A stretch of 63,665 nt of DNA from the NCBI GenBank assembly GCA_013821605.1, contig JACDGP010000014.1, positions 1 through 63,665 on the forward strand. The letters are read 5' to 3'. The notes below the pieces were generated by a model. It saw only the letters and a program-made list of their open reading frames with translations, was not told the DNA's origin and did not search any database. Positions 1-63,665 of this stretch are shown here, in pieces. Numbering within the stretch: the stretch's first letter is position 1; every line of letters begins with the position of its first letter. Source of the DNA: Herpetosiphonaceae bacterium. GTDB lineage: Bacteria; Chloroflexota; Chloroflexia; Chloroflexales; Kallotenuaceae. A program made the position numbers and the translations under genes.

Positions 1-539
1 GTAGTGGTAATGACGGCGGAGGCAGTTCCACCCCCGTTCTGGCTGGCTGCTTGGAGCGTAATGGTATAAATCGTGCCAGGCGTCGCGGTCGAGGGAATTA
101 AGACATTGGCCGAAAAGGTGATCTGTGTATTCACTGACAGACGAACTGGGCTGCCCACGGTGAAGACAATATTAGTCGCCGGCAGCGGTGTGGCTCCGCC
201 GGTGACCGTAATATTGGCGACAGAAAGCACGTAGCTATCGTCGTTCGGGCCATTATTGGTAAGGGTAAAATCATAACGGACGGTTTGGCCCGGTACGCCA
301 CTGCTGTCAGGAGTAGTAGCAGTCAACGTTGGAGTCCCCGGACCGGGAGTACCGGCCGCTAGAGGATGTATAGCATGTTGGCCCAGAGGTGCGAGAGCCG
401 TGCGAGTGGCATTGATGGCACCCGCGCCGGGCCGGGTGGTGGCTATGACAGCCGCGTGCCCATACGCCTGTGCTGCCAAGGCAAACATGGACACCAGGGC
501 GCAACTGATGAGCAAACGAAGCGGGGTAGGTAGGCGCAT
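1..539 (-). CDS. Secreted adhesin-like protein, N-terminal part (runs off the window)
   Basis: The minus strand reads open from an ATG at 539, with AAAGAGGT upstream as ribosome site, to the window edge (179 codons visible). Residues 1-25 form a signal peptide: MRLPTPLR, a hydrophobic stretch, then AAQAYGHA. After a short low-complexity linker (TPGPGTPTLTATTP) comes an immunoglobulin-like beta domain with the motif VRYDFTLTNNGPNDDSY, typical of NEW3/CARDB/DUF11-like repeats in surface proteins. Export is well supported; the binding partner and the full length cannot be seen. It lies downstream of the chemosensory operon on the same strand. Confidence 0.72.
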   Translation of the reverse strand, partial: MRLPTPLRLLISCALVSMFALAAQAYGHAAVIATTRPGAGAINATRTALAPLGQHAIHPLAAGTPGPGTPTLTATTPDSSGVPGQTVRYDFTLTNNGPNDDSYVLSVANITVTGGATPLPATNIVFTVGSPVRLSVNTQITFSANVLIPSTATPGTIYTITLQAASQNGGGTASAVITT

Positions 540-625
540 GTTGACCTCTTTGATACAGCTACGTCGGCGCGAATACAGCCGGAATGCGGAGGCAGCGGCT
601 GGCGCATACTATAACTGTGGGGACG

Positions 626-1630
626 TCAAAGTGCAACTTCTGAGATCATTGTATCGGCGGTGGTGACACGATTACGGCCCTCGCGCTTAGCTTGATACAG
701 CGCTTGATCGGCGAGGGTGATTAAGCGAGCTGGACTATCGTCGCGACCAACAACGAGCGCAGCAACACCAATGCTCACAGTGACGACATCACGAACCGAC
801 GATTCTGGATGGTGAATAGCCAGCTCCATGACAGCATGGCGCAGCCGTTCAGCAATCATACAGGCACCTTCACGGTCTATCTGTGGCAGGATGATCGCAA
901 ATTCCTCGCCACCATAGCGCGCTACTAGATCGCCCATGCGCATGACCGCCCCGGCAAAGGCAGCGGCTACCCGTCGCAGACAGTCATCACCGGCTTGATG
1001 ACCATAACGGTCGTTATAGGGCTTGAAGTAGTCGATATCGATCAGCAACAGCGCAAGTTGAGTGCCGGTACGCCGTGCATGCGTCCACTCGATCATGAGC
1101 ACTTGGTCGAAATGTCGCCGGTTGGCGACGCCGGTCAGACCGTCGGTCAGGGACAGGTGATGGAGGAGTTGATTGGCCGCTTCGAGTTGTTTCGTGACCT
1201 GCACCAACTCCTCCTCACGCGCCTTACGTTGATCCATCTCGTATTTAAGCCGCAACGCGGAGTTGACGCGCGCCAGCAACTCGATGTGATTGACCGGCTT
1301 GGTAACGTAATCGAAGGCTCCTGCATCAAAGGCGACTTTCAGGTCAGTGGCATCAGCACTGGCTGTCACCATAATGACCGGCACATCACGCAGTCGCGGA
1401 TCTCCATGAATCCGGTGGAGTGCCGTAATGCCATCGATCTCGGGCATCGTCACATCCATCAGAATCAAATCAACCTCGGCGACGGCGGAAACTCCCTCGT
1501 CTAGACCCAGCCGAGTAAACGCGTCGAGAGCTGACCCAGCACTTACGATCTGTCTATGGCCAGCTTTATGGAGGATGGCAGTCAACAAGCCACGGCTGGT
1601 ACGACTATCGTCTACGATCAAAATACTCAC
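626..1630 (-). CDS. Response regulator with GGDEF diguanylate cyclase domain (PleD-like)
   Basis: 334 aa, GTG start at 1630 behind GAGGTGA. Residues 1-125 are a receiver with all key residues intact: LIVDDS acidic pair, the phospho-acceptor Asp in LILMDVTMPEIDG, and the Lys in YVTKP. A coiled linker leads to a GGDEF domain (about 165-325) with active-site GGEEF. The sequence RMGD lies five residues upstream, matching an RxxD inhibitory site for c-di-GMP feedback. It should make c-di-GMP from two GTP when phosphorylated. It is the last gene of the chemosensory operon, so it is the likely output, turning CheA signalling into a second messenger. No flagellar genes are visible. Confidence 0.93.
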   Translation of the reverse strand: MSILIVDDSRTSRGLLTAILHKAGHRQIVSAGSALDAFTRLGLDEGVSAVAEVDLILMDVTMPEIDGITALHRIHGDPRLRDVPVIMVTASADATDLKVAFDAGAFDYVTKPVNHIELLARVNSALRLKYEMDQRKAREEELVQVTKQLEAANQLLHHLSLTDGLTGVANRRHFDQVLMIEWTHARRTGTQLALLLIDIDYFKPYNDRYGHQAGDDCLRRVAAAFAGAVMRMGDLVARYGGEEFAIILPQIDREGACMIAERLRHAVMELAIHHPESSVRDVVTVSIGVAALVVGRDDSPARLITLADQALYQAKREGRNRVTTADTMISEVAL

Positions 1631-1657
1631 GGGTCACCTCGATCTAAATAGTCGCGA

Positions 1658-2482
1658 TCATCTAGATCCACGACCCCGAGCAACCAAGGAATGAGCCAGC
1701 TTTCCCAATTCCTGGTCAGCCAGCGACGCCGGTCGCAAACATGCCTCGACCCCGAGCTCAGTGGCACGTGGATGATGTTCGGGATGGTGATCGCTACTCA
1801 TCAAGATAATGGGCACGTCTTGCCCACGTGGCACATTCCGCAGGGCTGCTGCAAGCTCCAAGCCGCGCAGTCCCAGCGTTTCGACGCCTGAGATCACTAC
1901 GTCATAGTGGCTTTGGAGTACTAAGCTGAAAGCTTGACTGCCGTCGGCCACCACATTAACTTCAAAGCCGCAATCGTTCAACACCATCTCCTCTAACATG
2001 CGTACGGTTGATGAATGCTCGACCAAGAGGATGCGTAGACTGCGGTCTGGGCTCGTTTGTCTCAGATTAACGTCAATTGCTGCCTGAGCCAGAACTGTCT
2101 GTTGCTCACGTAGCTCGTTGATCAATGCACCCACTGCCGCATTGACCTCGATAGTGCTTGGCACCGCTCGTTCGACTAAGTCGTGCAGCATATCCAAGGT
2201 CCGAAACAGGAGGTCGGCCGTCGTGCCATCCAGCTGACGCTGTTCGGTACGAAAGAGGGCAAGCACATCTTCAAAGGCATGGGTTAACTCTACGATGTCC
2301 TTGATCTCCATCATGGCTGCCGCACCTTTAAGCGTGTGGGCGGCCAAAAACATCTCACGGATGGGCGTCAAATCGGACGGCGTGCGCTCCCACATGAGCA
2401 ATTGCGTATTCAACACTTGTAGGTACTCGGCCATCTCGGCCCGAAATTCATCCAAAAGTGCTACCAGATTTACGTCCATCAT
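1658..2482 (-). CDS. HPt domain fused to a degenerate receiver domain
   Basis: 274 aa; ATG at 2482 overlaps the cheB stop (ATGA), indicating translational coupling. Residues 1-115 form a histidine phosphotransfer domain with the phosphorylatable His in AAHTLKGAA. Residues 150-265 fold like a receiver, but the acidic pair is VEHS instead of VDDS, the phospho-acceptor position reads ISGVETLG (Gly for Asp), and the conserved Lys is Arg (CLRPAS). The receiver therefore cannot be phosphorylated in the usual way and may be a binding platform. The HPt could take phosphoryl groups from CheA or store them as a sink. Family membership is firm; the role is inferred. Confidence 0.85.
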   Translation of the reverse strand: MMDVNLVALLDEFRAEMAEYLQVLNTQLLMWERTPSDLTPIREMFLAAHTLKGAAAMMEIKDIVELTHAFEDVLALFRTEQRQLDGTTADLLFRTLDMLHDLVERAVPSTIEVNAAVGALINELREQQTVLAQAAIDVNLRQTSPDRSLRILLVEHSSTVRMLEEMVLNDCGFEVNVVADGSQAFSLVLQSHYDVVISGVETLGLRGLELAAALRNVPRGQDVPIILMSSDHHPEHHPRATELGVEACLRPASLADQELGKLAHSLVARGRGSR

Positions 2483-3537
2483 ATCTCTCGGCTCGGTAAC
2501 GCAAGCTTGACCAGCAGTGCCGCAATCTCCTGCGGAGCGAGTACGTAATCTACGACTCCCAAACTAATTGCTGCCGCCGGCATGCCAAAAACGACAGAGC
2601 TTGACTCGTTCTGGGCGATCGTGGCACCGCCGGCCTGCTTGATGCTACTCAGCCCACCTGCACCGTCGTCACCCATACCGGTGAGGAGCACACCGATCGC
2701 TGTTGTACCATAAGCAGCGGCGATCGAACGGAATAAGACCGTTGCCGCCGGTCGGTGGCCCGATACTAAAGGATCCTTGGTTAGCACTAATGTTCGCCCA
2801 TGCACTACCAGATGGTGATCGGTCGGAGCAACATAGATGCCAGGCACCGAGAGCACCATATGAGCACCTGCAAGCTGGATAGGTAGGTGACATAGTGGGC
2901 GCAGCCAAGCGATGAGACTATCAACGAAGCCCGGAGCGATATGCTGGACTACCAGGATCGGTAGTGGGAATGATGCCGGTAAGCGCGTCAAGATTTCTTG
3001 CAAGGCCTGCGGCCCCCCCGTAGAGGCACCGATCGCGACCACCTGGAAGCCGGGCGCCGGAGCTACCACGCATGGTCGTGGAGCGAACGTGCTCAGTTTC
3101 AGTCGTTCCGCATCCCAACGCCGGATTACCTTGACGGCAGACATGCTCTTGATCGTCCGGAGCAACTCCTCTGCCGGTTTGCTCAGAGCATCGGAGGCCG
3201 GTTTTTCCATGAGGGCCAGCACACCTGCCTCAGTTACAGCTGTAATCACGCGTGGATCGTCCGTGAACGTACGTGATGTCACGATAACGATTGGCGTCGG
3301 TGTTTCCTGCATAATACAGCGCGCGAGGCTCACACCATCCGGCAGCAATTGTGCTAATTCCATCACAATAATGTTCGGCTTCAAGCTAGCCACAGTTTTG
3401 AGCGCTGCCGGTCCGCTGCTTATGGCAGCGACAATCTCGAAATCGCGATCAGCTTGTAAGAGCCCTAGAAGCTCGCCCTGTCGGCCAACCCCACCTTCGA
3501 TCACAAGTACACGAATCAGTTTGGCATTTGACTTCAT
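2479..3537 (-). CDS. cheB: CheB-type protein-glutamate methylesterase with degenerate receiver
   Basis: 352 aa; ATG at 3537 overlaps the cheA stop. The C-terminal methylesterase domain (about 165-345) has the full catalytic triad: Ser in GASTGGPQAL, His in VVQHIAPG, Asp in TGMGDDGAGGL. It would demethylate or deamidate glutamates of the MCP encoded upstream. The N-terminal receiver (10-125) is altered: VLVIEGG replaces VLVVDDS, and the phospho-acceptor Asp is Glu (IVMELAQLLPDG). The Lys (LMEKP) is kept. The receiver is probably not regulated by phosphorylation, and Glu may mimic the active state. The pairing with CheR in the same operon implies a working adaptation loop. Confidence 0.9.
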   Translation of the reverse strand: MKSNAKLIRVLVIEGGVGRQGELLGLLQADRDFEIVAAISSGPAALKTVASLKPNIIVMELAQLLPDGVSLARCIMQETPTPIVIVTSRTFTDDPRVITAVTEAGVLALMEKPASDALSKPAEELLRTIKSMSAVKVIRRWDAERLKLSTFAPRPCVVAPAPGFQVVAIGASTGGPQALQEILTRLPASFPLPILVVQHIAPGFVDSLIAWLRPLCHLPIQLAGAHMVLSVPGIYVAPTDHHLVVHGRTLVLTKDPLVSGHRPAATVLFRSIAAAYGTTAIGVLLTGMGDDGAGGLSSIKQAGGATIAQNESSSVVFGMPAAAISLGVVDYVLAPQEIAALLVKLALPSREI

Positions 3538-5855
3538 AACAGTCTACCGATGGTCTGAAGCAATTGGCCTTGATCAAAGGTGCTTTTGACCAAGTACGCG
3601 TCGGCACCGGCTCTGACACCACGTTCTTGATGCTCCCGTGCCTCCAACGATGTCATCAGCACCACTGGAATTAGCCGCAGACGTTCGTCGCAGCGTATCG
3701 CTGCTGTTAAGGCGAAGCCGTCGATCCCTGGCATCTCGACATCGGAGACGACCAAATCGATCGGCTGGCGATGCAGGATATCCAAAGCCTCTCTTCCATC
3801 GGAGGCCACTGCCGTCTCATAGCCGGCCGCCTCCAAGATACTCCGTTCCAGAGCGCGGGTCGTCAAGGAGTCGTCCACCACCAGAACACAACGCCTCTGC
3901 TCAGCCACGACCACGGGCTTAGGATCCAGCTTCCCACTCCTTCCAATGAGTTCCAGACCGGTTTTGAAGAGCTCAACCGGGTTCAGAATAATCACAGTTT
4001 GTCCCGAGCCTAATACAGTCGCACCGCTGACATTGCGGACTCGGCGAAGAGGCCACGGCAAATGCTTTACCACTATTTCCTGTTCGCCGGCCAATTGATC
4101 GGTGAGGAATGCTACACGTTGGTCGCCCTTACGTAGGATAAAGAATGTTCGCCACGCTCCGTAGGATGCACTATGTGGCCGCTCAAGCACATCAGCCAGC
4201 TCTACTAAAGGCACGGCACACTCCTCAATCACCACCGCCTGCCGCCCCTCAACACTCCTGATATCCCGGGCTCTGACGCGGGCATTGCGTTCCGTCATCA
4301 CTGAAGGAAGCGCAAACAGTTGGTTGCTTTGCTCAATTACGATTGCCCGCGTCGTCGCCAAGGTCTGGGGGACCGTTATGGTGAAGCAAGTTCCCGACCC
4401 AAGCTCACTCTTCATCGTAAGATGCCCATGGAGGCGCTCCACGTTCTCACGCACGACATCCATCCCGACACCACGCCCGGAAGTCCCGGTAATCGTCGGG
4501 CTTGTGGAGAAACCCGGCTGAAAAATGAGTTCATACGCATGTTGGTCGTCGAGACCGGCGGCCTCATCCAGCGACAAGAGACCTTTGGTAATTGCAGCTT
4601 GACGCAAGCGTCCCGCATCAAGACCTGATCCGTCATCTGCCAATTCAAGCGTGATCACCCCCCCCACTTGAGCCACCGTTAGATGAATGGTGCCACACGC
4701 CTGCTTACCTGCCGTCAACCGCTCCTCAGGGGACTCGATGCCATGGTCCACGGAATTTCGCAGCATATGCATCACCGGGTCGCGCAACTGTTCGAGGATC
4801 TTCCGGTCAATCTCAATTTCACCTCCATCCAACACAAGCACGACCTCTTTCTCGAGGTCACGTTGGAGATCGCGTATCAAGCGTTGGAATGGGTCGAAGA
4901 TCGTCGACACTGGCAATAGGCGCACAGCCATCACCTCATCCTCGATGCGGTGCGTCACTGCCCCAAGCTGGACGACGTCCTGCCGAAACTGTTGCACAAT
5001 CACTTCAACTTGTTGCAGGACATCGAGTACACGCTGCTCAGATCGTTCAGTGAAGCGGAGCAACGCCTCGATGTCGCCCACTGAAAAAGCATCATGCTTT
5101 CGTTCTTGGCTGACGGCATGCTGCAAGCTTCCTCGCAGCCTACGCTGGCCGCGCCATTCGCGTCGCCAATTTAGCAAATCGTCCCGCAGGAATCGCAACG
5201 CATCGGCGCGTTGCTCGATCCGAATATGTGTCACTGTCAGCTCACCTGCCTGTGCCAGCAACTGATCGAGCTTTACGACTGCCACTCGGATGCTATCAGT
5301 AGGCGCGCGCACGCCGCCAGATCCCATCCGCTCCGCTACTCCGGGAGGAGCCAATGTGATGGGAGTCAAGGACGGAGAGCCTGCTTGCGACACGACCGGT
5401 GTCTCTGCAAGCCGCTGCTCTAGCACTTGCACTACTGCGGGGACGGCAGCGGCCTCACGTGCCGGCACATCAGTGAGTTGGGACAACATGGTTGGAAACG
5501 GAGGTGGCACTCCCTGGCTGCTATCTGATGGGTGTATCTGGCCAAACGCACTGATCGTCCCAAAGGCAGTATCGAACCATGCAGCATCTGGCTGGAAGTG
5601 AGGCTCGCGCCAGCTGGTTAGGGACCCTTCAAAGGTGTGGGCCAACTGCTCGACCTCCAACGACTTGACAACGCGGGCTGCTCCTTTAAGACTATGCACC
5701 TCGCGAAACAAGGCCTCCACCGTTTCTCGCTGTGTCTGCTTATCCGTATCACGTTCCAGGTCAAGTAGCATGCCGGTAAGCACTGGCATACGATCCTCTA
5801 ACTCACCCGCAAATGCTGCCCCAAGCTGTTGCCAGCGCTCATCTCCTCCAATCAC
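3534..5855 (-). CDS. cheA: Hybrid chemotaxis histidine kinase CheA with C-terminal receiver
   Basis: 773 aa, GTG start at 5855 with GGGAG eight bases upstream. Domain order: HPt (His in REVHSLKGAA, near residue 50), dimerisation helices (about 190-330), HATPase (N box RNSVDHGIE, G1 LADDGSGLD, G2 GRGVGMDVV), CheW-like domain (about 510-640) and an intact receiver (VVDDS, Asp in VVSDVEMPGIDG, Lys in YLVKS; 650-773). No CheY-binding P2 domain is obvious. It autophosphorylates under control of the MCP and CheW, then passes phosphate to its own receiver and to the operon's regulators. CheA-REC hybrids are typical of alternative-function or type IV pilus chemosensory systems. Confidence 0.95.
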   Translation of the reverse strand: MIGGDERWQQLGAAFAGELEDRMPVLTGMLLDLERDTDKQTQRETVEALFREVHSLKGAARVVKSLEVEQLAHTFEGSLTSWREPHFQPDAAWFDTAFGTISAFGQIHPSDSSQGVPPPFPTMLSQLTDVPAREAAAVPAVVQVLEQRLAETPVVSQAGSPSLTPITLAPPGVAERMGSGGVRAPTDSIRVAVVKLDQLLAQAGELTVTHIRIEQRADALRFLRDDLLNWRREWRGQRRLRGSLQHAVSQERKHDAFSVGDIEALLRFTERSEQRVLDVLQQVEVIVQQFRQDVVQLGAVTHRIEDEVMAVRLLPVSTIFDPFQRLIRDLQRDLEKEVVLVLDGGEIEIDRKILEQLRDPVMHMLRNSVDHGIESPEERLTAGKQACGTIHLTVAQVGGVITLELADDGSGLDAGRLRQAAITKGLLSLDEAAGLDDQHAYELIFQPGFSTSPTITGTSGRGVGMDVVRENVERLHGHLTMKSELGSGTCFTITVPQTLATTRAIVIEQSNQLFALPSVMTERNARVRARDIRSVEGRQAVVIEECAVPLVELADVLERPHSASYGAWRTFFILRKGDQRVAFLTDQLAGEQEIVVKHLPWPLRRVRNVSGATVLGSGQTVIILNPVELFKTGLELIGRSGKLDPKPVVVAEQRRCVLVVDDSLTTRALERSILEAAGYETAVASDGREALDILHRQPIDLVVSDVEMPGIDGFALTAAIRCDERLRLIPVVLMTSLEAREHQERGVRAGADAYLVKSTFDQGQLLQTIGRLL

Positions 5856-5866
5856 AAGCTTTCTCC

Positions 5867-7723
5867 CTAGACCTGGTACTGATCAACCAGCTGATTGAGT
5901 TTTCTGGATAGATCGGTTAGGTCCTGAGCTGCTTGCCGCGTATGATTAGTGGCTCCCAGATTCAGCCCTGTCGCTTGGTTGATACTGCCCATCGCGACCG
6001 CAATCTGCTCCATACCCACCGAGTGCTGCTGGACCGACGCACCAATTTGTCCCGCCGACTGCGCCGCTTGTTGGATCACGCCAGCCAGATCGTCGATCGT
6101 ACGACCGGCCTGGTCGATGAGCTGCATACCTGCATCCACGCCCTTGCTGCCTTGCTCGGTTGCCATCACTGCAGCATTGGTAGCTCGCTGAATATCTGAC
6201 AGGATCGTCCGCACCTGCGCGGTCGCCGCCTTGGACTGCTCCGCCAGCAGCCGAATCTCCTGTGCGACGACGGCAAAACCCTTGCCCTGCTCACCTGCTC
6301 GACTCGCTTCGATAGCCGCATTCAATGCTAGTAAGTTTGATTGGTTGGCCAAATCATTGACTGTCGCGATAATCTCGCTGATCTGTTGGCTTTGCTCGGA
6401 CAAGGCCAGAATATTCTCAGCAATGGATTGCGTTTTATGCCGGATGTCGTTCATGCCAGCAGTTGCATCGCGTACTGCCAACACCCCCTCATCCGCAATC
6501 TGGTTGGCATGGTGTGCAATCGCCGACACGTTACCGGCAAGCTCGACCGCTTGATCGGCGGAGGCTTTCAACTCGTCCACGGTCACCGTCGTTTGGGCAA
6601 TCGCTGCCGACTGCTCGGTCACGCCGGCCGCCTGCTGCGAGGTAGCTGCCAATATTTCCCCGCCGGCGCTGGCCAAGTTCTGTGAGCCCTGCTGCAACTC
6701 GGCCACGAGAGTACGTAAGTTGCTGATCATGCGTTGAAAGGCACGCCCTAGCACATCCTCCGGCGACTGTAGCTGCACCTCCTGGTTGAGATCACCACCG
6801 GCGATCGCGTCTGCCGTCGCCGCCACACGTTGCAAGCTCTCGATCATGCGACCAAATGCGAGCCCTAGCACATCCTCTGGCGATTCCGGTTGCACCGGTG
6901 CGCTCAGATTGCCGCGTGCGATCTCATCGGCTACTGCCGCCATACGCTGCTGGTAGCCGATCATGCTACGAAACGAGTCGGCCATCGCGCCAAGCTCATC
7001 TCGCGAGTGGACATTGATACTTTGGTTAAGATTGCCCCGGGCAAGTCCACGGGAGGCCGTCACCATCTGTGCTGTCGTACGGGTAATGCCACGCACAAGG
7101 AGCAAGACCAAACCACTCGCCAGCAGCAATGCTACAAGGGTGATGGCGGCGATGAGCCCGGCCGAGCGAATAAAGGTTCGCTCGATTGCATCATTGCGAC
7201 TGCTCGCCGACTGTGCCTTGCTTTGAATCAAGGCATTCACCGCATCACTTACCGAGTGGACACGCGCATTCTCATCGATGCTGTAGAAAGCCAGCGCTTG
7301 CTCGACCCGTCCGCCTACCCGACTGGCCGGCAAGGTCAAGGCGTCACGGCTTGTGCGGAAGGCGGACCAAGCCCCTACAAATTTTGCGAGCTGATCTTTT
7401 TGTGCACCCTCACTATCGCCTGTCTTGATTGCCAATACCGTTGCATCAACGTTCTGATCGATGCGCTTGATGTCAGCTTCGATTTCCTTTTTCTTCGCCG
7501 GCTCCACACTGGAGATATGCGTCAATACCTTTTCCCGCATCTCCAGCATATCTTGGCTAAGCATACTGACCGATCCCGTTCCGATAAGATCATCCTTGTA
7601 CATCGTCATGACTTGTGCACGGATATACAGTGCCTCGGAGGTGGCAACTGAACCAACGATCACGGCTAACACGAACACCACACCAAAGACCGCCAAGAAT
7701 TTATTTCGTAAATTAAGTGTCAT
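5867..7723 (-). CDS. Methyl-accepting chemotaxis protein with tandem HAMP repeats
   Basis: 618 aa, ATG at 7723 just after the cheW stop. A first membrane segment (about 9-29), an extracytoplasmic helical region (30-185, four-helix-bundle type) and a second membrane segment (about 186-212) precede three HAMP-like units, recognisable by the recurring ARGNL/AGGDL and SPEDVLG(L/R)AF motifs at about 213-340. The signalling domain follows, with the conserved tip in LANQSNLLALNAAIEASRAG. It ends in LVDQYQV without a NWETF-like CheR tether. It senses an unknown ligand outside the membrane and drives CheA through two CheW proteins encoded nearby. Poly-HAMP stacks are known in other receptors; the ligand is not predictable. 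Confidence 0.95.
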   Translation of the reverse strand: MTLNLRNKFLAVFGVVFVLAVIVGSVATSEALYIRAQVMTMYKDDLIGTGSVSMLSQDMLEMREKVLTHISSVEPAKKKEIEADIKRIDQNVDATVLAIKTGDSEGAQKDQLAKFVGAWSAFRTSRDALTLPASRVGGRVEQALAFYSIDENARVHSVSDAVNALIQSKAQSASSRNDAIERTFIRSAGLIAAITLVALLLASGLVLLLVRGITRTTAQMVTASRGLARGNLNQSINVHSRDELGAMADSFRSMIGYQQRMAAVADEIARGNLSAPVQPESPEDVLGLAFGRMIESLQRVAATADAIAGGDLNQEVQLQSPEDVLGRAFQRMISNLRTLVAELQQGSQNLASAGGEILAATSQQAAGVTEQSAAIAQTTVTVDELKASADQAVELAGNVSAIAHHANQIADEGVLAVRDATAGMNDIRHKTQSIAENILALSEQSQQISEIIATVNDLANQSNLLALNAAIEASRAGEQGKGFAVVAQEIRLLAEQSKAATAQVRTILSDIQRATNAAVMATEQGSKGVDAGMQLIDQAGRTIDDLAGVIQQAAQSAGQIGASVQQHSVGMEQIAVAMGSINQATGLNLGATNHTRQAAQDLTDLSRKLNQLVDQYQV

Positions 7724-7726
7724 TTC

Positions 7727-8257
7727 TCACCCAAGCTCATCAAAAACAGCAAACCGGTCACTTGTCAATAGCCGCTCCAGATCAAGCAGTACGGTCGTTC
7801 CGCCAGCCACACCCGCCGCCCACACTTGCCCACCGAAGTTGCGATCAAGCGTCTCAAGGCACAACCGATCAACGGTTAGTACCTCATCTACCAGCAGTCC
7901 CACACGTACCTGCGGCATCTCAACCAGGATCACCTGCGCGCTCTTAGAAGTGGAGGGCAAGTCGCGAAGTTGTAGCGCCACAGCAAGATCCAACACGGTT
8001 AAGATCTCCCCACGGAGATTCAGCAAGCCGGCAACATAGGGTGGTGTACATGGTATGGACGTTAACTCTTGTGGTGGTAAGACTGACCTCAGGAACGGCA
8101 ACCCGACCGCGTACTGTTCATCGCCAAGCCGTAACAGCAACACATCGAGCACGGCCTTGGACACAGTCTGCACAAGTGGCTGGGCGAAACGACGTGCTCG
8201 CTCCAGCAATGCCTGCTCGTTCCTCTGCTCGGCTGCAATGTCCATCTCCACATTCAT
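7727..8257 (-). CDS. cheW: CheW-like adaptor protein
   Basis: 176 aa. The ATG at 8257 overlaps the cheR stop, and the gene ends three bases before the MCP start. The CheW fold spans about residues 45-170, with recognisable motifs FLRSVLPPQELTSIP and GLLNLRGEILTVLDL. It bridges the receptor and CheA in the signalling array. The 40-residue N-terminal helical extension is longer than in the minimal CheW. Two CheW genes in one operon is common in chemosensory systems of the Pil/Frz/alternative type. Confidence 0.92.
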   Translation of the reverse strand: MNVEMDIAAEQRNEQALLERARRFAQPLVQTVSKAVLDVLLLRLGDEQYAVGLPFLRSVLPPQELTSIPCTPPYVAGLLNLRGEILTVLDLAVALQLRDLPSTSKSAQVILVEMPQVRVGLLVDEVLTVDRLCLETLDRNFGGQVWAAGVAGGTTVLLDLERLLTSDRFAVFDELG

Positions 8258-9642
8258 CGTGGTGTACCCCGGCCCTCCAAGCTCGCTAACTGCATCTCAA
8301 TAGCGTGACGCAACTCGTTTACTGCCGGCATGCCATCCTCCGCCGCTTGTTTTTCAGTAAAGCTGACCAACAAACGACGTGCATGCGTAAGCGTTGCCCG
8401 TGCACGAACCTCATAGCCGGCAAGGGCGTAGGCACGGCCTAAACCAAAGTGAGCCAGGATGCTGTACTCATCCAAAAACGTCGCTCGGCGTAAACTTTCT
8501 ATCGCTAGCTCGACGGCACCCTCATCCAGGTGTAGCATGCCCAGCAGTAAGTGCCCTTCGACCTCCAATGGTCGATCATGCACCCCTTGTTCTGCTTGCT
8601 TACGTGCCATCCCCCCGGCACCCGCTACTGGCGTTAACAGCTGATCACACTCCGGTAGTGGAGCCACAAGGGAAGGGCTGGCTGCCTCTCGTCTTATAGC
8701 CTGCTGTACCGTCCTCGTCGCACGGATGAAAGCATGGTTGCTCGATGTTTGCGGTTCTGAGTAATCAGCAGCAACCGGATGCTGAGCGGCCCGTCGCCAC
8801 ACAATGGCCCCAGGCAGGTTCACCGCCTGAAGGAGACCAGACTGTGGTGGCGGATCGGAAGGTCCCAGTACGAGCCAGCCTCCCACAGCTAGCATCGCCG
8901 TAAAGCGGGCATACAACCGCTGCGTAGCTTGTGTATTAAAGTAGATGGTGACGTTGCGGCATACAATCAAATCGTGTTGCGCCTCAGCTGTCAGGGCTAC
9001 GGGAAAGCTGCCGGCGACCAGATTCATGGAGCGAAAATCGACCATGGTCCGAATCGTTGGGAGGAGCCGCCACTGCGTACCCTCACGGACGAAGTAGTGC
9101 TGGCGGACCCGCTCGGGTGTTTCTCGGAATGACCACTCACCGTAGAGTCCGGCTCGCGCTATATCGAGCGCTGCGTGATTAAGGTCGGTCGCCAACAAAC
9201 GGATATCCCATTGGTTTGGTACGGGTAATTGTTCGCGAATGAGCAGTGCAAGAGTGTAGGCCTCCTCACCGGTCGAGCATCCGGCCGACCAAATATGGAG
9301 TTGCCGCGTTGATGTTCGTTGTTTGATGAGTTCCGGCAACACGGTCATGCGTAAAGCTTCGATCTGGGGCGCGACCCGAAAGAAGTGCGTTTCCCCAATC
9401 GTCAGCCGAGTGGCTAGCCGTTCAAGACATTCACGATCAGAGCCTGAGGCGAGTGTCTGATACCAAGCCTCGGGCTCGGTATACCCCATCTGGGTCATGC
9501 CTTGGATGATCGCCTCATCCAGGCCTCGGGACTGGTGCTCGGATAACTCCAAGCCAACCCATTCTTTAATCAACTCCAGATACGCAACTCGCAGATTCGG
9601 CGGGAGTAAGACAGGCTGCCGCGTCGCTACCGTGGAGATCAT
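8254..9642 (-). CDS. cheR: CheR-type MCP methyltransferase with C-terminal TPR region
   Basis: 462 aa; ATG at 9642 overlaps the stop of the upstream cheW-like gene. The N-terminal helical domain and SAM-binding domain (about 15-280) carry GETHFFR, the SAM loop WSAGCSTGEEAYTLAL, LLATDLN and DLIVCRNVTIYF. It methylates receptor glutamates using S-adenosylmethionine. After a linker, residues 340-460 resemble tetratricopeptide repeats (LLLGMLHLDEGAVELAIESL, AHFGLGRAYALAGYE), as in CheR-TPR proteins of pilus and Frz-like systems, where the TPR regulates or docks the enzyme. It is paired with CheB in the same operon. Confidence 0.94.
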   Translation of the reverse strand: MISTVATRQPVLLPPNLRVAYLELIKEWVGLELSEHQSRGLDEAIIQGMTQMGYTEPEAWYQTLASGSDRECLERLATRLTIGETHFFRVAPQIEALRMTVLPELIKQRTSTRQLHIWSAGCSTGEEAYTLALLIREQLPVPNQWDIRLLATDLNHAALDIARAGLYGEWSFRETPERVRQHYFVREGTQWRLLPTIRTMVDFRSMNLVAGSFPVALTAEAQHDLIVCRNVTIYFNTQATQRLYARFTAMLAVGGWLVLGPSDPPPQSGLLQAVNLPGAIVWRRAAQHPVAADYSEPQTSSNHAFIRATRTVQQAIRREAASPSLVAPLPECDQLLTPVAGAGGMARKQAEQGVHDRPLEVEGHLLLGMLHLDEGAVELAIESLRRATFLDEYSILAHFGLGRAYALAGYEVRARATLTHARRLLVSFTEKQAAEDGMPAVNELRHAIEMQLASLEGRGTPR

Positions 9643-10055
9643 GATGCTACGTTTTCACCGAGACGTGGAGTTGGCCCGGGATCTAATGTTAATGGAGACA
9701 GTACGGGAATAGTCGCGTTGTCAATCGTAATAGCCAAGGGCAGCGCAAAGTTAGTCACCGTGTCCGAGGATGTGGGCACAATACCTTCGATACTGTTAAC
9801 CCACAAGAGGTAACGGCGTGCTGACCGGACTATGATCAAGAGCTGATCAATGTGAAATGGGGGAGTAGCTACATTAAATCGTGGACGCGGGTCCACGACC
9901 GGCAGGATTGTTCCCTGATAGTTAAGCACTCCTACCATGCCCGGTACTGCCTCCGGCAAGATCGTAGGGGCAGCCATCGGGATGATACGCTCAACCGAGC
10001 TCACCGGCAGCGCGAAAGAATGGTCGCCGATATGTGCAATTAACATCAGGTTCAT
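9639..10055 (-). CDS. Second CheW-like adaptor protein
   Basis: 138 aa from the ATG at 10055 (MNLMLIAHIG), seven bases after the upstream regulator's stop. A longer frame to 10148 exists but overlaps that gene and adds no CheW-like sequence. The motifs SSVERIIPM, GMVGVLNYQGTILPVVDPR and YLLWVNSIEGIVP mark a single CheW domain of normal length. It probably couples receptor and CheA alongside the other CheW, or serves as a regulatory adaptor. The ribosome site is weak (GCGGTG), so translation may be coupled to the upstream gene. Confidence 0.88.
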   Translation of the reverse strand: MNLMLIAHIGDHSFALPVSSVERIIPMAAPTILPEAVPGMVGVLNYQGTILPVVDPRPRFNVATPPFHIDQLLIIVRSARRYLLWVNSIEGIVPTSSDTVTNFALPLAITIDNATIPVLSPLTLDPGPTPRLGENVAS

Positions 10056-10062
10056 TGCACCG

Positions 10063-10470
10063 CTAGCCGCTCGTGCTGGTTGAGGTTGCCTGCAGCACTG
10101 GTGTGCAGTCCCGGACATACGGATCGAGTGCGGCAAGCAAGCGCTCACGTTTGATAGGCTTTGAGAGGCACGCGACGCAACCTGCCGCTAGAGCTTGGTC
10201 AAGCTCGTGAGCCGTAGTGTGGCCAGTGAGTGCAATCACGGGGATATGGGCTAGCGCCGGTTGCTTCTGCAGGTAGGCTGTAGCGATCCAACCATTAACC
10301 ACTGGCATCTCCATGTCCATCAAAATCACGTCCGGTATCTGATGCTCGGCCGCGGTAATCGCTTCACGTCCGTTACTGGCGGTCGTCACCGTATGTCCCA
10401 TTTGTCTCAACATCGCCATCAGAATGAGTTGGTTCGTGCGTACATCTTCCGCTATCAGAATACGAGCCAT
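10063..10470 (-). CDS. Single-domain response regulator (CheY-like)
   Basis: 135 aa. I start at the ATG at 10470 because GGAG lies eight bases upstream; a TTG at 10494 would add eight unconserved residues. The receiver is complete: ILIAED acidic pair, Asp in DVILMDMEMPVVNG, Thr in ALTGH and Lys in CLSKPIKRE. It has no output domain, so it acts by protein contact, like CheY or PilG. It is the first gene of the nine-gene operon. A short Ser/Thr-rich tail (TSTSTSG) follows the domain. A direct contact to flagella is unlikely given the absence of flagellar genes here. Confidence 0.9.
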   Translation of the reverse strand: MARILIAEDVRTNQLILMAMLRQMGHTVTTASNGREAITAAEHQIPDVILMDMEMPVVNGWIATAYLQKQPALAHIPVIALTGHTTAHELDQALAAGCVACLSKPIKRERLLAALDPYVRDCTPVLQATSTSTSG

Positions 10471-10589
10471 ACAAGCTTCTCCGGAGGTTGCCAAACTGGT
10501 ACCAGCATGCTACTGCTTTGTGCTCCTAAGCTGCATAGCTCTTAAGTCCAGCATCACCAAGACGCTTGGATAGCATATAGGAAACCCTC

Positions 10590-10598
10590 TGCTATAAT
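10590..10598 (+). promoter_or_regulatory. Extended -10 promoter of ECF sigma gene, nearly leaderless
   Basis: TGC-TATAAT is a perfect extended -10 element. Its last base lies only nine bases before the ATG at 10608, so transcription would start within about three bases of the start codon. No -35 box at normal spacing and no ribosome site are visible. This suggests a leaderless or near-leaderless mRNA. Confidence 0.7.
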
Positions 10599-10607
10599 CG
10601 GCGTGCC

Positions 10608-11207
10608 ATGCAAACCGACGAAGCTGCTTTGATCGTGGATGCCCAGCACGGAGATGTGCGGCCCTTTAACCTCCTGGTCGAGCGTTACCAGACACGCTTG
10701 TACTCCCTGAGCTATCGTGTGCTGAATGATCACGAGGCTGCTGCAGATGTAACTCAAGAAACCTTTATCAGTGCCTTCCGTAAGCTCAAGAGCTTTCGTG
10801 GTGGCTCGTTTAGTGCATGGCTGCTACGGATTGCCACAAATGGCTGTTACGATTACCTGCGCGCTCGGCAGCGTAAACCTCAAACCTCGTTGGATGCCTT
10901 TGATCCCGACAGCGACGACCAACCCCGCCAATTCACTGCTCAAGGCGAAGCACCCGACGAGCGCGTCCTGCGGACCGAACTGGGGGAGGCACTCCAGCGC
11001 GCGCTGGCCGAGCTACCCGATGATCAACGGCTGGTCGTGGTGTTGAGCGATGTGCAAGGGTTGAGCTATGAAGAGATGGCCCAGGCGACGGGCTGGCCGC
11101 TGGGTAGCGTCAAATCACGCCTTAGTCGTGGCCGGGCTGCGCTGCGCGAGATCTTACGCCGTGGGGAACTTTTGCCGGAGCGCTATCGTTTAATACGTAA
11201 TGATTAA
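10608..11207 (+). CDS. ECF-type RNA polymerase sigma factor
   Basis: 199 aa, ATG at 10608. Region 2 contains RYQTRLYSLSYRVL, AADVTQETFISAF and the -10-binding WLLRIATNGCYDYLRARQR. Region 4 contains ALAELPDDQRLVVVLSDVQGLSYEEMAQATGWPLGSVKSRLSRGR with a clear helix-turn-helix. A variable acidic linker separates them. It redirects RNA polymerase to a specific promoter set, probably in response to an envelope signal, since the next gene encodes a double-membrane-span protein with a partial anti-sigma motif. It is transcribed divergently from the chemosensory operon, about 140 bp away. Confidence 0.95.
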   Translation: MQTDEAALIVDAQHGDVRPFNLLVERYQTRLYSLSYRVLNDHEAAADVTQETFISAFRKLKSFRGGSFSAWLLRIATNGCYDYLRARQRKPQTSLDAFDPDSDDQPRQFTAQGEAPDERVLRTELGEALQRALAELPDDQRLVVVLSDVQGLSYEEMAQATGWPLGSVKSRLSRGRAALREILRRGELLPERYRLIRND

Positions 11208-11236
11208 CTATTCTAAACAAAACGGATTATCCGACC

Positions 11237-12103
11237 ATGTCTGAGCCCGTGCTTCATACTCATAATGATGACCCCACGGAGCGCTTGTCGGCACTGCTCG
11301 ATGACGCGCTTACAGGGACCGAGCAAGAGCGGGCACAACAGCTGGTCGACGACTGTCCGGCTTGCCGCGCCGATTTAGCGGAACTGCGGACGATGCAGGG
11401 CTGGCTCCGTGACCTGCCCGTCGTTGTGCCTGCACGCTCATTTACGCTCGACCCGGCGCAGTATCGCGCGAGCAGTGGTAATCGTTGGTTCGGTCTATTA
11501 CGCTGGGGCAGTGCGCTGGCGATCCTGTTGGCCTTCCTCGGTATTGGAATTGCGGCACTGCGCGCGGGTGGTGGTGGTCCCACCGCAGCAATGCGTATCC
11601 CGAACAGTGGTGCTGCAACAAATAGCCAACCTTTTGCGGCGGCCGGTGCGGCAGCAACGATGGCAGCCGCCGTACCTGCCAGTGCTGCGAACGATTCAGC
11701 GACGACCGTGGCCGAGGCCGCTACCGACCTATCGCAAGCCACACCCTACCCGCTTGCCGGCGCAGCATTGAGTTCGGCATCTACAGCTGCGGCCGGAGGT
11801 GCGGCAGCCAGCAATGCTCAAGGTCCCGTACCGCCACAAGCCGCTGTCGCACCCACAATAAGTGCCGATAGTGCACGGCACGCACTAGCTCTGGCCGCTA
11901 CACCGACGGGCGAACAATTGCCAACCGCGCCACCGCTAACCAGCATCACCGCAACGCCCGTACCTAGTGCAGGACCTGGCGTGCCACTCTCGGTGCCCTC
12001 AACACCGGCCCGCGGCCTCGGGCGAGGTTGGATCTATGGTGCCGGGCTATTGCTGCTGGTGCTCGCAGCACTGGCTGTGGTGCTTAACCGTCAAAAGTCG
12101 TAG
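11237..12103 (+). CDS. Membrane anti-sigma factor-like protein
   Basis: 288 aa, 29 bp after the sigma gene. The N-terminus resembles a ZAS/zf-HC2 anti-sigma domain (LSALLDDALTGTEQERAQQL then CPACRADLAEL). The histidine four residues before the first Cys is Leu here, so zinc binding is doubtful. A membrane segment (about 87-108), a long Ala/Thr/Pro-rich extracytoplasmic region (110-260) and a second membrane segment (about 263-283) follow, ending in NRQKS. The likely role is to hold the preceding sigma factor at the membrane and release it on a signal. The low-complexity region gives no ligand clue. Confidence 0.75.
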   Translation: MSEPVLHTHNDDPTERLSALLDDALTGTEQERAQQLVDDCPACRADLAELRTMQGWLRDLPVVVPARSFTLDPAQYRASSGNRWFGLLRWGSALAILLAFLGIGIAALRAGGGGPTAAMRIPNSGAATNSQPFAAAGAAATMAAAVPASAANDSATTVAEAATDLSQATPYPLAGAALSSASTAAAGGAAASNAQGPVPPQAAVAPTISADSARHALALAATPTGEQLPTAPPLTSITATPVPSAGPGVPLSVPSTPARGLGRGWIYGAGLLLLVLAALAVVLNRQKS

Positions 12104-12143
12104 CTTTAGGGTGACGTTTGGACCATGTCCGACTGAAAGGGGG

Positions 12144-12152
12144 TGCTACAAT
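12144..12152 (+). promoter_or_regulatory. Extended -10 promoter upstream of second sigma gene
   Basis: TGC-TACAAT lies about 70 bases before the start codon at 12224. A TTTGGA stands too far upstream (24-base gap) to be a convincing -35 box. It matches the extended -10 form seen at other genes in this window. Confidence 0.5.
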
Positions 12153-12223
12153 GGCTGCAACCTTTCAATGCAAGCTGTCGTCATAGCGGCAGCAACAGCC
12201 AATGATAGGAAGACAGAGTCAAG

Positions 12224-12901
12224 ATGGCTGAACCAACAAGTGCATGTGTCCGGCGCGCCCAGGCAGGTGATCCAGAGGCGATTGCCGAATTGATTACATC
12301 GCAGCAGCAGTATGTGTACAGCATTGCGATGAGCGTCCTGCACCAACCCGAAGACGCAGCCGACCTGACTCAGGAAGCGTTTATGCGGTTGTTGCGGGTG
12401 TTGCCGCAATACAACGGCGAAAGTCGCTTCACAACCTGGCTGTACCGGATGGTCGTAAACTTGGGCCGCGATGAGTTACGGCGGCGGGGACGGCAAGTGC
12501 AACAGGCCGAGCCTACGAGCGGTGATGGCGAAGAAGAGCTTGATCCATTGAGCAACGTCGCCGATGATGATCGCTGGGGCGATCCAGCCCGAGCGCTAAG
12601 CGATCATGAGTTGCGGATCGCCGTGCGGCGCGCGCTCGAACAGGTCGAGCCGCACTACCGGCTGGCCCTGACATTATTTTACTTTGACGATATGAAATAC
12701 ACCGACATTGCCGAAGTGCTGGATTTGCCGTTGAATACAGTGAAGAGCCATATTCGACGTGGCAAAGAGCGGCTCCAGGCGTTGTTGGCCGAGTATAATG
12801 ATAGCCCAGATGGTGCGGTTATGACTGATGACGCTGTACCGCAGCGCGCACCGGTGCCGGTGGTCCGACCGGGTGCGACACTGCTCAGTGCAGGAGTGTG
12901 A
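12224..12901 (+). CDS. ECF-type RNA polymerase sigma factor
   Basis: 225 aa, ATG at 12224. Region 2 has QQQYVYSIAMSVL, AADLTQEAFMRLLRVL and TTWLYRMVVNLGRDELRRR. Region 4 has YRLALTLFYFDDMKYTDIAEVLDLPLNTVKSHIRRGKERL. The spacing and length fit the ECF family, closest in feel to RpoE/SigW-type members. A 40-residue tail follows region 4. The next gene, encoding a membrane protein, begins six bases after the stop behind a strong ribosome site located inside this gene, so the two are translated as a pair. Confidence 0.95.
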   Translation: MAEPTSACVRRAQAGDPEAIAELITSQQQYVYSIAMSVLHQPEDAADLTQEAFMRLLRVLPQYNGESRFTTWLYRMVVNLGRDELRRRGRQVQQAEPTSGDGEEELDPLSNVADDDRWGDPARALSDHELRIAVRRALEQVEPHYRLALTLFYFDDMKYTDIAEVLDLPLNTVKSHIRRGKERLQALLAEYNDSPDGAVMTDDAVPQRAPVPVVRPGATLLSAGV

Positions 12902-12906
12902 TAGGT

Positions 12907-13467
12907 ATGACGATATTGCTCCACCCACAGCATACTCCGGATGATGCCGATGAACGGATGAACGGGGCTGTGCGCGCCAATCTCGTTATGGCACCACCGC
13001 CCGAATTGGCCACTCGTCTGCTGGCGCTCGCCCAACCGGCTACGCAATCGCGGGTTGATCTGGCGGTGCGCTCAGCACTGGTGATCGAGCCACCCGCCGC
13101 GCTCCAAGCGCGGCTGCAGGCTTTGGTGCCGCAGCCCGAGTATGTCGTCGTACCCGTAACCACGACGCGCCCCCTGGCCAAGGTGATGTATGCCCTGACA
13201 GCTTTGGCACTTGGGGTCCTGCTGGTAGTCGGCCTCACGCTATACAGCCAAGCACTCACGCAGCTTGGATCGTCTACACTATGGGCCGAACTCTCGGCAA
13301 TTCCGGGCATGTGGCTTGGGCGGCTGTATGCAGTCCTACCTAGTGCCCATCTGATCGTCGATACCTATAAATCACTCCAACGACCGCTCGAATGGCTGCT
13401 GGTCGCCTTGGTCCTATGGGCCGCACTGGATATGCGGACACCACAACGGACACGCCAGATCGCCTAA
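12907..13467 (+). CDS. Membrane protein, probable partner of the sigma factor
   Basis: 186 aa from the ATG at 12907, chosen because AGGAG stands ten bases upstream; the GTG at 12898 is too close to it. Residues 15-75 are cytoplasmic and contain two similar helical stretches (PPPELATRLLALAQP and PPAALQARLQALVPQ). A membrane helix lies at about 92-115 (TALALGVLLVVGLTLYS) and a second near 165-180 (LLVALVLWAALDM). I recognise no named family and no zinc motif. Position directly after a sigma gene suggests an anti-sigma or signal-transfer role, by analogy with the preceding pair. Confidence 0.7.
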   Translation: MTILLHPQHTPDDADERMNGAVRANLVMAPPPELATRLLALAQPATQSRVDLAVRSALVIEPPAALQARLQALVPQPEYVVVPVTTTRPLAKVMYALTALALGVLLVVGLTLYSQALTQLGSSTLWAELSAIPGMWLGRLYAVLPSAHLIVDTYKSLQRPLEWLLVALVLWAALDMRTPQRTRQIA

Positions 13468-13524
13468 CCCTGTTCGCTTGGTAGCGTGAGCACCCCGGAC
13501 CAACCAGGTTTGGTGTGTTGTGTA

Positions 13525-13533
13525 TGGTATAAT
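13525..13533 (+). promoter_or_regulatory. Extended -10 promoter of tRNA-Ser
   Basis: TGG-TATAAT lies 20 bases upstream of the tRNA 5' end. No good -35 box is present at 17-bp spacing. The position is right for a stable-RNA promoter. Confidence 0.65.
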
Positions 13534-13553
13534 CCGGCGCAGGTTGTAACAAG

Positions 13554-13641
13554 GGAGCGGTGTCCGAGTGGCTTAAGGAGCACGCCTGGAAAGCGTGTGG
13601 GGGGCAACTCCTCGTGGGTTCGAATCCCACCTGCTCCGCCA
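13554..13641 (+). tRNA. tRNA-Ser (anticodon GGA)
   Basis: An 88-nt cloverleaf. The acceptor stem pairs GGAGCGG with CTGCTCC (one G-U). The anticodon stem CACGC/GCGTG encloses loop CTGGAAA with anticodon GGA. A long variable arm (typical of Ser) and TTCGAATCC in the T loop follow. The CCA end is encoded (13639-13641). It reads UCC and UCU codons. It is followed three bases later by a strong intrinsic terminator. Confidence 0.97.
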
Positions 13642-13643
13642 TC

Positions 13644-13672
13644 AAACGTCGCTGTGAATCACAGCGACGTTT
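13644..13672 (+). terminator. Intrinsic terminator of tRNA-Ser
   Basis: A perfect 13-bp stem (13644-13656 with 13660-13672) closes a 3-nt loop (AAT). The 3' arm runs straight into further T residues (13670-13675). The next start codon lies only four bases after the stem, so the hairpin also sits in the possible leader of the acetyltransferase gene. Confidence 0.92.
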
Positions 13673-13676
13673 TTTC

Positions 13677-14147
13677 ATGGATATGACGATCACGATTCGC
13701 CAAGCAACGCCCGACGAAGTCGAGCAACTCGTGCCGCTCCTGCTCCAGGCCGAACACTCGGAGGGTGCATTGCGCTGGGGCTTCGCCAACCTCGTTGATG
13801 CGATCTACCGTATGGATGACGGCACCGCGCTCGTGGGTGCGGCCACCATGCAGTGGCGCAATGAGGCTTGCGAGATCATGGAGTTGGCGATTGCGCCCGA
13901 GCGCCACCGCCAGGGACTAGGACGGCAGTTCGTCAACTGGCTGGTGGATGAAGCTCGACGGCGGGGCAAGCACGCCCTCCTAGTCGGCACAGCCAATTCC
14001 AGCATCGGCAACATCGCCTTTTACCAAAAGTCTGGTTTGCGCATGGATACTGTCAGGCGGGATTACTTTCGCTATTATCACGAGCCGGTCTATGAAGATG
14101 GTATCCAAATCCGTGATATGCTCGTCTTCCGGCTCACTCTCCACTAA
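13677..14147 (+). CDS. GNAT family N-acetyltransferase
   Basis: 156 aa from the ATG at 13677 (MDMTITIRQATPDEV); the ATG at 13683 is an alternative. The acetyl-CoA loop is visible as APERHRQGLGRQFVNWLVDEA (Q-x-x-G-x-G/A pattern), preceded by the beta strand CEIMELAIAPE and followed by NIAFYQKSGLRMDTVRRDYF, a typical GNAT C-terminus. It transfers acetyl groups to an unknown small molecule or protein. The start codon abuts the tRNA terminator, and no ribosome site is seen. Transcription must come from read-through or from a promoter within the tRNA region. Confidence 0.88.
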   Translation: MDMTITIRQATPDEVEQLVPLLLQAEHSEGALRWGFANLVDAIYRMDDGTALVGAATMQWRNEACEIMELAIAPERHRQGLGRQFVNWLVDEARRRGKHALLVGTANSSIGNIAFYQKSGLRMDTVRRDYFRYYHEPVYEDGIQIRDMLVFRLTLH

Positions 14148-14176
14148 CGTCAGCCCTGTATTTTGAGGTCGCACGT

Positions 14177-14860
14177 ATGCCTGATCAACGCTTTCACCTG
14201 ATCCTGCTCGGTGCCCCCGGCGCAGGTAAATCGACTCAATCACGGCTGTTAGGCCATCACTTTCCCCTTACGGTCTTTGCAACTGGTCAGATGCTGCGCG
14301 ATGAAGTGGTCAAGGGCAGCGCGCTCGGCTTGCTGGCCGATAGCTACTTCAAAACTGGTACACTCCTACCTGACGACGTTATGATCGCGATCATGACCGA
14401 ACGACTGCGAGCCTTGCCGCAGACGCAGGGCGTGCTCCTAGATGGATTTCCTCGAACCTGCGTTCAAGCGGAGGCGCTCGACAAACTCCTTATTGAACTC
14501 AAGCGCCCGCTCGACGCGGTCATCGCCCTTGATCTCAGCGACGAGGTTGCCGTACACCGGCTCGGCGGACGGCGCATGTGCGAGGGACTAGGGACGCCTT
14601 TCGCCCTCCACATCGATGATCCCGAAAGCATCGCCGCCTGTCTACGGCTAGGTGGCAACGTAACGATCCGTCCCGACGACGAGCCAGAAGTGATCCGCGA
14701 GCGCCTGCGCGTCTACGAGGCCGAGACCGAGCAGCTGATCGACTATTACGGCGGCCATGGTCTGCTCCACCGTATTTCGGCGGCGGCTGCACCCGAGACC
14801 GTTCACGAGCAAATTGTCACGCTTCTGGGTGAGCGGCATGCGACGGTGGGAGGAACGTAA
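14177..14860 (+). CDS. adk: Adenylate kinase family nucleoside monophosphate kinase
   Basis: 227 aa, ATG at 14177 with GAGG upstream. The P-loop is LLGAPGAGKSTQSRLL, the NMP-binding region contains FATGQMLRDEV, and GFPRTCVQAEALDKLL matches the GFPR motif. Arg residues for phosphate transfer occur in HRLGGRRMC and RPDDEPEVIRERL. It should phosphorylate AMP (or a related NMP) with ATP. The lid insert is unusual: usual adk lids have four Cys or the HxxxxPP pattern, but here only isolated Cys residues remain (RRMCEGLG, AACLRLGG). Substrate choice is therefore less certain. It is probably a second, accessory copy rather than the ribosomal-operon adk. Confidence 0.85.
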   Translation: MPDQRFHLILLGAPGAGKSTQSRLLGHHFPLTVFATGQMLRDEVVKGSALGLLADSYFKTGTLLPDDVMIAIMTERLRALPQTQGVLLDGFPRTCVQAEALDKLLIELKRPLDAVIALDLSDEVAVHRLGGRRMCEGLGTPFALHIDDPESIAACLRLGGNVTIRPDDEPEVIRERLRVYEAETEQLIDYYGGHGLLHRISAAAAPETVHEQIVTLLGERHATVGGT

Positions 14861-15448
14861 ACACATGCGGCATATCAGTGCAATCGACCTGGTCCTGGCA
14901 GCCCCACATGATCACTTCACAATGATCGGCAGCCATGTCGTGGGTGTGGTACCGCAGCGTGGAAACTTGAAGGAGCCAATGCGCGTGGCCCAACTGGCGT
15001 CACTCGTCACAGTGTAGTACTCCTGCGTATACCAGAAGGTGCAATCATCCGACGGGTCAACCGTCAGGTCACTATAGTCACCCCAACGGCTGGTAGCATT
15101 GGTTTGGGAACCACGACCCACCACCATCGACCTTTCATCAGACAGTGTTCCCGGTGGATCATACGGCGACCGACTGGCATAGCGGATCGAAGGGAAGATC
15201 CTATGGCCCGACACGCTGTATCCGACTGCGATGTCGCCGAACACGTCCATCGCAGCACTACCCATCCAGCGACTGTCCCTATCCGGCGCAAACGTTCCTT
15301 GCTAACACTATCGATCCCCACAAAATCAGGACCTACGACTGGCCCCCCTGCGGCTGCTGCAGAGCTCATGCGAGGCGTGCTCTGGATGACCGGGTCAGCC
15401 ATATCCTACTGTTGCTGTGTCACAGGGCTCATGATGGGTGGCTAATCA
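14861..15448. other. 588-bp stretch without an intact gene
   Basis: It holds the secreted-protein relic described separately (14912-15301, minus). A short plus-strand frame (14865-15017) overlaps that relic and is not supported. Nothing else coding is visible. Confidence 0.6.
14912..15301 (-). pseudogene. C-terminal relic of a large secreted protein
   Basis: The minus frame reads QGTFAPDRDSRWMGSAAMD near its start and RWGDYSDLTVDPSDDCTFWY then RIGSFKFPRC near its end. I recognise this as the conserved C-terminus of large secreted proteins common in environmental bacteria. In-frame TAG codons (15304-15302 and just upstream) sit directly before the conserved block. No matching upstream frame is found in the next 150 bases. 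So only about 130 C-terminal residues survive, without signal peptide or start. It is a dead fragment, probably left by deletion or transfer. Confidence 0.72.
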
Positions 15449-16273
15449 CTACTTGTCCACCACCAGCACCAATGGCAGCTTATCGAATGCTTCGATCAGC
15501 AGCGGGTTGCCTGGGCGGTCGAGATACATACCGCTTGACCGGCCACCATCAAGGTTTAATGCAGCATCAAGATCGAGATCGGACTGCTTAAGCGCGGGAC
15601 CAAGCTCCGGCAACGTGAAGGTCAGCTGGTCATCGACCATCAGCAGGATGCGCCCGGTCCGGTCGCGGGCGATAACAGTCCGGCGCGACCGATCTTGGTC
15701 GGCCTGGAGCTCCGATACCGTACCGCCCGGCTGGATCAACATGGGCGTGGACTGCATGGCTTGTTGTAGTCGCTCGTCCGCATCATAGGGCTGCTGGCGC
15801 AACGAGCGCAGCTCGAACTTGCCTTGCGGATTAACCACAACCATGCCTCCAAAGCCATCGTAGCTCGTGCCTTGCACGATACCGTTGAAGATCACCAGCG
15901 CCGTCGCTCGGTAGTTTGCATCGAAATAGCCACCGTTGATCAAGGCCATCGGTTTCACGGCGTCGACCCATTGCCGCACGGTACCTGGATCCTGCCGGTC
16001 ATACGCGACACGAATATGGTAGCGCTCGGGATCGATCCGAATCGTTGAGAAGGTGCCTGTATGCTCGTTCTGTGCTAGCCGTACCGCGCGAAATTCTAAC
16101 CCTGCCGCGACCCTCTCCCAAGCCGACGCACTAGCTGTAGGCGGAGCAGATGTGACTTCGGCATACAACTGCACCGGCGTCGGTGCAGATTGCGTGAGTT
16201 GCTCAGTGGAGCATGCAGTAAACGTCGCGACGCCAAATAACCCAACGATGCACCCTCGTCCCCACCAGTGCAA
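15449..16273 (-). CDS. Phosphodiester glycosidase family lipoprotein (NAGPA/DUF2233-like)
   Basis: 274 aa from a TTG at 16273, placed eight bases after GGGAG; no in-frame ATG is better placed. The N-terminus is a lipoprotein signal with lipobox FTACS (Cys near residue 21). The core motifs ALINGGYFDANYRATALVI, GFGGMVVVN and the C-terminal ALNLDGGRSSGMYL are diagnostic of the NAGPA-like phosphodiester glycosidase fold. Members hydrolyse phosphodiester-linked sugars of envelope polymers or are linked to exopolysaccharide metabolism. It is predicted to sit on the outer face of the membrane. The substrate is unknown. Promoter TGC-TACAAT lies at 16311-16303. Confidence 0.87.
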   Translation of the reverse strand: MHWWGRGCIVGLFGVATFTACSTEQLTQSAPTPVQLYAEVTSAPPTASASAWERVAAGLEFRAVRLAQNEHTGTFSTIRIDPERYHIRVAYDRQDPGTVRQWVDAVKPMALINGGYFDANYRATALVIFNGIVQGTSYDGFGGMVVVNPQGKFELRSLRQQPYDADERLQQAMQSTPMLIQPGGTVSELQADQDRSRRTVIARDRTGRILLMVDDQLTFTLPELGPALKQSDLDLDAALNLDGGRSSGMYLDRPGNPLLIEAFDKLPLVLVVDK

Positions 16274-16302
16274 TACACCACTCCCTTACGTATGCCAAGC
16301 AG

Positions 16303-16311
16303 ATTGTAGCA
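16303..16311 (-). promoter_or_regulatory. Extended -10 promoter of phosphodiester glycosidase gene
   Basis: On the minus strand TGC-TACAAT lies about 29 bases before the TTG start, leaving a short leader that contains AAGGGAG. Confidence 0.55.
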
Positions 16312-16470
16312 TAGCCCTACGCCCGAACATTAGCGGCTGAGCAAGCCTATTTTGCTTCCGAAGGGGACAAAGGTCGAGGTTACGGTCACAATGTATAATT
16401 TATCCGCGCCGTGGCTCCCAATATTACCGACGAGCCACCTTATGCTGGAATGTTGTGCACAGATCTGCTG

Positions 16471-18015
16471 CTACCGTGCGTCGGGAAGAAGACGGTAGTC
16501 TGGGAAGTTGCCATAAAGATGCTCGTCGGGCGGTCCCTGTGTGACGGCCTGCACCAAGTATTGACCGCCGACGAAGCAGCCCTTCCATGACTGCCCCATC
16601 CCACCAAAGACCTCCTCATTGTCGCCCCGCGAACGTACAGTGTTCAGACCCACCTTAAAAGCGCGGACGTCTTGGGCGATCATCTGCCCGAGCCGAGCGT
16701 CATCGCAGGCGACCGATGCTACGAGTGAGCCATTCGAAACGTTCATCTCAGCAATCAATTCTTCAAGCCGATCCACCACTACAATGGTATCGATTGGACC
16801 AAAGGGCTCTTTATGATACAGCTCGCAATTACGTGGCACATTGAGCAGCGCGGCCGGCGCGCAGTATGCCGACACATCCTGGTCGGGCAGGAACAGCGAC
16901 TCGTCCAGCGTCCCTTCGAAGAGGCTGACAGCTCCGGCCGCAGTGGCCGCACTGCACATTGCCGTCAAGGACTCTACTTGGCTCCCGGTGATCAAAGGTC
17001 CGAAGTCGAGCGTCGGCAGGGCATCGTCCGCACTGTCGACCAGCATGGGATTGCCCCAGCGCAGCGCCTCCAGCATCGGCAGGTACATCTGGAGGAACTT
17101 GGGGAAGAGCTGGCGCTGCACGGCGAAACGTACATAGGCCGTGCAGCGCTGCTTCCCATAGTCGAAGCCACGCTTGAGTTGCGCTGCGAGCGTGGGCCAG
17201 TCGGAGAACTCCCAGATACCATACGCGTTGACACCTTCCATCTCGAGCATATAGCGCTTGTCACGGTCGTACAGACTGGCTGCGACGTCACGCCCATTTG
17301 CCCGACCACCCACAAACGCGAGGCAATCGACGTCCGGACTACGGACAAGCGCATCACCGAGCTGGCCGCCGGAGCCACTCACGAGTGACACCGGGAGACC
17401 ACAGCGCCGGGCCAGTCCCAGCGCCACGGTCAGCGCATAGAGGCCGCCGTCGGTTGGCGTCTTTGCGATCACCGCGTTGCCAACCAACGCCTGCACCAGT
17501 ACCGCGTGAACCAGCACCGAGAGTGGATAGTTCCACGAGGCGATATTGGAGATCACACCGAGCGCTTGGCGACCGGCGACCATCGACTCGATGTGGTCGA
17601 CATACCACTCCACGCCTGTGATACATCGATCAACATCTGTCATGGCCTGCTTGTGGGGCTTCCCAATCTCCCACATCAACAACCGCCCGATCAACTCGCG
17701 CTGCTGGCGCAACTGTGCCAGACAATCACGTACCTTGGCACACCGCTCATCCAGCTCCATATGGGACCATGTGTCGAACTCATGCTTAGCGAAGCGGACG
17801 GCGTGCCGAGCGGTCTCGAGATCGATCATCGGCAGGGCACCGAGCACCGTTCCATCGACGGGCGAGATCGCGGGCTTGTGATGGCCTGGATGTCCCCATT
17901 GGCCTTCGATGAGGTTCAACACATGCCCGTCGGTGCCAAAGGCTTCTGGAACAACACTCTTGGCCTGGGCGATGAGGCCGTCCCAGGCGACAACCGGAGC
18001 GATTATCTTACCCAT
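16471..18015 (-). CDS. NAD(P)-dependent aldehyde dehydrogenase
   Basis: 514 aa, ATG at 18015 with AAGGA upstream. Catalytic Cys291 lies in GKQRCTAYVRF, the general-base Glu in LEMEGVNAYG and the oxyanion Asn in ISNIASWNYPLSVLVHA. SGSGGQLGDAL marks the cofactor-binding region and KEPFGPIDTIVVVD the ALDH C-terminal signature. It oxidises an aldehyde to the acid; the substrate cannot be read from sequence. GGRANG in place of the usual FTGS motif and the unusual Gly/Met-rich C-terminus (VFGGMGQSWKG) suggest a non-classical subfamily. It lies downstream of citrate synthase on the same strand but has its own promoter with a striking inverted repeat, so it is probably inducible. Confidence 0.93.
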   Translation of the reverse strand: MGKIIAPVVAWDGLIAQAKSVVPEAFGTDGHVLNLIEGQWGHPGHHKPAISPVDGTVLGALPMIDLETARHAVRFAKHEFDTWSHMELDERCAKVRDCLAQLRQQRELIGRLLMWEIGKPHKQAMTDVDRCITGVEWYVDHIESMVAGRQALGVISNIASWNYPLSVLVHAVLVQALVGNAVIAKTPTDGGLYALTVALGLARRCGLPVSLVSGSGGQLGDALVRSPDVDCLAFVGGRANGRDVAASLYDRDKRYMLEMEGVNAYGIWEFSDWPTLAAQLKRGFDYGKQRCTAYVRFAVQRQLFPKFLQMYLPMLEALRWGNPMLVDSADDALPTLDFGPLITGSQVESLTAMCSAATAAGAVSLFEGTLDESLFLPDQDVSAYCAPAALLNVPRNCELYHKEPFGPIDTIVVVDRLEELIAEMNVSNGSLVASVACDDARLGQMIAQDVRAFKVGLNTVRSRGDNEEVFGGMGQSWKGCFVGGQYLVQAVTQGPPDEHLYGNFPDYRLLPDAR

Positions 18016-18104
18016 CACTGTGTCCTTATGCTGATCACGTTCGCCGTTACCGGTGAGCAGGTGTCTTCCTGGGTGAGAATGATCTGGGCGATCTGGATAC
18101 AGGA

Positions 18105-18152
18105 ATGGTATACCATAGGCATAAAGTCAGCGTCAAGATGCTGACTTTATGC
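18105..18152 (-). promoter_or_regulatory. Aldehyde dehydrogenase promoter overlapped by a 13-bp inverted repeat
   Basis: Minus-strand -35 TTGACG (18136-18131) and -10 TATACC (18112-18107) are spaced by 18 bp. A perfect 13-bp inverted repeat, GCATAAAGTCAGC (18119 onward is GCATA in plus sense from the adjacent base) and its complement ending near 18152, brackets the -35 box with an 8-bp centre. A further half-site, GCAAAGTCAG, lies at about 18161-18170. The -10 box is inside a 12-bp palindrome (ATGGTATACCAT, 18105-18116). This is strong evidence for a repressor or activator site; the regulator is not identified. Confidence 0.75.
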
Positions 18153-18216
18153 AAAGCTTGTGCAAAGTCAGTAGCAAGGTATGCAGGGCGCGGGCAGGCC
18201 CTGCCACTATACGCGG

Positions 18217-19362
18217 CTATCGTTCGGTAAGGGGGACCCACTGGCGGTCACGGGGGCCGTGGTAGATCGATTGCGGGCGAATGATGCGATGGAGCGCTTG
18301 CTGCTCGAAACAGTGGGCGATCCAGCCGACGACGCGACTGATGGCAAAGGTGGGGGTGAAGAGTTCGGTTGGAAGGTCGAGACCATGGAGCAGGAGCGCG
18401 GTATAAAACTCGACGTTGGTTTGGAGGTTGCGGCCGGGCTTATGCTCCGCCAGCAGGGCGACGGCACGCTCTTCGACAGCCTTGGCGAGGGTATACAGCT
18501 GCATGTCGCCGGCGGCTTGGTACATGTGCTCGGCAGCAACTGCGAGGACGTCGGCACGCGGATCGCGTACGCGGTAGACGCGGTGGCCGAAGCCCATGAG
18601 GCGCTCACCAGTTGCTAACTTTTGACGTAAGACCCGGTCGATGCTGGCGACTTCGCCAATCTCGAAGACCATGTCGAGGGCCGGGCCGGGTGCGCCGCCA
18701 TGGAGCGGGCCTTTGAGCGCGCCGATAGCACCGGTTATCGCTGATACGAGATCGGAGCCGGTAGCGATGATCACACGCGCGGTGAAGGTTGAGGCATTCA
18801 GGCCATGGTCAACCACTGTGTTGAGATAGGTCTCCAGGCCACGGGTACGCTCGGGATGGGGTATTTCGCCGGTGAGCATGTATAAGAAATTGGCGGCATG
18901 ATCTAATTGCGGATCAGGATCGACGAGCGGATCGCCGTGCAGGAGACGCCAGTAGGCGGCGATGATCGTCGGGAAACGGGCGACAACGGCGTTCGCTGTG
19001 GCTTGAGCATCCGAGACGACCAGACCAGGAGCCGGTAAGCTGAGGGTCCCGGCGGCCATGCGGAGCGCATCCATGGGCGGGATGCTTTCCATAGCGGCGG
19101 CATGCAGAAGTTCCAGCGTGGCCGGCGGCAGTGCGCGGGCAGCTTGTAGCTCGTGGCGAAAAGCAGCTAATCGGTCTATATCGGGCAAGGTATCGTGCCA
19201 GAGCAGGTAGACAGTTTCCTCAAAGGAGGCCTTGGGAGCAAGCGTTTCGACCGGAAAGCCGGCAATTAGGAGTTCACCGTGCTGGCCGTCAACGCTGCTT
19301 AAACGCGTGTCGGCGGCAACGACACCTTCCAGGCCGGGATTAACCTCTGTGGTATTGAGCAT
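18217..19362 (-). CDS. Citrate synthase (or 2-methylcitrate synthase)
   Basis: 381 aa, ATG at 19362 with AGGAA upstream. It has the normal length for type II prokaryotic citrate synthases. Conserved sites: VDHGLNASTF, the catalytic His in KGPLHGGAPG, the second His in MGFGHRVYRVRDPRA, and NVEFYTALLL, where the catalytic acid is Glu in place of the usual Asp, as I recall for one bacterial subfamily. C-terminal FTPTFAISRVVGWIAHCFEQ is typical. It condenses oxaloacetate with acetyl-CoA (citrate) or propionyl-CoA (methylcitrate). A consensus promoter and an operator-like palindrome are shared with the divergent, DNA-binding citrate synthase homologue. Confidence 0.92.
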   Translation of the reverse strand: MLNTTEVNPGLEGVVAADTRLSSVDGQHGELLIAGFPVETLAPKASFEETVYLLWHDTLPDIDRLAAFRHELQAARALPPATLELLHAAAMESIPPMDALRMAAGTLSLPAPGLVVSDAQATANAVVARFPTIIAAYWRLLHGDPLVDPDPQLDHAANFLYMLTGEIPHPERTRGLETYLNTVVDHGLNASTFTARVIIATGSDLVSAITGAIGALKGPLHGGAPGPALDMVFEIGEVASIDRVLRQKLATGERLMGFGHRVYRVRDPRADVLAVAAEHMYQAAGDMQLYTLAKAVEERAVALLAEHKPGRNLQTNVEFYTALLLHGLDLPTELFTPTFAISRVVGWIAHCFEQQALHRIIRPQSIYHGPRDRQWVPLTER

Positions 19363-19388
19363 CGCCGTGTTCCTCTTATTTGGGTATG

Positions 19389-19435
19389 AATATAGGCTTG
19401 TTCAGATGCATTGTCAATGTTGATTACTCAATCAA
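19389..19435 (-). promoter_or_regulatory. Divergent citrate synthase promoter region with palindromic operator
   Basis: The minus-strand promoter is near consensus: TTGACA (19417-19412), 17-bp spacer, TATATT (19394-19389). Directly upstream, TTGATT-ACTC-AATCAA (19420-19435) is a perfect 6-bp inverted repeat, extending imperfectly to 9 bp. It can cover both this promoter and one firing toward the plus-strand gene. The HTH-fused citrate synthase homologue encoded next door is the obvious candidate to bind it. Confidence 0.7.
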
Positions 19436-19467
19436 TATATTGTATGCTCCATTCAAGGAGTACAGCA

Positions 19468-20697
19468 GTGGCTAAAGGGCAGTTTCTTTCGGCGCGCGAG
19501 GCAGCGGCGGAGTTGGGGATCACATTGCCGACGTTGTATGCTTATGTGAGTCGCGGGCTGATTCATTCGCACACTCTGGATATTAAACAGCGGACTCGGC
19601 ACTATGCACGAGAGGATGTGGAGCAACTCAAGGCGCGCCAGGAGGCTCGCCGTAGCCCAACCAAGCTGGTCGAAACGGCGCTGCAGTGGGGCACGCCGGT
19701 GATGGACTCGGCGATTACGTTGATTGAGGATGGCAGGCTTTATTACCGGGGATGCGATGCCGTCGAACTGGCGCAACAGCACTCGGTCGAGTATGTTGCC
19801 AGTTTGCTGTGGACGGGCGACGGCGACACTGCACAAGCATTGTTTCGTTTGCCGGTCCCGCCACTCACCCCGCAGGTGCAAGCGGTACAGGCGCAGTTAC
19901 GGGGTATGTTGCCGGTCGAGCGCTTGATGGCGCTGCTGCCAGTCATGGGGAGCCAGGATCTGTTGGCATATGATCTACGACCACAAGCAGTCGTTCAAAC
20001 CGGCGCACGGCTTTTGCCGCAGTTGGCGATGATTGTGAGTGACGGGCCATTTGTTGATGACGTTGCCACGACGTTGCAGCATCGTTGGTGTGGCGATGAT
20101 CCATACGCACGTGAATTATTGAAGATGGCATTGATCGTATGTACTGATCACGAGTTGAATGTTTCGGCATTTACGGCCCGCTGCGTTGCGTCGGCGGGGG
20201 CGACGCCATACGGGGCGGTGATCGGCGGCTTAGCGGCGTTGCAGGGGATCAAGCATGGTGGGTATACGGAGCGCGTAGCAGCATTTTTGCGCGAACTCCA
20301 TACCGTAAGCGAGGTGCGGCCGGCTGTAGTGGAGCGGATCAAACGGGGCGAGGAGATCCCAGGGTTCGGACAACGCTTGTATCCGGCGGGCGATCCACGG
20401 GCGCGTCTGTTGTTCCAATGGTTGCACGAACATTATGCGGCTGCGCCAGCCCTGCAGATCGCAACTGCGGTGATCGCGGAGGCCGAAGCACTCCAACATG
20501 AGCCGCCGACGATCGATTTTGCACTCGCAACCCTGGCGGCGGTACTCCGCTTGCCAGTAGGTGCCGGAATCGCACTATTCGCGGTGGGGCGGAGCATCGG
20601 GTGGATTGGACATGCCATTGAGCAATACCAAACGCAGCAGTTGATTCGACCGCGGGCACGATATGTTGGCGAAGCACCAAGGCAACAACTGGAATAA
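19468..20697 (+). CDS. Citrate synthase-like protein with N-terminal DNA-binding domain
   Basis: 409 aa from the GTG at 19468, seven bases after AAGGAG; earlier in-frame codons lack a ribosome site. Residues 5-60 form a MerR/excisionase-like helix-turn-helix (LSAREAAAELGITLPTLYAY, then VSRGL). The rest is a citrate synthase fold: TDHELNVSAFTARCV, the His in GIKHGGYTERV and GFGQRLYPAGDPRA. In that last motif the second catalytic His is Gln. A catalytic-type Asp may remain in TIDFALATLAAVL. I infer a regulator that senses a citrate-synthase ligand (acetyl-CoA, oxaloacetate or citrate) and acts on the divergent true citrate synthase gene. Residual enzyme activity is possible but doubtful. Confidence 0.88.
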   Translation: MAKGQFLSAREAAAELGITLPTLYAYVSRGLIHSHTLDIKQRTRHYAREDVEQLKARQEARRSPTKLVETALQWGTPVMDSAITLIEDGRLYYRGCDAVELAQQHSVEYVASLLWTGDGDTAQALFRLPVPPLTPQVQAVQAQLRGMLPVERLMALLPVMGSQDLLAYDLRPQAVVQTGARLLPQLAMIVSDGPFVDDVATTLQHRWCGDDPYARELLKMALIVCTDHELNVSAFTARCVASAGATPYGAVIGGLAALQGIKHGGYTERVAAFLRELHTVSEVRPAVVERIKRGEEIPGFGQRLYPAGDPRARLLFQWLHEHYAAAPALQIATAVIAEAEALQHEPPTIDFALATLAAVLRLPVGAGIALFAVGRSIGWIGHAIEQYQTQQLIRPRARYVGEAPRQQLE

Positions 20698-20709
20698 CAG
20701 TGGAGCAGT

Positions 20710-21816
20710 TTAGGCCGACGGTGGTAGCTCAATAGGATGGGGCGCGGGCGATAGCTCCACGGCCACGTACATACGATCCGAGGACCAAGGCGCGGGCGGT
20801 GCCATTGTCAGGCGGGCCAGCGCCAGCAGCACATGGTCATAGTTAACGCGCCAGCCCATGAAATCGCGCCAGCATTGGTCACGATTGGGCTTAAGGGGCA
20901 GGCCGGCCGTGCTTAAGCGGTCATAGGCTGCATCGTATTCGGCGCGGGTTATGCTGATCGGATCCTCTGGCTTGGGATTGGTGGGATAGTGGATGTTGTA
21001 CAGGTCGGCAATGCTACGGAGCGCAACATAGCCGGCACGCACGCAGAGCTCGGCCTGGGCATCGCGCGGCGCATCAATCGTTGACGCATAAAGGGCCGCC
21101 GCATCAAGGACGGCACCCGAAGCTGTGACCCAGGAGTGGCGGGGTTGCGGCGAGCGAAAGAAGGCCAAGGCTGCCAGTGAGGTATGGCTTTCGGAGATGT
21201 CGGCAAACCAGGCCTCCCACGTTGTCCAAACATGAAGAAGACGATCAAAGCCCTGGATACGATGGAAGCGCCCAAGCATTTCGACAGCGGAAGGCGGGCT
21301 GCCGGCGCGTACTTCGAGTAGGGTCACCGCTGCCTCACGGCGGGCGAAGGCACTATACATGGTGGGCAGGTAGGCAATCAGCAGCGCGACCAGGACTAGC
21401 CCAATGATGGCCTCTGAAAAGGCGACGAGCGTCGTTGGTAAGTCAACGAGCGGAGCGAAGCCTAGCGTAAGGAGCGACGAGCCGCTGGTCGAAAAAGCGA
21501 CGCGCCATGAGCCGACACCGATGGCCCAAAACATCGCCGTATAGCCCGCCAACACACAACATAGCCACACAAGGAGCAGCACCAGCAGACTGACCGGGGC
21601 ATAGAGCGCCATAATGGCGTCGCGCCCCTCGTACGAAGCATACAAACTGGTGCGCAGGTTAAACAACCAGCGGGTGGTGAGAAAGACTTTGCGTGTTAGG
21701 CGGTCCGTGGTGCTCCGCGGCAACACAAAGGTCCGGATGGTCGACATCATGGTTAAGTAGACCGCCACCAAGCCGAAGACGAACACCACGATCCTCGCGA
21801 GAGTCATGTAGGGCAT
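20710..21816 (-). CDS. Membrane protein resembling a two-helix ion channel
   Basis: 368 aa from the ATG at 21816 (MPYMTLARIVVFV). An upstream ATG at 21894 would add 26 polar residues, and a TATCAT box lies between them, so the shorter form is preferred. Membrane helices lie at about residues 8-28, 72-95 and 135-160. Between the last two, FSTSGSSLLTLGFAPLVD looks like a pore helix and filter, but TLGFA replaces TVGYG. A long soluble helical domain (about 170-368) follows. It may be a channel-like or channel-derived protein with altered selectivity. The regulatory C-terminus has no recognisable RCK motif. Confidence 0.7.
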   Translation of the reverse strand: MPYMTLARIVVFVFGLVAVYLTMMSTIRTFVLPRSTTDRLTRKVFLTTRWLFNLRTSLYASYEGRDAIMALYAPVSLLVLLLVWLCCVLAGYTAMFWAIGVGSWRVAFSTSGSSLLTLGFAPLVDLPTTLVAFSEAIIGLVLVALLIAYLPTMYSAFARREAAVTLLEVRAGSPPSAVEMLGRFHRIQGFDRLLHVWTTWEAWFADISESHTSLAALAFFRSPQPRHSWVTASGAVLDAAALYASTIDAPRDAQAELCVRAGYVALRSIADLYNIHYPTNPKPEDPISITRAEYDAAYDRLSTAGLPLKPNRDQCWRDFMGWRVNYDHVLLALARLTMAPPAPWSSDRMYVAVELSPAPHPIELPPSA

Positions 21817-21986
21817 CTTTTTTCCAAACACTCCAAAGCTTCCTGACCTTTCTATGATACCTGCTTCTGCGCCCCGGCGTAGCCGGTTGAGCATGTTCGA
21901 TCAAAGGTTAATCAATGCTTAAGCCCCGTATAACATCAGGCCAGTATCGTGTCAGGCAATTACCCCAACAAGGAGGCTTCACCATC

Positions 21987-23357
21987 ATGCGACAGCTCGT
22001 AAGGCGATCTATCCAGCTTGGAGTCGTGTTGGCAGTCCTGGCTATGTTGCTCGTACCGGCCTTTGGTCCATCCACGGTACGCGCTGATACGCAGCCGCCG
22101 TTTGTCACCCTCGCTGGCCGGGCCGTGCTCCCGGCAGATACCTTTGCTCCAGGTCCACCGTCAGGCTTCGCCATAACCGGCAATACTTTTGGGCGCAAGG
22201 TACCCTTTCCAAACCAGCCGGTCCAGGGCTTCAGTGCCATTCTCCCCAAATGGAACGGCAACTATCTCGCGATGGTTGACAATGGCTTTGGGGCCAAAGC
22301 CAATAGCGCAGACTCGCGCCTGCGTTGGTACGAGGTCCAGCCTAATTTCGCGACGGGTGCAGTCAAGGTGATCGGCTACAGCGAGCTCTACGATCCCAAT
22401 CATTTGGCCGGCTTCCCGATTGTGAACGAAACCCTGGACCGCGTCCTCACCGGTGCCGATTTCGACCTCGAGTCCTTCCGCCAGATGCCGGATGGCACCT
22501 TCTGGTTTGGCGAGGAGTTTGGGCCGTTCCTGTTGCACACCGACATCACCGGCAAATTGATCGACCGTCCCATTCCACTGCCTATACCTGCTCCCTTGGT
22601 CCCGTTTGCCAAAGGGTTACCCTATGTCCAGTCCCCGGATAACCCCGCGTTTACCGGCTTATCCAATCAGGATGCACGTAGGGTTGCTGCTAATCTGCCG
22701 AGCAGCCGTGGCTTCGAAGGTATGGCGATGAACCTCAGTGCCACCAAGCTCTACCCGCTCTTAGAAGGGGCGTTGGTGAACGACCCGGTGCGCACACGTC
22801 TGCTGATGGAGGAGTTTGACATCGCGACCAAGCACTACACCGGACGGTTCTGGTTCTACCCGATGAGTGATGCGGGCAACTCGATCGGTGACATGACAGC
22901 GATCAACGATCACGAGATGTTGGTGATCGAGCGCGACCAGGGGCAAGGCAACGATGCCCACTTCAAGCGTGTGTATAAAGTTGATCTCAATAACGTCCAA
23001 CCCGACGGTACGCTCCCGAAGGAACTGGTCGTTGATTTGATGGCCATTACGGATACCCAGGGGATCACGCATCCTGAGCCGGGTGCCATCGGCCTCGGAC
23101 ACATCTTTACCTTCCCATTCGTCACCATTGAGGATATCTATCCGGTCGATGCGAGCACCCTGCTCGTCGTCAACGACAACAACTATCCATTCAGCTCCGG
23201 CCGGCGCCCTGGAAAAGATCTTGATGACAACGAGTTTATTTTGTTGCATCTGCCCACGCCACTGAATCTCGGGACAGGTCCTTGTGGCGCGCGGCAAGAT
23301 TGTAGTGGGCTGGTTGCGCAGCAAACGCAGATGATGCATCGCATGAGCGGGCGCTAA
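21987..23357 (+). CDS. Secreted phytase-like esterase domain protein
   Basis: 456 aa from the ATG at 21987, ten bases after AAGGAGG. The signal peptide (RQLVRRS, then a hydrophobic segment ending AFGPSTVRADT) indicates export. The mature part has the phytase-like esterase fold motifs: FSAILPKWNGNYLAMVDNG, GADFDLESFRQMPDGTFW, EEFGPFLLHTD, GFEGMAMN and LVVNDNNYPFSSGR. Family members are beta-propeller proteins, often calcium-binding, annotated as esterase-like activity of phytase. Substrate is unknown. The region after the gene holds a hairpin and the kinase relic on the other strand. Confidence 0.88.
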   Translation: MRQLVRRSIQLGVVLAVLAMLLVPAFGPSTVRADTQPPFVTLAGRAVLPADTFAPGPPSGFAITGNTFGRKVPFPNQPVQGFSAILPKWNGNYLAMVDNGFGAKANSADSRLRWYEVQPNFATGAVKVIGYSELYDPNHLAGFPIVNETLDRVLTGADFDLESFRQMPDGTFWFGEEFGPFLLHTDITGKLIDRPIPLPIPAPLVPFAKGLPYVQSPDNPAFTGLSNQDARRVAANLPSSRGFEGMAMNLSATKLYPLLEGALVNDPVRTRLLMEEFDIATKHYTGRFWFYPMSDAGNSIGDMTAINDHEMLVIERDQGQGNDAHFKRVYKVDLNNVQPDGTLPKELVVDLMAITDTQGITHPEPGAIGLGHIFTFPFVTIEDIYPVDASTLLVVNDNNYPFSSGRRPGKDLDDNEFILLHLPTPLNLGTGPCGARQDCSGLVAQQTQMMHRMSGR

Positions 23358-23377
23358 CGCGAAAGGTGCGGGTCGGC

Positions 23378-23406
23378 GGCAGGCTCCCTAGGCTAGGGAG
23401 CTTGCC
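23378..23406 (+). terminator. Hairpin after the phytase-like gene
   Basis: GGCAGGCTCCC (23378-23388) pairs with GGGAGCTTGCC (23396-23406, one G-T) around a 7-nt loop. No T-run follows, so it may be a weak or bidirectional terminator between convergent genes. Confidence 0.45.
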
Positions 23407-24111
23407 GGCAGCGGTAGCCAAGCACTGAATTGCGCTCCGCCGGTTTCCCAATTTGTGGCACTAAGTTCGCCACCATGCGCGCGCAGGGCACGTCGGGCAA
23501 TCGCTAATCCTAACCCTGCCCCGCCTGTTTGCCGGTTCCGCTAGACCTCGCCACGGTAAAGCGGATCGAACAAATACGGCATGTCCGCCGGAGCGATCCC
23601 TGGCCCACTATCGGTGACGGAGAAGACAACCCGATTCGGTTCGCAGTGCCAGTCCACGAGGATGGCGCCGCTCCGTGGCGTATGGCGGAGCGCATTGTCC
23701 AGCAGGTTCTCGACCACCCGCCTCAGCAGATGTTCGTCACCGACCGGCATACACGATGTACTGGGAGCGTTGAGTGTTAATGTCACACCTTTCGTAGCGG
23801 CTTGATCTTGCAGACCATCAAGGGCACGGTGTAACAAGAGGCCAAGATCCAGCGGGGCACGGCAGAGGGTAGGCTCCAAATATTCTAATTTGGTGAAGGC
23901 AAACAGATCAGCAACCAAGCGCTCAAGTTGATCGGCTTTCTCGCGGCAGACGGCGACGTAGTGGGCAGCCTGCGCGGGTGAGGTGGCCAGTCCCTGCTCC
24001 AGCCCCACCAGATAGCCACGGAGGGCAAATAAGGGCGTACGTAGATCGTGAGCAATCGCGCCGATGAAGAAGCGCCGTTCCGCTTCCAAAGCAGCCTGCT
24101 GCGAGATCGAT
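23388..24111 (-). pseudogene. Histidine kinase relic (truncated 5' end and internal stop)
   Basis: The minus frame contains a HisKA domain (FFIGAIAHDLRTPLFALRG) and most of a HATPase domain (N box VVENLLDNALRHTP, G1 VTDSGPGIAP). A TAG at 23543-23541 interrupts it just after FDPLYRGEV. The same frame continues past the stop with RNRQTGGAGLGLAIARRAL (the G2 box), then ELSATNWETGGAQFSAWLPL and a natural stop at 23388. So one nonsense codon splits the ATP-binding domain. Upstream of about 24111 the kinase homology ends and an unrelated gene fragment in the opposite direction begins: the sensor and membrane part is gone. No partner response regulator is adjacent. Confidence 0.85.
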
Positions 24112-24414
24112 GCGCGGGAGGCCGATATCATTGCCATGGCTGTAGGACCGGAAACGACAGAGGCTGCCGCAGGGGAAACTGTCAGCCGGATCAAGAAAGC
24201 TGCCGGTGAGCGGTTCGACCAAATCGAGATCAACTGTAATCTACTGGCCGTGGGGGAGCAGCCGCCGCAATGGCTGCCACCTGGCATCAATATCGAGCAA
24301 CTGCGACAGTCCGGCTCACTGGCGGTAGTGATGGGAAGCGTGGACGAGATGTGCGAGCGGCTGATGGCGCGGCGCGAGGCGCTCCATATCTCCTACGTCA
24401 CACTCGGTGAACAG
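24112..24414 (+). pseudogene. Luciferase-like F420-type oxidoreductase relic, first part (interrupted by IS)
   Basis: The plus frame READIIAMAV, then ETVSRIKKAAGERFDQIEIN, GINIEQLRQSGSLAVVMGSV and CERLMARREALHISYVTLGE, resembles the C-terminal third of luciferase-like monooxygenases of the F420-dependent type (TIGR03621-like). The first two thirds, including the start, are absent: the frame meets the reversed kinase fragment near 24112. At 24414, after codon CAG, the IS605 element begins. Removal of the element joins this frame exactly to 26086-26133. A gene already truncated, then hit by an insertion, is not functional. Confidence 0.8.
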
Positions 24415-24431
24415 GTGACACTCTGCATGGA

Positions 24432-25577
24432 CTAAAGTCCAGCAGCTTCTTGGAGCAACCCATCCACTGATGAGCTTATGCCCCAACGGAGCTGTCCGCC
24501 CCGTTTCAAGATATTGCGAGCCGCATTATGATCGCGATCAAGCGACAGACCACAACGCGGGCAATCGATCCAGCGATCCTTGAGGGTGAGGTCCTCAAAG
24601 CGATAGCCGCACCTGGAGCAATCCTTGGACGTATAGGCGGGGTTCACTTCCACAACGACACGTCCAGCTTCTTCCGCTTTGGCGTGTAATCGTGCGACGA
24701 AGTAGCCCCAACCGGCGTCCATAATGCTTTTGGCAAGGTGACGGTTTTGCACCATGTTGGTGATCTTCAAGTCCTCGACCGCGATCCGATCGTACTGCGC
24801 AATCAGGGTATGCGCTTGTTTGTTGAGAAAATCCTTGCGCCGGTTTTCAATCCGCTCGTGTTGGCGTTGCAGCAGAGCAACCGCTTTGCGGCGATTCTTC
24901 CCGCCCTTCGTGCGCCGTGCGACTCGCCGTTGCAAGACACGCAGTTTCGCTTGCTCGTTGCGATACCAACCCTGCGTGGGCGTTTTGTCGCCGTCGCTCG
25001 TAGTAAGCAAGCTCGCGATCCCCACATCGACTCCTACATCCTTGCCGGTCGCGGGTAGTGCCGTTGGTTCGTACTCCACCGCAAAGGATGCAAACCACTT
25101 CCCGGCTTTCTTAATCAGGCGTAACGTCTTGATCCGTCCTTCAATCTGGCGATGCCAGCGCACGGCGATTCTTCCGATTCCGGTGACACGAAGCCGCCGC
25201 CCATCAAGCTTGAAGCCGTTGCCGTATTCCTTGAACCCGAACGAGTCGAAGCGGTGGAAGACACGCAAGCGGGGATAGCCGGGCGTCTGTCCGGCTTTGA
25301 GCCGCCGAAAGAAAGCTTGAAATGCCGTGTCCAGATCGCTCACGACCACTTGCAAGACGTGACTATGTACCACCTTCGCCCACGGACTCGCCGCCTTGTG
25401 GTCTTTGACGCGGCGCAACTGCGCATACTTGCCAATCGTTGCGCCGCGTTCCTCATAGGCCGTCTTGCGCTCGGACAGCAGGTCGTTGTACCAGCGGCGG
25501 CAGGTTTCCCGTGTGGCTTCCAGCTTGCGTTCCTGCACGTTGGACGGGTAGAGGCGATACTGGTAGGCTTTGAGCAC
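24432..25577 (-). CDS. tnpB: TnpB RNA-guided endonuclease of the IS605 element
   Basis: 381 aa from the GTG at 25577 (VLKAYQYRLYPS), three bases after the tnpA stop. The RuvC-like catalytic acids are visible: Asp in GVDVGIASLL, Glu in RIAVEDLKI and Asp in LDRDHNAARNIL. A four-Cys zinc ribbon (CSRCGYRF, then CPRCG) lies between the last two. TnpB of this family is a guide-RNA-directed nuclease that favours retention of the element. The reRNA scaffold would overlap the 3' end of the gene, with the guide copied from flanking DNA beyond 24415. Only 17 bases separate the stop codon from the element end. Confidence 0.95.
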   Translation of the reverse strand: MLKAYQYRLYPSNVQERKLEATRETCRRWYNDLLSERKTAYEERGATIGKYAQLRRVKDHKAASPWAKVVHSHVLQVVVSDLDTAFQAFFRRLKAGQTPGYPRLRVFHRFDSFGFKEYGNGFKLDGRRLRVTGIGRIAVRWHRQIEGRIKTLRLIKKAGKWFASFAVEYEPTALPATGKDVGVDVGIASLLTTSDGDKTPTQGWYRNEQAKLRVLQRRVARRTKGGKNRRKAVALLQRQHERIENRRKDFLNKQAHTLIAQYDRIAVEDLKITNMVQNRHLAKSIMDAGWGYFVARLHAKAEEAGRVVVEVNPAYTSKDCSRCGYRFEDLTLKDRWIDCPRCGLSLDRDHNAARNILKRGGQLRWGISSSVDGLLQEAAGL

Positions 25578-25579
25578 GA

Positions 25580-25969
25580 CTAGATGCCTTTTTGAGCTTC
25601 GATATAGGCGCGTACCGTCGCTTCGCTCACGTTCCCTGCCGTTGATGCAAAATAGGAGCGCGTCCACATGCTCGGCATGGTTTTCAATCCTGGAAACATG
25701 GCGCGCAACTCGTGTGAGGTGGAGCCTTTGAGGTCTTTCACAACCTCGGATGCTGCGTTGGACGGAAAGACTCGGACAAAGTGGTGGACGTGATCGGGTT
25801 GGATCGCAAGCTCCACCACCGTCCAGCCGTGTTGCTCACATTGCGCGTGGATCAGCCGTGCGAGTTCGATTGCAACGGCACCGATCAACACACGCTTGCG
25901 CCGCTTTGGACACCAGATCAGATGGTAGACCACGAGGTGGATACGGTGTTCGTCGCGTTGATAGTCTAT
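25580..25969 (-). CDS. tnpA: TnpA Y1 transposase of the IS605 element
   Basis: About 130 aa if started at 25969. The HUH motif is QPDHVHHFVRV, and the catalytic Tyr is in TVRAYIEAQKG near the C-terminus. The N-terminus DYQRDEHRIHLVVYHLIWCP matches the family, but the codon where Met is expected (25969-25967) is ATA, with no ATG or ribosome site nearby. The first standard start is GTG at 25933, which would drop the first beta strand. Upstream, the frame stays open to a TAG. So either an ATA start or a weak GTG start is used, or the copy is impaired. It catalyses single-strand transposition. Confidence 0.87.
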   Translation of the reverse strand: MDYQRDEHRIHLVVYHLIWCPKRRKRVLIGAVAIELARLIHAQCEQHGWTVVELAIQPDHVHHFVRVFPSNAASEVVKDLKGSTSHELRAMFPGLKTMPSMWTRSYFASTAGNVSEATVRAYIEAQKGI

Positions 25970-26085
25970 GTAGGTAGTATACCATATAACAACTTGTATA
26001 TCTACGCCACAGGGCTAAAGCCAGTTTAAGAAAGCTGCCTTACTGCGGGCACTGAAGTGCCGCAGCTTGCGGCGGGTTCTTTTCG

Positions 26086-26133
26086 GTCATGGAGGCGTTC
26101 GCGCCGGTCGTGAAGCGGTTGGCAGGCCAGTAA
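26086..26133 (+). pseudogene. Luciferase-like oxidoreductase relic, last 15 codons
   Basis: After the insertion the frame resumes as VMEAFAPVVKRLAGQ and TAA. Joined to the first part it reads SYVTLGEQVMEAFAPVV, the expected C-terminal sequence of this oxidoreductase family. The exact in-frame restoration defines the insertion point. Confidence 0.85.
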
Positions 26134-26225
26134 AGGGTGCTGCCAGCCAGATGACTGCGGCGTTGGTATCAACACTCCTTTGAGGCAGGAGGGCGACCTG
26201 TGCCCGACAGTCACCGAATTTTCGG

Positions 26226-27032
26226 CTAGTCTAAGTCATAGTGCGGACGCAGCGCCCCCGGATCAATGCGGTCGTCACGGCGTTGGTAGCGGTTATCGGT
26301 CGAGATCCGCAGCCGGTCACCGGAAAGGTTGGGCAGGGCCTTGTGGATGGTGTACGAATGGAAGAACAGCGCATCGCCGACCTCGAAGTCGCCGGTGTGC
26401 CAGACGGCCTTGGTGGGATCGACTTCGACGCCGCAGCCGCCTACGGCACCGGGGCTTTCGACATTGTGATCGATGAAGCCGCGCTTCTGAGAGCCGGGCC
26501 AGACAGCCAGACCACCAAGCGACATGGGGCACGCGCCCAAGGGCGTCCAGCACGAGTAAGTTTCGACCGAGCCGCGGATGTAGTAGTGGTCCTGATGCGG
26601 AGGTGTGGTCGCAATGGTATTGTTGGGGAAAGTCAGACGACCGATCCTGCGCGGGTGCACGAGGACGTCGGATCCAAGCAGCTTGGAGGCCACGATCATC
26701 AGCGCCGGATCGCAGGGGAACGCATGAAAGCACGGCAACCGTAGCACCTTCCGGTACACTGCCATATACTCGAGCTTCCCCTCAGTCGTCGGCTGCATCG
26801 TGGGCGCCACAACCGCCCCCATAAGGTCGCGCACCGGATCGAGCCAGCCCGCTGCCGCACAAAGCTCCAACACGTGACGCCGTACCTCAAGGACCATGTC
26901 GGCAGGCAGCAAGCGACGGAAGAACAGGTAGCCGTAGTCGTCCATGCGTCCTTGCAGCACTCCGGCACCGGCATTTGGATCTGACTCAACGAATGGCTGC
27001 AACACCTCGGCGGTCGTCACGACCTCAGTCAT
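26226..27032 (-). CDS. Phytanoyl-CoA dioxygenase family protein
   Basis: 268 aa from the ATG at 27032, six bases after AGGAGG; a longer frame adds only unlikely residues. The non-haem Fe(II) ligands are visible as His and Asp in TPPHQDHYYIRG and the distal His in HSYTIHKALPNLSG. The Arg in GDRLRISTD would bind 2-oxoglutarate. It should hydroxylate an organic substrate with O2 and 2-oxoglutarate. PhyH members in bacteria act on lipids, betaines or secondary metabolites, so the substrate is open. It is the first intact gene after the IS605-disrupted region and points toward it. Confidence 0.9.
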   Translation of the reverse strand: MTEVVTTAEVLQPFVESDPNAGAGVLQGRMDDYGYLFFRRLLPADMVLEVRRHVLELCAAAGWLDPVRDLMGAVVAPTMQPTTEGKLEYMAVYRKVLRLPCFHAFPCDPALMIVASKLLGSDVLVHPRRIGRLTFPNNTIATTPPHQDHYYIRGSVETYSCWTPLGACPMSLGGLAVWPGSQKRGFIDHNVESPGAVGGCGVEVDPTKAVWHTGDFEVGDALFFHSYTIHKALPNLSGDRLRISTDNRYQRRDDRIDPGALRPHYDLD

Positions 27033-27139
27033 GCCATTCCTCCTGACATCCAACAGACGTGCTCCAATTGTAACACCGCTTGATTGGTCACGTTTCAGCA
27101 ACGTAGCAGTTTTCTTTGGGGCCGAACAGCTGGGTAATA

Positions 27140-27655
27140 TCAGTGCGGGAGGTAGGGCGCTTCCCGATCAATATCCCCCACGAACTCCGGCAAGTTGATA
27201 TGACCAAGAGCCTGGCGGATGGCCATGTTTTCACCGGTGTGATACCAATAATGGTAGATGACGCGTTGCATTAATGACCCGAAGGTATACACATCCGGTC
27301 CATCCTCGCTCATGAACTCGTGCGGTTGTTGAAGTTGTTGGGTTGTCAAGGTGTCGAGCCAACGATCGCTCGCTTGGGTGATCGTCTGCCAGGCCGACCA
27401 CATCTCAGCAAGGGCCGGAGTAGATGCCACCGCTCCATAGGCAAACAGGTCGTTCAACTGAGGCACAAGCACACGCTCTTGCCCACGCCAGAGCCAGTAG
27501 CGCTGTTCTTGCCAGGCTAGGTGACCAATATTCCAGCTGATACAATTCATGGGGCCGAGCCGGTGCCGCGCATCCGGCTCGGTCAGGCCCTGCAGCGCAC
27601 GCTGCCATTCAGTGCGAGTAAACCGTAATTGCACAACCAACGGGTGTGGCATCAT
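27140..27655 (-). CDS. DinB-like four-helix-bundle protein
   Basis: 171 aa from the ATG at 27655; the following ATG at 27652 is an equally good start, with AAGGAG three to six bases upstream. Helical motifs NIGHLAWQEQRYWLWRG and RVIYHYWYHTGENMAIRQ supply the histidines expected for the DinB/YfiT metal site. These proteins act as metal- or thiol-dependent transferases, often in stress or detoxification; no substrate can be assigned. A TATAAT box lies upstream on the minus strand near 27705, next to TGTCACA-type repeats that recur in front of the divergent reductase gene. Confidence 0.82.
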   Translation of the reverse strand: MMPHPLVVQLRFTRTEWQRALQGLTEPDARHRLGPMNCISWNIGHLAWQEQRYWLWRGQERVLVPQLNDLFAYGAVASTPALAEMWSAWQTITQASDRWLDTLTTQQLQQPHEFMSEDGPDVYTFGSLMQRVIYHYWYHTGENMAIRQALGHINLPEFVGDIDREAPYLPH

Positions 27656-27873
27656 CTGCTCCTTGGTACTTAAGTTAGGCACTCAACTTCATACGGTCAT
27701 TATACTGACACAGTGTGACAGTATGGTCTGGTGCGTCAGCAGTGCGCCACGCTCAGCGGGGCCGCTTGTCTGTGGGCTGACCTCGATCTCGCCCGCGACT
27801 ACCGACCCGACTTGAGCCCTGCCTGATCTGCGCCTACCAGCTATGCTAGGGGAGATCTACATCTAGGAGTTAT

Positions 27874-27920
27874 GACAATTATTGTCTCCGGTAGTAATTA
27901 TGTGACAATACCTGTCACAT
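27874..27920 (+). promoter_or_regulatory. Two operator-like palindromes upstream of the reductase gene
   Basis: GACAATTATTGTC (27874-27886) is a perfect palindrome. ATGTGACA-ATACC-TGTCACAT (27900-27920) is a perfect 8-bp inverted repeat. A third TGACAAT lies near 27933. They share the half-site TGACA. A related cluster of TGACA repeats is at about 27710-27722 before the divergent dinB-like gene. A common regulator is likely; none is adjacent. Confidence 0.6.
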
Positions 27921-27967
27921 ACCGGACTATACTGACAATATCAAGAGTATCTCAAAGGAGCACGAGT

Positions 27968-28519
27968 ATGCGAAAAGTTGTTGCGGCCCTGTTTATCTCC
28001 CTTGACGGCGTTGTCGAAGCCCCCTACCTATGGCAGTTCGATGTGTTTGATGACGACATGATGGCTGCGATGACCAAGCAGTTGGCTGCCCAAGATACGG
28101 TGCTGCTGGGACGGGTCACCTATGAGGACTGGGCGCCCTACTGGCCGACGTCAACGGACGAGCCGTTCGCCAGCTATATCAACAGTGTGCCCAAGTATAT
28201 CGTCTCGACAACGCTCAAGACCGTCGACTGGAGCAACTCGACGCTTGTCGACGGACCGATCGCGGACACCCTCGCGAGCTTGAAGCAGCAGCCAGGCCAG
28301 ATGATCGGCGTCGCCGGCAGCCCCACATTGGTCCACTCGCTGCTGCAGGCGGGCCTCCTCGACGAGCTGATGCTGATGATTCATCCGGTCATCGCTGGCA
28401 AAGGCAAGCACCTGTTCGAGGACAGCGACACCCTTCAGAAGTTGAAGGTCGTCGACTCCAAGACGACGCGCTCCGGGGTTTTGATGGTCACGTATCAGCC
28501 GCGCCGAGACGCCGAGTAG
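27968..28519 (+). CDS. Dihydrofolate reductase-like protein (RibD C-terminal type)
   Basis: 183 aa, ATG at 27968 with AAGGAG seven bases upstream. Typical motifs: KVVAALFISLDGVVEAP at the N-terminus, LLGRVTYEDWAPYWP, KYIVSTTL, GVAGSPTLVHSLLQAGLLDE and LMIHPVIAGKGKHLFED. Proteins of this NADPH-binding fold are small stress-associated reductases found widely in soil bacteria; true dihydrofolate reductase activity is unlikely. Several operator-like palindromes sit in the 100 bases upstream, so expression is probably inducible. Confidence 0.92.
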   Translation: MRKVVAALFISLDGVVEAPYLWQFDVFDDDMMAAMTKQLAAQDTVLLGRVTYEDWAPYWPTSTDEPFASYINSVPKYIVSTTLKTVDWSNSTLVDGPIADTLASLKQQPGQMIGVAGSPTLVHSLLQAGLLDELMLMIHPVIAGKGKHLFEDSDTLQKLKVVDSKTTRSGVLMVTYQPRRDAE

Positions 28520-28597
28520 CCCGCCGTCGGGGAGCTCCGGTCGAGCGCCGCGCACCAGGCAGTCTAGGGCTGTAGTGGTGCGCTTCCGTTCTCACAG

Positions 28598-29419
28598 CTA
28601 TTGCTGAAGGAACGCTAACAGATCGTTGGTCAGCTGCTCTTTGTGCGTTGCGAAAAGCCCATGGGATGCACCATCATACTCTATCAGTTTGCTGTTGGGA
28701 ATACCTTTAGCAGCTTGGCGCCCGGCCGCATCGATCGGCACGATCTTATCGCCCGTACCATGAATGATCAGAGTCGGCACCGAAAAGGAGGCAAGGTCGG
28801 GGCGAAAATCCGTGGAAGCAAAGGCCTGGGCGCAAGCAAGTGTCGGCCTAAGACCGGCCTGCATCGCCAGATTCCGTGCCCATTCGATCACCTCATCGCT
28901 CACCCCCTTCGACAAGAGACCGCCGCTAAAGAAGTTCTTGAAAAAGCCTGCAAAGAACTGTGCGCGGTCTGCTTTGATACCTGCAGTGATCCCATCGAAC
29001 ACCCCCTGGTCAACACCGTGCGGATTGTCAGCAGTTTTGAGCATGTATGGAACGACCGATCCAATTAGGCCAGCTTTGGTGACATGCTTGCCACCGTGGC
29101 GTGACATGTAACGCGCAACCTCGCCACCGCCCATCGAAAAGCCGATGATCGCAGCATCCTGTGCACCAGTTTGCTCGACCACTGCGGCAAGATCGTCGGC
29201 TAATGTGTCGTAATCATAGCCGCTCCACGGCTGATCCGAACGACCGAAGCCGCGCCGGTCATAGGCAATCGCCCGAAAGCCAGCAGTGGCGAGAGCCAAC
29301 GCCGAATCGTCCCAGCTGTCAGCCGAAAGCGGCCAGCCGTGCATCAGAATCACGGGGCGACCGGTGCCCCAATCCTTAACATAGAGCTTGGTGTTGTCGC
29401 GTGTTGTGATATACGCCAT
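28598..29419 (-). CDS. Alpha/beta hydrolase, chloroperoxidase/arylesterase type
   Basis: 273 aa from the ATG at 29419 with GGAGG seven bases upstream. Catalytic triad: nucleophile Ser in [11 protein letters not shown], Asp in [10 protein letters not shown], His in [12 protein letters not shown]. The oxyanion region [12 protein letters not shown] and the [12 protein letters not shown] strand place it with non-haem chloroperoxidases and arylesterases. These hydrolyse small esters and can perform perhydrolysis. It is cytoplasmic (no signal peptide). It is transcribed divergently from the large BTAD regulator gene, about 100 bp away, which could regulate it. Confidence 0.93.
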
Positions 29420-29516
29420 GAGAACCTCCATTGTTACGCGTCGAGATCACAATGATGCGAGCAACATGTATGCCGCAGAAGCAACTTTGCTGGCCTGGGA
29501 TATACTCCAAACACAT

Positions 29517-32500
29517 ATGGCTGATCTGTCTACTACGCCGGCATTCCGCCTGGCACTGCTGGGTTCACCCGAAGTATGGTGGGTAGGCCAATCGTTGCCG
29601 ATCGCGCGCCGGCAGACGCGTGCACTCCTTTACTGTCTGGCCACCCAAGCCGGGCCGCTTCCCCGCGCGCAGCTTTGCTACTTGTTCTGGCCCGACGTTG
29701 CCGATCCAGTCTCGCGCCGGAACCTCACCCACCTGCTGACGTTACTCCGTCGCACCCTGCCACTGCCCGACCTGCTCCAAACGGACGGCGACGCAATCGT
29801 TCTCGACCGTAGTCAGCTGTGGTGCGATACGCATGCCACTATGCAGCTGCTGGCAACGGCGGATCGCAATGTACGACCCGCTGCCCTGCGGCAAGCAATT
29901 GAGCTGTATCGCGGCCCGTTCCTTGATGGCTTCGCTCTGCCCGACTGTGGTGAGTTCGAGTCTTGGCTTGCTGCCGAGCGCAGCATCTGGGAGCGGCGCT
30001 TTTTCGATGCCCTGGCGGCAGTCATCGAGACCAGCACAGCCGCAGGCGACTACTCGGCCGCAATCGCAGCAGCACAACGCTATCTGGCCGTCGACGAACT
30101 GGCGGAGGAAATTCATCGTCGCCTGATCGCATTGTATGCTGCCGTTGGCGACCGTAGCAGGGCACTACGGCAGTTTGAACAGTGTGCTGTTATCCTGGAG
30201 CGCGAGCTCGGAATCTCCCCTTTAGCGGAAACACGTGCGGTCTACGACACCGTCCGCAATGGTGACTTGCCGCTCCAACCCCTGGCTCTCGGTGCGGGCC
30301 AGCATAGCATTGCTGCGGCACGAGAAGTGGAACAGCCTTCCGTCATTGCTGGACTGCTCCCGATACCACCTACACCACTAATCGGTCGCACCGCCGAATT
30401 ACGTGAAATCGTTATGCTGATCCATCAGCCGGAGGTGCGCCTATTAACATTGAGCGGCCCCGGTGGTGTTGGCAAAACGCGCTTGGCGTTGGCCGTTGCC
30501 GCTGAGCTCGCTCCCGATTACGTCGACGGTGTTACAGTCGTGCCTCTTGCACCGGTGCGCGATCCTGCCCTCGTCGTCGCAACCATCGCCAAGGCACTTG
30601 GCCTCTCGGATCAAGGTGGCCCGCCCACGCTCGAACGCGTAATAGACACATTGCGCTCCCGCGATCTCTTGCTCCTGCTCGACAACTTCGAGCATGTGCT
30701 GAGCGCGGCTCGCGATGTGGCAGCGCTCAGTGCAGCTTGTCGCCGCCTCACCATTTTGATCACGAGCCGGACACTCCTACACATTGCCGGCGAGCAGGCC
30801 TTTCCCCTTGCTCCTCTGGCGCTCCCCGCCATACCGGACCAACGCGGCCTCGCCTCTAGTGAAGCTCCCCGCTGGCTGCATCAACGCCTTGGCGCACCTG
30901 ATCTTTCGCCGACAGCCTTGGATGCCATCGCACACTCCCCCGCCGTGGAACTGTTCGTGACCCGCATGCGCGAACGTGTACCAGAGTTCCGGCTTACAGC
31001 CGTAAACGCCTGTGAGGTTAACGCAATCTGTGCACGTTTAGATGGCTTGCCGCTAGCACTCGAACTAGCCGCCGCACGGGCTGTGCTCCTGTCACCACGC
31101 ATGTTGCTTGCCCGGCTCGATCACTGCCTGGCGCTCCTGACCGGTGGTCCGCGCGACCTGCCGGAGCGCCAGCAGACTCTGCGCGCGACCATCGACTGGA
31201 GCTATGATCTGCTCGATGTGGGCGAGCAACTCCTGTTAGGCCGGCTAGCGGTATTCGCCGGCGGCTGGCTGCTGGACGCTGCCGAGGTCGTCTGCACTGC
31301 TGTTGGATCACTAGTGGGGAGCGTGCTTGACGGGCTCCATGCGCTGCTCGACAAGCATCTGATTCAGCGCAGTAGCGGAAGCGACGGTGAGCCGCGCTTC
31401 GCGATGCTGGAGACGATCCGCGAGTACGCTCTGGAGCGGTTGACAGAACGTGGCGAGTTGCCGGCTGCGCGCCGGGCACATGAGGCCTATTACCTTGTAT
31501 TGGCCGAGCAGGCTGCGCCCGCACTCCACGGTCCCGAGCAGATCGCCTGGTTTGACCGGCTGGATGACGAGCACGCAAACGTACGCATTGCACTGCAGTT
31601 CCTGTTGGAGAGCGATACCCCGCAGCATGCACTGCGGCTGGCAGGAGCTTTATATTGGTTCTGGTTCGTTCGCGGTCACTTAGCGGAAGGCCGGGACTGG
31701 CTGGAACGAGCGCTGGCTGCTAGTGACGTCGCTGGCACCGCCAGCATAACTCCGACAAGCGAGAAGGCACGCTTCGCCGTCGCACATCTGACACTGGCTT
31801 TGGGAGAGCTTGTGACTGCACGGACGATGTATGAGGAAAATGTGATTACTTGGAGGATGCTGTTTGAGGCTGATGGGAATAAGGAAGCGCAGATCTTCCT
31901 CAGCCGAGCGCTTGGTCGTCTAGCTCAAACACGAGGCATGCTTGGTGATCCAGCTGTCAACCACATCCTGACCGAGGTCCAGTCCCTGCTCCAGCCCCTT
32001 GGGGATCGACGTATGTTCGCAGAGGCGGGGCACGCCTACGTCCGCTCGCTCCTACAGTTTGGTGACACTTCTCGCGCGCAGCCGATTCTGCTAGAGGCGC
32101 AGTGGACGTACCGCGAGCTTGGCGACCTGTGGTCGCTGACGCAAGTGCTGGTTGATCTGGGTATGTGTGCGATGCTGAGGGCCGACCTCCGGGCAGCCCG
32201 ACGCTGGTACGGTGAGGCGGTTACCTTCGCGCAAGTCCTTAAGGACCGTGGCTGTGAGGCCGACACACTGAACAATCTCGGCGAGGTCGCGCGGCTTGAC
32301 GGCGACGACCAAGCAGCCGGAGAGTACTACGGAGCAAGTCTGCGGCTGTACCGTGAACTCGGCAGCCGGGTCGAGATGCAACGTGTCATACACAACCTCG
32401 GCTATCTAGCCCTTCATACCGGCGACCTCGCCCAAGCACGCGCACACTTTGAGGCCAGCCTAGCCGGCTTTCGTGCGGTGGGCCAACGACGCGGCATGGC

Positions 32501-32762
32501 GGAAGCCGTTGCTGGCCTCGCAGCCTTGGCCACCTGTCAAGATGAGCCCGTATTGGCCCGTCGAGCGGCACGGCTGTGGGGCGCGGCAGCCACAGCTCTA
32601 GCAGCCGAGGGGCTAGTGCCCTGGCCTGCCGACCGAGCCGAGCACGACCGCTATCAACTGCTCGCCCGTTCGACAGTCGGCGTTGATGCATTTGACGCCG
32701 CCCACGACGAGGGGGCCCAGTTCCCGCTTGACCAAGCGATCAACGCAGTACTGCAACTATAA
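29517..32762 (+). CDS. BTAD (SARP-like) transcriptional regulator with NB-ARC ATPase and TPR domains
   Basis: 1081 aa from the ATG at 29517, ten bases after TATACT, so possibly leaderless; longer in-frame starts (29466, 29388) have no ribosome site. Order: OmpR-like winged helix (about 10-95, [19 protein letters not shown]), BTAD domain (100-245, with [20 protein letters not shown]), NB-ARC ATPase (about 280-650; Walker [13 protein letters not shown], Walker [12 protein letters not shown]) and C-terminal TPR-like helices (about 720-1060). Such AfsR-like proteins integrate signals and activate promoters with direct repeats. A matching repeat lies nine bases after this gene. The Walker A lysine is intact. 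Confidence 0.92.
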
Positions 32763-32770
32763 GCACACTG

Positions 32771-32802
32771 TCGCCATTTTGTCGCCATCCACCTGCTATG
32801 CT
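32771..32802 (+). promoter_or_regulatory. SARP-type promoter: 11-bp-spaced direct repeats and -10 box
   Basis: TCGCCAT occurs at 32771-32777 and 32782-32788, an 11-bp period. Eight bases separate the second repeat from TATGCT (32797-32802), which also has TGC in front. This is the arrangement described for SARP/BTAD activators: heptamers on one face of the helix replacing the -35 box. It directs transcription of the two small genes that follow. Confidence 0.7.
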
Positions 32803-32842
32803 CGCGCCATTGACCGTTGGTCAGCAAACACTGGAGAGAACC

Positions 32843-33130
32843 ATGATCCTCGTACGCGTCGTCTTTCGTGCGAAGCACGGCAAGGTAAACCAGGTGGTGT
32901 CTGCGATGAAGGAAGCAATCCCTCATTTGCCGCATCGCGCACGCTTGCTCACCGACCTCAGTGGTCCGATCGACACGGTGGTGATCGAAACGGTTCATGA
33001 TAGCCTGGCGGCCTGGGAACGCGCTCGTGTCGAATTGTTCAAGAGCCAGGAGTACACCAGCGGCGAGTCGGTGATGGAACAGGCGATTGAGGCGGCCTAC
33101 CAGGAGTACTACACCATCGAGGCCGAATGA
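32843..33130 (+). CDS. Small dimeric alpha/beta-barrel protein (monooxygenase-like fold)
   Basis: 95 aa from the ATG at 32843, with GGAGAG seven bases upstream. The pattern ILVRVVFRAKHGKVNQVVSA, RLLTDLSGPIDTVVIETVHD and the C-terminal YQEYYTIEAE suggest a ferredoxin-like dimeric barrel of the ABM/NIPSNAP type. No catalytic residue can be named. It lies just behind the putative SARP promoter, and the next small gene starts one base after its stop, so the pair is a likely target of the BTAD regulator. Confidence 0.72.
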   Translation: MILVRVVFRAKHGKVNQVVSAMKEAIPHLPHRARLLTDLSGPIDTVVIETVHDSLAAWERARVELFKSQEYTSGESVMEQAIEAAYQEYYTIEAE

Positions 33131-33131
33131 G

Positions 33132-33347
33132 GTGGATGAGCCGTCCTATCACTCGTTTCTCTTACGGCTCTGGCGCGAACCACAGCTAGCCGGTAATGGA
33201 TGGCACGGTGAGATCGAGTCGATTCAGACCGGCTCGATCATTGCCGTGTCTTCCCTCAAAGACGCGTTCCGCGTGATTCAGCAGACAGTGGACGCAAACG
33301 AGGAGCAGCAGGACGGTGAGATTCCCGAACCGCACTTGACTTCCTAA
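33132..33347 (+). CDS. Small conserved hypothetical protein
   Basis: 71 aa from a GTG at 33132, eight bases after GAGG and one base after the preceding stop. The core YHSFLLRLWRE, then WHGEIESIQTGSIIAVSSL and AFRVIQQTV, is a pattern I have seen in short proteins beside transcription regulators, but I cannot name a function. It has no membrane segment. Translational coupling to the barrel protein and the shared promoter make it part of the same unit. Confidence 0.6.
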   Translation: MDEPSYHSFLLRLWREPQLAGNGWHGEIESIQTGSIIAVSSLKDAFRVIQQTVDANEEQQDGEIPEPHLTS

Positions 33348-33357
33348 AAACATCTAC

Positions 33358-33379
33358 TATAATTCAATCAACTGATTGA
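33358..33379 (+). promoter_or_regulatory. TetR promoter and autoregulatory operator
   Basis: TATAAT (33358-33363) is followed immediately by TCAATCA-AC-TGATTGA (33364-33379), a perfect 7-bp inverted repeat around the predicted transcription start. The ATG of the TetR gene follows 20 bases later. This placement is typical of TetR autorepression. Confidence 0.72.
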
Positions 33380-33399
33380 TTAGACTATAGCAAGCAATT

Positions 33400-34086
33400 A
33401 TGACGAAGTCTCATTTTTTACCTGCGTCCGCAATCGACACAGACGAAATGCCCAAACTGCCGGCGGATGGGCGCCGCCATGAATTGGCGCGCGCCACCGT
33501 TAGCATGATTGCTGAGCGCGGACTTGAGGGCCTTCGCACTCGTGACGTCGCGGCCCGCGTCGGCCTCAACATCGCCACATTGCATTACTACTTTGCGACC
33601 AAAGCAGATCTGATTGCCGGTGCGGTCGAGTACATCGTGGAGCAGTCACGGCACGTCCACGCACCGCTGGTGTACGCGGGCACAGGCACCGCCCTTGATC
33701 ATCTCCACCAAGAGTTTGCGGATGCACGCTTCTATCAAACGGCTCACACCGAGCTGTGGATGGCCTCGCACGAACTCTCGCTCCGCGCCTTCCATGATCC
33801 TGCCATTGCCCGCATGATTACAACCAAGGATGCGTATTGGCATAACAGTGTTGCCGAGATACTTGCTGATGGTGTGCGTGAGGGTATCTTTCGGGCCGAC
33901 CTTAACGCGCACACGGCGACCGACATCTTGCTCAGTTTCTTCCGTGGCGTCGGTCTTGTCGCTCTCGATACCGACGCCTTCAACCAAGCATGTGCCGAGA
34001 TCGAACGCTGGCTGCTTGCCGCATCACGTACGAATCATGCTCCGTATGTATCAACAAGTATGGAGAAAGCAGGTAACCCCCTATGA
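33400..34086 (+). CDS. TetR family transcriptional repressor
   Basis: 228 aa, ATG at 33400. Residues 24-72 form the TetR helix-turn-helix (ARATVSMIAERGLEGLRTRD, then VAARVGLNIATLHYYFATKADL). The C-terminal ligand domain is helical, with no recognisable ligand signature. An inverted repeat covering its own transcription start indicates autorepression. Its stop overlaps the start of the VOC-family gene (ATGA), so both respond to the same inducer. The partner gene suggests a role in sensing a toxic or electrophilic compound, which is inference only. Confidence 0.92.
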   Translation: MTKSHFLPASAIDTDEMPKLPADGRRHELARATVSMIAERGLEGLRTRDVAARVGLNIATLHYYFATKADLIAGAVEYIVEQSRHVHAPLVYAGTGTALDHLHQEFADARFYQTAHTELWMASHELSLRAFHDPAIARMITTKDAYWHNSVAEILADGVREGIFRADLNAHTATDILLSFFRGVGLVALDTDAFNQACAEIERWLLAASRTNHAPYVSTSMEKAGNPL

Positions 34087-34478
34087 CGACACCATTTCGC
34101 TTTGAGGGACTTAGTTTACCCGTCAGTGATGTCGCCGCATCCGTAGCATTCTACCAAGCGCTCGGCTTTACAGTTGAGCAACAGCACGACGTGTTTGCGC
34201 TGTTGCGCCTTGGTACAGGCAGCATTGGTCTCCTACGCGCAAGTCTTGACTCATGGTCGCCCGCCCTTCGAAAAAGTGTGCACATCGAGCTATCGACCGA
34301 AGACCTTGACCAGCTGTACGCCGACCTGACGGCACAAGGCATCACGTTTTCAGCCCCACCGCGCGATCGTCAGTGGGAGCGCGCGATGTCGGCCGCCGAT
34401 CCCGATGGGTACACAGTTGAGTGGTCGCAAGGATTGCGTGGGCATAATCAGCCAGACGCCGCAGCAACGGACGAGTAA
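34083..34478 (+). CDS. VOC superfamily protein (glyoxalase/bleomycin-resistance fold)
   Basis: 131 aa, ATG at 34083 overlapping the tetR stop. The fold is recognised from the paired beta-alpha-beta units: FEGLSLPVSDVAASVAFYQALGF (first half) and VHIELSTEDLDQLYADLTAQGI (second half), ending with DPDGYTVEWSQG. VOC proteins bind metals or drugs, or catalyse isomerisation and dioxygenation; the metal-ligand set here is incomplete (His in VHIE and Glu in VEWS). I read it as a probable resistance or sequestration protein controlled by the TetR it overlaps. Confidence 0.87.
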   Translation: MTTPFRFEGLSLPVSDVAASVAFYQALGFTVEQQHDVFALLRLGTGSIGLLRASLDSWSPALRKSVHIELSTEDLDQLYADLTAQGITFSAPPRDRQWERAMSAADPDGYTVEWSQGLRGHNQPDAAATDE

Positions 34479-34521
34479 GAAGATATTCATCTCTTGCGGC
34501 GCTTCGATGCGTGCTCCGACG

Positions 34522-34713
34522 CTACTGCCCGGTGATCACCGAGACCGTGTTGTCGCCATAGTTCGCAGTATAGGCCCGGTTGGTCCGTCGGTTCACGGCG
34601 ATATCAAAGGGACTGCTCCCTACCGGAATGGTGGTCATAGTGGTAGATGGACGTGCGGCAGCGAGCGACGTGTCTGTGGGTGCAATGCTGACGAGTAGCA
34701 CCAGCCTTGTCAC
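34522..34713 (-). pseudogene. Relic of a YVTN-type beta-propeller protein
   Basis: The minus frame ends TTIPVGSSPFDIAVNRRTNR, then AYTANYGDNTVSVITGQ and a stop, the unmistakable blade repeat of YVTN/YncE surface propellers. Only one blade survives; the 25 residues before it look unrelated and no start or signal peptide is present. It is a leftover of a larger gene. Confidence 0.7.
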
Positions 34714-34738
34714 TTCTGCCTTGCACTTCGTGCGTCCA

Positions 34739-34747
34739 TGCTACAAT
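34739..34747 (+). promoter_or_regulatory. Extended -10 promoter of restriction-modification gene
   Basis: TGC-TACAAT lies 48 bases upstream of the ATG at 34796. No -35 box at 17-bp spacing is clear. Confidence 0.5.
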
Positions 34748-34795
34748 CAGCGAACTGTTTTCTGATACCTCACGACCAGAAAGGCTTTTCGCTGC

Positions 34796-37700
34796 ATGCA
34801 TCCCGTCGAAGCATACCTCCAAGACCTCCATACGATTCACGCCTCGGGCTCTGCAGTCAGAGAAACCTCGTATTATCCGGCGCTGGAGCGGCTGCTGAAT
34901 GAGATTGGCAAGCTGCTCAAGCCACGGGTGCGGTGTGTGCTCACGCTCCGGAACCAGGGCGCGGGCATACCGGATGGCGGCTTGTTCACAGCAGACCAGT
35001 TTCAACGGTCGGCGGCGGGGGAACCGTTGCCCGGTCAACTACCGGCGCGTGGGGTGGTAGAGGTTAAGGGTACCAACGCCGATGTGCAGGTGATCGCGCA
35101 CAGCGAACAAGTGAAGAAATATCTGGCACGCTACGGTCAAGTGTTAGTGACGAACTATCGCGATTTCCTGCTGGTAGGGCCGGGGCCAGAAGGTGGGGCG
35201 AGCGAACTTGAGGCCTACCACCTGGCCGCGAACGAGGCCACATTCTGGAACTCGTCGCCACACGTGTTGGCCGAAGCACACGGCGCACAGCTTACGGAAT
35301 ATTTGAAGCGCGTGATGCTGCATGCTGCCGTGCTAAGCAATCCGGCAGATGTGGCCTGGTTCCTGGCATCCTATGCACGCGACGCACGGGCACGGATAGG
35401 AGATCGGAATGTGCCAGCCCTGGCAAGCATCCGCCAGGCCTTGGAGCAGGCACTCGGGATTACCTTCGAAGGCGAACGGGGCGATCACTTTTTTCGCTCG
35501 ACGCTGATTCAGACCTTGTTTTATGGGGTCTTCTCGGCATGGGTGCTGTGGCATGAGGAAGACCCCGAGCGCACCGACCGCTTTGATTGGCGGCTGGCCG
35601 AACATTATCTGCATGTGCCGATCATCCAGGCGTTGTTCGAGCAAGTGTCAGGGCCGACGAAGCTCAGACCGTTGCAACTGATGGAGGTGCTAGGTTGGAC
35701 CGGGGCGGCGCTGAACCGCGTCGATAGAACAACCTTTTTTCAGAAGTTCGAGCAAGGGCTCGCGGTGCAGTATTTCTACGAGCCCTTCCTAGAAGCCTTC
35801 GACCCAGAGCTACGCAAAGAGTTGGGCGTTTGGTATACGCCGCCAGAGATCGTGGAATATATGGTGGCTCGCGTAGATACCGCGCTACGTGAAGAGTTGG
35901 GCATCGCGGATGGGCTGGCGGATCCCCAAGTGTATGTGCTCGATCCGTGTTGTGGGACGGGCGCGTACCTAGTCGAAGTGCTACGGCGGATCGAAGGGAC
36001 GCTGCGGGCGCAGGGCGATGATGCATTAGTGGCGGCGGAGATCAAGCGGGCAGCGCGAGAGCGCGTTTTTGGCTTCGAGCTGCTGCCCGCGCCATTTGTC
36101 GTCGCGCATTTGCAGATGGGACTGCTGCTGCAACGGCTCGGTGCGCCGTTTGACGACGAGACGAACGAGCGCGGCGCGATCTTCCTGACGAACGCCCTGA
36201 CAGGCTGGGAACCGGCGAACGAGCCGAAGACGATGCTGATGTTTCCGGAACTGGAGCAAGAACGTGATGCTGCCGAGCATGTGAAGCGTGATGTGCCGAT
36301 CCTGGTAATCCTCGGTAATCCGCCGTACAACGGCTTCGCTGGCTTGGCAGTCGAGGAAGAGCGGGTGCTGTCTAACGCGTACCGGGCAACGAAACGTGCC
36401 CCGGCACCACAAGGCCAAGGGCTCAACGATCTGTATGTGCGCTTCTTCCGTATGGCCGAACGGCGGATTACGGAGCAGACCGGACGGGGCATCGTGTGCT
36501 TTATCTCGAACTACTCGTGGCTGGATGGTCTGTCGTTTACAGGGATGCGCGAACGGTATTTGGAGACGTTCGATGAACTTTGGATCGACAACTTGCACGG
36601 TGACCGCATCATCTCTGAATACAGCCCAGATGGACAAACAAGCGAGACAGTTTTTGCCGCGCCGGGAACATCGCCCGGCATTAAGATTGGCACAGCAATA
36701 AGTTTGCTGATTCGCAAAAACAGAATTGAGCGCAGTGGAGCTCAAATACTTTACCGAGACATGGATCAAGCACGGGCATCGGCACGTAAGGTAGCACTCC
36801 TCACCAGCTTACGACAACCGAACATTAGGCAAGAATATGCTGCTCTCGCTCCAATTGCTGAGATCGGACTGCCGTTTAAGCCTCGTGCTATTAGTGATAC
36901 GTATCTTGCGTGGCCGCTGCTGTCTGACCTCTTCCCCGTCTCATTTCCAGGTGTCAAGACCAGCCGGGACGATGTTGTAGTGGATACTGACAGGGATCGG
37001 CTGGCGCGGCGAATGGAGCAGTATTTCAATCCACAAATTAGTCATGAGGAGATGCGGCGTCTTGTGCCAGGGGCGATGGGAGGGGAAGGCGGTTTTAACG
37101 CTGTATCTACCCGCGATTATTTGATCAAGCGTGGCTTTCTGGATAAGAACATTATTCGCTACTGCTACCGGCCCTTTGATCTACGCTGGCTGTATTGGGA
37201 GCCGGAAACGAAATTGCTTGATCGTAATCGCGCTGAGTATTTTCCGCATGTGTTCGAGGGAAATATATGGATTGAGGCCCGGCAGAAGCAGGCGATGGAA
37301 CACTTCGACCGAGGCTATGTGGTGCGGGTCCTGAGTGACAACTTCGGTAACGGATTGTCGAACTATTTCCCGCTCTATCTTGGCACCGGAAGTACACAAC
37401 CATCACTGCTTGATCATGGTATTAGCTTCACCCCAAAGCCTAACCTTGGTGCAGCAGCGATCAGATATCTGACGGCATTAGGGGGCGATGAGCATGACTT
37501 GTTCTACCACGCTGTCGCCGTGCTCCACGCACCTGCTTACCGTGCCGAGAATGATGGGGCGTTGCGGCAGGATTGGCCGCGCATTCCGCTTCCGGTAGGT
37601 AAAGAGATGCTCCTCCACTCTGCAGTACTCGGACGGCAGATCGCCGCGCTACTGAACCCTGAAACCCCTGTATCCGGTGTGACGACGGGAACGATCCGGC

Positions 37701-38173
37701 CTGAGTTACGAATTATCGGCGGGGTGGCACGAATGGGCGATACGTCGATCAATGCAACTGCGGGTGATCTTGATGTGACAGCGGGTTGGGGGCATGGTGG
37801 TAATGGGCGCGTAGTCATGCCAGCACGGGGCAAGATAGTGAGCCGAGCATATAGCGCCGAGGAGCAGGCGGCGTTTGCAGCAGCGGGAGCGGAGGCGCGG
37901 CTCGGGACAACGACGTATGATGTGTACCTCAATGATCGTGCGTACTGGCGTAATATTCCGAGCAAGGTGTGGGAGTACACCATCGGCGGCTACCAAGTGG
38001 TCAAGAAGTGGCTCAGCTACCGCGAGAAGACTGTTCTCCGGCGCGGATTGACCCTGGACGAGGTGCGCGAAGTGACGGCGATGGCGCGGCGGATCGCGGC
38101 GATCTTGCTGCTGGAGCCGGAGCTAGACGCGAGCTATGAGGCGGTGAAGGGTTGTGGCATAGCTCCTGCCTGA
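34796..38173 (+). CDS. Type IIG-like restriction endonuclease/N6-adenine methyltransferase
   Basis: 1125 aa, ATG at 34796. An N-terminal PD-(D/E)xK-like nuclease is suggested by GIPDGGLF and GVVEVKGT (about residues 58-92). A helical connector follows (about 160-340). The methyltransferase has the SAM motif VLDPCCGTGAYLVEVL (about residue 382) and catalytic motif IV LVILGNPPYNGF (about residue 507), marking N6-adenine methylation. The C-terminal 450 residues would be the target-recognition domain. There is no helicase, so it is not a type ISP enzyme. One protein would both cut and protect. The C-terminus (VKGCGIAPA) differs from that of the decayed second copy at 39863. Confidence 0.88.
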   Translation: MHPVEAYLQDLHTIHASGSAVRETSYYPALERLLNEIGKLLKPRVRCVLTLRNQGAGIPDGGLFTADQFQRSAAGEPLPGQLPARGVVEVKGTNADVQVIAHSEQVKKYLARYGQVLVTNYRDFLLVGPGPEGGASELEAYHLAANEATFWNSSPHVLAEAHGAQLTEYLKRVMLHAAVLSNPADVAWFLASYARDARARIGDRNVPALASIRQALEQALGITFEGERGDHFFRSTLIQTLFYGVFSAWVLWHEEDPERTDRFDWRLAEHYLHVPIIQALFEQVSGPTKLRPLQLMEVLGWTGAALNRVDRTTFFQKFEQGLAVQYFYEPFLEAFDPELRKELGVWYTPPEIVEYMVARVDTALREELGIADGLADPQVYVLDPCCGTGAYLVEVLRRIEGTLRAQGDDALVAAEIKRAARERVFGFELLPAPFVVAHLQMGLLLQRLGAPFDDETNERGAIFLTNALTGWEPANEPKTMLMFPELEQERDAAEHVKRDVPILVILGNPPYNGFAGLAVEEERVLSNAYRATKRAPAPQGQGLNDLYVRFFRMAERRITEQTGRGIVCFISNYSWLDGLSFTGMRERYLETFDELWIDNLHGDRIISEYSPDGQTSETVFAAPGTSPGIKIGTAISLLIRKNRIERSGAQILYRDMDQARASARKVALLTSLRQPNIRQEYAALAPIAEIGLPFKPRAISDTYLAWPLLSDLFPVSFPGVKTSRDDVVVDTDRDRLARRMEQYFNPQISHEEMRRLVPGAMGGEGGFNAVSTRDYLIKRGFLDKNIIRYCYRPFDLRWLYWEPETKLLDRNRAEYFPHVFEGNIWIEARQKQAMEHFDRGYVVRVLSDNFGNGLSNYFPLYLGTGSTQPSLLDHGISFTPKPNLGAAAIRYLTALGGDEHDLFYHAVAVLHAPAYRAENDGALRQDWPRIPLPVGKEMLLHSAVLGRQIAALLNPETPVSGVTTGTIRPELRIIGGVARMGDTSINATAGDLDVTAGWGHGGNGRVVMPARGKIVSRAYSAEEQAAFAAAGAEARLGTTTYDVYLNDRAYWRNIPSKVWEYTIGGYQVVKKWLSYREKTVLRRGLTLDEVREVTAMARRIAAILLLEPELDASYEAVKGCGIAPA

Positions 38174-38202
38174 TCTAGCCACTGACACAGGAGATGTGCA
38201 AC

Positions 38203-38694
38203 ATGACCGAGAACAAGCCGGAACACGGCCTACCGCTGGGATCACCTGCTCCCGATTTTACGCTGCTTGCGGTTGGCGGGCAGACGGTATCGTCCGCACA
38301 ATTTCGTGACCGGCAACCGGTCGTCGTGGTATTTTATCGTGGCTGGTGGTGACCGCACTGCAACCAGCAGATGAGCCAGTTGGCTCATGAGTATCAACGT
38401 TTCCTAGAGGCGGGCGTGGCGCTCTTGATGGTCAGTGTCGATAGCATACGCCGAGCAACAGAGCTTGCGCGGACAGCATTCGCCCCATTTCCGGTGCTTG
38501 CTGATCGAGATGCGGACGCGACGGTCGCTTTCAACGTCTTTGAGAATGGTATTGCCCTACCAAGCACATTTGTGATCGACAAAGCTGGCACGCTCCGCTG
38601 GAGCTATATCGGCCAAAATCCTAAGGATCGGCCCACTATCGCGACGATGCTTGACCAGGCGCGCATCGTCGCAGGTCCATCTGCAGCAGCATAA
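38203..38694 (+). CDS. Probable selenocysteine-containing peroxiredoxin (TGA at the peroxidatic position)
   Basis: 163 residues if TGA is read as Sec. ATG at 38203 follows AGGAG by 8-9 bases. The N-terminus GSPAPDFTLLAVGG is a normal AhpC/TSA start, and the active-site strand reads VVVVFYRGWW, TGA (38350-38352), PHCNQQMSQL. Relatives have FYRGxWCPYC, so the TGA stands exactly where the peroxidatic Cys belongs, leaving a UxxC motif. The frame stays open and conserved beyond it (LLMVSVDSIRRATELA, LPSTFVIDKAGTLRW). A hairpin of bacterial SECIS type lies 19-36 bases after the TGA. It would reduce peroxides. The alternative is a TGC/TGT-to-TGA mutation, making it a pseudogene. Automatic callers would start at 38371. 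Confidence 0.82.
38371..38388 (+). promoter_or_regulatory. Candidate bacterial SECIS element
   Basis: ATGAGCC (38371-38377) pairs perfectly with GGCTCAT (38382-38388) around the loop AGTT. The loop starts 25 nt after the TGA and has G in its second position. Both fit the published rule for bacterial SECIS hairpins (loop 16-37 nt from UGA, G among the first two loop bases). Confidence 0.7.
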
Positions 38695-38703
38695 TTGCCA
38701 GGT

Positions 38704-39147
38704 TTACTCGTGTTTTGCCAAGCTACGCACATTGCCGAGGCAACAAGCACCCTGCGGGTTCCGAAGATCACAGGCACATTGTCCGGCCTGAATGCCTACC
38801 ATTATGTCAACGATGATAGCTTGACGATCAGCGAGGGTCGCCATGTGGATGTCACCGACTGTGTGACGAAAGCAATAACAGGCCCAGACCGTTGGATCGG
38901 TAGGCACCTTTTGATAGACACGTTCCCGGAGTTGGTCCGTTGTGAAGTGGTGGGAGTGATCGGCCGCAAAGTAGACAACGCGACAGGTGGGTGTTGGGCA
39001 AAATAGATAGGGACCGTCAGCGACCTCGCGCAGACTCGCTGCTAGCAGCGCCTTGACGGTTTGCCCTGAAACGGCTTTGCCTTGATGGTGACAGGAAGCA
39101 CATATCGCAGCAGGAAGCTGTGGGAGACCAGCATACATTTCAGCCAC
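38704..39147 (-). CDS. CopZ-like iron-sulfur metallochaperone
   Basis: 147 aa from a GTG at 39147 with AGGAG eight bases upstream, overlapping the merR stop by eight bases. The layout matches the N-terminal domain of Archaeoglobus-type CopZ: CASCHHQGKAV, a helix, LFCPTPTCRVVYF, then ACYCFRHTVGDI and, near the C-terminus, CACDLRNPQGACCLGNV. These cysteines would hold a zinc ion and a [2Fe-2S] cluster. The usual C-terminal HMA copper domain is absent. Co-transcription with a metal-sensing MerR suggests handling of copper, mercury or another thiophilic metal. It is convergent with the selenoperoxiredoxin candidate. Confidence 0.8.
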   Translation of the reverse strand: MAEMYAGLPQLPAAICASCHHQGKAVSGQTVKALLAASLREVADGPYLFCPTPTCRVVYFAADHSHHFTTDQLRERVYQKVPTDPTVWACYCFRHTVGDIHMATLADRQAIIVDIMVGIQAGQCACDLRNPQGACCLGNVRSLAKHE

Positions 39148-39589
39148 GTGATTGCTCCTCTGGCTGATGGCTGGCGTCGTGGAACGTAGGATAGGCCTTT
39201 AGCAGGGCACATATACACTGCTCACCGAGCACATCATCTTGTGGAAGAGTTACACCCTCAGCAAGAAGCTCTGCCAGGGTAGTTCGGAGGCTAAGTAGAT
39301 CGGCAATGCGATGATCTACGTCGCTCAGATGGCGGGCGAGTGCCGCGAGAACATGCCCGCAGGGTGCCTCTCCACTATCCCGAGCGCGCTGGATCTCAGC
39401 AACATCCACGAGTGGCAAGCCAACGCTACGTGATCCCGCTATTAAGCGGAGCCGATCCACATCTCGGGCACTATACATCCGGTAGTTGTTTGGTCCGCGA
39501 TGGGGCGCCGGTAGCAAGCCGATGGTTTCGTAGTAGCGGATAGTTTTAGCCGGTACACCGGCCAACTGTGCAAGTTCCTGAATGAGCAT
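39140..39589 (-). CDS. MerR family metal-responsive regulator
   Basis: 149 aa from the ATG at 39589, nine bases after AGAGGG; upstream codons fall inside the promoter. The winged HTH is LIQELAQLAGVPAKTIRYYE, then TIGLLPAPHRGPNNYRMYSA. A long dimerisation helix follows. Cysteines at GEAPCGHVL and, at the C-terminal end, EQCICALLK are placed as metal ligands in the manner of MerR/CueR-like sensors. It probably activates its own operon (merR plus the CopZ-like gene) by untwisting the 19-bp-spaced promoter upstream. Which metal is sensed cannot be decided. Confidence 0.9.
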   Translation of the reverse strand: MLIQELAQLAGVPAKTIRYYETIGLLPAPHRGPNNYRMYSARDVDRLRLIAGSRSVGLPLVDVAEIQRARDSGEAPCGHVLAALARHLSDVDHRIADLLSLRTTLAELLAEGVTLPQDDVLGEQCICALLKAYPTFHDASHQPEEQSRG

Positions 39590-39615
39590 GACGTATTCCC
39601 TCTTTAGCCTGCCAT

Positions 39616-39646
39616 ACTGTACACGTTCCAGTGACTGGAAGGTCAA
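39616..39646 (-). promoter_or_regulatory. MerR-type promoter with 19-bp spacer and palindromic operator
   Basis: Minus strand: -35 TTGACC (39646-39641), 19-bp spacer, -10 TACAGT (39621-39616). The spacer holds TTCCAGT-C-ACTGGAA (15-bp palindrome, 39640-39626). The long spacer and the central palindrome are the hallmark of promoters that MerR proteins remodel. Confidence 0.82.
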
Positions 39647-39862
39647 GAGCGGAAACGCTCATAGAGCACTCGGAGGTTGCTTCGATAAGGAACAGTGGTC
39701 GATCTTGTATGTACAGCTCCCGAAACGGCGGATGGGCGGATATGGATGCAGGCACGCTGCGGAATCTTTGAAGGCTGGATGAGTACGCGATACTTGCATG
39801 TAACGCCCTCTCATTGATAGAAGCGATATATGGTGCAAGGCAGTTCTTGATGCTGCACGCGT

Positions 39863-39966
39863 TGCGCGAAGTGACGGCAATAGCACGACGGATCGCTGCG
39901 ATCTTGTTGTTGGAGCCGGAGCTGGATGCAAGCTATGAGGCGGTGAAGGAGGCGTCATATAACTAA
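39863..39966 (+). pseudogene. Decayed second copy of the restriction enzyme C-terminus
   Basis: The frame reads LREVTAIARRIAAILLLEPE, then LDASYEAVKEASYN and TAA. The intact enzyme ends REVTAMARRIAAILLLEPEL, DASYEAVKGCGIAPA. By hand alignment, 77 of 87 bases match (38064-38150 versus 39863-39949) and nine of the ten differences are silent. So it derives from a separate, once-functional homologue, not a recent duplication. Homology stops abruptly upstream. Confidence 0.8.
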
Positions 39967-40148
39967 GAAATTACAGATACCGCACGCCGACCCTCGCCTG
40001 GCAGCGCAGGTCGGCGTGCATCGGAAGCTACCCATCTCCGCCACGCCAATCAGAACGTCAAGATTCATCGGCTCAATCGAGCGGCTCGACCGCGCCGCCA
40101 TGTCGCTTCCGGTGATTCCCTTTGCCATCACCGATCATGAGAGGCGCT

Positions 40149-41888
40149 CTACATCGCTTTGATGGGGAGCTGAAGATACGATGCGTAAGGCCCACCGGTG
40201 TGGATGACGTGCTGTCCGCTGTTCTGCGGAGTGTAATCGCGTACCGCGGGCATGATGGCCCCCAGCGCGTTCTGCGCGCTGATGACCAGCCGGAGCTGCT
40301 CGCCAGGGTAGAACACCAGACCGATCGGAAACAGGTCGATCTCGACATCGACGATCTCACCGGGCTTCAACTTCTCAACCCGATCGAAGCTGTGGGCAGG
40401 AACGGAATCAGTCGACAACGTCTCGTCCAGATGTCGTGCAGACACACGCAGGCGGCCGTTGGAGCCCTTGTACCGCAGAACCGATGCGCCCCGCTCAGTG
40501 AGGTCCTGCATCATCGCGCCTTGATTAGGCACGGTGAACTGCTGCAGATGAGTGCCATGAGCATCCAGTTTCTGGACGAGGACGAACAGGTCCATGTCGT
40601 CGGCGCCCTTCGCTTCGACCCAGAGCCGCACCTTGGGATAGCCGGCCATCACGGTTTCTTCATCGAAGCGGATCGTGAAGGAGACCAAGCCCGGATTCGA
40701 TTCTGCATCGTAGGCCGCCGTCGCTTCCTCTGAGGGCACGTCAAGGATCAATGTGCGCGAGCGACCTTCGAGGTAATATTTCGTGGAGGCGACACCTTCC
40801 GGCGGGAACTCGCTCGCAGGTTGATTGACACGATCACTGCCTTCTAGGTCGAGTATGGAATAACGAACGCGAGGCGTCTGTTCCCAGCCGTTGTCCTCAC
40901 CTTTCAGGTAGTGATCGAGAAACCGGCGCAGATCCTCGACATTCGCCTCTTCGTAGTAGTCGGGCCATTCCTGCGTGTCGTGGATGCGCAGCCACTTCTC
41001 CTTCGAGGCGATCCGCCGCCATGCGCAGAACGTCCCCGCCGTATGCAGCGTGTTGGAATAGCTGGCGACGATGTACGCCGGCACGGTGATCCTGTCGAAG
41101 CGCGCGATCTTGTCTTCCCACAGGTCGTTCACCAACGGGTAGCGTTCAGCCTCCGCGACGATTTCCTCGCGTCGACCCTTGCCGGCGTAATTGCGCTGGA
41201 GTCGTTCGGCGAAGCCGAGATCCGGCATGCCGCCGCGCATCACGAGATCGCGATAGGCGTCGCTCAAGCCTTCCCACGGGTTGATCGCCGTCAGATGAGG
41301 AGGCTGTTCGGCAGCGGTGAACCATTGCGAGATCGTGAGATAGGAGGTTCCGCTCATTGCTACCTTGCCGGTACACCAGTCCTGAACAGCCAGCCACTCG
41401 ATCAGATCGTGGCAATCCTGACCCTCCTGGCGCCCGAACATGGCACTGTCGCCCTCCGAGTGGGCGATGCCCCGGGGATCGGGATTGCAGATCGCATAGC
41501 CCTGCACACACCAGTACGCCGGATCAGGCCCCTCGAACTTCTCCAAACCCGAGACGATGCCGTTGTCCAAGCCGATCATCGCAAAAAGGGAAGTGACGCT
41601 GCGAGCGGTGCCCTGGCTCTTGCCGTAGGGGCTCCAGGCGACGATGACGGGCACCTTCTCGGTCCTAACAGGACGAAGCACATCGACATAGATCGTCACG
41701 CCATCACGCAAGGTGACCGCGACGTCCTTCTCGAACATGATGTCGACCGGCAAGGATCGGAATTTCGGCCCGATCTGAAAGCCCGTCGGCAGGATCCTGG
41801 TGCCAGGCTCGAACACACTGAGCAGTCCGTATTTATCACCCGCCTCATAGGGGTGGGATGGCACAAGCACTTTTTTTTCTTGGCTCAT
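40149..41888 (-). CDS. CocE/NonD family alpha/beta hydrolase (X-Pro dipeptidyl-peptidase type)
   Basis: 579 aa, ATG at 41888 with GAAGGA eight bases upstream. The alpha/beta hydrolase part (about 45-340) has VTLRDGVTIYVDVLRP, VIVAWSPYGKSQ, DPRGIAHSEGD and the nucleophile Ser in VAMSGTSYLTISQW; a C-terminal jelly-roll domain (about 370-575) follows, ending LRLVISAQNALG. Family members hydrolyse esters or amides such as cocaine, acylated antibiotics or Xaa-Pro peptides. No signal peptide is present, so it is cytoplasmic. Its promoter is covered by paired palindromes, and a TetR gene lies just upstream on the same strand, so expression is likely substrate-induced. Confidence 0.9.
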   Translation of the reverse strand: MSQEKKVLVPSHPYEAGDKYGLLSVFEPGTRILPTGFQIGPKFRSLPVDIMFEKDVAVTLRDGVTIYVDVLRPVRTEKVPVIVAWSPYGKSQGTARSVTSLFAMIGLDNGIVSGLEKFEGPDPAYWCVQGYAICNPDPRGIAHSEGDSAMFGRQEGQDCHDLIEWLAVQDWCTGKVAMSGTSYLTISQWFTAAEQPPHLTAINPWEGLSDAYRDLVMRGGMPDLGFAERLQRNYAGKGRREEIVAEAERYPLVNDLWEDKIARFDRITVPAYIVASYSNTLHTAGTFCAWRRIASKEKWLRIHDTQEWPDYYEEANVEDLRRFLDHYLKGEDNGWEQTPRVRYSILDLEGSDRVNQPASEFPPEGVASTKYYLEGRSRTLILDVPSEEATAAYDAESNPGLVSFTIRFDEETVMAGYPKVRLWVEAKGADDMDLFVLVQKLDAHGTHLQQFTVPNQGAMMQDLTERGASVLRYKGSNGRLRVSARHLDETLSTDSVPAHSFDRVEKLKPGEIVDVEIDLFPIGLVFYPGEQLRLVISAQNALGAIMPAVRDYTPQNSGQHVIHTGGPYASYLQLPIKAM

Positions 41889-41973
41889 ATCGTTTCCTTC
41901 TTCACGGTATTAGCGATGGCTCAGAGGCCACATGGCCTTCCCCAAGACATAGCAGCTAAAACCGGGCTCTTTC

Positions 41974-42030
41974 AATCTAGCAATGCTAGGTTTACGTCAT
42001 AAGTATAACCTAGCCTTGCTAGATTGCCAA
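41974..42030 (-). promoter_or_regulatory. Hydrolase promoter embedded in a double TetR-type operator
   Basis: Minus strand: -35 TTGGCA (42030-42025), 17-bp spacer, -10 TATACT (42007-42002). Two 19-bp sites, AATCTAGCAATGCTAGGTT (41974-41992) and the inverted copy AACCTAGCCTTGCTAGATT (42007-42025), flank a 14-bp centre. Each contains its own CTAGC-N3-GCTAG palindrome. One site covers the spacer, the other the start region. The adjacent TetR repressor is the likely ligand. Confidence 0.82.
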
Positions 42031-42141
42031 GTGCTACACCTCTTGCAAAGGCACTGCTGTTGCTTTCATCGTTACTCACCAATGGCACTCAATTGCCGGG
42101 TGGCCCACTCGGAGTTTGCGAAAGAACGCTCCACAGGTCTT

Positions 42142-42807
42142 CTACCCGCTCGTGGCGTTTGGATGCTCTTTTGCGAGGTTGGCACGCAATCCATCCAGAA
42201 GCAAGGACAACCCCTCTTCAAACCATGTCTCAGCAGAGGTGGATGAGAGAACTTCAGCGCGGCGAAAAAAGGCAACAATCCGGGGAAAACGTTCTTCATC
42301 GACAATGGCACGAGGGCTTTCCTCACCCTTTCTATAGGCAAAAAAAGAGGGGTCAGCTTGTAATTCAAAAGCGGCACCCATGACATAGTGAATGACCATT
42401 ATCATCCCCGAGGCAGCTGTGCTCTCATCGAAGCCAGCATGCTGAAGAATATTCAAAGCTAATTCTATGACCTCGAAGAAATCGTTGAGCAACAGGTTCG
42501 CTTCTGCCAGGACTCGCGCCCCATCGCGATAAGCAAGCATCGTCTTACGTAACCGGCGGGCCCATGTTGCCAACCAATTGGCCCAATCCTGCTCAGGCTC
42601 TGGGGATTGGAGTTCAGTAAAAGCCTCGGCGATCATCAACGCAGCCATACAGTTGAGCAGTTCTTGCTTGTTCCTAAAGTGCCAATATAACGACGGGTTC
42701 TGAATATCCAGGTACGTGGCAAGGCGGCGCATGGTCAAATTATCCAGCCCAACCTCATTTAATAACCGCAGTGCGGCACGTGCCACCGTTTCGCGTTGCA
42801 ACGGCAT
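42142..42807 (-). CDS. TetR-class repressor (tetracycline-repressor-like C-terminal domain)
   Basis: 221 aa, ATG at 42807 with AAGGAG eight bases upstream. The HTH reads ARAALRLLNEVGLDNLTMRR, then LATYLDIQNPSLYWHFRNKQELL, closely following the classical TetR pattern (ALELLNEVG, PTLYWHVKNK). The C-terminal half resembles TetR_C, the ligand domain of tetracycline-type repressors. It is separated by about 250 bp from the hydrolase gene whose promoter has a double operator. I infer that it represses the hydrolase. No efflux pump is nearby, so the inducer may be a hydrolase substrate. Confidence 0.92.
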   Translation of the reverse strand: MPLQRETVARAALRLLNEVGLDNLTMRRLATYLDIQNPSLYWHFRNKQELLNCMAALMIAEAFTELQSPEPEQDWANWLATWARRLRKTMLAYRDGARVLAEANLLLNDFFEVIELALNILQHAGFDESTAASGMIMVIHYVMGAAFELQADPSFFAYRKGEESPRAIVDEERFPRIVAFFRRAEVLSSTSAETWFEEGLSLLLDGLRANLAKEHPNATSG

Positions 42808-43132
42808 GCTTGATCTCCTTCAAGTTCGGTGAATCAGGTATTGCTATCCATTCAAAAGGGAAAGCACCCAGATATTTCCCTAGCACCGCTCGAGAGCACG
42901 TTCCCATTATAACGTGGAACGCTGAACACACGCCGTTGCATAGGTGGGACAACTACTTACTCCGAATCGACCTGGCGGGAAGGTCGGTGGCACGCAGCCT
43001 GCGCAGAGTCGCCGGGACCGCCCGACTTTCTGTGGGTACTAGTCGTTCCTGCCACTACAGGAGCGGGGCACGAGCTGTCGGTATGGCGACAACGAAGATG
43101 GAGAGGGGTTAAAGAGGAAAGGAGCTGTATCC
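42808..43132. other. 325-bp intergenic region
   Basis: It separates the divergent tetR and zinc-dehydrogenase genes and must hold both promoters. AAAGGAG at its right edge is the ribosome site of the dehydrogenase. I find no clear -35/-10 pair, repeat or small gene. Confidence 0.5.
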
Positions 43133-44287
43133 ATGCTTGCCATGAGTTACCGGGGGCCTCTGCGGGTCCGCATCGATCATAAACCTATGCCGGAGATCCT
43201 GCATCCTCAGGATGCCATCGTCCGGGTTACCCGCTCGTGTATCTGCGGCTCCGATCTGCATTTATATAATGGGGACGTGCCGGATACCAGGGTGGGCATG
43301 ACCTTTGGCCATGAGTTCACCGGTGTCGTGGAGCAACTCGGCGAGGAGGTGCAGAAACTAAAGATCGGTGACCATGTCCTGGTGCCATTCAATATTGCCT
43401 GTGGAAAGTGCGTCTTCTGCCAGCAGGAACTGTATGGGAATTGCCATGAATCCAATCCCGAAGCCACTGCAGTAGGTGGCATCTTCGGCTATTCGCATAC
43501 CGCCGGTGGCTACAATGGTGGACAAGCAGAATATGTCCGTGTCCCGTATGCCGATGTAGGTCCTACGGTCATTCCGGACGGCATGGACGTAGACGATGCG
43601 GTGCTGCTCACCGACGTGGTGCCAACAGGCTATCAGGCCGCTGAAATGGGCGGTATTCAACGTGGTGATACCGTTGTGGTTTTCGGAGCCGGTCCGGTCG
43701 GCATTATGGCAGCCAGATGTGCCTGGCTCTTTGGGGCCGGGCGGGTCATCGTGATTGATCACGTGGATTACCGCCTCGACTTCGTAAAAAAATATGCTCC
43801 ATGCGAAGCCTATAACTTCAGGTCACTCGAAGACCCGGTGGTATTCATCAAACGGACCACTGACTCCCTGGGGGCAGACGTGTGTATTGATGCCGTGGGA
43901 GCTGAAGCCGCCGGCAATGCCATGCAGACGCTCCTCGGCAGAAAATTGCTGCTGCAGGGAGGGTCGGCCACCGCGCTGCATTGGGCGATCAACTCGGTGA
44001 AAAAGGGCGGGATTGTTTCCATCGTGGGGGTGTATGGCCCGATCAACACCCTTGTCCCAATTGGAAATGTGGTGAATAAAGGCATTACCATCCGGGCCAA
44101 CCAGGCATCGGTGAAGCGGCTGTTGCCGCGCTTGATTGAGCATGTGCAGAATGGCACCCTCGATCCGAAAGCCCTGATCACCCATCACATCCCTTTGGAA
44201 GAGGTGTCCGATGCGTACCGGATTTTTTCAGCGAAGCTCGATCAGTGCATCAAGCCGGTGCTAATGCCGCCATCAGCCAGAATGTAG
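43133..44287 (+). CDS. Zinc-dependent alcohol/formaldehyde dehydrogenase (MDR family)
   Basis: 384 aa, ATG at 43133 with AAAGGAG upstream. Catalytic zinc ligands: Cys in RSCICGSDLHLYNG and His-Glu in TFGHEFTGVVEQ. The structural zinc site is CGKCVFCQQELYGNC. The NAD-binding Rossmann motif is VVVFGAGPVGIMAARCA, and PTGYQAAEMG matches glutathione-independent formaldehyde dehydrogenases and related enzymes. It oxidises an alcohol or reduces an aldehyde; the substrate is not determined. The following gene starts 13 bp downstream and is probably its partner. Confidence 0.93.
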   Translation: MLAMSYRGPLRVRIDHKPMPEILHPQDAIVRVTRSCICGSDLHLYNGDVPDTRVGMTFGHEFTGVVEQLGEEVQKLKIGDHVLVPFNIACGKCVFCQQELYGNCHESNPEATAVGGIFGYSHTAGGYNGGQAEYVRVPYADVGPTVIPDGMDVDDAVLLTDVVPTGYQAAEMGGIQRGDTVVVFGAGPVGIMAARCAWLFGAGRVIVIDHVDYRLDFVKKYAPCEAYNFRSLEDPVVFIKRTTDSLGADVCIDAVGAEAAGNAMQTLLGRKLLLQGGSATALHWAINSVKKGGIVSIVGVYGPINTLVPIGNVVNKGITIRANQASVKRLLPRLIEHVQNGTLDPKALITHHIPLEEVSDAYRIFSAKLDQCIKPVLMPPSARM

Positions 44288-44299
44288 AGGGGAATTCCC

Positions 44300-44791
44300 A
44301 TGAAAGATACAGCTAAAGACTACTCGCATATCAAGGGCTGGGGTGTGGACGCGGACCCGAAAAACGATCCAACGTACCCGATGAAGCATCGCAACGATGG
44401 GGAACAGGCGGGCTACAGCTGGGAGCGTCCACCTCAGCAGCCGACCACGGTCGAGGTCCTGCATTCCATTGAGCGACCAAACGTCACTGCGGTGTTCGGA
44501 ACATCGACGCCGCCCTCGGGATTGAGCGGGATGATCCGCCGTATCGCTTTCAAAGATAGCGAATCTAGCTACGGGCATTGGCTGCCCTTGATGCTGGCGG
44601 ACCGGGTAAATATGGTGGAAGGGGTCCTGGATGATCTCATGCACGGCCATGTCCCCAATATTGTCGGAGAGCTGGGCTGGAAGGCGGAGTGGAAACACAA
44701 CCGAACAAAGCTGGTGCGGCGGGTCCTCGTCAGAGTGGCTTTAGTGTCCACCGCCGTTGCTTATCTGCGTAGCAGAAGGGATGATTCTTAA
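44300..44791 (+). CDS. Conserved hypothetical protein linked to the zinc dehydrogenase
   Basis: 163 aa, ATG at 44300, 12 bases after the dehydrogenase stop. The central region (PPSGLSGMIRRIAFKDSESS, then HWLPLMLADRVNMVEGVLDD and PNIVGELGWKAEWKHN) looks conserved in style and I have the impression it commonly accompanies zinc alcohol dehydrogenases. A weak hydrophobic segment lies near the C-terminus (VRVALVSTAVAYL), so it may touch the membrane. The Tyr/Pro-rich N-terminus (SYPMKHR-like) is polar. I cannot name a function. Confidence 0.72.
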   Translation: MKDTAKDYSHIKGWGVDADPKNDPTYPMKHRNDGEQAGYSWERPPQQPTTVEVLHSIERPNVTAVFGTSTPPSGLSGMIRRIAFKDSESSYGHWLPLMLADRVNMVEGVLDDLMHGHVPNIVGELGWKAEWKHNRTKLVRRVLVRVALVSTAVAYLRSRRDDS

Positions 44792-44870
44792 CTCCAATTC
44801 CCGAGGGCGTTCTCGTGTCTGCGCGTATATACTAAGCCCTTGATGGTCATGGGTAGTTCAAGGGAGGAGC

Positions 44871-45869
44871 ATGGGCGTGGATAATATTCGGGAGTTGCTC
44901 CGTGCGGACCCGGTCACGGCAACGTGGTTGGAGCATCTAGAGGCTGCCGGTGCGCCAGAATTCGCTGTGGAGCTGCCGTCCGCCGACGAGTTGCCACCCA
45001 TACTGCTTGAGCTCACCGTGCCCCACGAGGAGATCGATGGCTTGGTTGTGCTGTTACCAAGCCTGAAGCAGTCGGCAGGGCTCTGGTGGCTGTTGGAACG
45101 CTGTGCTCACGTCCTGGTGCGGGACATGGGGCAGATTGGTAGGCCGCAGCTCTTTCCCACATTGCCATCGGAGATGGGCGTCATGCACCGCTACTTTTAT
45201 ATTTATGTCTTCCTGGCAGTGTTGCCGCACGTGCAGGCGTACCATCGCGCACGCAGCATTCCAGACGACATTGCGCGACGCACACTGGCGGACCTCGGGC
45301 GGCATATGGCGGTGTACCACCGGATCCACGGCGAAGGCGGGCTCGGCACGGCCTTCTGGCTGATGCTGCATTTTCGTGGCGGGATCTATGACATGGGACG
45401 ACTTCAATTCGAGCGGGCGACGCTTGGTGACACGACGGGCGCGGCACTCCAAGCGGCCGGTCTGCCCTATGGTCCGGGCGATCTCCGACTATCGGTGCAT
45501 GTACCCGCGTTCTCCGGTCCAATTACGCTGCGGGCCTGCGATATGGCGTTCGAGCGGGCAAAGCCATTCTTCGCGCGGTATTTTCCCGAGGAACGGTACG
45601 AGATTGCGACGTGCAACTCGTGGTTGCTCGATGACCAGCTTGCGGAGTACCTGCCGGCGGGAAGCAACATCATGCAGTTTCAGCGGCGCTTCGAGTTCGC
45701 GGTTCGACGGCCGGAGCCGGATGACGCAGGCATCGTGCGCTTCGTCTTCGGCCAGAATCTTGGCGCGCTGGATGAACTGCCCGGCCGCTCGACACTGGAG
45801 CGCGCGATCATTGGGCACCTACAGGCCGGCCGCCATTGGTATGGCGCGGCGGGCTGGCTCCGGCTTTAA
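44871..45869 (+). CDS. Acyltransferase-domain protein (GNAT_C/DUF5596-like)
   Basis: 332 aa, ATG at 44871 behind GGGAGG. The N-terminal part (about 1-140) is helical. The C-terminal half has the motifs LGRHMAVYHRIHGEGGLGTA, LRLSVHVPAFSGPITLRACD and ATCNSWLLDDQLAEYLPAGS that I associate with bacterial acyltransferase-domain proteins (NAT_N plus GNAT_C). The acyl donor and acceptor are unknown. It stands alone on the plus strand, with TATACT about 40 bases upstream as possible -10 box, and is convergent with the Gfo/Idh pair. Confidence 0.75.
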   Translation: MGVDNIRELLRADPVTATWLEHLEAAGAPEFAVELPSADELPPILLELTVPHEEIDGLVVLLPSLKQSAGLWWLLERCAHVLVRDMGQIGRPQLFPTLPSEMGVMHRYFYIYVFLAVLPHVQAYHRARSIPDDIARRTLADLGRHMAVYHRIHGEGGLGTAFWLMLHFRGGIYDMGRLQFERATLGDTTGAALQAAGLPYGPGDLRLSVHVPAFSGPITLRACDMAFERAKPFFARYFPEERYEIATCNSWLLDDQLAEYLPAGSNIMQFQRRFEFAVRRPEPDDAGIVRFVFGQNLGALDELPGRSTLERAIIGHLQAGRHWYGAAGWLRL

Positions 45870-45880
45870 GGTAGCGAAGG

Positions 45881-46888
45881 CTACGCGTGCGTGACCATGG
45901 CCACCTGATGTTGCGCGACGGACTCATAGGCTGCTGTGACAACTTCAACGGCCCGTAAACCATCCTCACCACTGGCAAGTGGCGGTCGTCCGGTGCGGAT
46001 CGCTTGGATAAAATCAGCGACCATCAACTCATCGCTACTTTCGCCCCACGGGAGTTGAGCTGAGCGAATCCGGGTGTTGCTGTAGAGGGTGCTGTGCTGG
46101 GCGGTGTAGTCAAAGCTGGCGACACCCTGCGTGCCGGTGAGCTCCAGCGTTACGTCGCCCCAGGTCGGAAAGGCCTTGTTGGGACGTGACCAACTCGGGT
46201 CGAGGCTTACGATGCCACCACCAGTGAGTTCCATGACGAGGAGGCCACAATCTTCGACGGCAAGCTCCGGGTAGAAATGCGTATCGGCCTCCGCATAAAC
46301 GGTGGTGAACTCTTCACCGGTGATGAAACGAATGGCATCAACGACATGGACGGTGTGATCGGTCAAGGCTCCGCCGCCAGAGAGCGCCCGGTCCACAAAC
46401 CAACCGCCCGGCATCGTCCCACGGTTGGTGCCCCGAAGCATGAGGATCTGGCCGAGCGTGCCGCCCCGGATGGCGTCACGTAAGCTCAGAATCCCCGCAG
46501 CGTGACGAACCGGAAAGGCTGTGCCGAGTAGGACGCCGGCCTGTTCACAGGCCTGCAGCATGGCGCGGGCATCGGTCGGGCTAATGGCGAGCGGCTTTTC
46601 GCACAGGACGTGCTTGCCAGCTTGGGCGGCCCGAATCGTAAGGTCACGATGATGCACGTTCTCAGAACAAATAATGACGCCATCGCTCTTAGCGAGGAGG
46701 CGGTCAAGATCGCTTTCGAAGGCTGTACCATAGTGGGCAGCCTTGCTCATGCCACGCTCCGCATTGTCGTCCCAAAGACCGGCCAAGTTGGCGCCCGGCG
46801 TGGCGCGCAGGGCCTGGGCATACGAATCGGCGTGGCCGTGAGCGGCGCTCAGGATCGCGATATTCAAAGGGCTAGCATCGTTCAGCAT
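45881..46888 (-). CDS. Gfo/Idh/MocA family NAD(P)-dependent oxidoreductase
   Basis: 335 aa, ATG at 46888 overlapping the stop of the upstream homologue and preceded by GAGGAG. The Rossmann part has [37 protein letters not shown] and the EKPLA catalytic-type motif ([18 protein letters not shown]), followed by the C-terminal beta-sheet domain containing [19 protein letters not shown] with the His typical of this family. It oxidises or reduces a sugar, cyclitol or similar compound with a nicotinamide cofactor. The glycine signature differs from the usual GxGxxG (AAHGHA). Confidence 0.92.
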
Positions 46889-47880
46889 GGCCGCTCCTCC
46901 TCAAGTTCGACTGGTTGTCCAGTCGTGATTGACGTGAGCCCGGCCAAGGCAATCCGCAACGCCTCAAGCCCATCAGCTGCCGTACAGCGTGGCTCGGGAC
47001 CACCCGCGAGCCAGGCCAACCAATCCCGATCCTGGTGCTCGTAGGGATTAGCGGTGCGGGAGGTGGTGATGGGCACGTCGATGGCTGCTCCGGAGCTAGT
47101 TGGACGTAGTTCAAAGTGGAGGGGCGTGGTCGTTTGGTTGTCGCTCAGGAGCACGCCGTCACGACCGGCAATCTCAAAGCCAGTGTGAAAGCCACTAGGA
47201 TAACTCCAGTTGCCTTCAGCATACGATATGACGCCGTTGTGATGGCGCAGCACGACCATCACGCCGTCATAGGCCGGGATCGCTGGCATGCGGCGGGCGA
47301 AGACACGGCGCACCGGTCCAAAGGTCCAGCGGAGCCAGTCCAGGTCGTGGATCAGCAGGTCGAGCAGGACGCCGCCGCTGGTTTCAAAGTCGGCATACCA
47401 GGTCTGCGCGGCGCGTGGAAAGGCGCCACCACGCGTCGCACGGGCGATACCGGGCTTACCAAGCACGCCGTCGAGCACAAGTTGCCGAGCCTGCTCGTAG
47501 TCCGCCATCCAGCGGACAACGTGACCCACACCGAGTTTTGTCCCAGCGCGCTCCACGGCAGCCAGCATCGCCCGCCCGTCTTCGAGTGTCCGGGCGAGCG
47601 GTTTCTCACAAAAGGCATGCTTGCCGCCCGCCGCCGCAGCTTCAACGTAGGTGCGGTGCGAGGCGGTCGGCGTGGTAATGACGATGGCATCAATGTCGGG
47701 GCGCAACGCCAAGTGCAGTGGGTCAGGCTCGACCTGCGCGCCAACGGCAGCCGCAACTTCGGCAGCGCGCTCCCCATCGCTGTCAGCGACGGCGACAACC
47801 CGCGCGTCGGGCTGACGAGCGATAACCTGAGCATGATAGCTGCCCATGTTGCCTGCGCCAATAATTGCTATATTTAGCAC
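46882..47880 (-). CDS. Gfo/Idh/MocA family NAD(P)-dependent oxidoreductase
   Basis: 332 aa from a GTG at 47880, seven bases after AAGGAG; a longer frame has no support. It has the classical cofactor loop [18 protein letters not shown], the strand [32 protein letters not shown] and the Lys motif [18 protein letters not shown]. The catalytic-domain motif [20 protein letters not shown] has the expected Asp/His. It is cotranscribed and translationally coupled with the next Gfo/Idh gene. Two related enzymes in tandem suggest successive or paired steps on a sugar or inositol, with the substrate open. Confidence 0.94.
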
Positions 47881-47920
47881 GATGTGCTCCTTCTCGGAGG
47901 CTATTATAAGGGAACAACAC

Positions 47921-48403
47921 ATGGATACGACAACACTCTCACGCCAGGCTACGCTGCTGGGCGTGATCACGGGGATGCGCTCGATGACCGGCTTGGCAAC
48001 GATCAGCGCATACCTCAACCATGGCGCACCCCAGGAGCTTGGTGCGCCATGGGACCGTCTGGGTAGCCCAACGGCGGACGCGGTGTCGAAGGTAGCCGCG
48101 CTGGGCGAGATGATAGCAGATAAGACACCCGCGATACCCGCCCGGATCAAGCCCGGACCACTGGTCGGTCGAGCGTTGATCGGGGCGCTAGGTGGCGGCA
48201 GCTTTGCCCAGTCCCGTGGTGAATCGGCGCTCACCGGCGCAGGATTCGGAGCACTCGGTGCCATCGCCTCGACCTTCGGCTTCTACTACCTGCGGCAACA
48301 GATCGACAATCGCCTGCATATGCCTGATTTTGTGGTAGCCCTAGCCGAAGACGCTGCGGCAGTCACGCTGGCCTTGCGTTGGCTGCAGGACGCCGAGCAG
48401 TGA
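47921..48403 (+). CDS. DUF4126-like small membrane protein
   Basis: 160 aa from the ATG at 47921, eight bases after AAGGGA. The motifs [39 protein letters not shown] and [13 protein letters not shown] resemble DUF4126 proteins, which have four to five short hydrophobic helices, here at about 7-30, 82-100, 105-130 and 138-155. No catalytic residues are evident. Function is unknown. It is divergent from the Gfo/Idh pair with about 40 bp between starts. Confidence 0.8.
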
Positions 48404-48523
48404 GCTGAGGGCGAGCGTCGTGGATAACCTTGCTGCCCCTACACTTGAGTGCTTGTGTTGATCACAGGTACGGCGTATGGTGCATGAAGACGTGCAAGCA
48501 GTGGAGCAAGGAGCGAGATAGCC

Positions 48524-49000
48524 ATGCGACCAGCATATACTCAGCATAATGGTTATCAGCAAGTACCCACGCTTCCCGTGGGTGCTGCACATGGCCGGTG
48601 GCGGTGGGCAACACGAGCGATGTGGCAGGGGCTGGCACTCCTGTTGATTATGAATCTCGTCGCGTGTAGGGTGCGAGATCCCATCCCGGCTGCTCAATTG
48701 CCATCGTCCGCACCGGTCATGCACGTGTCTGCCGACCAGATCGGACGAGCGATGGAGGAGGATCACTTTTTCTCTGACTACGGGTATGCACGGCTGCTGG
48801 TACAGGGGAAAGTCAGTGCCATCAACCAGCACAGCAACCACATGGTTGTGCAGTTAGAGACCAGTGTGGCAACCAAGGTGTTATGTGAACTTGATACTCC
48901 GGCTACCCAGGTGCATGCAGGAGAGACGATCACGGTCCAGTCGAGCGACGTACAGCGGGAAGAGGCGGCGGTTGGGTTGAAGCACTGCAGCATTCCGTGA
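48524..49000 (+). CDS. OB-fold lipoprotein (tRNA_anti-like)
   Basis: 158 aa, ATG at 48524, ten bases after AAGGAG. After a 30-residue polar N-terminus comes a signal segment (QGLALLLIMNLVACRV) with lipobox NLVAC, so the protein should be lipid-anchored on the outer membrane face. The mature part, HVSADQIGRAMEEDHFFSDY, then LLVQGKVSAINQHSNHMVVQ and CELDTPATQVHAGETITVQS, resembles OB-fold putative lipoproteins. Two Cys (VLCEL and LKHCSIP) could form a disulfide. Partner unknown. Confidence 0.72.
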   Translation: MRPAYTQHNGYQQVPTLPVGAAHGRWRWATRAMWQGLALLLIMNLVACRVRDPIPAAQLPSSAPVMHVSADQIGRAMEEDHFFSDYGYARLLVQGKVSAINQHSNHMVVQLETSVATKVLCELDTPATQVHAGETITVQSSDVQREEAAVGLKHCSIP

Positions 49001-49019
49001 TAGCACCGGAGGTATAGGT

Positions 49020-50009
49020 TTACGCGAGGCTGCCCGGTTGCTCGTAGAGGTCGCGGATGATCGATTCGATCTCCGGTTCTTCGACGGTCAGATCACGGAT
49101 CGGATAGCGCGCGGCAACGGCAGCGATCAACGCGGCGGCGGTGGTGCGGTCGCGGTCGAAGCGGAGGGCAACGCGCGTGCCTTCAACACGCAGCAGCTCG
49201 GCATCGGGGACCTCCACATGATCAACGCTTTGGTTTAAGTCGACGATCAGTGTGCGCCAGCGACCAAAGCGGGTACGTAAGGTGGCCAGCGGTCCATCAT
49301 AAACGACGCCTCCATGATCGATCAACACGACCCGTGGGCATAGGCGCTCGATATCGGCCAGATCGTGGGTAGTCAGCATGATCGTGACACCATTCTCGCG
49401 GTTGATATGCTCTAAGAACTCGCGAATACGCTCACGTGCTACGACATCAAGACCAATCGTCGGCTCGTCCAGAAAGAGAATCGCAGGGTCATGGAGCAGG
49501 GCGGCAGCGAGGTCGGCACGCATGCGCTGTCCAAGTGAAAGCTGGCGCACCGGAGTATTGAGGAAGGGCTCGAGATCCAACAAGGTGCTAAAGCTTTGGA
49601 GATTGGCCTGCCAGCGCGCAAGCGGGATACGGTAGATGTGCCGCAAGAGCGCGAAGCTTTCGATAGTCGGCAAGTCCCACCAGAGCTGGGAGCGCTGCCC
49701 AAAGACGACGCCGATGCGGCGGACATGCTCCACCCGCTCCTGGTAGGGTACACGCCCGGCGATCTTGATGCGCCCGGAGGTGGGATGGAGAATACCGGTC
49801 AGCATCTTCATGGTCGTCGACTTGCCCGCACCATTTGGACCGATATAGCCCACCAACTCGCCAGCGGCGACCGTGAACGACACATCGGAAACGGCATGCA
49901 CTGGGCGGGTCTGACGCGAGAGCAAGCCCCGCAGGCTAGCGAATCGCCCGGTTTGGCGGACGGCCAGCAGAAATGTCTTACGTAGGTGTTCAACCTCGAT
50001 CAAAGTCAT
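49020..50009 (-). CDS. ABC-2 type exporter, ATP-binding subunit
   Basis: 329 aa, ATG at 50009. Walker A GYIGPNGAGKSTTMKML, Q-loop VVFGQRSQLWWDLP, ABC signature LSLGQRMRADLAAALL and Walker B ILFLDEPTIGLD are all intact, with the switch His in MLTTHDLAD. An extra C-terminal domain (about 240-329) is common in this exporter class. With the two permeases encoded upstream it would drive ATP-dependent export of a drug, lipid or polysaccharide. The signature FGQRSQLWWDLP and DUF990-type permeases are typical of the viologen/daunorubicin-like ABC-2 subgroup. Confidence 0.93.
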   Translation of the reverse strand: MTLIEVEHLRKTFLLAVRQTGRFASLRGLLSRQTRPVHAVSDVSFTVAAGELVGYIGPNGAGKSTTMKMLTGILHPTSGRIKIAGRVPYQERVEHVRRIGVVFGQRSQLWWDLPTIESFALLRHIYRIPLARWQANLQSFSTLLDLEPFLNTPVRQLSLGQRMRADLAAALLHDPAILFLDEPTIGLDVVARERIREFLEHINRENGVTIMLTTHDLADIERLCPRVVLIDHGGVVYDGPLATLRTRFGRWRTLIVDLNQSVDHVEVPDAELLRVEGTRVALRFDRDRTTAAALIAAVAARYPIRDLTVEEPEIESIIRDLYEQPGSLA

Positions 50010-50027
50010 GATCGTCCTCGCTAGCTG

Positions 50028-50825
50028 TCAGGAGCCGGTAGACGTATATTTGGAAACGCCGACGCGCCAAAAGAGGCCGGCGGCCGCAAAAAAGACGGTG
50101 GCAACCAACGGCGCAGCCCAGGCCGCAGTCGCCGGCAAACCATATGGGTCGCTGCGCTGCAGCAGCAGGAGCGCAGCCGGGTAGTTCACAAAGCCCACCG
50201 GCACCACCCATAAAAAGATATTGCGGATCAGCCCGTTATAGATACTGAGCGGATAGCTGACAAGCGTATCACCGCCAAAGGTAAAGATATTAATGACCTC
50301 GGGCGTTTTGATCGTCCAAAAGCAAATCGTGGCGCCGATCACGATCAAGGCCATATAAACGACCATGCCGGATAGCAGCGTTAGCGGCATGAGAATCAGG
50401 CGCGCCAAGGTCCAGTGGATCGCGAGGTGCCGGCAGGCATACAGGAAGACCAGCGCACCCTGGGTCGAGCGTCCAAGCCGCCGGAGCTGAAACTCCGACG
50501 TCATGATCTGGAAGAAGCTGCCGAGCGGGCGGGTTAAAACGCCGTCGAAGCTACCGCGTTGCATCATAAGCTCAAAGGGTGCATCGAAGCCTCGGCTGAC
50601 CATTTCGGCTAGTCCAAAAGAGATCGAACTAAGGCCATAGAGTACTCCGACTTCGGCCAGACTCCAACCACCGACCGAGTGAAATGTACCAACCAAGATC
50701 GCCAAGGCGACAAATTCTAAGCCGGAACTCAAGGCAAAGCCGACCAACTCCAACCAGAAGGACAGCTTGTATTGCATCTGGGAGCGGATCCGTGCACCGA
50801 TCAGACGTAGGTATAGCGATAGCAT
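50028..50825 (-). CDS. ABC-2 type transporter permease
   Basis: 265 aa from the ATG at 50825 (MLSLYLRLIG) with AGGA just upstream; a longer reading frame includes the upstream gene's region and is not credible. Six hydrophobic segments are predicted, beginning after the QMQYKLSFWLELVGFALSSG motif, with SSISFGLAEMVSRGFDAPFE in the cytoplasmic loop, a DUF990-like pattern. It forms half of the membrane channel of the exporter, paired with the permease encoded 17 bp upstream and the ATPase 18 bp downstream. Confidence 0.88.
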   Translation of the reverse strand: MLSLYLRLIGARIRSQMQYKLSFWLELVGFALSSGLEFVALAILVGTFHSVGGWSLAEVGVLYGLSSISFGLAEMVSRGFDAPFELMMQRGSFDGVLTRPLGSFFQIMTSEFQLRRLGRSTQGALVFLYACRHLAIHWTLARLILMPLTLLSGMVVYMALIVIGATICFWTIKTPEVINIFTFGGDTLVSYPLSIYNGLIRNIFLWVVPVGFVNYPAALLLLQRSDPYGLPATAAWAAPLVATVFFAAAGLFWRVGVSKYTSTGS

Positions 50826-50842
50826 AAGGTCCTGTGACGGTG

Positions 50843-51697
50843 TTACCCGCCCTGGATGACAACCTTGCGCATAGCGAAGTGCAGCATGCGGATTGCCAGT
50901 AACATCAGCACAAGCGCCCAGCCAGCTTGTACGGCGAAGGCGCGCCACACGGCAGCACCCGTGAGATGGCCGAGCCAAATTTCTGCGGGAAGACTGGTAA
51001 TGGCCTGAAAAGGGAGCAGCAATGCAACCTGCCGCAGCCAGGGCGGAAAGAAGGCCAGCGGTAGCAGAAAGCCGGAAAAAAAGGTCAGCACGATGTTGGC
51101 GATGAGCATAACGCCGGTGTTGTCGATCAGCCAAAAAGCCGTGAGATTTACGATGAAGCCATACGCGAACGAAACCAGCAGGGCTAGCCCAATTGCCACG
51201 ACAAAGGCCAGGGCCTCCGTGAGGTGTGGAAGGCGGGCGGCAAAAAACAGGAAGCCAATCAGATAGGTCACCGAACCACGCAACAGGAGATTGAAGCACC
51301 GCTCACCGAGTGAGCGACTGAGCCAGTAGCCGTAGAAGCTCCAAGGCCGACTCAAATCGGTGATCACATCACCGCTGCGAATGGTTTGCATTAAATCCCA
51401 GGCCAGCCAACCAGCGCCGATCGAGATCAAGGCCTGCGTTAGCCAGGTATAGGTGATCGCGTCATTAGGGCTGAAGCCAGCCACGCTGGTTCCGGCATGG
51501 TAGACCGCCAGATAGACGAAGCAGCGCAACGCGGCAAAGAAGGCATTGGTGAGAATGCCGGCGACATAGGCCGCACGATAGACGCTCGCACGGCGAAAGG
51601 CGCGGATGGCAATTTCGTAATACAGGCGTAGATTGATAGGCATACGAACCGCAGACAACAACGAAATTCCGGTAGCAGTGCTGCCCGGGAACTCCAT
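50843..51697 (-). CDS. ABC-2 type transporter permease
   Basis: 284 aa if started at 51697, which lies 14 bases after a TGG-TATCAT box and has no ribosome site; the ATG at 51643 (MPINLRLYYE) is a plausible alternative. Six membrane helices follow a short amphipathic start (AIRAFRRASVYRAAYVAG), with the loop SGDVITDLSRPWSFYGYWLS typical of DUF990-like exporter permeases. It heads the three-gene exporter operon (permease, permease, ATPase). The exported compound is unknown. Confidence 0.88.
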   Translation of the reverse strand: MEFPGSTATGISLLSAVRMPINLRLYYEIAIRAFRRASVYRAAYVAGILTNAFFAALRCFVYLAVYHAGTSVAGFSPNDAITYTWLTQALISIGAGWLAWDLMQTIRSGDVITDLSRPWSFYGYWLSRSLGERCFNLLLRGSVTYLIGFLFFAARLPHLTEALAFVVAIGLALLVSFAYGFIVNLTAFWLIDNTGVMLIANIVLTFFSGFLLPLAFFPPWLRQVALLLPFQAITSLPAEIWLGHLTGAAVWRAFAVQAGWALVLMLLAIRMLHFAMRKVVIQGG

Positions 51698-51724
51698 GTT
51701 TAAGAGCGGTTATGATACCATAAA

Positions 51725-51756
51725 GAACCCCGCGCCATACATGTGGCGCGGGGTTC
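51725..51756 (-). terminator. Intrinsic terminator between the surface protein and the ABC operon
   Basis: GAACCCCGCGCCA (51725-51737) pairs perfectly over 13 bp with TGGCGCGGGGTTC (51744-51756); the loop is 6 nt. On the minus strand it is followed by TTTA, so it should stop transcription from the surface-protein gene before the exporter operon. Confidence 0.82.
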
Positions 51757-51783
51757 GAATTGACGGATGGTCAGGTCAAGCGT

Positions 51784-52830
51784 CTAGCGGTCACGACCTC
51801 GACGTCGTAACACCAAGCCAAAGCCAACCGCGCCAGTAGCAACAAGTAGTAGCAGGAGCGTCAGAGCTTGCCGTTGGTCAGAGGCACCGGTGTTCGGCAT
51901 CGGCGGCGTTTGCTGGCCCGACCCAGGCAGCAACGCAGTTGCCACCGGGACGCGGGTGCCACCACTCGGGAGGAGCACCGTAGGTAGTGCCACTACCGGC
52001 GAGGGTTGTTGTCCACCGTTCCCAGGCAGGATAGCCGTAGGTAGGACAGCGGTCGCAACCGGGGGAACGGTTGTCGGGACTACAGCTACCGGAGTGCTCG
52101 TGTTCGATGAGCCGCCGCCACCGGACGTGGTCGTCGGTGTGTTGGTAGACGATGAGCCGCCACCGGGCTTGTTCGTCGGTGTAGCGGTAGACGTTGAGCC
52201 GCCGCCGGGCTTGTTCGTCGGTGTAGCGGTAGACGTTGAGCCGCCGGACGTGTTCGTCGGTGTAGCGGTAGATGTCGATGTGCTAGTCGGCGTATCCGTT
52301 GTGTGATGCGGTGGACTCGTGTTCGTCGGCGTGCTGGTGTTCATCGGCGTTTCCGTCGGAGTGCCGGTCGTGGGAGTGGACGTGGCAGTGCCGCTCGTCG
52401 AAGTACTGGTGGCGGTACCGCTCGTCGAAGTACTGGTGGCGGTACCGCTCGTCGAAGTACTGGTGGCGGTACCGCTCGTCGAAGTACTGGTAGCGGTGCG
52501 CGTCGTCGGCGTACTGGTGGCGGTGACACCAGTACGGGTTGGCGTCACCGTAAAGCATTCACGCTCCAAGCAAATAGACGGCGTTGTGGGCGTGCTCGTT
52601 GCGGGGTCCTTGGTCGGCGTGACCGTAAGGCACTCGCGCTCCAAGCAAATGGACGACGTGGTAGACGTCGCGGTTGGCACTGCACCATAGGGCGAACTCG
52701 CATCCGGCTGCGCTATGGGTTGGGCGCCAACGGGAATAGTAAATATGCCGATGATGATGACCATGGCGACAGCGATGACCGATATCGCACGGAGTGTGCG
52801 ACCAAGGCGCGTGGACGTTCGGCTCTTCAT
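51784..52830 (-). CDS. Sortase-type surface protein with Thr/Ser/Pro repeats
   Basis: 348 aa, ATG at 52830 behind AAGGAG. A signal peptide (TLRAISVIAVAMVIIIGIFT) is followed by a 15-residue unit present twice (SICLERECLTVTPT and SICLERECFTVTPT), a run of four SGTATSTST units, then further TPT and GGSTSTATPTNKPG repeats. The C-terminus PPMPNTGASDQRQ, a hydrophobic helix and RRRGRDR is an LPXTG-like sortase signal, with Met in place of Leu. The product should be covalently anchored or membrane-anchored at the cell surface and probably O-glycosylated. Function may be structural or adhesive. No sortase gene is visible here. Confidence 0.82.
   Translation of the reverse strand: MKSRTSTRLGRTLRAISVIAVAMVIIIGIFTIPVGAQPIAQPDASSPYGAVPTATSTTSSICLERECLTVTPTKDPATSTPTTPSICLERECFTVTPTRTGVTATSTPTTRTATSTSTSGTATSTSTSGTATSTSTSGTATSTSTSGTATSTPTTGTPTETPMNTSTPTNTSPPHHTTDTPTSTSTSTATPTNTSGGSTSTATPTNKPGGGSTSTATPTNKPGGGSSSTNTPTTTSGGGGSSNTSTPVAVVPTTVPPVATAVLPTAILPGNGGQQPSPVVALPTVLLPSGGTRVPVATALLPGSGQQTPPMPNTGASDQRQALTLLLLLVATGAVGFGLVLRRRGRDR
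52388..52495 (-). repeat. Four tandem 27-bp repeats
   Basis: Four head-to-tail units of 27 bp, beginning at 52388, 52415, 52442 and 52469, differ by only one or two bases. They encode SGTATSTST four times inside the surface protein. The near identity indicates recent expansion by slippage or recombination, so copy number may vary between strains. Confidence 0.92.
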
Positions 52831-53254
52831 ATGCCCCTACTCCTTTCCGTGGCTACAGCGTTTCGGCACATCAGGGGTGCCGCCATTACGGTCGGGACGC
52901 GAGTATTCTGCTGTCAATAAACCATTCCTCCCAATATTACTCATAGCTCCAATAGTACCTTCAGACAACCATTTTGCACAATAAACACAAAAACTCCGTA
53001 GCGAATCCCAGATTATACGGAGTATCTACGGCCTATAGTGGTAGTAGTGCCATCATACACGACCATGAACATTTTGGCTAGTCCTCAGGTCTAGTCACTT
53101 TTATAGTATAGGGCAACAAGTTATCGTCAAGATAACAAAGCGATGACATAAAATACATTGAAAGCGGCAATGCACGCTACCGAGGAGATTGTACCACAAG
53201 CTGTAGACGTACAATAGATGCCCGCCCACCGTTCAGCAGTGCGGGCACCAGTTT
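52831..53254. other. 424-bp intergenic region
   Basis: AT-richer than its surroundings. It should contain the promoter of the minus-strand surface protein. ACTCCGTA (52993-53000) and TACGGAGT (53016-53023) form an inverted repeat, and GTTATC-GTCAA-GATAAC (about 53121-53137) another. A GC-rich hairpin near 53220-53247 may end the next minus-strand gene. No gene is seen. Confidence 0.5.
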
Positions 53255-53545
53255 TTAGTGCTCAATGTGGTAGTTGCGGTTATTGCGTAGGAAGGCGTCG
53301 ACGGCTTTTTTCGCAGCAGCAATCTTGTTATTGGCGGCGATGTATTGGGCATCGATGCTGTCGAACTGCTTGGATGAAATGTCTCCGCGCGCCAGGTCGC
53401 CTTCAGCGGCGCGCTGGCTCTGGCCAAGGGGGGCGCGCGCCTGTTCCGCAGCGGTAACCAGAGCAACCAGCCGCTCGAATTCAGCCTGGACGACCGGGCT
53501 ATCGAAGCGAATGTTCGCGTACTCTTTTGTGTTGATGGTGTTCAT
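53255..53545 (-). CDS. Small helical protein of unknown function
   Basis: 96 aa from the ATG at 53545, with AAGGAGG seven bases upstream. The sequence is charged and helical (VVQAEFERLVALVTAAEQAR, then DLARGDISSKQFDSIDAQYI and AAAKKAVDAFLRNNRNYHIEH) with no membrane segment or known motif. It looks like a two- or three-helix coiled coil. It is isolated between the surface-protein region and the protease gene. I do not recognise a family. Confidence 0.7.
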   Translation of the reverse strand: MNTINTKEYANIRFDSPVVQAEFERLVALVTAAEQARAPLGQSQRAAEGDLARGDISSKQFDSIDAQYIAANNKIAAAKKAVDAFLRNNRNYHIEH

Positions 53546-53733
53546 GCTCAGCCTCCTTGGGTGCAACAACAAACTCTGATACATTCAATTATATAGGTTA
53601 GGCGCCAGGACGAGCAACTTGGCATTGGGCTAGGCCTAGCCATTCTGCTAGGTGTGGTGCCAGTCACACGGGTGATAGCAAGCAGGGGACCGGCGCATAT
53701 GATCGAGCATATGAGAGATCAATGGAGGCGACA

Positions 53734-54645
53734 ATGACAGCTACGGAACAACCTACAGCGGGATTACAGGCATTATCGAATGGCATGGCCGATGCTGTGG
53801 CCAGCATTGGGGCAGCACTGGTGATGGTCGAAGGACGACCACGCCAAGCAGCCAGTGGCGTGGTCTATGCAGAGGGCTTGGTACTCACGGCCGATCATGT
53901 CCTGGAGCGCGAAGAGGATATCAAGATTCAAACGCATGATGGACAGGTGCTGGCGGCACAGTTCGTAGGACGTGATCCGGCGAGTGACCTGGCAGTGCTA
54001 CGCGTTGCAGGGTTAAGTAGTGCGCCGGCACAGACAGCAAGCGGTGAGGCACGGGTCGGGCAGTTGGCACTGGCGGTAGGACGACCATCAGCCGAAGGCG
54101 TGCAGGCGAGCCTGGGCGTGGTGAGCGCAATCGGCGGCCCGGTGCGCGTGGGTAAAGGGGCGATGCTTGAACGCTATCTACGCACAGACGCAACGCCTTA
54201 CCCCGGCTTTTCTGGTGGACCATTGGTCGATATTAGTGGTGCGGTCCTAGGCATCACGACCACAGGGCTAGCACGTGGCGTGACCATGGCTATTCCGGCG
54301 GCAATTGCGTGGCGGGTGGCAGACACCCTAGCCCATCAGGGCAAAATCAAGCGGGGCTTTCTCGGCATCAGCTCACAGCCGGTCCATATTCCGGCAGCAC
54401 AGCGGGCAGGCCGCCAGGAAGAGGAAGGTCTGTTGATTATGCGGGTTGAAGACGGCGCACCGGCCCAGCAAGGTGGGATGTTGCTCGGTGACATTCTGGT
54501 TGCACTAGATAATCACCCAGTGCAGGATCCAGATGACTTACAGGCGTTGTTGACCGGGGAGCGCGTCGGGCAAGCAGTGCCGGTGATGGTCTTGCGCGGT
54601 GGCGTTTTGCAGACGCTGCAGGTCACGATTGCGGAACGTTCATAG
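53734..54645 (+). CDS. HtrA/DegP-like trypsin protease with PDZ domain, cytoplasmic
   Basis: 303 aa from the ATG at 53734, five bases after GGAGG; an ATG four codons earlier has no ribosome site. The catalytic triad is His in LVLTADHVL, Asp in DPASDLAVLRVAG and Ser in PGFSGGPLVDISG. A PDZ domain follows (about 205-300: GFLGISSQPV, GLLIMRVEDGAPAQQGGMLL). Unlike classical HtrA it has no signal peptide or membrane anchor, so it should act in the cytoplasm. The nucleophile motif GFSGGP differs from the usual GNSGGP, but the Ser is kept. A LuxR-type regulator follows nine bases after the stop. Confidence 0.9.
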   Translation: MTATEQPTAGLQALSNGMADAVASIGAALVMVEGRPRQAASGVVYAEGLVLTADHVLEREEDIKIQTHDGQVLAAQFVGRDPASDLAVLRVAGLSSAPAQTASGEARVGQLALAVGRPSAEGVQASLGVVSAIGGPVRVGKGAMLERYLRTDATPYPGFSGGPLVDISGAVLGITTTGLARGVTMAIPAAIAWRVADTLAHQGKIKRGFLGISSQPVHIPAAQRAGRQEEEGLLIMRVEDGAPAQQGGMLLGDILVALDNHPVQDPDDLQALLTGERVGQAVPVMVLRGGVLQTLQVTIAERS

Positions 54646-54654
54646 GATGGATGC

Positions 54655-55272
54655 ATGACCAGCGTGCTCGTGGTCGCGCCGACGCCAGCCCTACGCATCG
54701 GCGTGCAAGCACTGTTGACAGCAGCAGATATCGAGTTTGTCGGAGCGGTGGCAACGTTGGCCGAGATGGGGGCCGATCTGCAGCGCGCGGATGTGGTCGT
54801 TATCGCCGACGACAGCCTGCTGCCGGATAGGGAGGCGGGACAGGACGAGGGGCCAGCCTGGCTGGTACTTTCGTCCGATCCGTCAACCGTCCGGCAGCTC
54901 CGCCGGTTGCATGTACGGGCGTGGGGCATTGTGTTACCGGATGCTCCAGCAAGTGAACTGCATGCCGCAGTGATTGCCACCGCGCAAGGTTTGATTGTGC
55001 TGCCGCCCGTGCTGCTTGAGGCAGTAGCCAGCCATGCAGGCATGAGCGGCAGCAGTGCAGCCGATGCACTCGTTGAACCACTTACGACGCGCGAAGACGA
55101 AGTGCTCCAGCTCGTCGGCCAGGGCTTATCGAATAAACAGATTGCGCGGCAATTGCACATCAGCGAACACACGGTGAAGTTCCACGTCTCGGCGGTTTAC
55201 AGCAAATTGGGGGCGGTCAGCCGTGCGGATGCAGTGAGTCGTGGCGCGCGACGTGGCCTGATTATCTTGTAG
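54655..55272 (+). CDS. LuxR-family regulator with degenerate receiver
   Basis: 205 aa, ATG at 54655, nine bases after the protease stop. The C-terminal HTH (about 140-200) is intact: LTTREDEVLQLVGQGLSNKQ, then IARQLHISEHTVKFHVSAV. The N-terminal 120 residues fold like a receiver but lack the acidic pair (VLVVAPTPALR) and the normal phospho-site context (VVVIADDSLLPD), so phosphorylation is doubtful. It may be controlled by protein binding or by the neighbouring protease. The pair probably forms an operon. Confidence 0.85.
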   Translation: MTSVLVVAPTPALRIGVQALLTAADIEFVGAVATLAEMGADLQRADVVVIADDSLLPDREAGQDEGPAWLVLSSDPSTVRQLRRLHVRAWGIVLPDAPASELHAAVIATAQGLIVLPPVLLEAVASHAGMSGSSAADALVEPLTTREDEVLQLVGQGLSNKQIARQLHISEHTVKFHVSAVYSKLGAVSRADAVSRGARRGLIIL

Positions 55273-55436
55273 ACACAGCTGTTTCCTTTCTGATAGTTGC
55301 ATGATGAGGGAGTGCATGGTAGACTAGCGCAGTCGTTTACGATGACCACGATGACTGCAGTTGCCGACCAAGATGCGGCAACGGCCCTCGGTCCGCCTAG
55401 CCCTGTTTGCTGAGCGGACAGCAAGGAACCTACAAC

Positions 55437-56360
55437 ATGCTGAAATTGGCCACCCGTCCACGTCGCACGGTTGCTGATCTCCAGACATTCAGGCTCAATC
55501 ATCGCTTCTTCTCGCATCGCTCGGTCGCTCGACTGCTCACAGCCGTCGCCGCAGGTGCAACTCTCACTGCCACCGGCTTACTTGCTCCCCAACACTCCCA
55601 GGCACAGCCGATTGCCGCAACCCTTGCCGTGCTTGGTACGAGCGGCAGCGGGGATGCAGCTTTCACCGTACCAAGCGACAATGGTGTGAGCGGCGTGGAG
55701 CGGTTTGGTGCGCCACTGGTAGGCGCACAGCAGCTGCGGGTAGCCGTGGCGGTGGGAATCTTACGCAGTGAGCCCGCGACCGATAGTGCGCGGGTGGCGC
55801 GTTTGCAGCGTGGCACAGTGTTGACGGTCACGGATCAGCAGGATCAGTGGTACCGGGTCCAGACACCAAGCGGCAGCAGCGGTTGGGTTGCCGCCGAGGT
55901 GGTAGAGGTGCTCAGTACACAGGCCGATACAACACCGGTGTCAACACAGGCTACGAGCACTGTCATCGCAATGAGCACAGCATTCGGCCAAAGCATTGCC
56001 CAGATAGCCAGGAAGTATGTTGGTTATCCCTACCGCTATGGTGGGGCTGGTCCCTCCTCATTCGATTGCTCAGGTTTGACCCGCTACGTCTATAGTCGTA
56101 TGGGGCTTGCGCTGCCCCACCAAGCACTTGCTCAATGGGAGATGAACGGCACCCGCATCCCGCAGATCGCGTCGCTCCAGCCCGGTGACCTCGTGTTCTT
56201 TGCGAACACGGCCGGCCGGGGCATCACGCACGCAGCGATCTACGTCGGTAACGGGTTGATCGTCACAGCCAATACACCAAGGATGGGAGTTCAGCTATCT
56301 CGGATCAGCGATAGCTACTGGCGCGCGCACTGGGCCGGCGGACTACGCCTGCAATCATAG
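55437..56360 (+). CDS. Secreted NlpC/P60 peptidoglycan hydrolase with SH3 domain
   Basis: 307 aa from the ATG at 55437, nine bases after AAGGA. A long N-terminus with a hydrophobic export signal (VARLLTAVAAGATLTATGLL, cut near SQAQP) precedes a bacterial SH3 domain (about 100-160, VGILRSEPATDSARVARLQR, SGWVAAEVVEVL) and the NlpC/P60 catalytic domain (about 190-305). Catalytic Cys is in SSFDCSGLTRYVYS and His in RGITHAAIYVGNG. It cuts peptide bonds of cell-wall muropeptides. The presence of wall-modifying and sortase-type genes argues for a peptidoglycan-bearing envelope. A strong convergent terminator follows. Confidence 0.92.
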   Translation: MLKLATRPRRTVADLQTFRLNHRFFSHRSVARLLTAVAAGATLTATGLLAPQHSQAQPIAATLAVLGTSGSGDAAFTVPSDNGVSGVERFGAPLVGAQQLRVAVAVGILRSEPATDSARVARLQRGTVLTVTDQQDQWYRVQTPSGSSGWVAAEVVEVLSTQADTTPVSTQATSTVIAMSTAFGQSIAQIARKYVGYPYRYGGAGPSSFDCSGLTRYVYSRMGLALPHQALAQWEMNGTRIPQIASLQPGDLVFFANTAGRGITHAAIYVGNGLIVTANTPRMGVQLSRISDSYWRAHWAGGLRLQS

Positions 56361-56374
56361 CTCTAGCAGCAGAT

Positions 56375-56406
56375 AACGAACCGCCGGCATATGCCGGTGG
56401 TTCGTT
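56375..56406. terminator. Bidirectional terminator
   Basis: AACGAACCGCCGGC (56375-56388) pairs with GCCGGTGGTTCGTT (56393-56406), 14 bp with one G-T pair, around a 4-nt loop. It lies between convergent stops of the NlpC/P60 gene and the GGDEF-EAL gene. Confidence 0.85.
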
Positions 56407-56409
56407 GTG

Positions 56410-58776
56410 TTACTTGGCAATGTACGCAGCAGTAACGAGAGCAGAGCGGCTACAACTGGTGATACCAGCCTGGGCGATCAAGGCGGTCGCCTTGTCGGCA
56501 TCAACCGGTTTAGAGAAGAGATAGCCTTGACCATAGTCACAGCCGAGACGACGGAGATGCTGGGATTGAGCGGCTGTTTCTACACCTTCGGCAATGACAT
56601 CAAGCCGCAGATTGTGCGCCAGAGTAACGATCGTTTCGATCATGTTGGCATGCTGACCATCGGCATCTAACCGGCCGATGAACGAGCGGTCGATCTTTAA
56701 AGTGCTGATCGGAAATTGATGCAAGGCGCTCAAGGATGAATAGCCGGTACCGAAGTCGTCGATGTGCAACTGAATACCAAGCGAACGCAGATATGCCAGA
56801 ACTTCGGCAGAAGAGCCAGCATGATCCATGATGACTGTCTCGGTTATTTCGAGCCGGAGATAGCGCATACTGGCACCAAGTTCCCGAGCGATGGCATCAA
56901 TATGCTTGGTCAAGTCGGGATGCGCCAATTGAGTGCCGGAAAAGTTGACACTCATGGTGAGCGCAGAATAGTCAGGAAAGTGGGCTTGCCAGATGCGCAT
57001 CTGCCGGCAGGCTTCAGTAAGCACAAGCCAACCGATCGGGGCAATGAGACCGGTCTCCTCGGCAATAGGAACAAATTCGCCGGGGGCTAGGAGCCCGCGT
57101 TGGGGATGCTGCCAGCGTACCAGTGCCTCAAAGCCTGTAATCTGCTCCGTTTGCATCGAAACAATCGGTTGGTAGTACACGACAAACTCCTGGCGCTCGA
57201 TCGCTCGACGTAAATCCATCTCGAGCTGGAGTACTTCTACAGCGCGAACATGCATTGCCCGATGGAACACAATGTGGCGCGCGCGGCCCATCGCTTTGGC
57301 GCGGTACAGCGCGATGTCGGCATCGCGGAGCACCTCCTCAGGCTGTTCGTAGTCAGCCTGACTGAAGGCAATGCCCATACTGATGGCAGAGAAGACTTCG
57401 TTCACCTGCAATACAAACGGAGCTTCCATATGCACTTGCAGCCGATCCGCAACTGAGGTAGCAAAGTGCAGATTAGTGATACCATCAAGTAAGATAGCGA
57501 ACTCATCGCCGCCAAGTCGAGCTACAGTGTCATTAGGACGTACCGCCGCTAACAACCGCCGTCCTAACTCAACTAACAACTCATCGCCAGCAGTATGACC
57601 GAGGCTATCGTTAACCACCTTGAAGCGATCAAGGTCCAGAAACAGCACCGCAAAGAGATAGTCAGGATGACGGCGCACCTGTTTGACCGCCTTGCCAAGG
57701 CGATCCATGAACAAGACACGATTGGGTAAGCCGGTGAGGGAGTCGTGGAGCGCATCGTGAATAAGCTGCTCTTCCGCTTGTTTACGCACGGTAATATCGG
57801 TTTGGGAGCCGGCGATACGGGTGGTTTGCCCATCCTGATTACAGACGGCTAAGCCACGCGAGAGGATCCAATGATAGCGGCCATTCACATCACGCATGCG
57901 ATGTTCGCTCTCAAAATGAGGAGTGAGTCCGTCACGATGTACCGCAAGCTCGGCCTTGACGCGGATGCGGTCGTCCTCGTGGATACGGTTAAACCATTCA
58001 TCAGGGCTTGTGCCAACTTCATCTTCGCCGCAACCCAGCATTTCCTTCCAGCGCGTTGAGTAGTAGACCTCGTTGGTCAGCAGGTCCCAATCCCAGAGGC
58101 CGTCGTTAGCACCACGGGCCGCGAGGCTGTACCGCTCCTCAGCTGCTCGGGTACGAGCAAGCGTATCGTTGAGCCGGCTGCTGAACTGCCACAAGAGCAC
58201 GAGCACTAAGCCAATCGTGGTTGTTAGTGAGGCGATGCGGAAACCGACCACAAACCAGTCTGGTAAGCGTGACCATGATGACACAAACTCACCGCACAGG
58301 ACGATGACGATGGTTGTCAGAAAAGCGGCAACTGTCAGGAAGCGTAACGAACGACCGTCAAGGTATGGAAGTGCGAGGGCCACAGCCAATAGCGGAATAC
58401 ATGCGAGGGTTGGGAATAAAGCAGGCTGAAGCAGGACGATTAATACACTTGCTCCCAGGAGGGCGACACAGATCGTAGAGACTGCTTCTTTCAAACGCTC
58501 ACGCCGTACCAGGACTTGTGCCAGAAACAATACACCACTACAGAGGATCAGGACTATGGCAGTGATACCCGTGGGAAGATCACGAAAGACGATAAAGCCA
58601 ATCGCCGCAATGAGCGCAAAACCAAAATTGGAAGGCACAATCCAGCGCAGGAATTGATGGAGCCGCACGAGCTGTGCGGCTTGGTCAGCGTACATTGGCA
58701 CACGGTTGGTCACGGGCAAAGCCTGCTCCCGAATACTCCGCTGAAGATGGCTGTCACCGCTTAAGATTTTATCCAC
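56410..58776 (-). CDS. Membrane GGDEF-EAL protein with PAS domain (c-di-GMP turnover)
   Basis: 788 aa from a GTG at 58776. About six membrane helices (residues 45-205) precede a PAS domain (about 225-340; NDGLWDWDLLTNEVYYSTRW, IAGSQTDITVRKQAEEQL). The GGDEF domain (about 345-505) has active-site RLGGDEF and an I-site-like RPND five residues upstream. The EAL domain (about 525-765) has GFEALVRW and conserved IDDFGTGYSSL and KIDRSFI. It could both make and degrade c-di-GMP. With the GGDEF regulator in the chemosensory operon it points to surface- or motility-linked c-di-GMP control. It has no cognate operon partner. Confidence 0.95.
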   Translation of the reverse strand: MDKILSGDSHLQRSIREQALPVTNRVPMYADQAAQLVRLHQFLRWIVPSNFGFALIAAIGFIVFRDLPTGITAIVLILCSGVLFLAQVLVRRERLKEAVSTICVALLGASVLIVLLQPALFPTLACIPLLAVALALPYLDGRSLRFLTVAAFLTTIVIVLCGEFVSSWSRLPDWFVVGFRIASLTTTIGLVLVLLWQFSSRLNDTLARTRAAEERYSLAARGANDGLWDWDLLTNEVYYSTRWKEMLGCGEDEVGTSPDEWFNRIHEDDRIRVKAELAVHRDGLTPHFESEHRMRDVNGRYHWILSRGLAVCNQDGQTTRIAGSQTDITVRKQAEEQLIHDALHDSLTGLPNRVLFMDRLGKAVKQVRRHPDYLFAVLFLDLDRFKVVNDSLGHTAGDELLVELGRRLLAAVRPNDTVARLGGDEFAILLDGITNLHFATSVADRLQVHMEAPFVLQVNEVFSAISMGIAFSQADYEQPEEVLRDADIALYRAKAMGRARHIVFHRAMHVRAVEVLQLEMDLRRAIERQEFVVYYQPIVSMQTEQITGFEALVRWQHPQRGLLAPGEFVPIAEETGLIAPIGWLVLTEACRQMRIWQAHFPDYSALTMSVNFSGTQLAHPDLTKHIDAIARELGASMRYLRLEITETVIMDHAGSSAEVLAYLRSLGIQLHIDDFGTGYSSLSALHQFPISTLKIDRSFIGRLDADGQHANMIETIVTLAHNLRLDVIAEGVETAAQSQHLRRLGCDYGQGYLFSKPVDADKATALIAQAGITSCSRSALVTAAYIAK

Positions 58777-58897
58777 ATTCTTTAGCTTATAGTGAGTTTA
58801 CCTTAAATTGGCTTAGCGAGGAACAGGAAAAACTCCTAGAAGGGTTGGTTCTGTTAGTTCCTGATCAACAGGACCGCTCAAACGTTGACATGCGATG

Positions 58898-59938
58898 TTA
58901 GGCATCGCTGCCTATGGACGGGGTTAGTAGATATCTGTAGGAGGTGTATGACCAGTCTAAATTGCCACGCATCCAAGAACGCAACATGCCGAGATAGCGT
59001 TGTAATTCAGGATCGATTACTGAGCCAAATGAGGGCAACCGTTGCTCCATATTAATAAAGGAGCGTACCTCGGCGTCATGCAGAGCAGCGGCACGCGCAA
59101 TCGCTTCCTTGAGGGAGAGACGGTACTTGTGCTGGAGCGTCAAAACGAGGTTATGCACGTCGCCCATTTTCATCTCTTTGCCGAGCGACAGAATATCGTT
59201 CGACCAACAGACGACATTGATGGCAGACCGGGTGAGATGGATGACCAGGGCGTCTTCCGTCACTGCAGTGGGGAGCTGAATATCTTCGGTGATCTCAAAG
59301 AGGGCGACGTAGGGATACATGCCACCGGTAAACGCTCGCTTTTTAATATACGTGGTTACGTCCGGTATTATGCCATTGGCACGATTCGTCGCCTCCCAAA
59401 TCGACGCTTCAAGACACTCCTGACAGTTGGTGATAAAGCGTCGCATCCATTCCGCAGAGGCCTTTAACAATAGACGTTCGCGCAGATCGTGGAGCGCGTG
59501 CAACATCGGATTGTCTTGGTCCGTGACAGCCGCTCCACGCAAGATAGTGAGTGTACGATGATGCAGAGCTTGGAGTTGCTTGGGATGCTTGCCAATCCCT
59601 AACTCATCACAGTGGTCATCCAAAATGAAGAGCCATGTCGTCCAATCTGTGACCAGTTGTAGCTCGGCAAGCGGCGTATGCGGATGGGCGCGTGCGGTAA
59701 GCAAACCGATGCGCATCGCGTCCAGGCGTTCGTATGCAGCTGGCCCCTCCAGGAGCTTAAATCGACGAGCCCACTCAACAGTCTGCTGACCGACTACCTC
59801 AAGGCCCCGGTTAATCGCCGAAGGAAACGGGCAGTAGAGCTCAGGGAGCGCAACTTGCTCCACCATTTCCTTGACTGTTTGCGTGTGAGGGTTGGATGAA
59901 ACCAACCGCGTGGACTCCGGCAACCTAGCCTTCATCAT
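58898..59938 (-). CDS. Class I terpene synthase
   Basis: 346 aa, ATG at 59938 with GGAG upstream. The metal-binding aspartate motif is FILDDHCDE and the NSE triad is NDILSLGKEM, with an Arg-Tyr pair near the C-terminus (TSYRYLL). Length and motifs fit bacterial class I sesquiterpene or related synthases, which ionise a prenyl diphosphate with Mg2+ and cyclise it. The product cannot be inferred. No prenyltransferase or P450 is adjacent. It may produce a volatile or pigment-independent terpene. It is the clearest secondary-metabolism gene in the window. Confidence 0.93.
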   Translation of the reverse strand: MMKARLPESTRLVSSNPHTQTVKEMVEQVALPELYCPFPSAINRGLEVVGQQTVEWARRFKLLEGPAAYERLDAMRIGLLTARAHPHTPLAELQLVTDWTTWLFILDDHCDELGIGKHPKQLQALHHRTLTILRGAAVTDQDNPMLHALHDLRERLLLKASAEWMRRFITNCQECLEASIWEATNRANGIIPDVTTYIKKRAFTGGMYPYVALFEITEDIQLPTAVTEDALVIHLTRSAINVVCWSNDILSLGKEMKMGDVHNLVLTLQHKYRLSLKEAIARAAALHDAEVRSFINMEQRLPSFGSVIDPELQRYLGMLRSWMRGNLDWSYTSYRYLLTPSIGSDA

Positions 59939-59965
59939 TCTTCAACTCCAGTACGAAAGGGGGTA

Positions 59966-60112
59966 ATGATTGTGACGACGGCCCAGCTTTCGGTTCAGGA
60001 TGTACTAGTGGTATCGGCTGAACAGCTCGTGCCGCAATCTGGAATAACCGTATGTGCCGAAGCAGGACGGCGGTATTCAATATTGCACAGGACAATTATG
60101 ATCTATAGATGA
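59966..60112 (+). CDS. Possible small protein, divergent from terpene synthase
   Basis: 48 codons starting MIVTTAQLSVQDVLVVSAEQ and ending RTIMIYR, with AAAGGGGG just upstream as ribosome site. The start lies 27 bases from the terpene synthase start, in the opposite direction. It has no recognisable family and no membrane segment. The good ribosome site favours translation, but a gene this short can arise by chance. Confidence 0.3.
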   Translation: MIVTTAQLSVQDVLVVSAEQLVPQSGITVCAEAGRRYSILHRTIMIYR

Positions 60113-60255
60113 GGGGTTATTGCGGGAAGATGTGGTACCTACAATCCTGTATGACTTCAACATTAGTACGGAATGGCTACCTGACCAACGTAAGCGAATA
60201 GCGATGCATATACATAAAAAGCGCGTATGAACGGGGCAATCGTCGTCGCTAGAGA

Positions 60256-60284
60256 TTGCCCTGCGACTTTGAATGTGCTATACT
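60256..60284 (+). promoter_or_regulatory. Promoter of the rpsF-ssb-rpsR operon
   Basis: -35 TTGCCC (60256-60261), 17-bp spacer, -10 TATACT (60279-60284) preceded by TGC. Transcription would start near 60291, leaving a leader of about 110 nt. Confidence 0.7.
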
Positions 60285-60399
60285 GCGCGTTCGAGTTTGA
60301 ACGATGAGCGTTCTTCTCCTTCTGCTCTGCGACGATTGACAGCCACGCGCGGCTGGTGATCTGTTTGCAGGGTAACTCCATAGAAGGGAGGTGTTTCTG

Positions 60400-60738
60400 T
60401 TGCGCGACTACGAATTGATGTATATCATCGCGCCCACCCACGGTGACGATGAAGCCTGTGCCGCTTTTGCTGGGCAGATGGCGGCGGCGATAACGGCGAA
60501 TGGTGCGGAGATTACGCCCAACGCGAGCTTGCAACCGATTAGCGGTCGCCGGAAGTTAGCGTATGCTATGCGGCGTGAATCCAAAGACGTGCAGGAGGGC
60601 TACTACGTCCTGTTGCAGTTTCAAGCCGAGCCAGCCAAAATTGCAGAGATCGAGCGCTCGATCAAGCTGGCCGATCCGATTATGCGGTATTTGATAACCT
60701 TGCCGACCGCCGAAGCGAACAAGCCCATTGAGGAATAA
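60400..60738 (+). CDS. rpsF: 30S ribosomal protein S6
   Basis: 112 aa from a TTG at 60400 (then RDYELMYIIAP, the standard S6 N-terminus after Met), with AGGGAGG eight bases upstream; the GTG at 60391 overlaps that site and is rejected. LRP/ISGRRKLAYAMRRESKDVQE and the C-terminal DPIMRYLITL are typical. It binds S18 and the central domain of 16S rRNA in the small subunit. It leads the conserved rpsF-ssb-rpsR order. Confidence 0.96.
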   Translation: MRDYELMYIIAPTHGDDEACAAFAGQMAAAITANGAEITPNASLQPISGRRKLAYAMRRESKDVQEGYYVLLQFQAEPAKIAEIERSIKLADPIMRYLITLPTAEANKPIEE

Positions 60739-60759
60739 CGGGAGAATCCTAAGGTAGCC

Positions 60760-61191
60760 GTGGCGAAAGACCTCAACAAAGTTATGTTGATCGGTCGGTT
60801 GGGAACCGAACCTGAGCTACGGTATACACCGCAGGGAACGCCCATTACCACATTTCGGTTGGCGGTGTCGCGCCAGTGGCGCGACAGCGAAGGGCATACA
60901 CGTGATGAGACTGATTGGTTTACGGTCGTAGCGTGGAGCCGATTAGCTGAAATCTGCGGCCAGTACCTGCACAAGGCAGCGCGGGTGTATATCGAGGGTC
61001 GCCTCCAAAACCATAGTTGGGACGAGCCGCAAACAGGTGAAAAACGACAGCGGACGGAGATTGTCGCGACGGACATGATTATTCTGGATGGGCACCCCAG
61101 CGGTGATGAGGGTGGCAACCGACAACCACGCACGCTGCCATCGGATACGGAGTCAAGCATAGGCTTTGGGGACGAAGATATTCCATTCTAA
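60760..61191 (+). CDS. ssb: Single-stranded DNA-binding protein
   Basis: 143 aa from a GTG at 60760. The OB fold (about 1-108) has NKVMLIGRLGTEPELRYTPQ, ITTFRLAVSRQWRD, DWFTVVAWSRLAEICGQYLH and VYIEGRLQNHSW. A Gly/Ser-rich linker leads to the acidic tip FGDEDIPF, which docks replication and repair partners. It coats single-stranded DNA. The tip is nearly identical to the consensus, and position between rpsF and rpsR is typical. Confidence 0.96.
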   Translation: MAKDLNKVMLIGRLGTEPELRYTPQGTPITTFRLAVSRQWRDSEGHTRDETDWFTVVAWSRLAEICGQYLHKAARVYIEGRLQNHSWDEPQTGEKRQRTEIVATDMIILDGHPSGDEGGNRQPRTLPSDTESSIGFGDEDIPF

Positions 61192-61212
61192 AAAGACAAG
61201 GTAAAGCAGGCT

Positions 61213-61557
61213 ATGAGTGATAATTATCAAAGTCGTGGTGGCGATGATCGGCGGCGTATGGGACCGCCGACAGGGCCCGACGCAATGGATGGAGGCGAGG
61301 GCGGAGCGCCTCAAGCGGGGGGGCGGCGCCGCTATACACCTCGCCGCAAGGTGTGTATGTTCTGCGCCGATAAGATTCGCACGCCGGACTACAAGGATCT
61401 GAAGCGCTTGCAGCGACATGTGTCGGAGCGTGGCAAAATTCTGCCCCGCCGTCGCACCGGTGCATGTGCTCGTCACCAACGTGGGCTGGCCACGGCGGTG
61501 AAGCGGGCAAGGCATATGGCTTTATTACCGTTTGTCGCCGCGCCGGGACGTGGCTAA
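61213..61557 (+). CDS. rpsR: 30S ribosomal protein S18
   Basis: 114 aa, ATG at 61213, 21 bases after the ssb stop. The conserved core begins at [12 protein letters not shown] and continues [40 protein letters not shown] and [10 protein letters not shown]. Two Cys in CMFC with a later Cys suggest the zinc-binding form. The 35-residue Gly/Arg-rich N-terminal extension is longer than usual. It binds S6 in the small subunit. Confidence 0.96.
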
Positions 61558-61591
61558 GCCTGCGGTTCAAGATAGACTAAAGCTTTTTTAG

Positions 61592-61622
61592 ACGGGCATG
61601 GGAGCATAGCGCCCATGCCCGT
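61592..61622 (+). terminator. Intrinsic terminator of the ribosomal operon
   Basis: ACGGGCATGGG (61592-61602) pairs perfectly with CCCATGCCCGT (61612-61622), with a 9-nt loop, followed by TTCG. It separates rpsR from the PpiC gene. Confidence 0.75.
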
Positions 61623-61637
61623 TTCGTGTGAGCATGT

Positions 61638-63248
61638 ATGAGCAACCGACCTCGTTCACCTCAATCGCCCCAACCACAACGCCCTTTGACGAAACGGCAA
61701 ATCGCCGAGCGGCAGCGCGAGAATTATGCGCAACGGCGCCTCATCTTGGTCCTAAGTGGGGCCATTGGCCTCGCCTTATTGTTGGTCATCATCGGCGTCG
61801 CCTATGATCGCTTGTATGTACCAAGTCGAAGTATTCGCGCCGTTAATGGTCAAACCCTGACGCGCGCAACTTCTGATCGTGTCGCACGGGCCACCACCTT
61901 GCAGGAGATGATCCGCAATCTCGAGTTCAGTAAAATTCTGGGACCGGATCAAAGCTTGGGGCAGCAAGGGGATACGTTTAAAAATCAGATTGTCACGGCC
62001 AATAGTACATTAGCCGACCTCGGTACAGTCCGGGGGCAACAAACGCCGGTTAGTGATGCACAGGTCACGACCTGGACCGATCAAACGATTGCAGACGAGA
62101 AGGCCAAACAACAGTTCGGGATCGATCCGCAAGTGGGCGAGATCGACCAAGCTATTGTATCGCAGTACGGGGGACTACTGTCTTCACCCGCACCGGTTAC
62201 CGCTACAACGACGGTGAGTGGCACAACAACTGCAGCAAATACTGCGCAACCGGGGAGCAGTGCCACCGCTCAGGGTACGCCTACGACGGCTACAGCCAAA
62301 AGCACACCAACGCTGTCGCCCAGTCCTACCAGAGGACCATCGCCAACGCCCTCACCAAGTCCGAGCCCAAGTGCCTCGCCTGTGCCGCAAGTGGCGACCC
62401 AGAAGGCCGCTCAAATTGTGGATGTACTGTATACCGAGTACGAAAACATCCTCAAAACACTGCCAGCCGATACACCGTCAGCTTCAAAACAGGCTAATGC
62501 AAGCAAAGCCGAGTTCCTACAGGCGCTCCATGATCAGTTCCGAGCGGAGGTGATTACGACGCAAGTCAAGAATAAGCTACCGCTTGATATAGCAAGTCAG
62601 CCCGACCAGATTACCGTGCGCCATATTCTGCTCAAGGTGCCGAAGCCAAGCCAAACTCCGATAGCACCAGCAGGAACAACGCCAACTCCACACGCAACCA
62701 GCGCAGTAACACCGACAGCGACGATGACCGCCGTTCCAACCCCTACTTTGAGCCCAGGGGCGCTTGAGCAGGCTTACCAGGCGCGGTTGCCGGAGGCGAT
62801 GGCGATCTACCAGCAGGTGAGCGCGCATGCAGAGACGTTTGCGGATGTCGCTAAGGCGAAATCGGAGGATGAGACGACGGCGGCTAAGGGCGGTGAGCTG
62901 CCAGCATTTCCAAAAACAGGCCAGATGGTCCAGCCGTTTGCAGATGCGGCGTTTGCACTCAAAGAGAATGGGATTAGCCAACCGGTAAAGACACAGTTCG
63001 GCTGGCATATCATCCAGCGGTTGCCCGAAGAGCCGCAGGCCAAAAAGGACCGCCTGCAGACGGCGGCATATACCAAGTGGCTAGACGCGGCACGGGCCTC
63101 TGCCACGATTGTGCCGCCGCTAACTGCTACACCCACCGCTGTGCCACCACCACCACCGCCAAGCGCACTGCCATCCAGCAGTGCAGCCGTGCCAGCACCA
63201 CAGGTGACGGCCGGTGCAACTGCGGCGACAGCTGTGCCCAGCAAGTAG
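61638..63248 (+). CDS. Membrane-anchored PpiC-type peptidyl-prolyl isomerase (foldase)
   Basis: 536 aa, ATG at 61638, only 15 bases after the preceding terminator stem. One N-terminal membrane helix (about 35-56) anchors it outside the membrane. A SurA/PrsA-like helical region follows (about 60-170 and 255-325), split by a Thr/Pro/Ser-rich stretch. The parvulin domain begins [15 protein letters not shown] and ends [14 protein letters not shown], with [20 protein letters not shown] in between. An extra Thr/Pro-rich insert (about 345-375) sits inside the parvulin domain. A Pro-rich tail (about 480-536) ends the protein. It should help fold exported proteins. Confidence 0.9.
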
Positions 63249-63286
63249 AGATTGCAACAGAGGTGGGGCTAGGAGAAGCATAACAA

Positions 63287-63316
63287 GAAGCGGTGGTGCA
63301 TACACACCACCGCTTC
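63287..63316. terminator. Bidirectional terminator
   Basis: GAAGCGGTGGTG (63287-63298) pairs perfectly with CACCACCGCTTC (63305-63316) over 12 bp around a 6-nt loop. It lies between the convergent ppiC-like and pilin genes. Confidence 0.82.
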
Positions 63317-63335
63317 CAAATTGCCGGAGTTGAAC

Positions 63336-63491
63336 TTAGCTGAGGCCCGAGTTGATCTGGGAGAAGACAGTCGATACCTTTTTACCCAGGACCGTTAAGA
63401 TACCGATAACGACGATTGCGATCAACACGAGGATTAATGCGTACTCGACCAGCCCCTGGCCTTCCTCACGTGCGAAAAAATTGCGTAACAC
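63336..63491 (-). CDS. Flp-type (type IVb) pilin
   Basis: 51 aa from a GTG at 63491, eight bases after AGGGA. The sequence LRNFFAREEGQGLVEYALIL, then VLIAIVVIGILTVLGKKVST, has the charged leader, the Gly before the cleavage site and the Glu at position 5 of the mature pilin, followed by a hydrophobic helix, as in Flp/Fap pilins of tad pili. It would be processed by a TadV-like peptidase and assembled into a tight-adherence or tad-like pilus. No tad cluster is visible in the window. Pilus and c-di-GMP genes nearby fit a surface lifestyle. Confidence 0.9.
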   Translation of the reverse strand: MLRNFFAREEGQGLVEYALILVLIAIVVIGILTVLGKKVSTVFSQINSGLS

Positions 63492-63665
63492 TGAATGTTC
63501 CCTTCGCGAATAAAGTATGAAATCATCAATTACTTGATGTTTGATACTATAGAGCACTACGAAGGGCACAACAATAGGCAGCAAGTCCTATTCTTTTAGC
63601 CGTACTGACGGTATTTGGCAGATCGTGATTAGTTCACAGGTCCTGCATTAGCACCAGTACTGTAT

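Follow-up and report, generated by a model that had tools for sequence, protein, structure and literature searches.

Selenocysteine (Sec)-containing peroxiredoxins, which carry a TxxU motif, are kept apart in the literature from the 'Prx-like' selenoproteins, which carry a thioredoxin-like UxxC motif (PMC1088965). The TxxU proteins are the true selenoperoxiredoxins (PMC13188914, PMC1088965). The Prx-like proteins are classed as thiol:disulfide oxidoreductases of pfam00578 with UxxC or UxxU motifs (PMC9312934, PMC13188914), and this activity is itself a prediction, albeit one 'predicted with high confidence' (PMC13188914). In the GOS survey, UxxC sequences number 225 and are named 'Prx-like 1' (PMC2398784). 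A 2006 count of Chloroflexi selenoproteins arrived at three proteins in three families (PMC1794560), and the Chloroflexales are not named for the Prx-like UxxC family in PMC1088965, PMC2398784, PMC9312934 or PMC13188914.

Here we describe a gene from a Herpetosiphonaceae bacterium that resembles the Prx-like UxxC selenoproteins. It lies in a stretch of 63,665 nucleotides of contig JACDGP010000014.1, the whole of which is called the window below. The features held in common with the family are a pfam00578 domain, Sec in a UxxC motif that stands in place of TxxC or TxxU, the existence of CxxC homologues and a SECIS element directly after the UGA codon (PMC1088965, PMC2398784, PMC9312934, PMC13188914). 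No difference was found when the gene was judged by the published sequence criteria of the family. The enzyme family has been known since 2005, and the gene adds a member to it.

As in the selenoperoxiredoxins (Prx/PrxU, PxxxTxxU), the window protein has a peroxiredoxin fold and Sec in the active-site turn. However, its Sec precedes theirs by three residues and takes the position of the Thr, and the protein lacks both the Pro of the motif and the catalytic Arg. It scores 40.9 bits with the PrxU model of NCBIfam, for which the cut-off is 270. Its best NCBIfam match is to the SelL/SelL-related (UxxU) proteins (NF040769), but the 63.1 bits obtained fall below the cut-off of 120, and the window protein has one Sec rather than two. 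A SelL-like UxxU homologue (UPTU) is found in another genome of the same class, where two in-frame TGA codons have one common hairpin.

The gene and its reading frame

There is one in-frame TGA codon in the gene, at residue 50. When it is read as Sec, translation yields MTENKPEH...VVVVFYRGWWUPHCNQQ...SAAA*, a protein of 163 residues, and no other lesion is present. A first-pass annotation of this DNA had described a frame that is intact on both sides of a single TGA, and the translation agrees. It had also anticipated that standard gene callers would miss the start of the gene. Indeed, the standard-code list of open reading frames (ORFs) gives only 38371-38694 (107 amino acids, start ATG 38371), and residues 1-56 are lost to a plain ORF caller. 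The Pfam AhpC-TSA domain extends over residues 13-133, across the TGA, with 108.2 bits against a cut-off of 26.

Table 1. Features of the selenoprotein gene in the window
Feature	Position	Strand	Remarks and basis
Selenoprotein gene, Prx-like UxxC, AhpC/TSA family	38203..38694	+	163 codons and TAA stop
GGAG, probable ribosome binding site	38190..38193	+	9 nt before ATG; by reading the sequence
Arg46 codon, aligned with the Pro of the peroxiredoxin motif	38338..38340	+	alignments
TGA codon for Sec50, aligned with the Thr/Ser of the peroxiredoxin motif	38350..38352	+	homologue and AhpE alignments
TGC, Cys53, second residue of UxxC, peroxidatic Cys column	38359..38361	+	alignments
SECIS hairpin AUGAGCC-AGUU-GGCUCAU	38371..38388	+	folding, covariation over 18 Sec genes, absence in Cys homologues
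Pro120 codon, at the place of the peroxiredoxin catalytic Arg	38560..38562	+	alignments

No conserved neighbourhood was seen at the selenoprotein gene when the window was compared with the same-family relative. The gene upstream, which encodes a Type ISP restriction-methylase, stops 29 bp short of it and is absent there in the relative. A convergent pair of genes on the minus strand (38704-39646), encoding a CopZ zinc-domain protein and a MerR-type regulator, adjoins the selenoprotein gene, with no link shown between them.

Position of selenocysteine in the active site

The first-pass annotation had placed the TGA at the peroxidatic cysteine of a peroxiredoxin. This placement is contradicted by alignment to the AhpE and Bcp structures, wherein the Thr/Ser of PxxxTxxC is matched by residue 50 and the peroxidatic Cys by Cys53. 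Instead of the canonical PxxxT/SxxC or PxxxT/SxxU motif, the window protein has R-GWW-U-PH-C, with Arg46 for Pro and Sec50 for Thr/Ser. Where AhpE and the SxxC homologues have the canonical catalytic Arg after the motif, the window protein has Pro120.

Column 53 is Cys or Sec in all 36 homologues (alignment A2; invariant with Sec written as C). Column 50 is occupied by U, C, S or T, and thus Cys does stand at the TGA column in homologues, as the first-pass annotation had expected. The 36 homologues fall into two residue sets. In the first set, which has 27 representatives including the window gene, Arg46 and Cys53 are combined with U or C at position 50 and with Pro or Gly at position 120. In the remaining nine, position 46 is not Arg (six have Pro), position 50 is Ser or Thr, position 53 is Cys or Sec, and position 120 is the Arg that corresponds to the catalytic residue of peroxiredoxins. 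Not one homologue mixes the two sets. Three members of the second set belong to the same class and carry SxxU or TxxU; in these, Sec occupies the true peroxidatic position and the catalytic Arg is kept. As these alignments have it, a single superfamily has Sec at one active-site position in some members and at a second position in others.

An AlphaFold2 model made from the 36-row alignment (pLDDT 94.3) has a complete peroxiredoxin fold and is closest to Bcp4 (Z 25.4) and to AhpE of Mycobacterium tuberculosis (Z 24.6, over 150 residues). The name 'peroxiredoxin' given in the first-pass annotation therefore fits the fold and not the catalytic signature, in which the motif Pro, Thr/Ser and Arg are replaced; AhpE has its Thr and Arg where the window protein has Sec50 and Pro120. 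The CPHC motif of the ResA-type thiol-disulfide oxidoreductases aligns with the UPHC of the window protein. In contrast to membrane-linked ResA, no obvious N-terminal signal is apparent in the window protein when it is read by eye.

One alternative is that the protein is a Sec-dependent peroxidase, wherein either Cys53 or Sec50 attacks peroxide and the other resolves via a Se-S bond. The complete fold, with Bcp4 and AhpE nearest, the match to Pfam AhpC-TSA and the location of Cys53 in the peroxidatic column all favour such an enzyme. However, the active-site Pro, Thr/Ser and Arg correspond to Arg46, Sec50 and Pro120, and those homologues that keep the Arg also keep S or T at position 50, never U or C. 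This causes us to regard a dedicated peroxidase as unlikely, while some peroxidase activity is possible given Cys53 in the peroxidatic column. It seems rather improbable that Sec50 and Cys53 would both take part in peroxide chemistry, with a Se-S bond formed within one turn of an active site unlike that of the PxxxTxxC enzymes.

Predicted decoding of the TGA codon

Bacterial SECIS elements have a small apical loop with a guanosine and are located directly after the UGA codon (PMC1088965). The window hairpin fits this description, having a small apical loop with G directly 3' of the UGA. It begins 18 nucleotides after the TGA and includes the internal ATG at 38371. The stem is formed by 38371-38377 with 38382-38388, and the AGUU loop (38378-38381) is located 25 nucleotides after the UGA. 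Folded alone, the hairpin is only moderately unusual (z of -2.45 for 43 nucleotides and -1.08 for 54 nucleotides). The assignment as SECIS was decided by comparative evidence.

The covariation set comprises 18 Sec genes that share the offset of the loop and its sequence, (A/G)GUU; they were selected by loop and not by stem. Over these genes 94.4% of the stem cells are paired, and compensatory change on both sides is found in six of the seven stem pairs. Cells changed on both sides number 20, compared with 4.9 in shuffles, and the covariation score was reached by none of 500 shuffles. Slid controls are at most 51% paired, and RNAalifold recovers this stem without guidance. The 18 leave out two genes whose loop matched but whose stem was poor; when they are put back (n=20), the six inner pairs hold in 17 to 20 of the 20 genes. 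The corresponding place in Cys homologues forms only between 0 and 5 of the 7 pairs. The candidate SECIS containing ATG 38371 that was named in the first-pass annotation is thus borne out by a covarying stem that Cys homologues lack. A search of the window with Rfam at gathering thresholds found tRNA-Ser alone.

The first-pass annotation had also asked whether the genome holds the genes for Sec synthesis and insertion. The genome (5.88 Mb in 259 contigs, 99.6% complete) has selA, selB, tRNA-Sec (selC, anticodon TCA) and selD, all over curated cut-offs, which confirms the Sec machinery. There are two further selenoproteins in the genome, SelD (CAGUAAK) and a formate dehydrogenase (ARIUHSSS) whose gene sits on the tRNA-Sec contig. 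Each of these two genes (selD and fdhG) has a hairpin after its TGA that is comparable to the window hairpin, with G-U in the loop. The contigs with Sec machinery and selenoprotein genes fit the window in GC content and in their use of tetranucleotides, and a contaminated bin was rejected on this match. Among the five other genomes of the family, selA is found in four and tRNA-Sec also in four.

The best homologue outside the genome is found in a same-family metagenome-assembled genome, G421, on a contig that matches JADDQE01. It is 54-56% identical over 154 residues, a likeness well above what chance would give, has TGA at the same codon and retains Cys53. Changes between the two genes at codon positions 1/2/3 number 17/13/33 upstream of the TGA (49 codons) and 31/23/55 downstream (104 codons), which is a third-position excess of substitutions on both sides. 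The tree joins the window gene to this relative (support 100/94), and its deeper placement is weak (54/74). There is a second gene copy in G421 that keeps the TGA and has a frameshift after residue 73, which makes it either a pseudogene or an assembly error.

A scan of genome contigs gave matches with an alignment of five homologues as query. The scan with a single protein gave no match, probably because the active-site pattern needs Cys codons and other patterns are too specific. TGA or Cys is found at the residue-50 column in homologues from Chloroflexota, Acidobacteria, Myxococcota, Verrucomicrobia and others, in a locus set that is enriched for TGA forms and whose TGA and Cys counts are therefore not frequencies. 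The plasmid collection has only homologues of less than 60% identity. None of the Cys orthologues found exceeded about 40%, which is too distant to date a switch between Cys and Sec.

Two other groups of homologues were observed. Fourteen loci with genes from the same order form a well supported clade that encodes a Sec protein of 180-190 residues with RIVSDRFFUP(H/N)C, and one of these loci has a Cys copy and a Sec copy side by side. There are 13 homologues from Poribacteria in a single clade with UPNS (UxxS), in which Sec is retained and the partner Cys is replaced by Ser. PMC13188914 already includes a UxxS family of AhpC/TSA proteins.

If the TGA were a nonsense mutation in what used to be a Cys gene, with the ORF from ATG 38371 left by chance, this would agree with a plain ORF list that shows the downstream 107 amino acids only. 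However, there is no other lesion, substitutions are in third-position excess on both sides of the TGA, the TGA is common to G421, the SECIS covaries and the Sec machinery is full, all of which makes a pseudogene highly improbable. It is just as difficult to credit two separate proteins, a 49-residue product that ends at the TGA and a 107-residue product that starts at the in-frame ATG at 38371, when the SECIS stem begins with that very ATG, either piece would have only half of the fold, and a single domain runs across the TGA in both the model and the Pfam match. A sequencing or assembly error that hides a true TGC or TGT is the least credible explanation, even with Cys as the other common residue at column 50, since TGA occupies this codon in two gene copies from another genus of the family, assembled independently, and the gene has a hairpin that Cys homologues lack.

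Predicted function and significance

By all computational tests available, the prediction that the TGA encodes Sec is well supported. The Sec machinery, the shared TGA, the covarying SECIS and the intact frame sustain the claim of an unannotated selenoprotein gene with which the first-pass annotation began. We consider it quite probable that the product is a 163-residue, SECIS-decoded UxxC selenoprotein that functions as a thiol:disulfide oxidoreductase of the known Prx-like kind, with a chemistry deduced from its active site.

In the predicted mechanism, SelB with GTP and Sec-tRNA-Sec would bind the hairpin just after the UGA, and the ribosome would read the UGA as Sec. The resulting protein would have a peroxiredoxin fold with a thioredoxin-like active site, Sec50-Pro-His-Cys53. 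Perhaps Sec50 serves as the attacking selenolate with Cys53 as its partner, such that the enzyme would cycle between the selenol/thiol form and a Se-S bond. The motif suggests a thiol:disulfide oxidoreductase that might be recharged by thioredoxin or a similar donor. Disulfide reduction appears to be the likelier job because the protein has lost the Pro, Thr and Arg that bind peroxide and has Pro at position 120.

The gene is a clean example of how standard ORF calling can trim a selenoprotein gene, here by a third. The covarying AGUU hairpin across Chloroflexota relatives could help in finding more such genes. In addition, the residue rule that sets UxxC/CxxC with Arg46 and Pro/Gly120 against S/TxxC/U with Arg120 may separate members of the disulfide-reductase type from those of the peroxidase type. 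The finding corrects the place of selenium in this branch of the peroxiredoxin superfamily.

Follow-up and report, generated by a model that had tools for sequence, protein, structure and literature searches.

The locus and the predicted protein

The window, that is, the whole stretch of 63,665 nucleotides that was analysed, carries a gene for a Prx-like protein of the AhpC/TSA type with an in-frame TGA, followed within the coding sequence by a hairpin (Table 1). Pfam family PF00578 matched the translation over residues 13–133 (E = 3.4e-31, 108.2 bits for a cut-off of 26), and this match crosses the TGA. The TGA stands in the context FYRGWW-U-PHC, at the first position of a UxxC motif, where it is aligned with a Cys of relatives. 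Among NCBIfam models the best match was NF040769, SelL-related redox protein, over residues 15–106, at 63.1 bits, below the curated cut-off of 120. Substitution rates show purifying selection on the protein both upstream (dN 0.38, dS saturated) and downstream (dN 0.33, dS 1.58) of the TGA.

An AlphaFold model, computed from 22 locus proteins, reached a pLDDT of 93.9 and a pTM of 0.89, and in it residue 50 immediately precedes a helix beginning at residue 51. The best solved relatives by sequence profile were the putative peroxiredoxin Rv2238c, bacterioferritin comigratory proteins and ResA. Where relatives carry T-x-x-C or S-x-x-C, it is Thr or Ser that aligns to position 50, so that selenocysteine (Sec) replaces that residue. 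In T-x-x-C the peroxidatic residue is the Cys, and Cys53 would be its counterpart. The U50xxC53 pair probably has a redox role, as part of a thiol/selenol oxidoreductase or of a peroxidase. Read through the TGA, the gene corresponds to one selenoprotein of 163 residues, for which ordinary annotation would give two frames of 52 and 107 amino acids.

Upstream, a gene for a Type ISP restriction-modification enzyme (PF18135) ends 29 nt before the start of the selenoprotein gene. On the other side, directly adjoining and convergent, lies the Cys form of a gene for a putative CopZ N-terminal-type iron-sulfur metallochaperone; for the (seleno)protein form, NCBIfam has the sister model NF045877. A MerR-family regulator of the metal type adjoins the CopZ-like gene.

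Table 1. Features of the predicted selenoprotein locus and its neighbours (positions in the window)
Feature	Position	Strand	Evidence
Type ISP restriction-modification enzyme	34796–38173	+	PF18135
Shine-Dalgarno-like AGGAG, 9 nt upstream of ATG 38203	38189–38193	+	sequence; inference
Prx-like AhpC/TSA selenoprotein gene, 163 residues (TGA as Sec), TAA stop at 38692–38694	38203–38691	+	Pfam; predicted structure
In-frame TGA, codon 50, first position of UxxC	38350–38352	+	TGA at the aligned codon in 74 homologous sites
TGC, Cys53, second position of UxxC	38359–38361	+	invariant in an alignment of 22 proteins
5′ arm of the candidate bSECIS stem, ATGAGCC	38371–38377	+	sequence, folding, covariation
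Apical loop, AGTT	38378–38381	+	sequence, folding; loop kept in same-register homologues
3′ arm of the candidate bSECIS stem, GGCTCAT	38382–38388	+	sequence, folding, covariation
Putative CopZ N-terminal-type iron-sulfur metallochaperone, Cys form	38704–39147	−	NF047645 over cut-off
MerR-family metal-type regulator	39140–39646	−	

Folding of the hairpin

An initial annotation of the locus had described a bacterial SECIS-like hairpin, with a perfect stem of 7 bp and an AGTT loop carrying G at its second position, 25 nt after the TGA. The sequence is exactly so, the G of the loop being followed by U; the stem starts 18 nt after the TGA, and the distance of 25 nt holds when measured to the start of the loop. 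A more stable alternative structure, named there as a possible refutation, did not appear: in RNA folding the stem was the MFE structure in all contexts from 18 to 171 nt, and no more stable competitor was found in any of these. Pairing probabilities were 0.995–0.998 for the five inner pairs, and 0.945 and 0.867 for the two outer ones. The isolated 18-nt hairpin has a folding energy of −9.8 kcal/mol. A small additional hairpin can form immediately 5′ of the main one, at 38358–38370. A search of Rfam at gathering thresholds gave no match at the hairpin, which is unsurprising for an element of this length.

The stem is wholly coding and covers codons Met57 to His62. It does overlap the ATG at 38371, as had been noticed, but this ATG, taken at the time for an apparent start codon, is the internal Met57 and not a separate gene start.

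Agreement with the bacterial SECIS model and chance expectation

The bSECIS model of PMC13188914 calls for a loop of 3–9 nt, a stem of 4–16 bp, a G as first or second base of the loop, a spacing of 16–37 nt between the Sec UGA and the loop, and an MFE of −7.5 kcal/mol or lower. The present hairpin lies within all of these limits (7 bp, 4 nt, G at position 2, 25 nt and −9.8 kcal/mol), which bears out the agreement with known distance and loop rules stated in the initial annotation. The accompanying statement that chance agreement was unlikely turned out too strong. When the same rules were applied to both strands of the window, an equally good hairpin was found after 44 of the 1945 TGA triplets (2.3%), and 128 triplets (6.6%) passed criteria of the published type. 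A single hairpin is therefore only modest evidence.

Such a count speaks for another reading, in which the selenoprotein gene is genuine but the hairpin is a mere by-product of its codons, while SelB in fact binds a different fold or a longer structure close by; the small extra hairpin that can form just 5′ points in the same direction. Since the region stood out little by its plain MFE z-score (−1.34), the synonymous codons of the gene were shuffled instead. Such shuffles seldom equalled the native hairpin, either in stem score (p = 0.005) or in folding energy (p = 0.002), which argues against a by-product.

Conservation and covariation in homologues

A contig scan with the protein as query gave no confirmed relatives, and homologues were therefore taken from whole-genome searches of the family and the phylum, with stop counting. 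TGA was found at the aligned codon in 74 homologous sites from many genomes, a few of the loci overlapping; once identical downstream sequences were collapsed, 65 remained.

Covariation was measured in an alignment (A2) of 18 distinct sequences having an AGTT or GGTT loop in the same register, sequences in other registers being left out. The seven-pair stem was paired in 86.5% of cells, against 67.1% in shuffles. Both-side changes were seen in 6 of the 7 pairs, with 23 double-change cells against 9.5 in shuffles, counts that overstate the number of events since related sequences are not independent. The covariation score was 0.561 against 0.214 for shuffled alignments, a value reached by none of 500 shuffles, and versions of the stem slid along the alignment scored at most 0.157. 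A second alignment (A1), of 28 distinct sequences picked by loop letters alone, gave the same answer at lower strength. In the nearest relative (G003, 55% identity) the stem reads ATGGGCC/GGCCCAT, a paired A-T to G-C substitution; only 4 stem pairs are left in its close paralogue. The comparison with homologous Sec genes that the initial annotation had called for thus finds the hairpin kept there, with compensatory changes in the stem.

In one of the registers of the family, 52 of the 65 TGA homologues had a stem of at least 5 bp, against 3 of 47 relatives with Cys, Ser or Thr at this codon (Fisher p = 7e-16, an optimistic value given that the registers were defined after the TGA set had been seen and that many non-TGA relatives are more distant). 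A shuffle test that is independent of registers gave p < 0.05 in 47% of the TGA genes and in 0% of the non-TGA relatives. Both the retention of the exact stem through compensatory changes across divergent homologues and the near absence of hairpins from non-TGA relatives count against a by-product of this kind, and we consider that reading very improbable. It is conservation and covariation among the sequences, rather than hairpin geometry alone, that carry the case for a SECIS.

In the remaining 13 of the 65 TGA homologues, the common registers held no strong hairpin. Six loci (L050, L052, L056, L063, L091 and L096) form a sub-group with the motif FYRGDW-U-PYC or SYC, then NGQL, in which the TGA is present without such a hairpin; their SECIS may have another form. 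The element of the family could also occupy at least two positions, with the loop either at +25 nt (AGTT) or at about +20/21 nt (GTG/GTT or CGTGG-type), a shift of 4–5 nt in a stretch where the protein alignment is ungapped. The chances for and against this seem to us about equal; if true, the two-position SECIS would be a natural series for the spacing freedom of SelB.

Further variants were seen among the homologues. In one Chloroflexota genus, two or three Prx-like copies lie next to each other, and every copy has both a hairpin and a TGA at the Sec position (L082, L086 and L089 on G015:C11; L061/L083, L080/L088, L084/L090 and L081/L087). Locus L066 (G196:C94, 1501–1950, − strand) has the TGA and the hairpin, with the second redox Cys changed to Asp (U-G-P-D), a UxxD-type motif. 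Its second TGA was rejected as a Sec codon, being the terminal stop, and so was the one TGA counted in L049, where the codon at the Sec position is TGC.

Selenocysteine machinery

The host genome (5.9 Mb, 99.6% complete) encodes a tRNA-Sec scoring 59.9 bits, above the gathering score, which ARAGORN calls SeC with anticodon tca. SelA was found at 544 bits, its closest named relatives being from Chloroflexota, and SelB at 335 bits, with the two Pfam winged-helix domains PF09106 and PF09107. SelD, at 377 bits, has its own in-frame TGA, then a strong hairpin whose loop is CGGGT, so that the genome very likely holds at least one Sec gene besides the present one. With tRNA-Sec, SelA, SelB and SelD all in the same genome, as a bSECIS requires of its host, this bacterium very likely decodes UGA as Sec.

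Among sampled genomes with a TGA homologue, a full SelA was present in 50 of 51 (counted by hand), compared to 243 of 301 overall (p = 9e-5). In the exception, which has a tRNA-Sec above the cut-off beside its TGA Prx-like gene, SelA is split in two (profile positions 1–189 and 237–452; G236:C6:30365-31518), either broken or misassembled. In the genome of the nearest relative, G003, no SelA was seen in the 86%-complete assembly, and tRNA-Sec is present.

Interpretation

We conclude that the hairpin at 38371–38388 is, with little doubt, the bacterial SECIS of a Prx-like selenoprotein gene in a Chloroflexota bacterium. Folding, covariation in homologues and the Sec machinery of the genome support this reading, which was also that of the initial annotation. 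Against it stand the frequency of comparable hairpins after TGA in the window, the TGA homologues that have no strong hairpin in the usual registers, the four pairs left in the G003 paralogue and the failure to see SelA in the 86%-complete G003 assembly. Could this instead be an AhpC/TSA gene of the Cys type, with a TGA due to nonsense mutation or sequencing error and a hairpin there by chance? TGA is one base away from the Cys codons TGC and TGT, and Cys relatives do exist. The same codon is nevertheless TGA at 74 homologous sites, in many genomes and in independent assemblies, selection is purifying on either side of it, and the genome has the machinery to read it; we regard such an accident as extremely unlikely. 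It is just as implausible that translation really ends at the TGA and that a separate frame is translated by restart under control of the hairpin: the ATG at 38371 begins a 107-aa frame and sits in the stem, but the AhpC-TSA domain crosses the TGA, a product starting at Met57 would be without both active-site residues, 50 and 53, and homologues often have a non-start codon there (for example CTC, GTC or CTG) while retaining TGA and hairpin. Both the restart and a pseudogene were rejected on these grounds.

With the hairpin taken as a SECIS, SelB binding and Sec insertion are predicted to take their standard course. SelB, together with GTP and Sec-tRNA-Sec, would bind the AGUU apical loop and position Sec-tRNA-Sec at the UGA, 25 nt upstream of the loop. 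The UGA would then be decoded as selenocysteine, residue 50, and translation would run on to the TAA at 38692.

Comparison with known systems

The hairpin of E. coli fdhF exceeds the present one in length and carries a bulged U, whereas the present stem is short and perfect. At the protein level, SelL has a UxxU motif, whereas the present protein has UxxC. The ocean survey PMC2398784 places SelL among the Prx-like proteins and lists 225 “Prx-like 1” UxxC sequences. Compared to the consensus model of bacterial SECIS elements (PMC13188914, Figure 2A), of which the E. coli formate dehydrogenases are the best-studied cases, the present hairpin shows no essential difference, and the understanding of SECIS elements is unchanged by this finding.

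The Prx-like thiol:disulfide oxidoreductases (PF00578, UxxC/UxxU) are a high-confidence predicted selenoprotein family (PMC13188914). Like these and the Prx-like 1 proteins (PMC2398784), the present protein belongs to PF00578, has Sec first in UxxC and a predicted bSECIS directly downstream; unlike those catalogued, it is a divergent Chloroflexota member. UxxC Prx-like selenoproteins of PF00578 are thus already in the literature and the present gene is therefore a further example of a known family, the example itself being what is new. A count of Chloroflexi selenoproteins in 2006 came to only three (PMC1794560), and the TGA homologues found across the Chloroflexota broaden the sampled Prx-like selenoproteins and their SECIS elements.
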